This document shows positions 1-39,511 of a DNA stretch of 39,511 nucleotides, one piece after another; position 1 is the stretch's first letter; each line of letters starts with the position of its first letter. Under the pieces are notes generated by a model. That model made no database searches and was not told the DNA's origin. It saw only the letters and a list, made by a program, of their open reading frames with translations. Position numbers and translations under genes: made by a program. The DNA lies in NCBI GenBank assembly GCA_002067745.1, contig MVRU01000020.1, forward strand, positions 1 to 39,511, read 5' to 3'. This DNA comes from Syntrophus sp. PtaU1.Bin005 (GTDB lineage Bacteria; Desulfobacterota; Syntrophia; Syntrophales; Syntrophaceae).

Positions 1-513
1 GCCGTAGGCTTCAATCTGCTTCTCGAAGAATGCGCCGACTTCCCAGGGGCCGTTCTTGGTGGAGAAGCGGATGGCGTCCGCATCATAGCTGTCGCTGGCG
101 AAACGGGTTCCCCATTCGTTCTGGGCCTGACGACCTACGTCAAACTGACCGAAGGGGACGGCAAAGCTGACCCAGGCGCGGTCAAAGCTGATGTTGTTGT
201 CGTCGGCATCTTTGCCGTCGGCATTCTGGCGATCCACAGCCGTGCCCATATAGCCGTACTGGCCCCAACGTCCCTCGAGGGCGTCAAAGCGGGTGTTCAA
301 GGTCAACCCTTCGGCGATCTTGAAGGCCGTTGCAACACGCAGCCTCTGAGCATAAACGCCGGCTGCTGAATTATCATCCTTGAGGCCCCAGTTGTCCGCG
401 TAGAGACCTGTGGCGTAGTAGGAGCCGCTGAATTTGACGTCCGCCGCCGATGCGCTCAGGGCGAAGCCTGCGACCACGGCCACGGCGATCAAAGCTACCC
501 AAAATTTCTTCAT
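1..513 (-). CDS. Outer-membrane porin-like beta-barrel protein, 5' part (runs off the window)
   Basis: The frame is open from an ATG at 513 down to the window edge, giving the first 171 residues. The start follows a good ribosome binding site (AGGAGG, about 6 nt upstream). Residues 1-23 form a signal peptide: a Lys pair, a hydrophobic Val/Ala core and a cleavage site near SASA-AD. The mature part alternates polar and hydrophobic residues and is rich in Tyr, Trp, Phe, Gly and Asp (for example FSGSYYATGLYADNW), with strand-like repeats, as in deltaproteobacterial porins. Such proteins form trimeric or monomeric channels in the outer membrane; the substrate cannot be told. The 3' end lies outside the window, so barrel size is unknown. 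An alginate-export-type or other outer-membrane barrel is an alternative. Confidence 0.8.
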   Translation of the reverse strand, partial: MKKFWVALIAVAVVAGFALSASAADVKFSGSYYATGLYADNWGLKDDNSAAGVYAQRLRVATAFKIAEGLTLNTRFDALEGRWGQYGYMGTAVDRQNADGKDADDNNISFDRAWVSFAVPFGQFDVGRQAQNEWGTRFASDSYDADAIRFSTKNGPWEVGAFFEKQIEAYG

Positions 514-549
514 TACTATCCTCCTGAAAAAAATTCATTGTTGTCCTGA

Positions 550-573
550 TTTTTTCAACGGGCATTGAAAAAA
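550..573 (-). promoter_or_regulatory. Hairpin in the porin leader
   Basis: A perfect 9-bp inverted repeat (TTTTTTCAA and TTGAAAAAA) with a 6-nt loop lies about 36 nt upstream of the porin start codon. It is not followed by a T run on either strand, so it does not read as a terminator. In the porin mRNA it would form an AT-rich stem just ahead of the ribosome binding site. A role in mRNA stability or translation is inference. Confidence 0.4.
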
Positions 574-659
574 TCACCTATATGTCCTGTAAATCTTCAC
601 CTTCAAAGTCTCAAAAAGTCTGGTTCTCTTTTTTCCCCGACGTCCACCTCCTTTCCTTA

Positions 660-714
660 ATTATAGGATTCTTTCTAAATAACAGCCTGCCCGTGGTTGT
701 TTTTGTTTACAAAA
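660..714 (-). promoter_or_regulatory. Putative porin promoter with upstream palindrome
   Basis: On the minus strand a perfect TATAAT lies at 660-665, but no good -35 sits 15-18 bp away. A perfect 14-bp palindrome, TTTTGTTTACAAAA, lies at 701-714, centred about 45 bp upstream of the -10. A strong -10, a missing -35 and an upstream dyad fit an activator-dependent promoter. The leader would be about 140 nt long. The regulator is unknown. Confidence 0.4.
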
Positions 715-735
715 CAGGTCAAGGCCTGAAAGGCG

Positions 736-1164
736 TCAGGACTGCTGTTCCTTCAACCAGTTCTGAATTCTCCGGGAAATTTCATCCCGTACATCTCTGA
801 ATTTTTGCAGCATTTCATCTTCCGATCCCGTATATGCCGCCGGATCATCAAAGGGCCAGTGAAGGCGCCTGCTGATTCCGGGAAATGAGGCGGGACAGCG
901 ATCCTCGGCAGCGGCACATACCGTAATCAGATAGCCGAAATGGACTTTACCCAGGTATTCGCTGACAGATTTGGAAGAGTGATTCGCGAGGGGAATCCCA
1001 ATTTCTTCCATGACCCGGGTGGTCAATGGATGGATTCCCCTGGGATCGAGCCCGGCGCTGAAAACTTCGAACAAATTACCGGCAAAGTGCCGGAGAAATG
1101 CTTCGGCCATCTGGCTTCTTGCGGAATTCCCTGTGCATAGGAATAAAACTTTCATTTTTGGCAT
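736..1164 (-). CDS. arsC: Low-molecular-weight phosphatase / arsenate reductase ArsC family
   Basis: A 142-residue protein of the low-molecular-weight protein tyrosine phosphatase fold. The phosphate-binding loop LCTGNSARSQ (about residues 9-18) is the signature of thioredoxin-coupled arsenate reductases, with Cys10 as nucleophile. Further Cys residues occur in the segment TVCAAAEDRC (about 82-91), matching the redox cysteines that relay electrons in ArsC, and DDPAAYTG near 106-113 is typical of the family. It would reduce arsenate to arsenite in the cytoplasm. The start at 1164 has GAGGGA upstream; an internal Met at codon 4 is less likely. No arsenite pump or ArsR is visible nearby, so a role in arsenic resistance rests on family membership alone. 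It reads in the same direction as the porin. Confidence 0.85.
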   Translation of the reverse strand: MPKMKVLFLCTGNSARSQMAEAFLRHFAGNLFEVFSAGLDPRGIHPLTTRVMEEIGIPLANHSSKSVSEYLGKVHFGYLITVCAAAEDRCPASFPGISRRLHWPFDDPAAYTGSEDEMLQKFRDVRDEISRRIQNWLKEQQS

Positions 1165-1230
1165 TTCGTTCCCTCGTTCAACAGCTGATCGCTATAATTT
1201 CACAAAGATGTAACATTCGTGTGACATATA

Positions 1231-1255
1231 GATTAAATAATCGTGAAATATTTCA
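1231..1255. promoter_or_regulatory. Two adjacent palindromes upstream of the ArsC gene
   Basis: GATTAAATAATC (1231-1242) and TGAAATATTTCA (1244-1255) are both perfect 12-bp inverted repeats separated by one base. They lie 67-91 bp upstream of the ArsC start, where a repressor or activator could bind. I could not match them to a known operator. Confidence 0.35.
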
Positions 1256-1297
1256 AAACGGAATATCGAAGAGAAGCTCCTGATGCTGTAACGATTT

Positions 1298-1315
1298 GAT
1301 ATGTCAGATATGTCA
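1298..1315. repeat. Tandem 9-bp direct repeat
   Basis: GATATGTCA occurs twice head to tail (1298-1306 and 1307-1315), followed by a further GAT. It lies in the intergenic space between the ArsC gene and the groES operon. It could be a pair of regulator half-sites or simple slippage. Confidence 0.35.
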
Positions 1316-1378
1316 GATTCTTTGCCTATTGGTCAAGCAAAAATTGACCTGTTGAAGGTATATTTCCGAGAATAGGAA

Positions 1379-1612
1379 ATGAATACTACAAGTTGCGGAT
1401 TGCAAAGGGATGGAAGACTGATAAATCAAATCAACAAAGTTGTCTGTCCGTTTTGCTGCGGGAATTGTACTGTCCCTTTAGACTTAAGGAAAATGGATCG
1501 GGCGGGCATGACCGTGGTGCGCCTGGAAACAGCGGTAGAGGCGGCTGTCGCCCTCAATGTGCAGCGTGATCGTTCGAACTCCATGTTCCACGAAAAAATT
1601 TTTTTGAACTGA
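1379..1612 (+). CDS. Possible small cysteine-rich hypothetical protein
   Basis: An open frame of 77 codons fills the space before the groES promoter. Its notable feature is a cluster VCPFCCGNC (about residues 22-30), which could bind a metal. The rest has no signal peptide, membrane segment or motif that I recognise. The A/G-rich stretch ahead of the start (AGGAA) touches the ATG, so initiation there would be poor. No homolog comes to mind and it may be a chance open frame. It is listed because it is the only frame in this stretch with any protein-like character. Confidence 0.22.
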   Translation: MNTTSCGLQRDGRLINQINKVVCPFCCGNCTVPLDLRKMDRAGMTVVRLETAVEAAVALNVQRDRSNSMFHEKIFLN

Positions 1613-1613
1613 C

Positions 1614-1641
1614 TTGACAGGGGCGATTTCGTGTTTATGTT
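1614..1641 (+). promoter_or_regulatory. Probable promoter of groES-groEL
   Basis: TTGACA (1614-1619) is followed after 16 bp by TATGTT (1636-1641), a good sigma-70 type pair about 80 bp ahead of the groES start. I see no CIRCE element (TTAGCACTC-N9-GAGTGCTAA), so HrcA control is not supported. No convincing sigma-32 pair is visible either. Confidence 0.55.
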
Positions 1642-1722
1642 ACCGCCAAACCCTTTGGGAAAAAAGAAATCCCATTCTTTTTCATATCTTTAAAATTCAA
1701 CAGGAAAGGAGATTGTTTCGGC

Positions 1723-2013
1723 ATGAACATCAGGCCATTACAGGACAGAGTCATTGTTAAGAGGCTGGAGGAAGAGCAGAAGACAAAGGGAGGAATCATC
1801 ATTCCCGATACAGCGAAAGAAAAACCCATCGAGGGTGAGGTCGTTGCTGCGGGTAAGGGTAAAGTCACGGAAGACGGAAAGCTTCTTCCCCTGGATGTGA
1901 AAGTAGGTGATCGCGTACTGTTCAGCAAGTATGGCGGAACAGAGGTCAAGATTGAAGGCGAAGAATATCTGATCATGAGGGAAGACGATATTTTGGGAAT
2001 CGTAGAGAAATAA
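1723..2013 (+). CDS. groES: Co-chaperonin GroES
   Basis: A 96-residue protein, the usual length for GroES/Cpn10. It starts with the canonical [14 protein letters not shown] and carries the mobile-loop region [15 protein letters not shown] (about 17-31) that docks onto GroEL. The family end [26 protein letters not shown] is intact. It forms the heptameric lid of the GroEL folding chamber in the cytoplasm and regulates the ATP-driven folding cycle. AAAGGAG sits upstream of the ATG. It is the first gene of the groES-groEL operon, 38 bp ahead of groEL, with its own promoter. Confidence 0.98.
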
Positions 2014-2027
2014 GTTCGGAAGAATAG

Positions 2028-3689
<1,662 letters not shown>

Positions 3690-3741
3690 GCGGCTGAGAA
3701 GTTTTTAAAGGAACGGCAAAGGATCGTTCCGCAGAATGGAG

Positions 3742-3779
3742 AAAAAGCCCCCGAAGCATTGAGTTTCGGGGGCTTTTTT
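3742..3779. terminator. Strong bidirectional rho-independent terminator
   Basis: A 14-bp stem (AAAAAGCCCCCGAA with TTCGGGGGCTTTTT, loop of about 9 nt) ends in a T run on the plus strand and an equivalent run on the minus strand. It lies between the convergent groEL and lipoprotein genes and can serve both. Confidence 0.93.
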
Positions 3780-3788
3780 ATAAGGAAT

Positions 3789-4688
3789 CTACCTGTTCTT
3801 GGCGAGCTTCTCTTTGAGAGCTTTTTCGGTGGCCGGGCCGACTTTGCCATCGGCTGCAAGGCCTGCGGATTTTTGAAAGGATATCACGGACTGCCGTGTG
3901 GCCGGGCCCATGTGTCCGTCAACGGCCAGTTTGGGATCTGCGCCAAGTTCGTTGAGGGCGTTCTGAAGCCAGGAAACGCTGCCGACTGCAAAGCTTTTCT
4001 CTTCGGCACGCACCGCGGTTTTCTCCGGCTCTGAGGCGGCTGGCGCCGTGGCAGCGGGGGCTGCCGATGATGGAGACTCCACTGCAGGAGTTCCCGGTGC
4101 AGGCGCTGAAGGCATGGCCAGTCCTAGGATCCCCATGATCTGGATGGCTTTATCTTTGAGGGCCTTTCCCGAGGAGACGGCATCGGCAACGTTGCCGGCG
4201 TTGAAGTTCTGCAACGCCTTGGACCATTCTTCCTTCAAGGCGGACAAGCCGGTCTTGGCCTCGGCAAATTTTTCCGTTGACAGGTCGGCGGGGAGCTTCT
4301 TGGCCTGGGAGAGGAGATCCACCTTGCTCTGCATCATATCGACCATTTTGGGAAGCTCCTGAGACATGCTCGTCCAGGATGCCGTCATTTCTTCCTTCTT
4401 GAGCTTTGCCGAATCCATGACTTCTTTCGCTTTAGCCGCAAGGGTCTGGCCTTCCGTTACAACCGCCGCAAAATCTTTTTTGGCGAACTTTTCCTTCAGG
4501 GAGGCGAGCGATTCTTCAAGGGGTTTCACCTCATCGGGGATGTACTTTCCCGCTTCCACCTTGGCGGTATTGACTGCCTCCTCGGCGGCCTTCATGGCCA
4601 TCTCGGCGGGTTTGTTATCGCCTGAGCAGGCAAGTAAAAAAAGAGTGCTGATAAACGCAAGAAGCATCAACAAAATGGTTTTTCTCAT
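3789..4688 (-). CDS. Lipoprotein with C-terminal peptidoglycan-binding domain
   Basis: Starting at the ATG at 4688, which has AGGAG 8 nt upstream, the protein has 299 residues. An upstream in-frame TTG would add 8 unlikely residues. Residues 1-22 form a lipoprotein signal ending in the lipobox LLAC, so the mature protein is lipid-anchored. A helical, Lys/Ala/Glu-rich region follows to about 195 with repeated helices, then a flexible Pro/Ala/Ser linker. The last 65 residues form a PG_binding_1 domain: it begins SWLQNALNELG, followed by two DG(H/K)xGPAT motifs with a Gln-Lys helix between them. The product probably tethers or spaces the outer membrane and cell wall, much as Pal or Lpp-like proteins do. 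The exact role is unknown. It has its own promoter and shares a terminator with groEL. Confidence 0.8.
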   Translation of the reverse strand: MRKTILLMLLAFISTLFLLACSGDNKPAEMAMKAAEEAVNTAKVEAGKYIPDEVKPLEESLASLKEKFAKKDFAAVVTEGQTLAAKAKEVMDSAKLKKEEMTASWTSMSQELPKMVDMMQSKVDLLSQAKKLPADLSTEKFAEAKTGLSALKEEWSKALQNFNAGNVADAVSSGKALKDKAIQIMGILGLAMPSAPAPGTPAVESPSSAAPAATAPAASEPEKTAVRAEEKSFAVGSVSWLQNALNELGADPKLAVDGHMGPATRQSVISFQKSAGLAADGKVGPATEKALKEKLAKNR

Positions 4689-4725
4689 GGCAGGTTCTCC
4701 TTTCTTTTTCAAAATTTATCTTATA

Positions 4726-4755
4726 ATTTTATCATACTGTTCTATTTTTTTTCAA
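4726..4755 (-). promoter_or_regulatory. Probable promoter of the peptidoglycan-binding lipoprotein
   Basis: On the minus strand TTGAAA (4750-4755) is followed after 18 bp by TAAAAT (4726-4731), about 40 bp upstream of the start codon. The region is very AT-rich, so other hexamer choices are possible. Confidence 0.45.
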
Positions 4756-4926
4756 TTTCTTTGAGGATCTATAAAAAATTTGTTAATTTTTCCGATTTCT
4801 TCCGGCATGTAGAATGAAAAAAATGAATCTTGACGGAAGAAGATGCATGGGTTTAAAGAAGATGAGGCGGGCCACCGGCAGGGGAGCCGGAGGGCAGACG
4901 AGGTTGAAGGGGACAGCTGTGCGGGC

Positions 4927-7344
4927 ATGAGCGGATTAGAGGACAACACAAGGCTTTCGCTGAGGGAATGGCTGGAGCGCCTGGAGCGGAACCCACGGTT
5001 CCGGGAGAATGTGGCGGCCTTCCGCCACTGGCCTGCCGCTCCGGGAAGGTATGCCCCATTTCCTTGCTGGATTCATCCACGGCTGCGGTCTGTGCTGGAA
5101 AAGCGCGGCATACATCAGCTTTACAGCCATCAGGGCGAAGCGGTTGAGGCCATCCGCGAGGGGAGGGACTGCGTTCTCGTCACCCCCACGGCCAGCGGCA
5201 AAACCCTGTGCTACAATCTTCCTGTGCTACAGCGGATTCTGGACCGGCCCGAAACACGCGCCCTCTATCTTTTTCCCACCAAGGCCCTGGCCCAGGACCA
5301 GAGGCACGAAATTTCGGCGCTCATCGGCGAACTGCAGGCGGATATCAAAACCTTCACCTATGACGGCGACACACCGGACGACGCCCGGCAGGCCATCCGA
5401 CGGCAGGGCCATGTCGTGGTGACCAATCCGGATATGCTTCATGCCGGCATTCTGCCCCATCACACCAAGTGGCAGAAGCTCTTCATGAACCTCCGCTATG
5501 TGGTGATTGACGAGCTCCATGTCTACCGGGGAATCTTCGGTTCTCACCTGGCCAACGTCATTCGCCGCCTCGTCCGGATCTGCCGCTTTTATGGACAGGA
5601 TCCCGTGTTCATCTGCTGTTCGGCCACGGTGGCCAACCCAAAGGAGCACGCCGAAGGAATTCTCGAACGGCCTGTCCTGCTGATTGACTCCAGCGGGGCG
5701 CCTGCCGGCGCGAAGACCTTCGTCCTGTACAATCCTCCAATCGTCAACCGGGAACTGGGCATCCGGCAGTCGGCCGTCACTCCGGCCCGTCATCTCGCCT
5801 CCGATCTCATCCGCCAGGGGATTCAGACGATCGTATTTACGACGAGCCGCCTCAATGTGGAGATTCTGACGCGTTATCTGAAGGATCAGGTCAAAAAGGG
5901 TTCTTCCCTTCCCGGAAGCGATGATATCGTTACCGGTTACCGGGGCGGCTATCTTCCCAAGCTTCGCCGCCGGATCGAGGCGGGCCTGCGCGATCGCACC
6001 ATCCTGGGGGTCGTGAGCACCAATGCCCTCGAACTGGGCATCGATATCGGCGACCTGGAGGCCTGCTTCATGGTGGGCTATCCAGGCTCCATCGCCAGCA
6101 CCTGGCAGCAGGCCGGCCGGGCCGGCCGTCGCCAGGGAGAGAGCCTGGCCTTTCTGATCGCCCGCAGCGCCCCCATGGATCAATTTCTGGCCGAAAATCC
6201 GGAATACTTCTTCAGCCGTTCGCCGGAATACTGCCGAATCAATCCGGACAATCTTCTGATCCTCCTGCATCACATCAAAAGCGCGGCCTTCGAACTGCCT
6301 TTCGAGACGGGGGAGCGATTCGGAAAGGAGGATCTGGCGGAGCTTCTGGCTTATCTCGAGGAAAAGGGCGTGCTCCACCGGGAAGGGCGGCGATGGCACT
6401 GGGCGGCAGAAAGCTACCCCGCCGACGAGGTCAGCCTTCGCTCCATCAATCCGGAAAATGTCGTCATCATCGATTCGACGGACAGCGGAAATCCCGTCGT
6501 TATTGCCGAAGTTGACTGGGACAGCGCCTTTACCGCCGTTCACAACGAAGCCATCTACATGATGGAATCCCAGCAGTATCACGTGGACAGGCTGGATCTG
6601 GAGCGGAAAAAGGCCTATGTGCGCAGGGTGAATGTGGACTATTACACCGATGCCATGACCTATACCCACGTGAGGGTCATCGATGTGTTCCGTAAGAAAC
6701 GCGGACAGTCGATATCCGTGGAGCACGGAGAGGTTCAGGTGGTGCGCAAGGTGGTGGGCTACAAGAAAATCAAGTTTTATACGTCGGAAAATCTGGGATA
6801 CGGCGAGGTCAACCTGCCGGAGAAGGATATGCACACCACGAGTTACTGGTTCACAATCCCCCGGGATTTCCTCAGGGATCTGCCCTTTACGCAGGCCGAG
6901 ATCCTCGACGGCCTCTCCGGTCTCGCATACAGCCTTCACCATCTGGCGGCAATGATCCTGATGGCCGATATCCGGGACATCGACACCTGCATCGGCGATA
7001 AAAGCGGTGAATATTTCCTCTCTTCCGGAAGAAACGGGCGGGCGCTTACCTCTGCTTCCCTGCAGGGAACGGAGCACCCGGAGCAGCGTGCGGCCCTTCG
7101 CCTGGACGATTTCGATCCCACCGTTTTCCTCTTTGATGCCTACCCGGGAGGCATCGGATTCTCCGAGCTTCTGTATGAAGAGCATGACCGTCTCCTGGCT
7201 GCGGCCCGACAGCTCATCGGCGGCTGCCCATGCACCCACGGCTGTCCCAGTTGTGTGGGCCCGACCCTGGAGGTCGGTCCGGCGGGAAAGGAAGCGGCTC
7301 TGGCGATCCTGAAGAATATCAGCCACGAGGCCCTGTTACATTGA
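4927..7344 (+). CDS. mrfA: MrfA-family DEAD/DEAH-box helicase with C-terminal DUF1998
   Basis: About 805 residues from ATG 4927. The frame is open back to an ATG at 4843, but those 28 extra residues do not look conserved, so I chose the shorter form; neither start has an ideal ribosome binding site. Motifs in order: the Q-motif-like YSHQ, Walker A TPTASGKT (about 86-93), the DELH box (about 195-198), the SAT motif CCSATVANP, then the second RecA domain with NALELGIDIG and the arginine-finger segment QQAGRAGRR. The C-terminus is DUF1998 with the four-cysteine cluster CPCTHGCPSC. The sequence is closely similar throughout to Bacillus subtilis MrfA (YprA), a 3'-5' helicase in UvrABC-independent excision repair of mitomycin C damage. 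The next gene is the matching exonuclease, which supports the same job here. DNA repair in this organism is inference. Confidence 0.92.
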   Translation: MSGLEDNTRLSLREWLERLERNPRFRENVAAFRHWPAAPGRYAPFPCWIHPRLRSVLEKRGIHQLYSHQGEAVEAIREGRDCVLVTPTASGKTLCYNLPVLQRILDRPETRALYLFPTKALAQDQRHEISALIGELQADIKTFTYDGDTPDDARQAIRRQGHVVVTNPDMLHAGILPHHTKWQKLFMNLRYVVIDELHVYRGIFGSHLANVIRRLVRICRFYGQDPVFICCSATVANPKEHAEGILERPVLLIDSSGAPAGAKTFVLYNPPIVNRELGIRQSAVTPARHLASDLIRQGIQTIVFTTSRLNVEILTRYLKDQVKKGSSLPGSDDIVTGYRGGYLPKLRRRIEAGLRDRTILGVVSTNALELGIDIGDLEACFMVGYPGSIASTWQQAGRAGRRQGESLAFLIARSAPMDQFLAENPEYFFSRSPEYCRINPDNLLILLHHIKSAAFELPFETGERFGKEDLAELLAYLEEKGVLHREGRRWHWAAESYPADEVSLRSINPENVVIIDSTDSGNPVVIAEVDWDSAFTAVHNEAIYMMESQQYHVDRLDLERKKAYVRRVNVDYYTDAMTYTHVRVIDVFRKKRGQSISVEHGEVQVVRKVVGYKKIKFYTSENLGYGEVNLPEKDMHTTSYWFTIPRDFLRDLPFTQAEILDGLSGLAYSLHHLAAMILMADIRDIDTCIGDKSGEYFLSSGRNGRALTSASLQGTEHPEQRAALRLDDFDPTVFLFDAYPGGIGFSELLYEEHDRLLAAARQLIGGCPCTHGCPSCVGPTLEVGPAGKEAALAILKNISHEALLH

Positions 7345-7409
7345 ACCAGTTGAGGAATGAAGCTTCTGAACCAGGCGCTTTGGGGGACATTGAGCAGGGG
7401 AAAACCGGT

Positions 7410-8744
7410 ATGGGACTTCAAGAGCGGCTTAGACGCCTGACGGGGGAAGATAAGGCGGCAGAAGGGACTACGCCCGCCGATCGCCAGGCGAAAAAGAACG
7501 AGCTGCAGAAAAGGCTTGATGCCCTTCTGCTGCACAGACCCGTTGTGCCCGGCGGAAAGGTCATCCCGCATCGACAGCGGAGGAACGGACCGGCTCTTGA
7601 GGACCTGCTGAGCGGCTGCGAGGAGGTCAACCGCCTGGGTTCGTATTTCAAGATAGAGTTAAGGCGGGAAGGCACGGAATGCCATGGAAGCCGGAAGTTC
7701 AGCGAACTGGAACGGCTGAACATGGAAGCCGCGGCCCTTCTGGCCGATGATGCAAGGCTGTCCGCCTTTGACAGTCGAAAAGCCCTGTTTCTCGATACGG
7801 AAACGACCGGCCTGTCCGGCGGAACGGGAACGCTGGCCTTTCTCGTCGGTTTAGGCTGGTTTGATGAGGAAGGGCGCTTTGTCGTCCGCCAGCTGTTCGC
7901 CAGGAATTTCGCCGAGGAGCGGGCCGTTCTTGCCGCTCTTGCAGAGACCGCCTCATCGAAGCGCTATCTCATCTCCTTCAACGGAAAGGCCTTTGATACG
8001 AATCTCCTGGCCACCCGTTATATCCTCAACAAGATGGAAAACCCGCTGACGGCCCTGCCCCACCTGGATCTTCTCCATCCCGCCCGGCGGCTCTTCAGCC
8101 ATCGGATCGAAAACAGCCGTTTGATCACCCTGGAGGAGAAACTCCTTGGCTTCTACCGGGAAGGAGATCTGCCCGGGAGTGAAGTGCCCCTGCGTTACTT
8201 CAACTGGCTCCGATCGAGCAATCCCTATCCGATGCTGGATGTTTTCCGGCACAATGGCCTCGATATCACGGCGCTGGCCGCCCTGACCGTCCATCTCACG
8301 GAGATATTCGACAGCGACGGCGGTTCCCCGCACTATGCATCCGCCGATTTCTGCGCCGCAGCCCGGCTCTGCCAGGATCGGGGAAGGCCGGCCGAGGCCT
8401 GTTCTCTCCTGGAAAACCTGTCCCGGTCTTCACCGCAGAAGGCAACCCTGGAGGCGCGCCAGTCCCTGTCCCTCATCTATAAAAGAAGCAGCCACTGGGA
8501 AAAGGCCGTTGAAATCTGGGAAGATCTCCTGAAGGATAATCCGGAAAATCTGTTCGCCGTGGAGGAACTGGCCAAGTGGCTTGAGCACAGGGAACGGGAT
8601 TTTGAAAGCGCCTTTCGCCTGGTGGACAACATGATGAAGAAAGTGCCTGGATTGCCTGAACAGGAAAAAGAGGCCTGGCTGCATCGGCATAGCCGCCTTC
8701 AAGGGCGATGCAGAAGGGAGCATTACCGCAGATCTCATGGCTGA
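7410..8744 (+). CDS. mrfB: MrfB-family DEDD exonuclease (YprB-like, RNase H fold)
   Basis: A 444-residue protein from ATG 7410, which has CAGGGGA about 8 nt upstream. The DEDD exonuclease motifs are complete. Exo I is FLDTETTGLSGGTGT with Asp129 and Glu131. Exo II is LISFNGKAFDTNLL with Asp196. Exo III is FRHNGLDITAL with His281 and Asp285. The last 130 or so residues are helical and TPR-like (for example LEARQSLSLIYKRSSHWEKAVEIWEDLLKDNPEN). In Bacillus subtilis MrfB is a metal-dependent exonuclease acting after MrfA in removal of mitomycin C adducts. Here it lies 65 bp behind the MrfA-like helicase on the same strand, so the two are very likely co-transcribed. Confidence 0.9.
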   Translation: MGLQERLRRLTGEDKAAEGTTPADRQAKKNELQKRLDALLLHRPVVPGGKVIPHRQRRNGPALEDLLSGCEEVNRLGSYFKIELRREGTECHGSRKFSELERLNMEAAALLADDARLSAFDSRKALFLDTETTGLSGGTGTLAFLVGLGWFDEEGRFVVRQLFARNFAEERAVLAALAETASSKRYLISFNGKAFDTNLLATRYILNKMENPLTALPHLDLLHPARRLFSHRIENSRLITLEEKLLGFYREGDLPGSEVPLRYFNWLRSSNPYPMLDVFRHNGLDITALAALTVHLTEIFDSDGGSPHYASADFCAAARLCQDRGRPAEACSLLENLSRSSPQKATLEARQSLSLIYKRSSHWEKAVEIWEDLLKDNPENLFAVEELAKWLEHRERDFESAFRLVDNMMKKVPGLPEQEKEAWLHRHSRLQGRCRREHYRRSHG

Positions 8745-8754
8745 AAAAGCGAAA

Positions 8755-8776
8755 GGCAGGATCCCGATGTCCTGCC
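8755..8776 (+). terminator. Possible weak terminator after the mrfAB pair
   Basis: A 7-bp perfect stem (GGCAGGA and TCCTGCC, 8-nt loop) begins 10 bp after the exonuclease stop. Only short T stretches follow, so termination would be weak. About 190 bp remain before the convergent ydbL-like gene ends, and nothing else stands out there. Confidence 0.4.
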
Positions 8777-8969
8777 TTCCCATCACTCTCGGCTCGTCTG
8801 AATTTTCCTGAAGACGTTCCGTCTTGATCCAAAAAGCCCGACCCGTCCGTATTCCGGGAGCAGAAGGTCCGGCGGAACATCAACCGGGTTGCCTCTGCCG
8901 GCCCCAGGCAATGCCCGTAATGAAGTCCCACTGTTCCCCCGAGGACCGGGATCGTTGCGTCCGATAAGG

Positions 8970-9557
8970 CTACCTCTTGCTCCACACCCCGTTATCATCC
9001 TGCACCCACCAGCCGGACTGGGACTTACTTCGCCAGCTGTTGGCGAATATCTTCATGATCTGTGGAACGGATTCAGAACCGAGTTTGTTGGCCGCTGCGA
9101 TTTCTCTGTAAAGGGCTGAACGGTCCCGATTTTCCTGGTCGATCAGCCTGCTGATCTGGCCTCTCTCCTGGAGATTCAAGACGGTGGTATCTTTCGCTTC
9201 GAGCAGACCGCTGTTGTTCTCGCCGATTGCGCCTCTGTCGTAGAAGGGTTTCAACTGCGGAAAACGGCCCTTGATCGATTCCTTTATTCCCCGGATGGCG
9301 GGAGTCGAAACATCGATGTTCATTTGCGCATATGCCTGACGTGTGCCAAAAAGCAAAGAGCTCATCACGTCCAGGCGGCTTGAAGGAGCCGGCGGCGGCG
9401 TCTCGGGGACCGCTTCGCTTCCCTTTGTCCGGACGTCATCGACGATCCTGTCCGCCGCCTTCTGGACTTCGGCGGCCGGAAAATAGATATTTACCGTAAC
9501 GCATGACACAATGAGAAAAACTGCGATCAGGCCTGCTGCCTTGATGATCTTCTGCAT
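8970..9557 (-). CDS. YdbL-family (DUF1318) lipoprotein
   Basis: A 195-residue protein. Residues 1-19 form a lipoprotein signal with the lipobox IVSC. The mature N-terminus, CVTVNIYFPAAEVQKAAD, is the DUF1318 signature. A Pro-rich stretch near 52-58 leads to the C-terminal half, including the region around NRDRSALYREIAAAN (about 143-157) that defines YdbL-like proteins. In Escherichia coli, YdbL is a soluble periplasmic helper of the YdbH-YnbE lipid bridge. Here the protein is lipid-anchored and lies 48 bp downstream of a YdbH-like gene. No ynbE is present, so the lipidated beta-strand-like N-terminus may do part of YnbE's job (inference). Good start context: AGGAGG lies upstream. Confidence 0.85.
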   Translation of the reverse strand: MQKIIKAAGLIAVFLIVSCVTVNIYFPAAEVQKAADRIVDDVRTKGSEAVPETPPPAPSSRLDVMSSLLFGTRQAYAQMNIDVSTPAIRGIKESIKGRFPQLKPFYDRGAIGENNSGLLEAKDTTVLNLQERGQISRLIDQENRDRSALYREIAAANKLGSESVPQIMKIFANSWRSKSQSGWWVQDDNGVWSKR

Positions 9558-9605
9558 AATCCCTCCTGGTAGAAATAGATTGTTGAGGCTTCTTATAGCA
9601 CAATT

Positions 9606-12218
9606 CTACCCCGATGGCACATCCTTACTTTGCTGCCGCGGTTGGAACAGTCGGCCCATCCGCTCCGACATGTCCTTGAAACTGATGGAATTATCGGGAT
9701 TCTGGTTGACCATGTCAATGCCGCGAAAGGTGGATCTTCGTATGAGATATTCTTTGCCTCCTTCGCGAATCAGGCCTCTCAGTGAAAAGAGATCATCTGA
9801 CAGCGTGCATCGGATGCCGATTTCGCTGTAGGGGTACTGGGAGAAAAAGCGGTTCAAGCCGCTGTTGAGAATGTCGGAAATGGTTTCAGAGCCGGTGCTG
9901 ATGATGGAAAGATTTTTGATTGCGTCCACACTGATTGCCTGGGGCACCTTTCGGCTTCTGTCCGACGTGATGACCAGATCGAAGCGGGACGGCTGGCCGT
10001 ATTCCATCGTGAAGTTCTTCAATGAGCCCTGAATCAGGCCCGTCATCCGGCCGATCTTGATGTTCGAGGTGACCTCCTCAAGGTCGATAGCGTCGAAGGC
10101 CACATCGGCGCCGAAGAAGCGGGACGGTGAGAAAATCCTGCCGGCGGAAAGATGGTCGATGGTGATCCGTCCGCCGAACACCCGGGCGACGAGACTTCCC
10201 CCGGCGGTCCACTTCCCTTCGCGAAAGAGGATGGGGGACAAATCCCCGTTGAGATCTCCCTCCAGGGCAATGGGAGCGGCCAGAGCGATCACCTCCCCGA
10301 GGTTGAGGCGACTGATCGACAGGCCGGCTTCAACGTTCATGTCGGGAAAAAGGAGATGATCGACCCTCAGCCCGTGAATGACAAGCTCGCCGCCGAAGAG
10401 AGAGACAACGACCGGCTCCGGAAGAAGAAACCTGTTGCCGGAGAGCACGACGGGAACATGCAGTTCCCCGATCGTGAGGCGTCCCTTTTGGAGCTCTTTA
10501 AAGGCCATAAAGCCCCGCCTGGAACCGGCTGGCGGTGCAGGGGTGCGGCCTGAAAGGGCCAGGTCGTATGGCAGGCGGATGGTTAAGCCGCTGAGCGCCA
10601 GCCCGTTCGAGGGAGAGAGCGCCGTCCCATCCTGGAGCGAGAGATCGCCTTCAATCACCTTTTGATCAGGCGACAGCGAGGCGGTCAGTTTGAGGTCCAG
10701 CGTGCCTTCCAGAGACAAATCCTGCAGGTTCGGATAGTTCTGGGTAACGTAATTCTGCAGCAGCGCGCCGAACAGGCGAAGGCAGGTTACGCCCTGTGCG
10801 GTCAGGGAAAAAATGGTGCGGCGCCGCGAAAGATCCGCCGTAAATGCGTAGGACCCCGTTTGAAAGAGGTCGAAGGTTCCGGAGGAATTCAATGAAAAGG
10901 GCTTGGTTTCGAAAAAGCCCTGTGAGTCGACGGCCAGCCTCTGCCCCTTGAAATCCTGGTAGTATTGACCCCAGAGAATCTCGCCGTCTTTGCCTGTCAT
11001 TTTTGCCGTGAAACGGCCTTTCCGCTTTTTTTCAGGCGATCCGAGTTTCATCTCCATTCTGCCGGTGATCCGCTCTCCGGCCTTCGTGTGGTCCGCCGAG
11101 GCGAAAGCGCCCTCGCTGAGGTCGATAACGGCCGCGGCCTTCCAGAACGCCGATCCGTCGGCGTATCGGCCTTCCGTCTCAAGATCAACGGTGCCCTTTC
11201 CCTGGAACGTCCAGTCCCTGTAATCCTCGGGCAAAAGGGGATTAACCAGGGAAAAGATCCGGGAAAGATTCAGGTTGAAGGCGCGCAGGGTGGCATTCCA
11301 GCTTCCAGGCTTTACCGTCCCCGTTGCCTGCCCCTTCAGGCTTCCGGCATCGGCGCCGGACGCTTCAAAGGATGTAAGGGAAAATCCGGACGTTTTCTGG
11401 TTGTAGGAAAGATTGAACTTCGTTTTGATGTCCTGTATCGAAATCCGTTCCGATCCGTTGCTGCGGGAGAAATTCCTGATGACGGCAGAGGCCCCGTCGA
11501 AACGGAGGACATCGGCGGAAAGACCCAGCTGAGTATCGAGCTTTCCTTCGGTGATCTTGAGCTGCCCGAAGGAGCCGGATTCAAGGGATAGTTGAAGGGA
11601 TCCGGCCCCGGAAGGCCGCGGAGACAGGCGGGACAGGTCGAGAGATACCCCGAGGGAACCCCGGCCGGCCATGTCCGACGTCCTGACGTCAAAGCGGCTT
11701 TTGCCGTAAAGCCTGCCGCCTCCCTCAGGGTTGAAATCCCTGATGGTCAGGTCCATTCCCGGAAGGACATAGGCGGAAGACTCCGTCTCCAGCTCCAGTT
11801 CGCCGTCCTTCATCTCGAGAAGACGCACCGGTGGCAGTTTCCTGAGGACCGCAAAGGGATCCGTGTCCGATTTTTCCTTTTTCAGAAAAAAGGTGAATTT
11901 CGGACCGGTAAGAAGGATCTTCTCCACCTGGATGTTCAGTCCAGCCGAGGCAGCGGCATGGATCTCGGCCCGGTCCAGAGAAAGATCGTAACCCCTGTCC
12001 CGGAGGGTTTGAACGCGAAGCCCGTTTACACGGATATTCAGAGGAGGATGAATCGAAATGTCGTCGACGTGCATTGAAAGGCCCGTCAACGGCTCCATCC
12101 AGCCCGCAATGGTATTGACAGCCCGGGCTGATTGGAGAAGAGCGGCCAATCCGGCCAGAACGGCAAGTAAAACAGCGAAAACAACGGCAATCCGTAGGGC
12201 AATCTTTTTTTTGTTCAT
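9606..12218 (-). CDS. ydbH: YdbH-like AsmA-family intermembrane lipid-transport protein
   Basis: An 870-residue protein with an N-terminal membrane anchor (about residues 8-30). A long periplasmic region of repeated short beta strands follows, as in AsmA-like bridge proteins that carry phospholipid between inner and outer membranes. The C-terminal third matches the YdbH/DUF3971-type region: the segment GRITIDHLSAGRIFSPSRFFGADVAFDAIDLEEV and the final part around ISTGSETISDILNSGLNRFFSQYPYSEIGIRC are typical. It is followed 48 bp later by a YdbL-like lipoprotein, the usual partner. Its N-terminal part is less conserved, so a more distant AsmA relative is possible, but the pairing favours YdbH. 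A promoter candidate lies about 65 bp upstream. Confidence 0.82.
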   Translation of the reverse strand: MNKKKIALRIAVVFAVLLAVLAGLAALLQSARAVNTIAGWMEPLTGLSMHVDDISIHPPLNIRVNGLRVQTLRDRGYDLSLDRAEIHAAASAGLNIQVEKILLTGPKFTFFLKKEKSDTDPFAVLRKLPPVRLLEMKDGELELETESSAYVLPGMDLTIRDFNPEGGGRLYGKSRFDVRTSDMAGRGSLGVSLDLSRLSPRPSGAGSLQLSLESGSFGQLKITEGKLDTQLGLSADVLRFDGASAVIRNFSRSNGSERISIQDIKTKFNLSYNQKTSGFSLTSFEASGADAGSLKGQATGTVKPGSWNATLRAFNLNLSRIFSLVNPLLPEDYRDWTFQGKGTVDLETEGRYADGSAFWKAAAVIDLSEGAFASADHTKAGERITGRMEMKLGSPEKKRKGRFTAKMTGKDGEILWGQYYQDFKGQRLAVDSQGFFETKPFSLNSSGTFDLFQTGSYAFTADLSRRRTIFSLTAQGVTCLRLFGALLQNYVTQNYPNLQDLSLEGTLDLKLTASLSPDQKVIEGDLSLQDGTALSPSNGLALSGLTIRLPYDLALSGRTPAPPAGSRRGFMAFKELQKGRLTIGELHVPVVLSGNRFLLPEPVVVSLFGGELVIHGLRVDHLLFPDMNVEAGLSISRLNLGEVIALAAPIALEGDLNGDLSPILFREGKWTAGGSLVARVFGGRITIDHLSAGRIFSPSRFFGADVAFDAIDLEEVTSNIKIGRMTGLIQGSLKNFTMEYGQPSRFDLVITSDRSRKVPQAISVDAIKNLSIISTGSETISDILNSGLNRFFSQYPYSEIGIRCTLSDDLFSLRGLIREGGKEYLIRRSTFRGIDMVNQNPDNSISFKDMSERMGRLFQPRQQSKDVPSG

Positions 12219-12283
12219 AGGCGTTGCTTTAAAAGAATCGCTGGCGCGGTGGAGACGGGCTCGGCCAGCCTCAAAAGTGATCC

Positions 12284-12312
12284 AGTATCCGACAACGCGA
12301 CCTTAAAATCAA
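12284..12312 (-). promoter_or_regulatory. Probable promoter of ydbH-ydbL
   Basis: On the minus strand TTGATT (12307-12312) is followed after 17 bp by GATACT (12284-12289). It is the best sigma-70 pair in the space upstream of the ydbH-like gene. Confidence 0.5.
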
Positions 12313-12514
12313 CCCTCTATGCGGAGGTCCTGCTTCACAGCGTATGAACGTTGTGATATGTAGGTTTTCGAAAAGGATGGCTACCCGGATGCCGGCAATG
12401 GCCGGGATGATAGGAGAAACATCGGAATTCCGGCTGAAAATTCCCATGGCGTTCACAATAGGCCGTCTCAGGGAGGTCGGCTGTGGGTAACGCCTTTGCC
12501 TTGAGGAAAAATTC
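12313..12514. other. Gene-free stretch upstream of the flavodoxin gene, with a bulged hairpin
   Basis: No credible gene lies here. One hairpin is visible at 12384-12406: the outer stem is CCCGG with CCGGG, the inner stem is two C-G pairs, with a 3-nt bulge. It lies about 110 nt ahead of the flavodoxin start, so it may be part of a leader RNA. I could not match it to a known riboswitch family. Confidence 0.3.
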
Positions 12515-12970
12515 ATGACTCGAATTCTTATTGTGTATCACTCTCAGACGGGACATACGGAGAAGATGGCACAGGCGGTCTTTGAAGGCGCCAGGGCCAT
12601 TGAAGGGGTGGATGCCGTGTTAAAGAAAGCCGCCGAGGCGACCCTGGAAGACCTTCTGGCCTGTGACGGCCTTGCCGTCGGCACACCCGAAAATTTCGGC
12701 TACATGTCCGGCATGATCAAGGATTTTTTCGATCGGACCTACGAAGGCGCGCAGGGAAAAGTCTTTCGCAAGCCCTTTGTCGTCTTTGTGAGCGCGGGCA
12801 ACGACGGCACGGGGGCGTTGCGATCCATCGAGCGCATAGCCCTGGGCTACAAATTCAAAACCGTTTTTGCCCCGGTGATCGCCAAGGGAAAACTGACGGA
12901 AGATATTCTTGAACAGTGCCGGGAACTGGGAGGAACTCTGGCAGGGGGATGCTCGCTGGGCATCTATTGA
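12515..12970 (+). CDS. Flavodoxin / FMN-binding family protein
   Basis: A 151-residue protein with the flavodoxin fold. The N-terminal ILIVYHSQTGHTEKMA (about 4-19) is the FMN phosphate-binding loop. GTPENFGYMSGMIKDFFDRT (about 56-75) is the second flavin-binding loop, of the type seen in WrbA-like and iron-sulfur flavoproteins. VVFVSAGNDGTGAL (about 89-102) is the third. It would be a cytoplasmic electron carrier or small reductase. GAGGAAAAA lies 7-10 nt before the ATG. The small radical SAM gene follows after 36 bp on the same strand. Flavodoxins commonly reduce radical SAM clusters, so a functional link is plausible but unproven. Confidence 0.85.
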   Translation: MTRILIVYHSQTGHTEKMAQAVFEGARAIEGVDAVLKKAAEATLEDLLACDGLAVGTPENFGYMSGMIKDFFDRTYEGAQGKVFRKPFVVFVSAGNDGTGALRSIERIALGYKFKTVFAPVIAKGKLTEDILEQCRELGGTLAGGCSLGIY

Positions 12971-13006
12971 TCCGAACTGTTTTTGGAGAAACCCGGGAGG
13001 ACAGGC

Positions 13007-13621
13007 ATGCCGGAATACAACAGCATCCCTGAGGCCGAGGGTGCAATCCTCTACGAGGAATTCGGCAATCTCTACCTCAACATTACCAACCAGTGCAGCG
13101 CCCGCTGCGTTTTCTGCGTCCGCTATTTCGCCGACGGTGTGTACGGTTATCATCTCCGCCTTTCCAGGGAGCCGTCGGAGGAGGACATGTTATCGGCGCT
13201 TGAACGTCTTGACCTCTCTCAATACAGGGAAGTGGTTTTTACCGGCTTCGGAGAGCCGACCTGCCGGTTCGATTTCGTCCTGAGCATCACGAAGTGGCTG
13301 AGCGGAAGGGGAATCTTCGTCCGGCTGGATACCAACGGTCACGCCGCGCTGATAAATCCGGGCCGGGACGTCGTGGCGGAATTGAAAGCGGCAGGGATGA
13401 AGGCCGTGTCCGTGAGTCTCAACGCAGAATCGGAGGAAACGTACAACCGGCTGTGCCGGCCCCTGCTGAAAGGATCCTACCAGGCCATGCTCGATTTTAC
13501 GAAACAAGCCGTGGAGGCGGGCCTTCAAACCCGAATGACCGTTGTGGGAAAGCAGGATATCGACGTCGAGGAATGCAGAAGAATAGCCGACCGGCTAGGG
13601 GCTTCCTTCCGCGTGAGATAG
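13007..13621 (+). CDS. Small radical SAM protein, TatD-associated family
   Basis: A 204-residue protein from ATG 13007, with GGGAGG 7-8 nt upstream. The cluster-binding motif is CSARCVFC (CX3CX2C, about residues 31-38), followed by the GFGEPT motif (about 84-89) that binds the AdoMet amino group. The pattern NLYLNITNQCSARCVFC matches the short radical SAM family often found beside tatD (TIGR04038). These have only the core barrel and no known product. No tatD is seen nearby; instead a flavodoxin gene precedes it by 36 bp, probably in one operon. The protein ends in the family-like FRVR. Substrate unknown; a role in maturing a nuclease or small molecule has not been shown. Confidence 0.82.
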   Translation: MPEYNSIPEAEGAILYEEFGNLYLNITNQCSARCVFCVRYFADGVYGYHLRLSREPSEEDMLSALERLDLSQYREVVFTGFGEPTCRFDFVLSITKWLSGRGIFVRLDTNGHAALINPGRDVVAELKAAGMKAVSVSLNAESEETYNRLCRPLLKGSYQAMLDFTKQAVEAGLQTRMTVVGKQDIDVEECRRIADRLGASFRVR

Positions 13622-13747
13622 TTCCGGAGATTTCAAGGCGGGAGCACACCGTCCCAGGTTCAACGCCATTTTCATTTCCAAAGGCGTTAACGTCCCTGAA
13701 ATCAAAGAGATAACAGATGCCTTTTAACGACAGTCCCTTCATCGGAC
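13622..13747. other. Convergent intergenic stretch with a weak hairpin
   Basis: AACGCC (13662-13667) and GGCGTT (13683-13688) form a 6-bp stem with a 15-nt loop. No T run follows, so it is a poor terminator. No gene is supported here. Confidence 0.3.
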
Positions 13748-15352
13748 CTACCGCCTTTTGATCACGACCAGCGCCATGTCGTCCGCATAGGGTTCATCCT
13801 GCCGGAAGGCATCGACGGCATCGAATACGGCATTTCGTATATCCTCTGTGTCCGAGCTGGAAGCACCGTCCAGAAGCGCCTTCAACCGCTCTTCGCCGAA
13901 GAGTTCGTCCGTGGCCCCCCTGCATTCGGTAATGCCGTCACTGTAAAGCAGAAGTACATCTCCATCTTCCAGCTTGGTCTCATACGCCTCATATCGGCTG
14001 TCGTCCAGGATTCCCAGGGGAATCCCGCTGACTTCCAGGGAAAGCATCCCGCCCGAAGAGCGGTGCAGCAGCGGCTGATTATGGCCTGCATTGGCGTATC
14101 GGATCCGGTGATTTCGGGGATTGAGGGTCATCAGGAAACAGGTGATGAAGCGGCCTTCGCCCACCCGGCTGATGAGATCGGCATTGATCTTTTCAAGAAG
14201 CAACGAAGGCTCTGAGAATTGCTGCGCCAGCGAACGCACCATGGCCTGCAGGTTGGACATCAGCATGGCCGCGCCGATTCCCTTGCCGACGACATCGGCA
14301 ATCGTGACCACAAAGGTGCCCCCGACCGCGAAGACATCGAAATAATCTCCTCCCATTTCGCGGCAGGGATGGACGTGGACCGAAAGGTCATATCCTGCGA
14401 TTGCGGGGATTTCCGCAGGGAAGAGGTGAGCCTGGATGTCCGTTGCCGTCCGAAGTTCGGCATCAAGCCGTCGCTTTTCAATGGCGATCTCGGAGAGCCT
14501 GTAATGAGAGATCTTTTCAGATATCAGGGCGCAAAGGGTTGAAAAGAAGAGAAGGTCCACCTCGCCAAAGTGGCGTTCATGCCGGGTCGTATCGAGAAAA
14601 AAGACGCCGATCGTCGATTCACCCGAAGCGAGGGGGGCGCATATCGCCGACCGGGTCTTCAGACCGCAGAGGCTGTCGCTCAGATCCAAACCGGCGGAAC
14701 CGGCCGCGACCCGGATAACGTGAGGCCTGTTATCCGCCATGGCTCGGCGGGCCATTGTTGTGCTCATGGCGAAGGGATCAGAGGAGGGGATGGTCGAGTG
14801 GCAGGCGCAGGGAACCAGCTGTCCTGCGTCGTTGAGAAGCATGATGGAGGCCCTTTCCGCACCGGTTTTCTCCACGCAGAGGGTCAGAATGGAGTTCAGA
14901 AGCTCTTCAAGCGGCCTGTCCGTCCCGCTCCGGCGTGCAATATCCGCTATCGTTTCCAGCAACTCCGTTGGCGGTGAAGCCGCCTGGACAGGACCTCCGG
15001 ATGGAGGCGGCGCAATGAGCGTTTCCGCTGCGTCCTCTTCACCGGCTGAATGGACGGTCCCCTTGAGCGGCGGGTCATAAATGATCCGGGCCGCGCCGAT
15101 TCCGATGATGTCGCCGCGGGAGAGCGCCGCCGACGATATTCTCGTTCCGTTGACAAAGGTTCCGTTCCGGCTTTCCTGGTCCGTCAGGATCGGGTGGCCG
15201 CCAAAATGAGCAAAAGTCGCATGCCTCCTGGAAACCGAGGGGTCATCGAGCCTGATTTCATTCTGTGGCAGCCGTCCGATGCGAATCGTCGGTTCCTCGC
15301 TGAAAAGGAGGTCCTGCTCTCCTGAAGCGCGTATGATGAGAAACGATGCCAC
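13748..15352 (-). CDS. FHA-GAF-PP2C (SpoIIE-type) serine phosphatase
   Basis: About 534 residues from the GTG at 15352. The open frame extends to a TTG at 15409, but FHA proteins of this kind usually begin directly with (M)ASFLIIRASG, as here. Domains in order: an FHA phosphothreonine-binding domain (about 5-85, with IRIGR, SRRH and ESRNGTFVNG); a GAF sensor (about 130-300); and a PP2C/SpoIIE phosphatase (about 310-530). The phosphatase keeps the metal-binding segments GGDYFDV, IADVVGKGIGAAMLMS, YANAGHN, YSDGITE and YADDMALVV. The protein probably dephosphorylates an anti-anti-sigma or related regulator after a small-molecule or redox signal. The partner gene is not in the window. A strong ribosome binding site upstream serves another frame. 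Confidence 0.85.
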   Translation of the reverse strand: MASFLIIRASGEQDLLFSEEPTIRIGRLPQNEIRLDDPSVSRRHATFAHFGGHPILTDQESRNGTFVNGTRISSAALSRGDIIGIGAARIIYDPPLKGTVHSAGEEDAAETLIAPPPSGGPVQAASPPTELLETIADIARRSGTDRPLEELLNSILTLCVEKTGAERASIMLLNDAGQLVPCACHSTIPSSDPFAMSTTMARRAMADNRPHVIRVAAGSAGLDLSDSLCGLKTRSAICAPLASGESTIGVFFLDTTRHERHFGEVDLLFFSTLCALISEKISHYRLSEIAIEKRRLDAELRTATDIQAHLFPAEIPAIAGYDLSVHVHPCREMGGDYFDVFAVGGTFVVTIADVVGKGIGAAMLMSNLQAMVRSLAQQFSEPSLLLEKINADLISRVGEGRFITCFLMTLNPRNHRIRYANAGHNQPLLHRSSGGMLSLEVSGIPLGILDDSRYEAYETKLEDGDVLLLYSDGITECRGATDELFGEERLKALLDGASSSDTEDIRNAVFDAVDAFRQDEPYADDMALVVIKRR

Positions 15353-15431
15353 GGTGCAACCCCGGCGTTGATATCCCGATCTGAGGGTCGGCCTCGACGC
15401 GATCAGCAACGCATATATAGAGGAGAATCAT
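15258..15431 (-). CDS. Possible 57-codon leader ORF overlapping the phosphatase start
   Basis: An ATG at 15431 has an AAGGAG ribosome binding site 10 nt upstream (15442-15447) and opens a 57-codon frame that ends at 15258, inside the FHA gene in another frame. The predicted peptide has no recognisable domain. The much better site here than at the GTG of the FHA gene suggests translational coupling. A sequencing or real frameshift joining the two frames is the alternative. Confidence 0.35.
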   Translation of the reverse strand: MILLYICVADRVEADPQIGISTPGLHRGIVSHHTRFRRAGPPFQRGTDDSHRTAATE

Positions 15432-15436
15432 TGAAA

Positions 15437-15454
15437 CAACACTCCTTTGTGTTG
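15437..15454 (-). promoter_or_regulatory. Hairpin carrying a ribosome binding site in its loop
   Basis: CAACAC and GTGTTG pair perfectly (6 bp) around a 6-nt loop, AAAGGA on the minus strand. The AAGGAG ribosome binding site of the leader ORF therefore sits in the loop and the first stem base. Such a layout can tune access for the ribosome or an RNA-binding protein. This is inference from the sequence alone. Confidence 0.35.
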
Positions 15455-15536
15455 ATGCAAGAAAAGGCCCAATATCTTGATGACATGCCCGAGGAAACAG
15501 AAAAAAGAAAGGGGGTTGGAAGGATATTCGGAGGCT

Positions 15537-16025
15537 TTACAGCTCCTCGTTCCGCCTCTTGAGCATATCCACGATCAGAAAAAGGGCTCCTATGGAGATG
15601 GCGGAGTCGGCGACGTTGAAGGCGGGCCAGTGATAAGGTCCGATGTAAACGTCGAGAAAGTCGATAACCTCACCAAAACGGTATCGATCCGCCAGATTTC
15701 CCAGGGCGCCGGCGAGGATGAAGGCAAGGGGAATCAGGAGCCACAGGTCTTCGATTTTGTTGTGAAGAAGGTAGTACAGGATGAGGCCTGCGGCCACCAG
15801 GGTCACGAGGGAAAAAAACGCCCCCCTGAAAAAAGGGGACGCATTGGACAGAAAACCAAAAGCGGCTCCAGGGTTTCGGATGTAGGTCAGGTTGAAGAAT
15901 CCTGAAATGACCGGGACGGACTCGTAGAGCTGGAACGAGGAAACGACATAGCACTTCGTGAGCTGATCCAGCAGTATCACGAGCCCTGCCGTGAGAAAGA
16001 AGATGAGGAGGCTTTTCCTGGTCAT
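15537..16025 (-). CDS. lspA: Lipoprotein signal peptidase (signal peptidase II)
   Basis: A 162-residue inner-membrane aspartic protease with four transmembrane segments, full length. It cuts the signal peptide from prolipoproteins after lipid attachment. Conserved motifs are DQLTK (about 20-24), the segment RNPGAAFG (50-57), GNLADR (109-114), the catalytic Asp122 in EVIDF, and Asp140 in FNVADS. It lies 2 bp after the ileS stop codon on the same strand, the common ileS-lspA arrangement. It would process the lipoproteins seen elsewhere in this window. Confidence 0.97.
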   Translation of the reverse strand: MTRKSLLIFFLTAGLVILLDQLTKCYVVSSFQLYESVPVISGFFNLTYIRNPGAAFGFLSNASPFFRGAFFSLVTLVAAGLILYYLLHNKIEDLWLLIPLAFILAGALGNLADRYRFGEVIDFLDVYIGPYHWPAFNVADSAISIGALFLIVDMLKRRNEEL

Positions 16026-16027
16026 GA

Positions 16028-18829
16028 TCAGGCCCGGAGATTCTCAAGGCACCGGTCACAGATCCCGGGATGCTCGGAATCTCCGCCTACCGCTTCACTA
16101 TACATCCAGCAGCGGTTGCATTTGACGCCCCTGGCGCGCGTCACATCGATCAGCAGCCCTTCGAAATCCGATCCCGGGCAGGGAGCCGGTTCCGACATCC
16201 CGGCGGCGGGGACGATTCTCATCTGGGAAACAATCAGGAGGCTCCGCAATTCTTCAAGATGAGCTTCGAGAAAGGCCCTCAGATTCTCCGGTGGTGCCAG
16301 ATCAATGCAGGCATCAAGAGAATGCCCGATGATTTTGTTCTTCCTGGCCGCTTCGATGACCTTGCCGATCTCGCCCTTCAGGGCAATCATCCTGGTCCAC
16401 CCGTCGGCGAGTTCCGTATCCGTATAGGCCGCATCTACATCCGGGAACTGGGCGAGGTGAACGCTTGCGGCTTTGCCTTCATAGGAGGGAAGGGCCGCCC
16501 AGATCTCTTCCGCGGTAAAGGTCAGAATGGGGGCGAGAAGCCTTGTCAGGGAGCTGGCAATCGAAAACATGGCCGTCTGTGCCGATCGGCGCTGCCTGGA
16601 ATCGGCCCTGGAGGTGTAAAGCCGGTCCTTGAGCACATCGAGGTAAAGGGAGCTCAAGTCGACCGTGCAGAACTGATAGAGAGCGGAAAAGGCGCCATGG
16701 AACTGAAAGCTGTCATAGGCTGCCTTGACTTTCTGGATCAGCTCCTGGAGCCGGTGCAGGGCCCAGCGGTCCATGGGCTCCATCTCCCCGTAGGGGAGGG
16801 AATGCGAAGCGACGTCGAAGTCATAGAGGTTTCCCAGGATAAAGCGGCTGGTATTGCGGATCCGGCGATAGGCTTCCACCAGTCGCTTGAGGATTTCGTC
16901 GGAAATGCGGATGTCATCGGTATAATCCGCCGAAGCCACCCAGAGGCGCAGGATTTCCGCACCGTACGCGTCAATGACCTGGTGGGATTCAATGACGTTG
17001 CCCACGGATTTGGACATCTTCTTGCCCTCTCCGTCTACGACGAAGCCGTGAGTCAGGACGTTGCGGTATGGGGCGCGGTTCCGCGTTCCCACCGATTCAA
17101 GCAGCGAAGAATGAAACCAGCCTCGGTGCTGGTCGTTGCCCTCCAGGTACAGATCTGACGGGGAGCGGAGGTTGGGCCAGCGCTCAAGGACGGCGGCGTG
17201 GCTGACTCCGGAATCGAACCAGACATCGAGAATGTTCGTTTCCTTGTGGAATTCAGTCCCCCGACACTCCGGGCAGAGGGTTCCCGGCGGAAGGAGGTCC
17301 GCCGCCTCCCGCTCGAACCACACGTCGGCGCCGAACTGGCGTACCAGGCTCACCAGGTGATTCATGATCTCCGACGTCATCAGGTGCGCTCCGCAGTTCT
17401 CGCAGTAGAACATGGTGATCGGCACGCCCCAGAGGCGCTGGCGGGAGATGCACCAGTCCGGGCGGTTTTCGATCATCCCGTAAATCCGGTCCCTTCCCCA
17501 GGAGGGAATCCAGCGCACGCTTTCCACCGCTTCCAGCGCCTTTTTCCTCAGGTCGTTCTTTTCCATGGAAATGAACCATTGCTCCGTGGAGCGGAAGATG
17601 ATGGGGCTCTTGCACCGCCAGCAGTGAGGATAGGAATGTTCGATATCCACAAGGCCGAGGAGGGCGCCGACTTCCTTGAGCTTCCGGTTGACGCTGTCAT
17701 TGGCGTCGAAGACGAACTCTCCGGCGAAATCGGCCACGTCGGAGGTAAAGCGGCCGTCTGCATCGACGGGGGCGTAGTTGTCAAGGCCGTATTTCATGCC
17801 GATTTCGTAGTCTTCCTGCCCGTGGCCCGGGGCAATGTGGACACAGCCTGTTCCGGCGTCGAGGGTCACAAAAGGAGCCAGGATCACGAGACTTTCCCGA
17901 TCGATCAGGGGATGGCGGGCTTTGAGCCCCTCGAGGACCGCACCGGGAAATTCATCCAGGATTTCATAGGATTTGCCGCGGAAACCGAAGGCGTCGATGC
18001 AGTAATCCAGCATGTCCTTGGCAAGGATCAGCACATCCTCGTCGAACGAGACCGCGATGTACTCGAATTCCTCATGGAGGGCGATGGCCAGATTGGCGGG
18101 TATTGTCCACGGCGTTGTCGTCCAGATGACGATGCTGACCTTCTTTTCGGCCAGTTTGGGACGAACCGCCGCGATATCGGAAATCAAGGGGAACTTCACA
18201 TAGATCGAGGGTGTGGAGTGATCGGCATATTCCACTTCTGCCTCGGCCAGCGCCGTCTTGCAGGAGGCGCACCAGTAAACGGGCTTCTTGCCTTTGTAAA
18301 CCGAACCGCTCAGGTAAAGCTTGCCGAACTCCTCGACCGTGGTCGCCTCGTAATCGTAGCTCATGGTCAGATAGGGATTGTCCCACTCCCCGAATACGCC
18401 TAGCCGCTTGAACTGCTCCCTCTGGATATCCACGAATTTATCGGCGTATACCCGGCAGAGGCGCCTTTTTTCAGCCTGGGACAATTCCGCCTTTTTCTCG
18501 CCGAGTTCCTTATCCACCTGATGCTCGATGGGCAGGCCGTGGCAGTCCCATCCGGGCACAAACACACAGTCATAGCCCGTCATGCTTCTGGACTTGATGA
18601 CGATGTCCTTGATGATCTTGTTCAGGGCGGTTCCAAGATGGATGTTGCCGTTGGCGTAGGGTGGTCCGTCGTGAAGAATGTATGTTTTCCGACCCGTTGA
18701 AACCTCACGAATCAGGTCATAAATGTGCATTTCATCCCATTTTTTGAGCTGTTCCGGTTCTTTCTTGGTGAGGTTCGCCTTCATGGGGAAATCTGTTCTG
18801 GGCAGGTTCAGGCTTTCTTTGTAATCCAT
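16028..18829 (-). CDS. ileS: Isoleucyl-tRNA synthetase
   Basis: A 933-residue class I aminoacyl-tRNA synthetase that charges tRNA-Ile in the cytoplasm. I chose ATG 18829, which has GAGGAG about 7 nt upstream; the open frame runs further but without protein-like sequence. The N-terminal part has DGPPYANGNIHLGTALNK with the HLGT (HIGH-type) signature. The CP1 editing domain follows (for example WTTTPWTIPANLAI). KMSKS in GEGKKMSKSVGNVI is the catalytic loop. The C-terminus has the zinc-binding cysteines CNRCWMYSEAV...CDRC. Residue composition and length are normal for the bacterial type (IleS1). It is transcribed together with lspA. A leader with a terminator-like hairpin lies upstream. Confidence 0.98.
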   Translation of the reverse strand: MDYKESLNLPRTDFPMKANLTKKEPEQLKKWDEMHIYDLIREVSTGRKTYILHDGPPYANGNIHLGTALNKIIKDIVIKSRSMTGYDCVFVPGWDCHGLPIEHQVDKELGEKKAELSQAEKRRLCRVYADKFVDIQREQFKRLGVFGEWDNPYLTMSYDYEATTVEEFGKLYLSGSVYKGKKPVYWCASCKTALAEAEVEYADHSTPSIYVKFPLISDIAAVRPKLAEKKVSIVIWTTTPWTIPANLAIALHEEFEYIAVSFDEDVLILAKDMLDYCIDAFGFRGKSYEILDEFPGAVLEGLKARHPLIDRESLVILAPFVTLDAGTGCVHIAPGHGQEDYEIGMKYGLDNYAPVDADGRFTSDVADFAGEFVFDANDSVNRKLKEVGALLGLVDIEHSYPHCWRCKSPIIFRSTEQWFISMEKNDLRKKALEAVESVRWIPSWGRDRIYGMIENRPDWCISRQRLWGVPITMFYCENCGAHLMTSEIMNHLVSLVRQFGADVWFEREAADLLPPGTLCPECRGTEFHKETNILDVWFDSGVSHAAVLERWPNLRSPSDLYLEGNDQHRGWFHSSLLESVGTRNRAPYRNVLTHGFVVDGEGKKMSKSVGNVIESHQVIDAYGAEILRLWVASADYTDDIRISDEILKRLVEAYRRIRNTSRFILGNLYDFDVASHSLPYGEMEPMDRWALHRLQELIQKVKAAYDSFQFHGAFSALYQFCTVDLSSLYLDVLKDRLYTSRADSRQRRSAQTAMFSIASSLTRLLAPILTFTAEEIWAALPSYEGKAASVHLAQFPDVDAAYTDTELADGWTRMIALKGEIGKVIEAARKNKIIGHSLDACIDLAPPENLRAFLEAHLEELRSLLIVSQMRIVPAAGMSEPAPCPGSDFEGLLIDVTRARGVKCNRCWMYSEAVGGDSEHPGICDRCLENLRA

Positions 18830-18866
18830 GTGTAACTCCTCGAAATTCAATGAAAAAAGGAATATT

Positions 18867-18897
18867 AAAAAATCCTTCGGCTGAGATCTCGGCTCAG
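18867..18897 (-). promoter_or_regulatory. Terminator-like hairpin in the ileS leader
   Basis: On the minus strand CTGAG and CTCAG (18893-18897 and 18881-18885) form a 5-bp stem; an outer TCCT/AGGA pairing is possible, and a run of six T follows. It lies about 40 nt ahead of the ileS start. The T-box sequence typical of Gram-positive ileS leaders is absent. Confidence 0.35.
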
Positions 18898-19005
18898 GAG
18901 AAAGAAAATAAAGATGCAGTCGAAGCGGCAAGGGCTTAGCAGGAGCGAATATCCAGTTTTTCCGACGGGATGTCTGTCGCCGTGCATCGGCCAAGGCTGT
19001 GCCCT

Positions 19006-19034
19006 ATCACAGAAGATCCTGATTTTCAAGTCAA
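19006..19034 (-). promoter_or_regulatory. Candidate promoter of ileS-lspA
   Basis: On the minus strand TTGACT (19029-19034) is followed after 17 bp by TGTGAT (19006-19011). It would give a leader of about 170 nt before ileS. Confidence 0.4.
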
Positions 19035-19098
19035 AGTAATCGGTATCGGAGAGGGGTTAGATGGGAGAGTCGGCAGTCTCGAAATGAAAATATTCCCA

Positions 19099-20712
19099 TC
19101 AAAGCGTGTTTTTTGAAACAACGGTATCCTTCCGCCAGGCCTTGTCATCCCGGTCCGGGTAATCGATGTTGTAATGCAGGCCCCTGCTCTCTTTCCTGAG
19201 CTTGGCGCATTGGACGATGAGACCGGCGGCGGTTGTGATGTTGCGAAGCTCGATGAGATCCTTTGTAATAAAGAATTGCTGGTAATATTCGTCAATTTCC
19301 CTGCTGATCATATCGATGCGACGCTGCGCCCTCTCCAGACGCTTGTCGGAGCGTACGATCCCCACGTAGTTCCACATGCAGCGCCGGATCTCGTCCCAGT
19401 TATGGGACACAACGACGGATTCATCGCTCTCGTTGGCCGCCTGCTGCCCCCAGGGAGGGATCGTGACGGACAGTTTCCCCCGGTGAGGAAACAGGTCGGA
19501 AATCTTGACAAAGGCCCGATGGGAATAGACGACGGCTTCGAGAAGGGAATTGCTGGCCAGGCGATTGGCTCCGTGAAGGCCCGTGCAGGACACCTCGCCG
19601 AGGGCGAAGAGACGGTCGATGTTCGTTTCGCCGCAATGGTTCACCACCACCCCTCCGCAGAGGTAGTGGGCTGCGGGGACGACTGGAATGGGCTCGCTGG
19701 TCATGTCGATGCCGAACTCCAGGCATTTGTGGTAAATGTTGGGAAACCGGTCTATGAGGAACGCCTTATCCTTGTGGGAAATGTCCAGGAGGACGTAATC
19801 GTCTCCCGATTTTTTCAGCTCGAAGTCGATGGCTTTGGCCACCACATCACGGGGCGCCAGGCTTTTCATGGGATGATACCTGTCCATGAAGGGTTCACCG
19901 CTTTTAAGCTTCAGGATTCCTCCTTCTCCACGGACGGCCTCGCTGATGAGAAAAAATTTGGCTTCGGGATGGTAGAGGCAGGTGGGGTGAAACTGGATAA
20001 ACTCCATGTTTGAGATCAGTGCGCCGGCCCGGTATGCCATGGCTACGCCGTCCGCCGTTGCGATATCCGGGTTGGTGGTGATCAGGTAAACCTTGCCCGC
20101 TCCGCCTGTCGCCAGGATGACGTAGTCAGCAATGAAGGTATGAACTTCATTGCGAAGAATGTCGAGGACATAAGCACCAAGGCACCGGCCCGGCACCCCC
20201 GCGTCACGCCCCTCCGGAGGCGGCATCAGAATCAGATCGACGGCCAGGTGATTTTCGTAAACGGAAATTCTGGGATCGGCCCCGGTCTTTTCATTGAGGG
20301 CCCGTTCAATTTCACTTCCTGTCAGGTCCTTCGCGTGGAGGACCCGCCGCATGGAATGGCCGCCCTCGCGACCAAGGTCGTAAACCGCAGTAGCCCCCGG
20401 CTGAGACCTGGTGAACTCGACGCCCCATTCAACGAGCTCTTTGATCCTTTCAGGGGCTTCCGTTACGACGAAGTTGACGACCTCCTCCCTGCAGAGACCC
20501 GCTCCGCAAAGGATCGTATCCCGGATATGATATTCGAAGCGGTCCGTTGAATCCGACACAGCGGCGATGCCGCCTTGCGCGTAATTCGTGTTTGCTTCGG
20601 ATTTTTCTTTTTTTGTGACAATCGCAACCGTGCCGAGTTCGGCCGCCTTGATGGCAAAGCTAAGTCCAGCGATGCCGCTGCCGAGAACCAGGAAATCCGT
20701 TTTAATTTCCAT
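19099..20712 (-). CDS. nadB: L-aspartate oxidase
   Basis: A 537-residue FAD-dependent enzyme that oxidises L-aspartate to iminoaspartate, the first step of NAD synthesis. In anaerobes fumarate can act as electron acceptor. The N-terminus has the dinucleotide-binding fold FLVLGSGIAGLSFAIKAAE. The family motifs include the FAD loop NTNYAQGGIAAV (about 41-52), EFIQFHPTCLY (about 241-251) and the active-site segment SLAPRDVVAKAI. The C-terminal helical domain has GANRLASNSLLEAVVYS. The start has AGGA about 8 nt upstream. It diverges from tsaD with a shared promoter region. The partner quinolinate synthase (NadA) is not in the window. Confidence 0.96.
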   Translation of the reverse strand: MEIKTDFLVLGSGIAGLSFAIKAAELGTVAIVTKKEKSEANTNYAQGGIAAVSDSTDRFEYHIRDTILCGAGLCREEVVNFVVTEAPERIKELVEWGVEFTRSQPGATAVYDLGREGGHSMRRVLHAKDLTGSEIERALNEKTGADPRISVYENHLAVDLILMPPPEGRDAGVPGRCLGAYVLDILRNEVHTFIADYVILATGGAGKVYLITTNPDIATADGVAMAYRAGALISNMEFIQFHPTCLYHPEAKFFLISEAVRGEGGILKLKSGEPFMDRYHPMKSLAPRDVVAKAIDFELKKSGDDYVLLDISHKDKAFLIDRFPNIYHKCLEFGIDMTSEPIPVVPAAHYLCGGVVVNHCGETNIDRLFALGEVSCTGLHGANRLASNSLLEAVVYSHRAFVKISDLFPHRGKLSVTIPPWGQQAANESDESVVVSHNWDEIRRCMWNYVGIVRSDKRLERAQRRIDMISREIDEYYQQFFITKDLIELRNITTAAGLIVQCAKLRKESRGLHYNIDYPDRDDKAWRKDTVVSKNTL

Positions 20713-20755
20713 AGAGAATCCTGTCTTTCAGGTCATAGGTTCAGAGAAAAGTTTA

Positions 20756-20804
20756 TTTACAACAGGGACTTTTTTCTATATAAACCAACACCAGTATTTG
20801 TAAA
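20756..20804. promoter_or_regulatory. Divergent nadB/tsaD promoters sharing one -10 region
   Basis: For tsaD (plus), TTTACA (20756-20761) is followed after 17 bp by TATAAA (20779-20784). For nadB (minus), TTTACA (20799-20804) is followed after 16 bp by TATATA (20777-20782). The two -10 elements overlap almost completely around a symmetric TATATA, and both -35 elements are the same hexamer. Confidence 0.6.
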
Positions 20805-20820
20805 AGGAAATTATTCAGTC

Positions 20821-21837
20821 ATGATCGTTTTAGGAATCGAATCTTCCTGTGATGAGACAGCGGCGGCCGTCGTGCGCGACGGACGGGTCCTGCTTTCCAA
20901 TGTCATTGCATCCCAGATCAAGGAACACTCAAAATACGGGGGCGTGGTGCCCGAGATTGCGTCGCGCAGACACATGGAGGCCATTATTCCCGTCATTCTT
21001 CAAGCGCTTGACGATTCAGGGATGGAATTGTCCGATATCGAAGGGATCGCTGTCACCAGAGGGCCCGGGCTCGTAGGCTCTCTCCTGGTCGGCCTTTCGG
21101 TGGCCAAGGCGCTGGCATTTTCCCGGAAGCTTCCCTGGGTCGGAGTCAATCACCTGGAAGCGCATATCGCCTCCGTCTTTCTCTCCGAAAACGTTCCTCG
21201 TTTCCCCTTTGTGGCCCTCGTCGTATCCGGGGGGCATACCAACATCTACTTCGTGGAAAATTTCGGGGTGTTCGCCATTCTGGGGCAAACGAGGGATGAC
21301 GCCGCCGGGGAAGCCTTTGACAAGGCGGCGAAGCTCCTGGATATCGGCTATCCCGGAGGCATGATCATAGACAGGCTTGCGCGGGAAGGCGATCGGACGC
21401 AACTGTCCTTTCCCAGGGCCATGAGAGACAGCCTCGACTTCAGCTTCAGCGGGGTCAAAACATCTCTTGTCGTCCATGTCAAAAAACATGGAAAGCCGTC
21501 AACCCGGGAGGAACTTGCCCATCTGGCCGCGGGATATCAGGAGGCCATCGTTGATGTCCTGGTTGAAAAGACCCTGAAGGCCGCCGAACTGAAATCGGTC
21601 AGCCAGATCGTCGTCTGCGGAGGTGTGGCCTCCAACAGCCGCCTGCGAGAACATTTTGCAGACAGAACCGCGGAATGCGGAATGGATCTCTTTGTACCGC
21701 CTCCCATCCTTTGCACGGATAACGCCGCCATGGTTGCCGTGGTGGGAAACAACCTTCTCGGCAGGGGGATCACCGATGAATTCAGCCTGAATGCCGTATC
21801 GCGATGGCCGCTCGATGCAACCCTTTCGTGCCGGTAG
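20821..21837 (+). CDS. tsaD: tRNA threonylcarbamoyladenosine synthase subunit TsaD
   Basis: A 338-residue ASKHA-fold protein that, with TsaB and TsaE, transfers the threonylcarbamoyl group to A37 of ANN-decoding tRNAs. ATG 20821 begins the canonical MIVLGIESSCDETAAAVV, and AAAGGAA lies about 11 nt upstream. The metal-binding motif is HLEAH (His111 and His115). SGGHTNIYFV, the segment GEAFDKAAKLLDIGYPGG and the C-terminal VVCGGVASNSRLRE and CTDNAAMVAVVG complete the family pattern. The frame is open further upstream but that would run through the nadB promoter. The DUF2062 gene follows after 3 bp and rsmA overlaps it, giving a likely tsaD-DUF2062-rsmA operon. Confidence 0.97.
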   Translation: MIVLGIESSCDETAAAVVRDGRVLLSNVIASQIKEHSKYGGVVPEIASRRHMEAIIPVILQALDDSGMELSDIEGIAVTRGPGLVGSLLVGLSVAKALAFSRKLPWVGVNHLEAHIASVFLSENVPRFPFVALVVSGGHTNIYFVENFGVFAILGQTRDDAAGEAFDKAAKLLDIGYPGGMIIDRLAREGDRTQLSFPRAMRDSLDFSFSGVKTSLVVHVKKHGKPSTREELAHLAAGYQEAIVDVLVEKTLKAAELKSVSQIVVCGGVASNSRLREHFADRTAECGMDLFVPPPILCTDNAAMVAVVGNNLLGRGITDEFSLNAVSRWPLDATLSCR

Positions 21838-21840
21838 ATC

Positions 21841-22314
21841 ATGATCTTGAAAAAACGGCTACAGAGAATTTATCAGCAGTTCATAAGCCTCAAAGGAGAT
21901 CCGGGCTCTCTGGCCAGGGGGGCCGCCATGGGTGTTTTTGTCGGCGCCACGCCGACCATCCCGCTGCATACCGTTTTTGTGATTCTCTGTGGGTTTCTTT
22001 TCAAGACCAACGTGTCTTCTGCCTGCCTCGGGTCGTGGCTCGTATCCAACCCTCTGACCATCCCCTTGCTTTATATCACGGAGTACCAGATCGGTCTGTT
22101 GATCCTCGGACGTGGAAAGGGCGAACTCGTCCTGACGGAATATTCCTTGGCGGCTCTTCTCCAACTGGGTTGGGCCGTTATCGTGCCCCTGCTCGTCGGG
22201 GGAGTCGTTCTGGCCGCCTTCCTTTCCGTTCCGGCTTATTTCCTTTCTTACCGGCTTATCTGTGCAATCCGGAAAAAGAGACCCCATGAAATCCATCCGA
22301 CAGATTCTCTCTGA
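21841..22314 (+). CDS. DUF2062 membrane protein
   Basis: A 157-residue inner-membrane protein. A basic N-terminus leads into SLKGDPGSLARGAAMGVFVGATPTIPLHT, the DUF2062 signature with its G-x-F-x-G-x-x-P core. Three hydrophobic segments follow (about 40-58, 68-85 and 105-130). The function of the family is unknown; members are often beside glycosyltransferases or, as here, in tsaD/rsmA clusters. It starts 3 bp after tsaD and its 3' end overlaps rsmA by 29 bp, so translation is probably coupled. Confidence 0.85.
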   Translation: MILKKRLQRIYQQFISLKGDPGSLARGAAMGVFVGATPTIPLHTVFVILCGFLFKTNVSSACLGSWLVSNPLTIPLLYITEYQIGLLILGRGKGELVLTEYSLAALLQLGWAVIVPLLVGGVVLAAFLSVPAYFLSYRLICAIRKKRPHEIHPTDSL

Positions 22315-23149
22315 TCACGCGGTCCGACCGTCAAAGCGACTGAGCCAATCGTTTCTTGCCGATTCCTCCATCATGGAAAGGATCGTGGAAGCGGCCGACA
22401 TTCAGGACATGGAAACCGTCGTGGAGATCGGTTCCGGGCTGGGGCTGATGACGGCTCTCATTGCCGGGCGGGCCAGGCGGGTGACGGCAGTGGAAATCGA
22501 TGGGAGGCTGATTCCCATTCTCGAGGAGCAGCTTGAAGGCTACCGCAACGTGGAAATCATTCAGAAAGATATCCTTGACTATGATTTTGCGGAGGCCAAA
22601 GGGGACAACCCCGAGCAGAAGATCAAGGTGATCGGAAATATTCCATACGGCATATCTTCTCCAATCCTGTTTCATCTTCTGAGTAACCGGAAACATCTCT
22701 CGACGGCCGTCCTGATGATGCAGAAGGAAGTGGCCGAGCGCCTCCGTGCGGTCCCCGGGACGAAGGCGTACGGCATTCCATCCGTCCTGTTCGGACTGTT
22801 CACCCGAATCTCAATGGAACGGGACGTGGCCCCCGGCAGCTTTTATCCGAAACCCGAGGTAACCTCCTCGGTGCTGAAGATTTCATTTTCCGACGAACCG
22901 CTGTTTCCCGTCCGCGATGTCGCCCTGTTTTCCCTCCTGGTCAGAACCGCCTTTGCGAAGCGGCGCAAAACCCTGTTCAATAACTTGAAGAGCCTCATGG
23001 CGCAGGGCCCGGATAACAAAAATCTGCAGGATTTGCTGGCTTCCCTGGGAATCGGTGAAACGAAAAGGGCGGAAGAGCTGTCAATCCAGCAATATGCGGC
23101 GCTGTGCAACGCCCTTTTCGAGATAAAAAAACGCAATAAATATTCTTGA
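22286..23149 (+). CDS. rsmA: 16S rRNA dimethyladenosine transferase
   Basis: A 287-residue AdoMet-dependent methyltransferase (KsgA family) that dimethylates A1518 and A1519 in helix 45 of 16S rRNA, a late step of 30S assembly. ATG 22286 gives the typical start MKSIRQILSDHAVRPSKRLSQSFLAD. The AdoMet-binding motif I is VVEIGSGLGLMTALI, and the catalytic motif IV is NIPYGIS (the NLPY-type motif). FAKRRKTLFNNLK near the C-terminus is the family signature. The open frame reaches a GTG at 22262, which is less likely. The start overlaps the DUF2062 gene. The stop codon lies inside the -35 of the panC promoter. Confidence 0.96.
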   Translation: MKSIRQILSDHAVRPSKRLSQSFLADSSIMERIVEAADIQDMETVVEIGSGLGLMTALIAGRARRVTAVEIDGRLIPILEEQLEGYRNVEIIQKDILDYDFAEAKGDNPEQKIKVIGNIPYGISSPILFHLLSNRKHLSTAVLMMQKEVAERLRAVPGTKAYGIPSVLFGLFTRISMERDVAPGSFYPKPEVTSSVLKISFSDEPLFPVRDVALFSLLVRTAFAKRRKTLFNNLKSLMAQGPDNKNLQDLLASLGIGETKRAEELSIQQYAALCNALFEIKKRNKYS

Positions 23150-23174
23150 CAAGCCAGAGGTCTGTCTGTATAGA
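23146..23174 (+). promoter_or_regulatory. Strong promoter of panC-panD
   Basis: TTGACA (23146-23151), 17 bp, TATAGA (23169-23174): a near-consensus sigma-70 promoter that overlaps the end of rsmA. Transcription would start near 23181 and give a leader of about 115 nt ahead of panC. Confidence 0.75.
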
Positions 23175-23207
23175 AATTCGAACCGCTTGGATCCGCAAAA
23201 GGACTGA

Positions 23208-23278
23208 GACGGAAGGCGCATGAAGCTGATTTATATAGGGATAAAAGCCTCCCCGTCCAGGACGGTGAGGTTTTTTTT
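23208..23278 (+). promoter_or_regulatory. Attenuator-like leader of panC: terminator hairpin plus competing upstream element
   Basis: The hairpin at 23248-23270 has a 4-bp lower stem (CCTC/GAGG), one C-T mismatch and a 5-bp upper stem (CCGTC/GACGG) with a CAG loop, followed by eight T (23271-23278). This is an intrinsic terminator by form, and it lies 17 nt before the panC start. Upstream, GACGG and GGC (23208-23212 and 23215-23217) can pair with GCC and CCGTC of the terminator's left arm, which would unfold it. No known riboswitch consensus was recognised. An open frame begins at ATG 23220 within the leader. Confidence 0.6.
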
Positions 23279-23295
23279 ATGGAGAATAACAACCG

Positions 23296-24156
23296 ATGAA
23301 CATCATTGGTACGGTTCAGGAGATGCAGCGCTATTCGGAAGCCCTGAGAAATTCCGGGAAAAGGGTCGCCTTCGTGCCGACCATGGGCTATTTTCACGAC
23401 GGCCATCTCAGCCTGATGCGTGAAGCGAGAAAAAGAGGGGACTGCGTCGTTGTCAGCATCTATGTCAATCCCACCCAGTTCGGACCTTCGGAGGACCTGG
23501 ACAAATATCCACGGAACTTCGAAAGAGATAGGCAATTAGCGGAAGATGCCGGTGCGGACGTCATTTTTTTCCCCAGCAATGCCGAGATGTATCCCGAGCA
23601 CTACCAGACCTATGTGAACGTCGAGGAAGTCACGAAAAATCTCTGCGGGTTGTCACGACCGGGTCATTTTCGCGGCGTAGCAACGGTATGCGCCAAGTTG
23701 TTCAATATGGTGAAACCCCATCTGGCCATCTTCGGTAAGAAAGATTTTCAGCAGCTGGTTACGATCAAGCGGATGGTTGCTGATTTGAACATGGATCTCG
23801 AGATTGTCGGCATGCCGACGACAAGGGAGCAAGACGGACTCGCCATGAGTTCCCGAAATGTTTATCTGAGCCCGGAAGAACGGCAATCGGCCCTATGTTT
23901 GAGCCGGTCCCTGAAGAAAGCCAAAGAGCTGTTCGATCAGGGTGAGCGGGACGCCGGCCGGATACTGGACGAGATCACGGGTTACATCGAAGGAGTCCCC
24001 TCGACCCGGATTGATTATGCCAGGATTTGCAGCACGACCACCATGAAGGATATCGACCGCCTGGAGGACGAATCCGTTATGGCCCTTGCTGTTTTTGTCG
24101 GCTCCACGAGGCTTATAGACAATTACGTGTTCGGTGAAGAACTGAACATCGAATAA
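23296..24156 (+). CDS. panC: Pantothenate synthetase (pantoate-beta-alanine ligase)
   Basis: A 286-residue ligase that joins pantoate and beta-alanine with ATP to give pantothenate, the coenzyme A precursor. Family motifs: [15 protein letters not shown] with the HxGH-type nucleotide-binding site (about 29-43), [21 protein letters not shown] (about 53-73), [16 protein letters not shown]-like region (here [16 protein letters not shown], about 117-132), FGKKDFQQL and the KMSKS-like segment [15 protein letters not shown] lies 9-12 nt before the ATG. panD, which makes the beta-alanine, follows after 58 bp. Expression may be set by the terminator-like leader. Confidence 0.97.
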
Positions 24157-24214
24157 AAAAGAAAATACGAGATCGGGCAGGGAGCGGCTCCTGGCTCGGC
24201 GGGAAGGTGAATCC

Positions 24215-24565
24215 ATGCAAAGGATGATGCTTAAATCCAAAATTCACAGAGCGACTGTAACGGATGCAGATCTTCATTACGAGGGCAGCATCACCATTGA
24301 TGAAAATCTGATGGACGCTGCCGGACTTTTGCCCTATGAAAAAGTGTCCATTTATGGTGTGAATAATGGTGAGCGTTTTTCCACATATGTGATAACAGGC
24401 AAACGGGATTCAGGGACGATCTGCCTCAACGGGGCTGCGGCAAGAAAAGTTGCAAGAGGGGACCTGGTCATTATTGCCAGTTACGTATTTGTCGACGGCG
24501 ATGAAGCGAAGGGCTGGAAGCCCACCGCAATCTTCGTCGACGAGGATAACCGCATCAAACATTAA
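24215..24565 (+). CDS. panD: Aspartate 1-decarboxylase precursor
   Basis: A 116-residue proenzyme that decarboxylates L-aspartate to beta-alanine. It cleaves itself between Gly24 and Ser25 in HYEGSITID, and Ser25 becomes the pyruvoyl group. This numbering equals that of the Escherichia coli enzyme, which supports the ATG at 24215, with GGAAGG upstream. The conserved [20 protein letters not shown] and [19 protein letters not shown] segments are present. Its product is used by the upstream PanC, so the two genes complete pantothenate synthesis. A terminator lies about 105 bp after the stop. Confidence 0.97.
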
Positions 24566-24670
24566 AGCCGATCGCAGCGGCATGTTTATATGGACAGTGG
24601 TGATCCACTGGTTCGCCGGGGTTCATTTGTTTTTTTATTCTTATGTGAAATATGGCAAGAGAGTTGTGGC

Positions 24671-24710
24671 CAGGGGCATGGGGGAAGCGTCATGCCCCTG
24701 TTTTGTTGTT
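24671..24710 (+). terminator. Rho-independent terminator of panC-panD
   Basis: CAGGGGCATG and CATGCCCCTG form a perfect 10-bp stem with a 10-nt loop, followed by TTTTGTTGTT. The interval from panD to the DUF502 gene (24566-24799) otherwise holds no credible gene. Confidence 0.88.
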
Positions 24711-24799
24711 CCTGTGCCGAAGGAAACTATTCATGGTCCCTTTTTTGCTAAATTTAAAAACGGGATAGACTTCACTGAAAGCGGCCGCATTTCGATAGC

Positions 24800-25468
24800 A
24801 TGACATCCTTGGGGAAAAAAGTGAGAGGGATTTTTTTAACAGGACTTGCCGTCACTGTTCCTCTGGGATTGACGATTTATATCCTGTCCTTTCTCGTCAG
24901 GATGATGGATAGCCTCCTGGACATCATCCCCCGGCCTTACCAGCCGGGAACGCTCCTGGGTATGCACATTCCGGGTTTGGGGATGATCGTCACCCTGGCG
25001 GTCATTTTTGTCTGCGGACTTCTCACGCAAAGTTATCTGGGGACTAAGCTCGTCACGTTTGGAGAATCCCTTCTTGACAAGATTCCCGTAGTCCGCAGTA
25101 TTTATCAGGCAACGAAACAGATTTTCGAACATCTTTTCATCAATAAGAATCAGAGCTTTAAAAAAGTTGTTCTTGTTGAATTTCCCCGGAAGGGGGTATA
25201 TAGTCTCGGTTTTGTTACCGGAATAACGGGGCAAGAATTTTCCAGCAGGACGGGTGAAGAGGCCCTTCATATTTTTATTCCCAAAACACCCAACCCGACC
25301 GCAGGATTTTTTATCATGGCCCGCAGCGATGATCTCATTGAACTGGATATGACCGTCGAGGCCGCCTTTACGCTCATCATATCCGGTGGGATCGTCACGC
25401 CGCCGAACCGACCGGGCAGTCGGAGTCTTTCCAAAAGCCAAACAAGGGTCGTCATGGCGGACGTCTAA
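24800..25468 (+). CDS. DUF502 inner-membrane protein
   Basis: A 222-residue protein. A basic N-terminus (LGKKVRGIFLTGLAVTVPLGLTIYILSFLV) gives the first membrane helix, and GLGMIVTLAVIFVCGLL (about 59-75) gives the second. The soluble part has the family segments DKIPVVRSIYQATKQIFEHLF, VLVEFPRKGVYSLGFVTG and the segment IPKTPNPTAGFF. DUF502 proteins are widespread and of unknown function. No ribosome binding site is obvious before the ATG, yet the protein matches the family from its first residues. It probably forms a short unit of its own; metK follows after 68 bp. Confidence 0.85.
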   Translation: MTSLGKKVRGIFLTGLAVTVPLGLTIYILSFLVRMMDSLLDIIPRPYQPGTLLGMHIPGLGMIVTLAVIFVCGLLTQSYLGTKLVTFGESLLDKIPVVRSIYQATKQIFEHLFINKNQSFKKVVLVEFPRKGVYSLGFVTGITGQEFSSRTGEEALHIFIPKTPNPTAGFFIMARSDDLIELDMTVEAAFTLIISGGIVTPPNRPGSRSLSKSQTRVVMADV

Positions 25469-25536
25469 TGCCAAGGGTAACAAGAGACACGGAAATCTGA
25501 TCGATACGAAAAAAGAGAACTAAAGGAGAACAATAG

Positions 25537-26715
25537 ATGCGTATTACTTCTGAAAGCGTCAAGGTGGGGCATCCGGACATTGTTGCGGATTCCGTTGCCG
25601 CAAATATCATTGCAGCCATTCTTGACAGAGAAAAAGAACGAGGCTTAACGGTGGACAACATGCCCCATTGCGGAATCGAAGTCTTCCTGGGAAAGGGGCT
25701 TTGCATCGTGGGCGGTGAAGTGGCAACCCGCATTTATGTGGACATCGAACGATGTGTCCGTGACACCGTTTTGAGGCTCGGGTATTGCGACTATGAGCTG
25801 GGCCTCAACGGGAACTCCATGGGCATCCTGAATACGATTATTCCTCAGTCGCCGGACATCAACATCGGCACGCGGGCTGACCTGGGAAAGTACAAGGAAA
25901 TCGGGGCAGGAGACCAGGGGATTATCTTCGGATTCGCCTGTGACGAAACTCCTGAACTGCTTCCCCTGCCCTATGTGCTGGCTACCAAGATGATGAGGGC
26001 CTTCGAGGAAGCGGACAATCCCGTCTTTGCCCCCGATGGAAAGGGCCAGGTGACCGTGGAATATGACAGTGAAGGAAAGCCGCTACGGGTGGCAACCGTA
26101 TTGATGTCCAACGCCATTGACTACCGGCATGTGCCGGCAGGTTTCCGGAACAGCATTGAGCCTCTTGCCAAGCAGATCGCCATGAACTGTTTGAAGGACT
26201 GGGTGGATGAACAGACAGATTTCCTGTTCAACCCGACGGGTGAATGGCAGGCCGTCAATTCCTGCAGCTCCGCAGACTCCGGCGTGACCGGCAGAAAACT
26301 GGTGGTCCAGCTTTATGGAGGCTACCCAGGTGCTCAGATCGGAGGCGGCTCCGTTGTAAACAAAACTCCGGAAAAGGTGGACTGTTCCGCAGCGCTTGGC
26401 GCGCGCTATGTGGCCAAGAATATCGTTGCCGCCGGGCTGGCGCGGAAATGCGCCATCCAGCTGTCCTATGCAATCGGCATTGCCCGACCGATCTCCATCT
26501 ATGTGCACACCTTCGGGACGGGAATCGTTTCAGATCAGAAAATCGGAACCCTCATCCGGGAATACTTCGATCTCTCGCCGCGGGGAATGATCGAACGGTT
26601 CAACCTTCTCGACGGAGAGATCTACAGAAAACTGCCCAAGTCGCTCTTCCTGGACGATTATCTCTGGGAAACCACGGATATGGTGGAGCCGTTAAAAGGG
26701 GCCGCCAACATATAA
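25537..26715 (+). CDS. metK: Divergent S-adenosylmethionine synthetase
   Basis: A 392-residue bacterial-type methionine adenosyltransferase, which makes AdoMet from methionine and ATP. AAGGAGA precedes the ATG. Recognisable motifs are TSESVKVGHPD, GAGDQGIIFG, the tripolyphosphate-binding TGRK and ARYVAKNIVAAGLA. Several signatures deviate from the usual form: HPDK is HPDI (Ile15), GGGAFSGKDP is GGGSVVNKTP, and VDRSAAY is VDCSAAL. The lysines aligned with the catalytic ones (in GKGQVT, TGRK and NKTP) and the metal-binding Asp residues are kept, so activity is likely. It lies 39 bp before ahcY, and the two form an AdoMet use-and-recycle pair. Whether this is the only metK in the genome cannot be seen. 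Confidence 0.9.
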   Translation: MRITSESVKVGHPDIVADSVAANIIAAILDREKERGLTVDNMPHCGIEVFLGKGLCIVGGEVATRIYVDIERCVRDTVLRLGYCDYELGLNGNSMGILNTIIPQSPDINIGTRADLGKYKEIGAGDQGIIFGFACDETPELLPLPYVLATKMMRAFEEADNPVFAPDGKGQVTVEYDSEGKPLRVATVLMSNAIDYRHVPAGFRNSIEPLAKQIAMNCLKDWVDEQTDFLFNPTGEWQAVNSCSSADSGVTGRKLVVQLYGGYPGAQIGGGSVVNKTPEKVDCSAALGARYVAKNIVAAGLARKCAIQLSYAIGIARPISIYVHTFGTGIVSDQKIGTLIREYFDLSPRGMIERFNLLDGEIYRKLPKSLFLDDYLWETTDMVEPLKGAANI

Positions 26716-26754
26716 AAAGGAACAATGACATTGTCCGCGGAACAGGAGGAAGAG

Positions 26755-28179
26755 ATGAGTTTTCTGGAGATTGACGCTTCATTGCCGTACCGGGTGGCGG
26801 ATCTGTCCCTTGCAGAATGGGGAAGAAAGGAGATGGCTCTGGCGGAAAACGAAATGCCTGGGCTGATGGCCGTGCGGGAAAAGTACGGCCGACAGAAACC
26901 CCTGGCGGGACTGAAGGTGATGGGCAGCCTGCACATGACCATTCAGACGGCCATGCTGATCGAGACGCTGAACATTCTGGGTGCGGACATCCGCTGGGCT
27001 TCGTGCAATATTTTTTCCACGCAGGACCATGCCGCCGCGGCGATTGCAGAAGCAGGCACGGCGGCGGTCTTTGCCTGGAAGGGCGAAAGCCTGGAAGAGT
27101 ACTGGTGGTGTACGGAGCAGGCACTGACATGGCCCGACGGCGGCGGCCCCGATCTCCTTGTCGACGATGGGGGTGATGCAACCCTGTTTGTCCATCAGGG
27201 GGCCCGCGTCGAAAAAGATCCCGGCCTCCTGGAGAAAAAGCAGGACAACAAAGAGATGCAGATTATCATGGAGCGGATGAAGAGATCTCTCTCCAGGGAC
27301 AGGAATCGCTGGACACGCGTGGCTGCGGGCATTCTGGGCGTATCGGAAGAAACGACAACGGGTGTTCACCGCCTTTATTCAATGGCCAGGGAGGGAGAGC
27401 TTCTCTTCCCGGCCATTAATGTCAATGATTCCGTCACAAAGTCGAAGTTTGACAATCTCTATGGGTGCCGGGAATCGCTGGCCGACGGGATCAAGCGGGC
27501 AACGGACATCATGGTCGCTGGAAAGGTGGTTGTCGTCTGCGGCTATGGAGACGTCGGCAAGGGCTGCGCCCAGTCGATGCGCGGATTCGGTGCGAGGGTC
27601 CTTGTAACCGAAATTGACCCCATCTGCGCCCTTCAGGCGGCGATGGAAGGATATGAGGTCAAGAGGCTCGACGACGTCGTCGGCCAAGGGGATATTTTCG
27701 TGACGGCCACCGGGTGCTGCGACGTCATTACCGGGGAGCATATGGAGCGCATGAAAAATGAGGCGATCATATGCAACATCGGCCATTTCGACAGTGAAAT
27801 CGCCATGCATTACCTGGAAGAAAACCGGGAGTGTAAGAAGGAAACCATAAAACCACAGGTAGACAAATGGACCCTGTCCTCAGGGCGCTCCATCATTGTT
27901 CTGGCGGAAGGGCGCCTGGTGAATCTGGGCTGCGCGACGGGCCACCCCAGCTTTGTCATGAGCAACAGTTTTACCAATCAGTGCCTGGCACAGATCGAAC
28001 TCGCTTCGAAAAAATACAAGCCTGGAGTCTATACCCTGCCCAAGAAGCTGGACGAGGAAGTCGCCCGTCTGCACCTGGGACGCTTGGGAGTCCACCTGAC
28101 AACGCTGTCCCCAAAGCAGGCGAACTATCTGGGGGTTCCCGTTGAAGGCCCCTATAAGGCGGAGCACTATCGGTATTGA
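26755..28179 (+). CDS. ahcY: S-adenosylhomocysteine hydrolase
   Basis: A 474-residue NAD-dependent enzyme that splits S-adenosylhomocysteine into adenosine and homocysteine, relieving inhibition of methyltransferases. The ATG at 26755 has AGGAGG 5 nt upstream; an ATG at 26725 in the same frame would add 10 residues. Substrate-site motifs are [29 protein letters not shown] and [16 protein letters not shown]. The NAD-binding loop is [12 protein letters not shown]. The C-terminal [12 protein letters not shown] and the [21 protein letters not shown] segment end with the conserved KAEHYRY. It contains the extra segment of about 40 residues found in bacterial and eukaryotic long forms. It is co-transcribed with metK. 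Confidence 0.97.
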
Positions 28180-28203
28180 GATCGATGCCGAAAAAGCCTT
28201 CCA

Positions 28204-29283
28204 TTATGTCCTGACGTGTTTGAAACGATACAGCGCAGCCGCTCCGAAGAGGAGGTTTGCCAGCCAGGCCGCGAGAAGGGGAGGGAGGTTTCCCGATCTT
28301 CCCAGAGACATGGCGAAGGCGTAAAGAATCCAGTAAGAAAATCCAATGGTGACGCCGACGAAGATGCTTCCCGCAAGCCCTCCGCTCCGTTCTGTTTTCA
28401 CGGAGAAGGAGATTCCGAGAATGGCCAGGATGACGCACACAAAGGGAAAGGCGATCTTTCCGTGCAGATCGGCCAGGTATCTCGTCGCGTCATAGCCTTC
28501 GGAACGAATTTTCCGTACATACTTTCTTAATTCAAAATATCCCATCTGCTCGGAATCTTTCTGGACTACCTGAAAATCCGACGGCTTTTCGGGCAGGTCC
28601 AGGATTTTTTCATCAAAGCGCTCCATCAGGGGAAATCCCGCCTCGTCAAAGCGAACGATCAGAAGGTTGTAAAAGATCCAGTGATCCCTGTTCCACACGG
28701 CCCGATCCGCATCGACGCGCATGACGAGATTCATCCCGCGATCGAGGTAATTGAGGGTGATTCCCTGGAGGATGTTGTTTTTCGGATCAAAAAGCTTGAA
28801 GCTGTAAATCCCCCTGGCGCCTCGATACCAGATCTGTTCCTTTTTGAAAGCCCCGTGGAGTTCCTTCTTCTGGATGTCTACCCTCATGATGTATTCAGCT
28901 TTCGCGTTTGCATAGGGAGTGATCAATTCACTGAACAGAAAAGAGAAAAGCGTGATCAGGAAAGAAAGGATCATGATTGGAACGGACGAACGGTAGATGC
29001 TGATGCCGTTGGCCTTCATGGCCACAATTTCACTGTTTCTCGACAGGGATCCGAAGGTCAGCAAGGCCGATAGAAGAACGGCCGCAGGAATGGTTAACGA
29101 AAGCATCATGGGAATGCGGAAGAAGAAATAAGCGGCCACCTGATCAAAGGAGGCGCTTTTTCTGGCGAGGATCCTGAGCTGGTCAAAAAACTCGACGATG
29201 AGAAAAAGCGAGAGAAAAGAGACCATGACCAGGAGAAAAAATCTGAGAAATTCTCTTGTTATATAGCGATCGAGGGTGATCAT
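28204..29283 (-). CDS. lptG: LPS export permease LptG
   Basis: A 359-residue inner-membrane permease of the LptB2FG ABC transporter that extracts lipopolysaccharide from the inner membrane and passes it to LptC. N-terminal TM helices (about 10-30, 55-80, 97-120), a periplasmic beta-jellyroll domain (about 130-260) and three C-terminal TM helices are visible. The family pattern YITREFLRFFLLVMVSFLSLF and the AVLLSALLTFGSLSRNSEIVAMKANGISIYR segment are clear. Its ATG overlaps the lptF stop by 4 bp, so the pair is translationally coupled. I assign G rather than F by order and by similarity; the two are paralogs and a swap is possible. Confidence 0.9.
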   Translation of the reverse strand: MITLDRYITREFLRFFLLVMVSFLSLFLIVEFFDQLRILARKSASFDQVAAYFFFRIPMMLSLTIPAAVLLSALLTFGSLSRNSEIVAMKANGISIYRSSVPIMILSFLITLFSFLFSELITPYANAKAEYIMRVDIQKKELHGAFKKEQIWYRGARGIYSFKLFDPKNNILQGITLNYLDRGMNLVMRVDADRAVWNRDHWIFYNLLIVRFDEAGFPLMERFDEKILDLPEKPSDFQVVQKDSEQMGYFELRKYVRKIRSEGYDATRYLADLHGKIAFPFVCVILAILGISFSVKTERSGGLAGSIFVGVTIGFSYWILYAFAMSLGRSGNLPPLLAAWLANLLFGAAALYRFKHVRT

Positions 29284-30467
29284 GAATGTTTCTGACTCCT
29301 CCGGACCTTGTTGCGATTCAAAAATTTATGAAGGGCGGATGGGGACATCCATTTAATCTGCCGTTCTGCCGCCGCGGTCAAGTAAAGAGAAAGACCCGTC
29401 ATGCAGAAAAGGAGTGTCGGCATCCATGAGCCGAGCAGCGGGGGCAATTTCCCCGTAGTGACCAGCGCATCGCAGCCCAGCTGCAGAAGATAGTAGAGCA
29501 AGACCGTCATCAGCCCGAGGGTAAACCCCCTTGCCTTCACGGAACGGTGCCGGCTTTTGATGCCGAGAGGGATGGCGAGAATGCCGAACATCAGGCATGA
29601 AAAAGGGATGGTGAATTTTTTGTTCAGTTCGAGCACATATTCCCGATAATTTTTATCCGCCTGCCGGCTGTTCTTGATGTTGAGAATCAATTCCCGGGGA
29701 GTCATTTCTTTGGTTGACTTTGAACGCTCCTTCCGGGCTTCGCTCAACGCAGAGGGAACATCGAGATTGATGTCGTAATACTGGAAGTCCATCTTACGGA
29801 AATTTTTTTTATCCTTGGAAACAGAATAGGTGCTTCCGTTTTCAAGCCTCAAGGTGACGTCCATGGATTTCGGATCAGAGATCAGAAACGCCTGTTTGGC
29901 AATAATGGTCGCCGGCTCCTCGTCGGTTCGCTGATCTGAAACAAGGACCCCCTCCATGGAAAAGTCCCTGTCGGAAATCGTGTCCGCGTACAAAAGAATG
30001 CCTTTAAAGTCCGCGATAAACACTTTCTCCTTGATACCGATGCCTGCCTTGCTCCTCGCAACGCTGTACAGAAGGGTCTTCGTCGCCATATTGCTGTAGG
30101 GTGCGAGAAAAAAAGTAGAAAAGGCCGTAAGCAGCAGGGCCGCAAAAGCGATCAGAAGTATCGGCGGAGTCAGCCTGTACAGGCTGACTCCGGAGGCCTT
30201 CAAGACGGTGAATTCGCTGTCGCTGGAAATTCTTCCCAGGGCGATGAGAATGGAAATAAGCAGTGCTATGGGAATCGTAAAGACGAAGAACGAGGGCAGC
30301 AGGAAAAGGATCAGCTGCACGATGGCGATGAGGCCGACCCCTTTGTTGATCATCAGATCCATCAATTGGAGAATCTTTCCCATCAGCAGAACAAATGTCA
30401 TTACAAACAGCACGATGCCGAAGGGTTGCAGGATCTCTTTAATCAGGTAGCGATCGATGATTTTCAC
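29280..30467 (-). CDS. lptF: LPS export permease LptF
   Basis: About 395 residues from the GTG at 30467, which has AAGGAA 8 nt upstream and gives the family-like start (M)KIIDRYLIKEIL. The open frame extends 6 codons to a TTG. It has the same layout as LptG: TM helices at about 10-35, 50-75 and 95-118, a periplasmic domain, and C-terminal TM helices. The segment ALLISILIALGRISSDSEFTVLKASGVSLYRL is the conserved coupling-helix region of the family. With LptG and LptB it powers LPS transport. lptB, lptC and lptA are not in the window. Confidence 0.9.
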   Translation of the reverse strand: MKIIDRYLIKEILQPFGIVLFVMTFVLLMGKILQLMDLMINKGVGLIAIVQLILFLLPSFFVFTIPIALLISILIALGRISSDSEFTVLKASGVSLYRLTPPILLIAFAALLLTAFSTFFLAPYSNMATKTLLYSVARSKAGIGIKEKVFIADFKGILLYADTISDRDFSMEGVLVSDQRTDEEPATIIAKQAFLISDPKSMDVTLRLENGSTYSVSKDKKNFRKMDFQYYDINLDVPSALSEARKERSKSTKEMTPRELILNIKNSRQADKNYREYVLELNKKFTIPFSCLMFGILAIPLGIKSRHRSVKARGFTLGLMTVLLYYLLQLGCDALVTTGKLPPLLGSWMPTLLFCMTGLSLYLTAAAERQIKWMSPSALHKFLNRNKVRRSQKHS

Positions 30468-30539
30468 TTTAAACCGTTCCTTCAATGAAACAGACCCCTT
30501 TCCTGTACCGGAAGAATAAACTCCTCCAGTTAAAAGAAG

Positions 30540-30556
30540 ATTGACGATTTGTCAAT
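30540..30556. promoter_or_regulatory. Inverted repeat between lptF and the PHP gene
   Basis: ATTGAC and GTCAAT (6-bp arms, 5-bp spacer) lie in the 211-bp divergent space. On the minus strand the right arm contains TTGACA, a perfect -35, but no good -10 follows at the right spacing. A TTGACC-N17-TACTAA pair (30579-30607) is a weak candidate for the PHP gene. Confidence 0.3.
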
Positions 30557-30678
30557 TTCAAATGAGGGCAGATCATGATTGACCGGGAAAGCGGAGGGTG
30601 CTACTAAGAAATAACCTTGGTGGAAAGAGCCGCTCTTCAGGGTCATACTTCTGAATTTCTGGAAATAAGGAGAATCCT

Positions 30679-31335
30679 GTGATTGATCTGCATACCCATA
30701 CGTTTTTCAGCGACGGCCAACTTCTTCCGTCCGAACTCGTCAGGCGCGCGATCGTTGTCGGATATCGCGCCATAGCCTTGACCGATCATGGGGATCATTC
30801 GAATATTCCTTCGATCCTACCCGGTATTGTAGCCGTCTGCAAAAAACTTTCAATAGCCCATGGCATTCCCGTTCTGCCCGGAATCGAACTGACCCACGTC
30901 CCGCCCATGTACATCAGAGAGCTGGCCGTGGAAGCCAGAGGACTGGGGGCAAAAATCATTGTCGTCCACGGTGAGACTCTTGTGGAGCCGGTCATGGAGG
31001 GAACGAACCTGGCCGCGCTGTCGGCGCCCATCGATATCCTTGCCCACCCCGGGCTGATTGGAGAAGAGGAGGCTCTTCTGGCGGCAAAAAACAACATCTG
31101 CATGGAGCTCACGACACGAAAGGGGCACTCTCTTTCGAACGGCCATATTGTGAAGATGGCCGTTCAGTATCATTTTCCTCTGGTGCTCAATACGGACAGT
31201 CATGAATCGAGCAATCTCACCACGCGGGCCATGGCCGTGAAAATTGCCAGGGGGGCGGGGATGCACGAAGAAGACATTCCCGCCCTTTTTAAAAATTCAG
31301 AAATTCTTGTGAAAAAAGCGCTGGAGTACAGATAG
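30679..31335 (+). CDS. PHP-domain phosphoesterase
   Basis: A 218-residue protein from the GTG at 30679, which has AAGGAGA about 7 nt upstream. It has the PHP metal-binding motifs: (M)IDLHTHTFFSDG (about 1-12), ALTDHGDHSNI (about 33-43), PGIELTHV (about 66-73), DILAHPGLI (about 116-124) and NTDSHESSN (about 172-180). The set of His and Asp ligands for a trinuclear centre appears complete. PHP proteins of this length include histidinol-phosphatase-like and nucleotide phosphoesterases; the substrate cannot be told. No histidine-synthesis genes are nearby, so I do not call it HisK. It is probably a single-gene unit diverging from lptF. Confidence 0.82.
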   Translation: MIDLHTHTFFSDGQLLPSELVRRAIVVGYRAIALTDHGDHSNIPSILPGIVAVCKKLSIAHGIPVLPGIELTHVPPMYIRELAVEARGLGAKIIVVHGETLVEPVMEGTNLAALSAPIDILAHPGLIGEEEALLAAKNNICMELTTRKGHSLSNGHIVKMAVQYHFPLVLNTDSHESSNLTTRAMAVKIARGAGMHEEDIPALFKNSEILVKKALEYR

Positions 31336-31470
31336 GAAGCAGCCAAAAAGCCTACCTCGAAATTCTTCAGAACAACACCATGCCATCCGAAGGATAGCCT
31401 GCGAATGTTCAAGGTCGTTGGATCGTTCCACGTCACCATGCCTGCTGTCAACTTTTATAAAATTTATCTC

Positions 31471-31528
31471 TTGATTATGAATCAATATATGGTATGGTGT
31501 TCCACCATAATGCCCAACATCTTGTTGG
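31471..31528 (+). promoter_or_regulatory. nrdD promoter with NrdR-like box and two palindromes
   Basis: TTGATT (31471-31476) and TATGGT (31493-31498) make a promoter with a 16-bp spacer. CAATATATGG (31483-31492), in that spacer, matches the core of an NrdR box at 9 of 10 positions. TATGGTG-TTC-CACCATA (31493-31509) and CCAACA-TCT-TGTTGG (31514-31528) are perfect dyads with centres 20 bp apart. The rest of the 250-bp gap after the PHP gene shows no gene or clear terminator. Confidence 0.5.
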
Positions 31529-31585
31529 TAGACCGCATAAAAACATTATATCAGGTCAACTGCTGATTGCAAAAGGAGCGTTCTG

Positions 31586-33676
31586 ATGTATTCGGAGATC
31601 ATCAAAAGGGATGGAAGGCTGGTTAAATTTGACGCAGAAAAGATCACCTCCGCCATTGCAAAGGCGGGCCTCGCGACGGGAGAATTCGACGGCAAAACGG
31701 CTCGAAAGTTAACCATCAGGGCGTTGAGCCTGGCGGAAAAGCTTTTTGGAGGTTCTACACCGTCTGTCGAGGAAATTCAGGACATTGTTGAGGAAGTTCT
31801 TCTGTCGACTTCCTATCGGCGAACGGCAAAAGCCTATATCATCTATCGGGATCAGCATGCCCGGCTGAGGGAAATTACGAACCGTATGGAAGTTGAGCTG
31901 GTCGATTCCTATCTGAAGAAAAAAGACTGGAAGATCAACGAAAACAGCAATATGGATTATTCCCTGCAGGGATTGAACAACTACATATCCTCGGAAGTCA
32001 GCAAAATATACTGGCTCAACGAAGTCTATTCGCCGGAGGTCCGAAAGGCGCACAGCGATGGAGATTTCCACATCCATGATCTGAGCCTGTTATCTGTGTA
32101 TTGTGTCGGCTGGGATCTTCTCGATCTCCTGATGAATGGTTTCAAGGGGGTATCCGGCAAGGTTGAAAGCAGGCCGGCCAGGCATCTTCGCAGCGCCCTG
32201 GGGCAGGTGGTTAACTTTTTCTATACACTCCAGGGTGAAGCCGCAGGAGCGCAGGCCTTTTCAAACTTCGACACCCTCTTGGCCCCTTTCATCCGCTATG
32301 ACGGCCTGACTTTCGACGAAGTGAAGCAGGCGCTGCAGGAATTTATCTTCAACATCAATGTGCCGACACGAGTCGGTTTTCAGACGCCCTTTACAAACGT
32401 GACCCTCGATGTGACGGTTCCACGCTACTACGCCGGCCAGAATGTAATCATCGGCGGAGAGCCCCGCAGGGAAACCTATTCCGAATTCCAGGAAGAAATG
32501 AACCTGTTCAACTCGGCTTTTCTGCAGGTGATGGCTGAGGGTGATGCGAAAGGGAGGGTCTTCACCTTTCCGATTCCAACATACAACATCACCCGGGATT
32601 TCAACTGGGATGATCCGAATTTAAAAGACCTCTGGGAAATGACGGCAAAATACGGCGTTCCCTATTTCTCCAACTTCATCAATTCCGAGATGAATCCCGA
32701 AGACGCCAGGAGCATGTGCTGCCGGTTAAGAATCGACAACCGTCAGCTGCAGGTTCGGGGAGGGGGGCTTTTCGGCTCCAATCCGCTGACCGGTTCTATC
32801 GGGGTTATCACCATGAATATGCCCCGCATCGGCTACCTCTCCAATTCGGAGCATCATTTTCTGGATCGGCTGGACCGTCTGATGGCTCTGGCCCGTGAAA
32901 GTCTGGAGACCAAAAGAAAGGTCCTGGAAAATTTCACGGACCGAAATCTCTATCCCTATACGAAATACTATCTGAGAGGCGTAAAGGAGCGATTCGGTGA
33001 ATATTGGAAAAACCACTTCTCCACCATCGGTCTTGTAGGGATGAATGAAGCCTGCCTGAATCTATTCGGCAGAAGCATAGGGACACGCGAGGGGCAGGAA
33101 TTTGCGAAGAGGGTCCTGGATTTCATGAGGGACCGGCTTGTGGAGTTTCAGAACGAGACGGGAAACAACTACAATCTTGAATCGACGCCGGCTGAAGGGA
33201 CCTCATACCGCCTGGCCCAGATGGACCGGAAAAAATACCCGGACATCCTCGTGGCTGCATCTGAGCAGGACGGGGCAGAAAAGGGTGAGCCTTTCTATAC
33301 CAATTCAACCCAGTTGCCCGTTAACTACACGGACGATCTCTTTGAGGCCCTCGATCTTCAGGATGAAATTCAGACAAAGTACACAGGCGGAACCGTTTTC
33401 CATATCTTTGCCGGGGAAAGAATCGAAGATCCGGATATCATAAAAAAACTGATTCAAAGAATCTGCTCCCAGTACCACATCCCTTATCTGACCTTTACGC
33501 CGACTTTCAGTGTGTGCCCATCCCACGGGTATCTGCGCGGAGAGCAGGCTGCCTGTCCGGAATGTCAGGAGCCCTGCGAAATTTATTCAAGGGTCGTCGG
33601 TTATCTCAGGCCGGTAAAGCAGTGGAACAAGGGGAAGCAGCAGGAATTTTCCCTGAGAAGGGAGTATGCCGTCTAA
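31586..33676 (+). CDS. nrdD: Anaerobic (class III) ribonucleoside-triphosphate reductase
   Basis: A 696-residue glycyl-radical enzyme that reduces ribonucleotides to deoxyribonucleotides without oxygen. An ATP-cone allosteric domain fills about residues 1-90 (starting MYSEIIKRDGRLVKFDAEKI). The reductase barrel includes SMCCRLRID, which holds the active-site cysteine. The C-terminal zinc site has CPSHGYL and CPECQEPC. The radical Gly672 is in RVVGYLRPV. AAAAGGAG lies before the ATG. nrdG overlaps its stop codon. This enzyme is inactivated by oxygen, which fits an anaerobic host. The promoter carries palindromes and an NrdR-like site. Confidence 0.97.
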   Translation: MYSEIIKRDGRLVKFDAEKITSAIAKAGLATGEFDGKTARKLTIRALSLAEKLFGGSTPSVEEIQDIVEEVLLSTSYRRTAKAYIIYRDQHARLREITNRMEVELVDSYLKKKDWKINENSNMDYSLQGLNNYISSEVSKIYWLNEVYSPEVRKAHSDGDFHIHDLSLLSVYCVGWDLLDLLMNGFKGVSGKVESRPARHLRSALGQVVNFFYTLQGEAAGAQAFSNFDTLLAPFIRYDGLTFDEVKQALQEFIFNINVPTRVGFQTPFTNVTLDVTVPRYYAGQNVIIGGEPRRETYSEFQEEMNLFNSAFLQVMAEGDAKGRVFTFPIPTYNITRDFNWDDPNLKDLWEMTAKYGVPYFSNFINSEMNPEDARSMCCRLRIDNRQLQVRGGGLFGSNPLTGSIGVITMNMPRIGYLSNSEHHFLDRLDRLMALARESLETKRKVLENFTDRNLYPYTKYYLRGVKERFGEYWKNHFSTIGLVGMNEACLNLFGRSIGTREGQEFAKRVLDFMRDRLVEFQNETGNNYNLESTPAEGTSYRLAQMDRKKYPDILVAASEQDGAEKGEPFYTNSTQLPVNYTDDLFEALDLQDEIQTKYTGGTVFHIFAGERIEDPDIIKKLIQRICSQYHIPYLTFTPTFSVCPSHGYLRGEQAACPECQEPCEIYSRVVGYLRPVKQWNKGKQQEFSLRREYAV

Positions 33677-34374
33677 TGAAGATCGGAGGCCTTCAGAAGG
33701 TATCCCTCATTGATTATCCCGGCGAAATCTCTTCCGTCATTTTCTGCCAGGGCTGCAATTTCCGCTGCCCCTACTGCCATAACCCGGAATTGGTCGATCC
33801 GGAGCTTTTTTCCGCCTGCCTTTGCGAAGATTCGATTCTCTCCTTTCACCGCAGCCGGATCGGTAAGCTCGATGCGGTGACCGTGACAGGAGGCGAGCCG
33901 ACGATTCAGCAGGATCTTGCGAGCTTTCTGAAGTGCCTGAAAGCGATGGGATATCAGATCAAGATCGACACCAACGGTTCGATGCCGGGGGTTCTTGCAA
34001 GGTTGATTGCTGAACATCTTGTGGATTACATCGCCATGGACATCAAGGGACCCCTTGAAAAGTACGGGAAAATTACCGGAATGGCGGGTGTTTCAGAACA
34101 GATTGCCGAATCCGTGCGATTGATCCTGTCCTCGAATGTAAACTATGAGTTTCGAACGACTGTCGTGGACTCGCTCCTGACGGAAGAGGATCTGCTCAAC
34201 GTCGGAGATCTGATAGCTCAATCAAGGCGCTATGCACTGCAGCCATTCGTTCCGTCAAAAGCGCTCCGTCCTCAGTATCTTGAAGAGAAGTCTCTTTCTC
34301 TTGAAACTCTTGCAAGGGTCAGGGGGCAGCTTGGGAAAAAGATTGATTCCGTTATCATACGGCCTTCAACATAG
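33676..34374 (+). CDS. nrdG: Anaerobic ribonucleotide reductase activating protein (radical SAM)
   Basis: A 232-residue radical SAM enzyme that makes the glycyl radical on NrdD. ATG 33676 overlaps the nrdD stop (TAATG), so the genes are coupled. The cluster motif CNFRCPYC (CX3CX2C, about residues 27-34) follows FCQG. TVTGGEPT (about 68-75) binds the AdoMet amino group, and KIDTNGSMP and the segment VDYIAMDIKGP are conserved. The C-terminus RRYALQPFVPSK is typical. It belongs to the longer, YjjW/PflA-like branch (TIGR02495) used by many anaerobes. The last 103 bp overlap, tail to tail, the end of the M48 protease gene. Confidence 0.95.
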   Translation: MKIGGLQKVSLIDYPGEISSVIFCQGCNFRCPYCHNPELVDPELFSACLCEDSILSFHRSRIGKLDAVTVTGGEPTIQQDLASFLKCLKAMGYQIKIDTNGSMPGVLARLIAEHLVDYIAMDIKGPLEKYGKITGMAGVSEQIAESVRLILSSNVNYEFRTTVVDSLLTEEDLLNVGDLIAQSRRYALQPFVPSKALRPQYLEEKSLSLETLARVRGQLGKKIDSVIIRPST

Positions 34375-35822
34375 GAAGAATAGCCCATTGCTTCCTCGGA
34401 ATCTTCCGTGGAGCTTGGTTTTGAAGATTTTCCGTTTTCGATAGCCTCAATTTCCTCTTCAATCTCCACCCTTTTTCGTTCCCCCGGTCCATAAAACTTC
34501 AAGGCCGCCTTGAAATGGTACAAGGCCATTTCCTTTTTCCGGTTTTTCTTGAAATACATCCCGAAATGGTAATGTGAGGCACCCTGGTCCTTCGTTCCTC
34601 CATAGGCCGTGGCAAGATGATAGTGGGCATCCGCTTCAATCGACGGCTTGTTTTCGATTTGTTTCAAGGTGTTCAATGCCTCCTGGAAACGTCCTTCAGC
34701 TTCGTAGGCGCGGCCCAGGAAAATAATGGTTTTTGAATTTTCAGGATTAATGGACAAAGCCCGAGACAGATAATAAATGGCATCCCGCGTCCGGCCGGCT
34801 CTGAAACATGCGATGCCCAGATCCCGGACGATGTCCTCATCGTTGGGAGAAAGATTCAGGGCTTCTTGAAAGGTCTTTATGGAATCCTCAGTCGATCCGA
34901 GTCTTTCCTGCGTCAAAGCCAAGCCGTAAAGAGCGTCAACATCGACGGGATTCGCCTGAACCGCACTTTGAAATTTGGTCAGCTTGAGTTCGGGATTTCT
35001 CCCGATGAAGGCAAGATAAATCTGAATCCTCGTCAATCCCCCGACAATGCTTTCCCGTCCTTCCGTCCGATATCGGACCTGGAGAAGACCATCGAGATAG
35101 CGGATTCTTTCGTCAGTTCCTGGATGGGTCAGAAAATAGGAAGGGATGCTTTTCGAGTAAAATTCGTATTTTCTCATGATTTTGAGAAAATCGAGCATTG
35201 ATTTCCCATTATAACCGGAAGCCACCAGGTAGGCCATACCAAGGCGGTCCGCCTCTTCTTCATGATCGCGGCTGTACTTGAGGTTCATGCTGGAAACCGC
35301 GGCCATGGAAAAACTTGTAAGTGCCGCGGCTGCCTCTCCGCCTCCTCCGAGAAAGGCCCCGGCCAAGATTGCCGCCAAGGCCGCGATATTCATCTTCGTG
35401 GATTTTTCAATGATGGAGGCGATGTGGCGGGCATTGATGTGGGCGACCTCGTGGGCAAGTACACCGGCCAACTCGCTTTCATTTTCACAGAGATTGATGA
35501 GACCCTTGTTGACATAGACATACCCGCCCGGGGTGGCAAAGGCATTGATGGCGGAGCTGTTGATGACGGAAAACTTGAATTCGAAGGGGGCTTTCGGTGA
35601 CGAAGCCAGGACAAGACGACCGATTTGATCTACGTAGTTCTGAATCTTCGGGTCTCGAATCAGAACCCTTCCCTTTGACAGTTTCTCGTAAAACTCTTTT
35701 CCCAGCTTTTTTTCATCTTCCAGGGTAAAAGACGCGTTGGCCGCCGGGCACGAAGTGAAGAGAAAAACAACGGCGAACGCTGCGATAAAAAATTTTTTGA
35801 TACAAAAAATGGAAAGATTCAT
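34272..35822 (-). CDS. BepA-like periplasmic M48 metalloprotease with TPR repeats
   Basis: A 516-residue protein. The signal peptide (about 1-30) ends either in a weak lipobox-like FTSC (Cys25) or at ANA-S. The M48 domain has SAINAFATPGG, the catalytic HEVAH (His124, Glu125, His128) and the third ligand in DHEEEADRLG. TPR repeats from about 275 to 470 (for example ALYGLALTQERLGSTEDSIKTFQEALNLSPN) complete the BepA-type layout. BepA in Escherichia coli checks and degrades stalled outer-membrane proteins such as LptD. The start has no clear ribosome binding site. The last 30-odd residues are encoded opposite the end of nrdG and look unlike the rest, as if an original stop had been lost. Confidence 0.88.
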   Translation of the reverse strand: MNLSIFCIKKFFIAAFAVVFLFTSCPAANASFTLEDEKKLGKEFYEKLSKGRVLIRDPKIQNYVDQIGRLVLASSPKAPFEFKFSVINSSAINAFATPGGYVYVNKGLINLCENESELAGVLAHEVAHINARHIASIIEKSTKMNIAALAAILAGAFLGGGGEAAAALTSFSMAAVSSMNLKYSRDHEEEADRLGMAYLVASGYNGKSMLDFLKIMRKYEFYSKSIPSYFLTHPGTDERIRYLDGLLQVRYRTEGRESIVGGLTRIQIYLAFIGRNPELKLTKFQSAVQANPVDVDALYGLALTQERLGSTEDSIKTFQEALNLSPNDEDIVRDLGIACFRAGRTRDAIYYLSRALSINPENSKTIIFLGRAYEAEGRFQEALNTLKQIENKPSIEADAHYHLATAYGGTKDQGASHYHFGMYFKKNRKKEMALYHFKAALKFYGPGERKRVEIEEEIEAIENGKSSKPSSTEDSEEAMGYSSYVEGRMITESIFFPSCPLTLARVSRERDFSSRY

Positions 35823-35964
35823 TTATAAAAAAGCTGTGACAAGATCTATAGTCGGTTCCTTATAATTTTAAACAGTTCTTCCTTCGTGATTCCTTCGGAA
35901 CATCATCAGCGCCTGCACAGCCTCTTTTCATGTTCCTTCATCATGCAGCTTGGGACGTTCCGAT

Positions 35965-35998
35965 GGGTTGTTCTCCTCTTTTCCTTAAAAAACAACCC
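35965..35998. other. Long-loop hairpin between the M48 gene and cmk
   Basis: GGGTTGTT and AACAACCC (8 bp) enclose an 18-nt loop. No T run follows on either strand. The 264-bp divergent gap also holds two copies of TTCCTTCG (35879-35886 and 35890-35897), but no gene. Their role is unknown. Confidence 0.3.
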
Positions 35999-36086
35999 CT
36001 TCTGATATTTATCCCTGTATATCATTAATAACAAACATATGCTATAGAAATTGACCTCACGAAAAAAGCAACTATCGGTACACGAA

Positions 36087-36752
36087 ATGATCATAACGAT
36101 CGATGGACCATCCGGGGCCGGAAAAAGCACCGTCAGCAGAGCCCTGGCGAAAATCCTTTCCTATCCTTACCTCGACACGGGCGCCCTTTACCGCGCCATT
36201 GCGTACAAAATAAAGAAAGATAAATCGGCCGTTGAAGATGCTTCGTATTTGAGCCGCCTTGCCGAATCCTTGAACCTGAAGCTCGAGAGGGAGGGCAGTA
36301 CACCCAGAGTCATTCTGGATGACATCGACATAACCGATCTTCTGCGCACGGAAGAAATTGGCCTGTTGGCATCGAGGATTTCCGCGCTGCCGATCATCAG
36401 GGAGGTGCTGCTGCCCATTCAGCGCAATTTCGGAAGCTTGGGGAGCATCATTGCCGAGGGCAGGGACATGGGCTCGGTGGTTTTTTCCCATGCCGACTTC
36501 AAGTTTTTTCTCACGGCGAGTCTTTCTGAGCGGGTTAGAAGACGCTGCAAAGAACTTCGGGGGGCGGGGCTTATACCGGATCCGGAAACCGTCAAAAAGG
36601 GAATGATCCTCAGGGACAGGCAGGACTCGGAGCGTGCCGTCGCGCCCCTCAGAGTGCCGGCAGATGCAAGGGTGTTCGATTCCACGGATTTGACGGTTGA
36701 TGAGGTCGTGACAGCGATGAGGATGGCTCTAAAGGATCCGCCTTCCCGATGA
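36087..36752 (+). CDS. cmk: Cytidylate kinase
   Basis: A 221-residue nucleoside monophosphate kinase that phosphorylates CMP and dCMP with ATP. ATG 36087 begins the canonical MIITIDGPSGAGKSTVS, which contains the P-loop GPSGAGKS. The open frame reaches a TTG at 36051 but the extra residues are not family-like. YLDTGALYRAIAY is the CMP-binding segment, GRDMGSVVFSHADFKFFLTAS carries the conserved GRD, and RDRQDSERAVAPLR is the lid region. No strong ribosome binding site is seen ahead of the ATG. rpsA follows after 190 bp on the same strand, the usual cmk-rpsA order. Confidence 0.95.
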   Translation: MIITIDGPSGAGKSTVSRALAKILSYPYLDTGALYRAIAYKIKKDKSAVEDASYLSRLAESLNLKLEREGSTPRVILDDIDITDLLRTEEIGLLASRISALPIIREVLLPIQRNFGSLGSIIAEGRDMGSVVFSHADFKFFLTASLSERVRRRCKELRGAGLIPDPETVKKGMILRDRQDSERAVAPLRVPADARVFDSTDLTVDEVVTAMRMALKDPPSR

Positions 36753-36942
36753 GACGGGAGGCTCCTGCCCATTTTGTTCAAGGAAGCCTTCACGTAGCGA
36801 GGCGATTCGCCCGATGATCGCATCTGTCCGCAGAAAGCAAACACACTCAGACTAGGCGAATAAATCTTGATGTTTTTAGGTTTGTGTGTTACTTTCTTAA
36901 AATTATTTAATGGTTTTTATAAAACACAAGGGGGATAGTTAA

Positions 36943-38703
36943 ATGGTTAACGATGACAACTTAATTTCAGATCAGATGGAAGAAAAAGGAGACGCCGCAG
37001 GAAATCAGCAGAATCAAAGCAATGAAGACATGATGGGCTTCAAGGAATTATATGAGCAAAGCCTTCAAAGTGTTCACCTGGGGGAACTTGTAACAGGTAA
37101 AATTGTTCAGATCAACTCTGATGTGGTCATGGTAGATGTCGGCTGGAAAACGGAAGGATATATCCTGGCGAGGGAACTCAAGGATGAAGAAGGCAACATC
37201 ACGGTGGACGTTGGAGATGAAATCGAAGTGATGGTCGAGAGAAGGGATCAGGAAGGGAATCTCGTTCTCTCCAGAGATAAAGCCGCGAAAATGAAGGTAT
37301 GGGACGACGTAAAGAGTGCCTGTGAAAATCATCTTCCAGTCAAGGGAACGGTCGTCGAGAGGGTAAAGGGCGGATTGTCCGTGGATATCGGCATTACCGC
37401 ATTTCTTCCCGGCTCCCAGGTAGATATTCGTCCGGTGAGGGATCTCGACAAATTTGTAGGCCAGACGTTCATGTTCGATGTCCTTAAATACGACCGCAAA
37501 AGGAACAATGTCGTCCTGTCACGGCGATCGATCCTGGAACAGGAGAGAGAGGAAGAAAAGAAGGAGACCCTGGCAAACATTCATGAAGGGGCCATCGTTG
37601 AGGGCGTCATCAAGAACATTACGGATTATGGTTTATTCATTGATCTGGGGGGAATTGACGGACTTCTTCATGTAACGGATATTTCCTGGGGCAGAATCAC
37701 CAAGCCTTCCGAAAGCTTCTCGAAAGGGGACACGATTACCGTCAAGGTTCTTTCCTTCGACCGTGAAAAAGAGCGGGTGTCGCTCGGTCTGAAGCAATTG
37801 ACTGAAAATCCGTGGGAAAATATCTCGGATAAGTATCCCATAGGGGGAATTGTTGAGGGCAAGGTGGTCAACCTTACGGATTATGGCGCCTTTGTGGAAC
37901 TGGATCCCGGAGTAGAGGGATTGATCCATGTGTCAGAAATGTTCTGGACCCGGGAAATCAAGCACCCCTCGAAGGTATTGACGCAGGGACAGACTTTGAA
38001 AGCCATGATTCTCGATGTTAACAAAGACAACAAGCGAATCTCCCTGGGACTGAAACAGACGACGGATAATCCGTGGGAAACGCTGAAACAGAAATATCCT
38101 GAAGGGACGATCGTCAAGGGGGTCATTCGAAATGTCACAAACTTCGGCATATTCGTCGGTGTGGAGGATGGAATTGATGGCCTCGTGCATGTATCCGACA
38201 TCTCCTGGAAGCAGCGGGTCAAACATCCCTCTGAAATCTATAAGAAGGGTCAGGAGATAGAAGCCGTCGTCCTGAATATTGACGTGGAAAATGAGAAGTT
38301 TTCCCTGGGCATTAAGCAGATTGAAAAGAACCCCTGGGAAGAATTCTGCGATAAGTATTCGGCGGGGTCCATTGTATCCGGAAAGATCACCAATTTAACG
38401 GAATTTGGCGTATTTGTTGAGGTTGAGGAAGGCATTGAGGGGCTGGTACATATATCGGAGTTGAGTCACAAACGGGTCAAATCCGCATCAGAAATCTTTT
38501 CCGTGGGAGAGTCGATTTCTGCTGTTGTAAAAAGCGTGGATGTAAAAGGGAGAAAAATAAGGTTGAGCATCAAGGATACGGAGGCAAGTCCTGAAGGGAG
38601 TCACTCTGTAAGCCAGTACCTCAACAATCGGGAGAACATCGGGTCAAATCTCGGCAAGGCCCTGGTGGATGCTGACGTAAAACTGATCGACCCAACCAAG
38701 TAA
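36943..38703 (+). CDS. rpsA: 30S ribosomal protein S1
   Basis: A 586-residue RNA-binding protein with six S1 domains, at about residues 45-115, 130-200, 215-290, 300-375, 390-465 and 475-550. The last four are the most alike, each with the GxV-x-G-x-(V/I)-x-N-x-T-(D/E)-(Y/F)-G-x-F-V pattern and ending in LGLKQ-like sequence. S1 binds the 30S subunit and unfolds mRNA for initiation. GGGGGAT lies upstream of the ATG. The 190-bp leader after cmk is AT-rich near its end (36890-36925) and may hold a promoter, but no exact hexamer pair stands out. sppA follows after 15 bp. Confidence 0.97.
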   Translation: MVNDDNLISDQMEEKGDAAGNQQNQSNEDMMGFKELYEQSLQSVHLGELVTGKIVQINSDVVMVDVGWKTEGYILARELKDEEGNITVDVGDEIEVMVERRDQEGNLVLSRDKAAKMKVWDDVKSACENHLPVKGTVVERVKGGLSVDIGITAFLPGSQVDIRPVRDLDKFVGQTFMFDVLKYDRKRNNVVLSRRSILEQEREEEKKETLANIHEGAIVEGVIKNITDYGLFIDLGGIDGLLHVTDISWGRITKPSESFSKGDTITVKVLSFDREKERVSLGLKQLTENPWENISDKYPIGGIVEGKVVNLTDYGAFVELDPGVEGLIHVSEMFWTREIKHPSKVLTQGQTLKAMILDVNKDNKRISLGLKQTTDNPWETLKQKYPEGTIVKGVIRNVTNFGIFVGVEDGIDGLVHVSDISWKQRVKHPSEIYKKGQEIEAVVLNIDVENEKFSLGIKQIEKNPWEEFCDKYSAGSIVSGKITNLTEFGVFVEVEEGIEGLVHISELSHKRVKSASEIFSVGESISAVVKSVDVKGRKIRLSIKDTEASPEGSHSVSQYLNNRENIGSNLGKALVDADVKLIDPTK

Positions 38704-38718
38704 TTTGAGTCCAGATTC

Positions 38719-39511
38719 ATGAAACGACATCCGGTGATTTGGGGAATCCTTCTCTTGTTCCTTCTCCTGTTTGCCTTTTATTTCCTGGTCCAGGGAATTG
38801 CGTCCATCACCGGTAAACGGACCGCCTTTTCCGGCGCCAATAAGATTGGCATTGTCGACATAGAGGGAATCATCAAGGATTCAGGTGAGGTGGTTGATCA
38901 TCTTAACGAATTCGCTAAAGATGATACCGTCAAAGGGGTGATTCTCCGGATCAATTCCCCGGGAGGTGGCGTTGCCCCCTCCCAGGAAATCTACGACGCA
39001 GTCATGGAGCTCAGAAAGAGAAAAAGAGTTCTCGCTTCCATGAGTTCCGTGGCCGCATCCGGTGGATACCTGGTAGCCTGTGCGGGAGAGAAGATCATAG
39101 CCAATTCAGGCACATTGACGGGAAGCATCTCGGCGGTCATGTATTTCACGAATACGGAAGAATTGATGAAAAAGGTAGGCGTCAAGGCTTCCGTTATCAA
39201 AAGCGGGAAGTATAAAGACATCGGATCGCCGATACGGGAAATGACCGAAGAAGAAAAGGTCCTTCTTCAGGGACTGGTGGATGACATTTACAGCCAGTTC
39301 CTCGATGTCGTCGTCCGCCACCGCAACATTACTTCAGAGACCCTCAAGGATATCGCAGACGGCAGGATATTTACAGGCAGACAGGCTCAGAAGCTTGGGC
39401 TGGTGGACTATCTCGGTGACAAGCAGTACGCTGTGACCATGCTTGCGAAACTGGTTGGAATTGAGGGGGAACCCGTTGTTGTCTACCCGCGCAAAAAGTA
39501 TGAATCCATGC
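38719..39511 (+). CDS. sppA: Signal peptide peptidase SppA, 5' part (runs off the window)
   Basis: The frame is open from ATG 38719 to the window end, giving 264 residues. It has an N-terminal membrane anchor (about residues 6-27), then the serine protease domain of the short SppA type. The oxyanion segment is RINSPGGGV (about 77-85), the catalytic Ser114 is in SVAASGGY, and Lys166 in SGKYKDIGS completes the Ser-Lys pair with the 52-residue spacing seen in Bacillus SppA. It degrades signal peptides in the inner membrane. The 3' end is missing, but the short-form enzyme is about 290 residues, so little is lost. No strong ribosome binding site is visible; coupling to rpsA is likely. Confidence 0.93.
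   Translation, partial: MKRHPVIWGILLLFLLLFAFYFLVQGIASITGKRTAFSGANKIGIVDIEGIIKDSGEVVDHLNEFAKDDTVKGVILRINSPGGGVAPSQEIYDAVMELRKRKRVLASMSSVAASGGYLVACAGEKIIANSGTLTGSISAVMYFTNTEELMKKVGVKASVIKSGKYKDIGSPIREMTEEEKVLLQGLVDDIYSQFLDVVVRHRNITSETLKDIADGRIFTGRQAQKLGLVDYLGDKQYAVTMLAKLVGIEGEPVVVYPRKKYESM

Follow-up and report, generated by a model that had tools for sequence, protein, structure and literature searches.

A lipobox-bearing YdbL gene behind ydbH in Syntrophus sp.: a probable common precursor of a YnbE-like anchor and soluble YdbL with a predicted internal Ala-x-Ala cleavage site

Composition of the locus

The window (the whole analysed stretch of DNA, 39,511 nucleotides) lies on contig MVRU01000020.1 of Syntrophus sp. 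PtaU1.Bin005, whose genome (2.9 Mb, 165 contigs) is 99.6% complete. It contains a ydbH-like gene directly followed by a ydbL-like one; the lspA gene is entered among the parts, because the two-cut model discussed below requires signal peptidase II.

9606..12218, minus strand: ydbH-like gene, AsmA-superfamily bridge protein, 870 aa (open reading frame, iterative search and model)
9558..9605, minus strand: gap between the ydbH-like and ydbL-like genes, 48 bp, in which ynbE would not fit
8970..9557, minus strand: gene of the proposed YnbE-like/YdbL precursor, 195 aa
9504..9557, minus strand: predicted lipoprotein signal peptide, residues 1-18
9501..9503, minus strand: Cys19, predicted to be lipidated and cleaved by signal peptidase II (column conservation)
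9480..9500, minus strand: strand-like segment VTVNIYF, residues 20-26, with [IV]-T-[IV]-[ND] in common with YnbE
9429..9476, minus strand: helix, residues 28-43 (AlphaFold model)
9336..9428, minus strand: linker, residues 44-74, variable, rich in Pro and charged residues, hydrophobic close ahead of the site; mean pLDDT 56-67
9327..9335, minus strand: internal Ala75-Tyr76-Ala77, signal-peptidase-I-type site, predicted cut after Ala77
8973..9326, minus strand: YdbL (DUF1318) part, residues 78-195, predicted soluble product
15561..15989, minus strand: lspA (signal peptidase II), in the same genome and window, outside the ydbH-ydbL operon

Two statements of the original prediction are borne out by these coordinates: the two genes are too close to accommodate ynbE, and the ydbL-like protein carries a lipobox (residues 16-19, I-V-S-C) immediately followed by VTVNIYF. 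The 48-bp gap is in frame with both genes, and the ydbH stop codon is TAG. Signal peptidase I (PF10502) is encoded on another contig, and the genome hence holds both peptidases that the model needs. A plasmid search with the ydbL-like protein yielded zero matches.

Identity of the two proteins

The ydbL-like protein matches DUF1318/YdbL (PF07027) over residues 100-195 with 68.1 bits (cut-off 27, E-value 1e-18), and its AlphaFold model matches the crystal structure of E. coli YdbL, 28oj (TM 0.85 by target, E-value 1.2e-4, 26% identity). The depositors of 28oj named it "probable chaperone-like protein YdbL". The protein differs from E. coli YdbL, a soluble periplasmic protein whose own cleavable signal peptide is N-terminal, in that its N-terminus is a lipobox and the signal-peptidase-I-type site is internal, at residues 75-77.

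For the ydbH-like protein no Pfam model scored above its cut-off, DUF748 being matched only weakly (29.4 bits, cut-off 50). An iterative search of a small database, seeded with this protein, reached E. coli YdbH at 8.7e-48, and the protein's model (mean pLDDT 82) consists of a membrane helix at residues 3-28 and then strands throughout, forming a long beta-rich groove. A Foldseek search of the PDB with the linked YdbH-YdbL model described below returned weak beta-rich matches, none of them specific. The domain is a YdbL, and its upstream neighbour is a divergent YdbH.

The anchor segment and YnbE

The lipobox form begins with C-V-T-[VI]-N, of which T-x-N is common to YnbE. In the 43 proteins of class C (the classes are listed in the next section), the first of two invariant islands is C19-T21-N23-Y25-F26-P27, and the Cys column holds Cys in 110 of 116 sequences, the other six being class C' rows where Cys is situated two residues earlier. 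Like YnbE, the ydbL-like protein has a Cys (here with predicted lipidation), the [IV]-T-[IV]-[ND] motif and a helix. The assertion that YnbE also has its strand directly after the lipidated Cys proved incorrect: in E. coli the strand-like ITINMNV begins 13 residues past it, and only the lipobox form starts there.

At the profile level, we observed no Pfam match to Lipoprotein_19 (PF13617) in the ydbL-like protein at E<=1. An hhalign comparison of the anchor with YnbE gave a probability of 1-2%, and the score exceeded those of 100 out of 100 column shuffles, a lenient control, as the strand/helix pattern is lost together with the column order. These comparisons only suggest that the anchor is homologous to YnbE; since the segment fails the profile and shares the motif and the place, we treat it as probably working like YnbE and not as YnbE itself.

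An interaction between the YdbH C-terminus and YnbE by beta-strand augmentation is mentioned as a proposal in PMC12045153, and the original prediction expected such strand pairing at VTVNIYF. We modelled YdbH, the linker and YdbL as a single chain, obtained by translating the window with Gln in place of the ydbH stop TAG. The expected pairing did not appear: VTVNIYF (907-913 in the linked chain) was unpaired with pLDDT below 50, in a single chain that included the signal peptide and had no E. coli positive control. The segment is not a strand in the model of the ydbL-like protein alone either, nor in the linked chain. The linked model, being a weak test, may count against easy strand pairing with YdbH at VTVNIYF.

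Distribution of separate ynbE and of the lipobox form

The phylum sample comprised 297 genomes, 75 of which have DUF1318; the 80 DUF1318 matches, including the one in the window, were each inspected singly and assigned to the following classes.

Class A: 6 short soluble YdbL accompanied by Pfam YnbE
Class B: 16 short soluble YdbL
Class C: 43 lipobox proteins with the start CVT[VI]N[IV]YFPA or near that
Class C': 8 lipobox proteins where 2-3 residues separate Cys from TVN[VI][YF]FP
Class D: 7 remaining lipobox proteins

An N-terminus of the window type is present in 51 of the 80 matches; thus, the arrangement in the window is not due to chance. Thirteen class B loci have ydbH upstream. In 12 of them, the ydbH-ydbL gap, 168-393 bp long, contains a divergent small lipoprotein similar to PIHITIDVNVKVDRALDDFF; in the thirteenth (G181) a small lipoprotein was found by a profile search. 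In class C, the ydbH-ydbL gap is less than 60 bp in 33 cases out of 42. The upstream gene is ydbH in 42 of the 43 class C loci and in all eight class C' loci.

The Syntrophus genome as a whole lacks Lipoprotein_19/YnbE by the Pfam profile PF13617 and, at E<=10, by a broader YnbE-like profile, as the original prediction had anticipated. The phylum was searched at E<=1e-3 with a YnbE-like profile (A3) built from E. coli and 12 of the 21 genomes with a separate gene, and hence its matches in these 12 source genomes are by construction. We observed a YnbE-like lipoprotein gene in all the genomes with soluble YdbL (21/21) and in none of the genomes with the lipobox form (0/54), one of which (G083) gave a borderline match (0.0084) confined to profile positions 5-36. 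PF13617 alone finds 6 of the 21 separate-gene genomes.

A second class of genomes was entered via Cardiobacterium valvarum (G297; locus L182). Here, DUF1318 occurs in 66 of 229 genomes (67 matches), and YnbE-like genes occur in 20 genomes. The initial tally comprised 42 fused forms without YnbE, 20 soluble forms with YnbE and 5 soluble forms without it; when these five unclear cases were read by eye, three turned out to be fused and one (G522) to be soluble with YnbE. The resulting counts are 45 fused matches, none with YnbE, and 22 soluble ones, 21 of them with YnbE, the sole exception (G387:C39) coming from a genome that also holds a fused copy. Pfam YnbE is also missing from each of 12 named genomes with the fused form, including MAGs labelled Nitrospirae, Methylomirabilota, Binatota and Aquificota. 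The survey of DUF1318 lipoboxes against ynbE that had been suggested for this locus is thus in agreement with the original prediction, as a separate ynbE is missing where the lipobox form is found.

The fused arrangement is widespread. On the YdbH tree (73 rows), the difference between fused and separate genes is explained by one change, and the same is true for the DUF1318 tree (132 rows and few columns, with the genome-contig sequences left out). Since the split is a single change on both trees, the mutual exclusion should be read as one ancient event and not as replicated evidence, and, the trees being unrooted, the event may have been either a fusion or a fission.

The internal Ala-x-Ala site

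The second invariant island of the 43 class C proteins is A75-x-A77, situated amid the variable linker, with Ala77 invariant and Ala75 kept in at least 90%. Among 78 sequences less than 70% identical, position -3 is Ala in 75, Val in two and Cys in one, and position -1 is Ala in 76, the last two fitting as well given a small alignment shift; the remaining linker columns are variable. When 38 sequences of the second class were added (116 sequences, again less than 70% identical), position -1 was Ala in 116/116 and position -3 was Ala in 111, Val in three, Cys in one and Thr in one. The alignment-free count gave a strict AxA 5-20 residues ahead of the domain in 110 of the 116 sequences, whereas shuffling each linker 1000 times gave 25.9 on average and 43 at most. 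Each of the four Ala codons occurs at -3 as well as at -1, and thus selection acts on the Ala residue.

As regards sampling, the AlphaFold rows are a chosen set of 52 sequences, and 36 genome-contig sequences were picked by VTVNIYF-type patterns from the best 80 of 139 loci, with one locus (L141, the motif absent or its letters masked) excluded from those 80. As the selection used the motif, it biases the VTVNIYF-type motif and not Ala-x-Ala.

Small residues at -3 and -1 are the signature of signal peptidase I. Around the Ala-x-Ala, bulky residues (Y, H, Q, W, F) predominate at -2 and Q, A, E or G at +1, with a hydrophobic stretch directly upstream; by its context, the site looks like one for signal peptidase I. 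The upstream hydrophobic stretch is above the linker background and weaker than in true signal peptides, the median best 8-mer being 0.90 outside the second class, 1.96 in the second class and 2.96 in soluble YdbL.

In the AlphaFold model of the ydbL-like protein alone, the YdbL domain forms a block with pLDDT 95-99 from residue 81, and the block means in the linker (residues 41-80) are 56-67. The Ala-x-Ala site falls in this low-confidence coil, and hence it is predicted to be accessible and outside the fold. The class D lipobox proteins (7/80; two judged by eye and the rest by script) have no Ala-x-Ala site, and five of the seven are still located behind a YdbH-like gene; thus, the site is not required for every lipobox form.

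We also considered whether the Ala-x-Ala reflects translation starting within the gene. Only 20 of the 116 sequences have an ATG in frame between Cys+20 and the Ala-x-Ala (64 of 116 when GTG and TTG are counted as well), and this explanation was rejected.

Proposed processing and its alternatives

The lipobox, the motif, the Ala-x-Ala site and the gene order are read from the DNA itself, and what we infer are the two cleavages, the docking on YdbH and the role of YdbL as helper. With a probability of roughly 0.65, the gene encodes a YnbE-YdbL precursor that is cut at Cys19 and after Ala77, yielding a YnbE-like lipopeptide and soluble YdbL. The chain would be exported by Sec, lipidated and cut before Cys19 by signal peptidase II, and then signal peptidase I would cut it after Ala77. 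The YnbE-like lipopeptide of about 59 residues would go to the outer membrane and dock on the YdbH C-terminus, and the 118-residue soluble periplasmic YdbL would be its helper. The docking is proposed because of the published YdbH-YnbE bridge, as it is presented in works citing it, and the helper role because of the name given to 28oj by its depositors. One gene would fix a 1:1 supply of anchor and helper, the helper would stay covalently joined to the anchor until the cut, and it would be freed only after export and lipidation, so that assembly of the docking strand would be coupled to its chaperone.

The original prediction held that one protein joins the YnbE anchor and the YdbL helper and that the bridge is therefore simpler. 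The first claim stands insofar as one gene encodes both; however, the almost invariant Ala-x-Ala between anchor and helper makes it probable that YdbL in its mature form is set free without a lipid and that the bridge is no simpler.

If the protein stayed whole, a single lipidated outer-membrane protein would be both the YnbE anchor and the YdbL helper. The lipobox with the T-x-N strand motif beside the lipid and the absence of a separate ynbE agree with this reading, and class D suggests that uncut fusions can exist, but it leaves unexplained an Ala-x-Ala that is as invariant as the lipobox Cys in an otherwise variable linker, and we consider it unlikely for the window-type proteins.

It is quite improbable that the Ala-x-Ala is left uncut, as a relic or as a structural element such as the end of an amphipathic helix touching the membrane, with the segment being merely YnbE-like and the lipidated YdbL having a different partner. 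The weak hydrophobic stretch in many members, the low hhalign probability of the anchor against YnbE and the linked model (lacking a positive control), where strand pairing is not seen, are all consistent with such a reading; on the other hand, a relic would not stay intact from phylum to phylum, the model places the Ala-x-Ala outside the confident fold, and its residue preferences fit signal peptidase I. That a different envelope protease cuts at the same place would accord with a hydrophobic stretch shorter than in typical substrates of signal peptidase I, but the rule of small residues at -3 and -1 points to signal peptidase I, and this alternative is very improbable.

Relation to known systems and implications

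The locus resembles the E. coli ydbH-ynbE-ydbL locus, reportedly described by Kumar, Davis and Ruiz in 2024, in that a YdbH-like gene comes first, the YdbL domain has the 28oj fold, and there is a predicted outer-membrane lipoprotein segment with the T-x-N strand motif. In contrast to E. coli, ynbE and ydbL are represented by one open frame, the strand is 0-3 residues away from the lipidated Cys instead of approximately 13, and the internal Ala-x-Ala replaces the YdbL signal peptide. Similarly to Lipoprotein_19 (YnbE, PF13617), the segment is short, predicted to be lipidated, has a beta-strand-like motif followed by a helix and adjoins ydbH; unlike Lipoprotein_19, it has no Pfam match, is fused to DUF1318 and is present only where YnbE is absent.

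It is known that the FbcH cytochrome b/c1 polyprotein of Bradyrhizobium is one precursor giving two envelope proteins via an internal signal-peptide-like site. The gene considered here would likewise be a single bacterial precursor with such a site, whose cleavage is predicted. The internal site of FbcH follows a membrane protein, whereas here it follows a lipoprotein, and hence a single chain would need two different signal peptidases.

In the titles and beginnings of abstracts covered by the literature search, a scope outside which the central 2024 paper falls, neither a fused YnbE-YdbL nor its second site is described. What is new here is the Ala-x-Ala site, signal-peptidase-I-type by its sequence, in the linker before the YdbL domain. 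Somewhat less firmly than for the single gene, we consider it probable that a lineage of lipid bridges extending from the Desulfobacterota type to Gammaproteobacteria makes its docking lipoprotein and the helper as one precursor cut by signal peptidases II and I.

If this is true, both signal peptidases would process a single bacterial precursor, an unusual case. The apparent tying of both proteins into one chain also gives a testable prediction on the cooperation of YnbE and YdbL: a cutting site kept almost unchanged across phyla points to a YdbL that works on the anchor and must afterwards come free. Since domain searches show the fused genes only as DUF1318, a complete lipid bridge can seem to lack a component for want of an annotated "ynbE".

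Additional YdbL types and small genes

A second lipobox YdbL of a different type is found in four genomes (G026, G063, G273 and G285; class D loci L071, L078, L083 and L085). The predominant pattern of these proteins is CTLAxVxVxVxxERTxLENQ, and the Ala-x-Ala site, which is of the signal-peptidase-I type, is absent from all four. A YdbH-like gene lies upstream in three of the four loci, the fourth (L085) being covered to 635 bp upstream.

At L096, L098, L105 and further loci of class B, which encode short soluble YdbL proteins, we observe a divergent YnbE-like family with the pattern PIHITIDVNVKVDRALDDFFGDID; Pfam Lipoprotein_19 does not detect this family. At L064 (G248), two small genes are situated between ydbH and ydbL, within the operon; judged by eye, the pair looks like a DUF433/toxin-type module.

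Envelope-building genes in the window

Further envelope-building genes are localized in the vicinity, namely lspA, an LptF/LptG-family pair and an M48 protease gene.

15561-18994, minus strand: lspA and the adjoining class I tRNA synthetase gene
28207-30485, minus strand: two LptF/LptG-family genes, side by side
34275-35822, minus strand: M48 protease gene, with TPRs

The synthetase gene is probably ileS, and the protease, judging from its domain make-up, is BepA-like.
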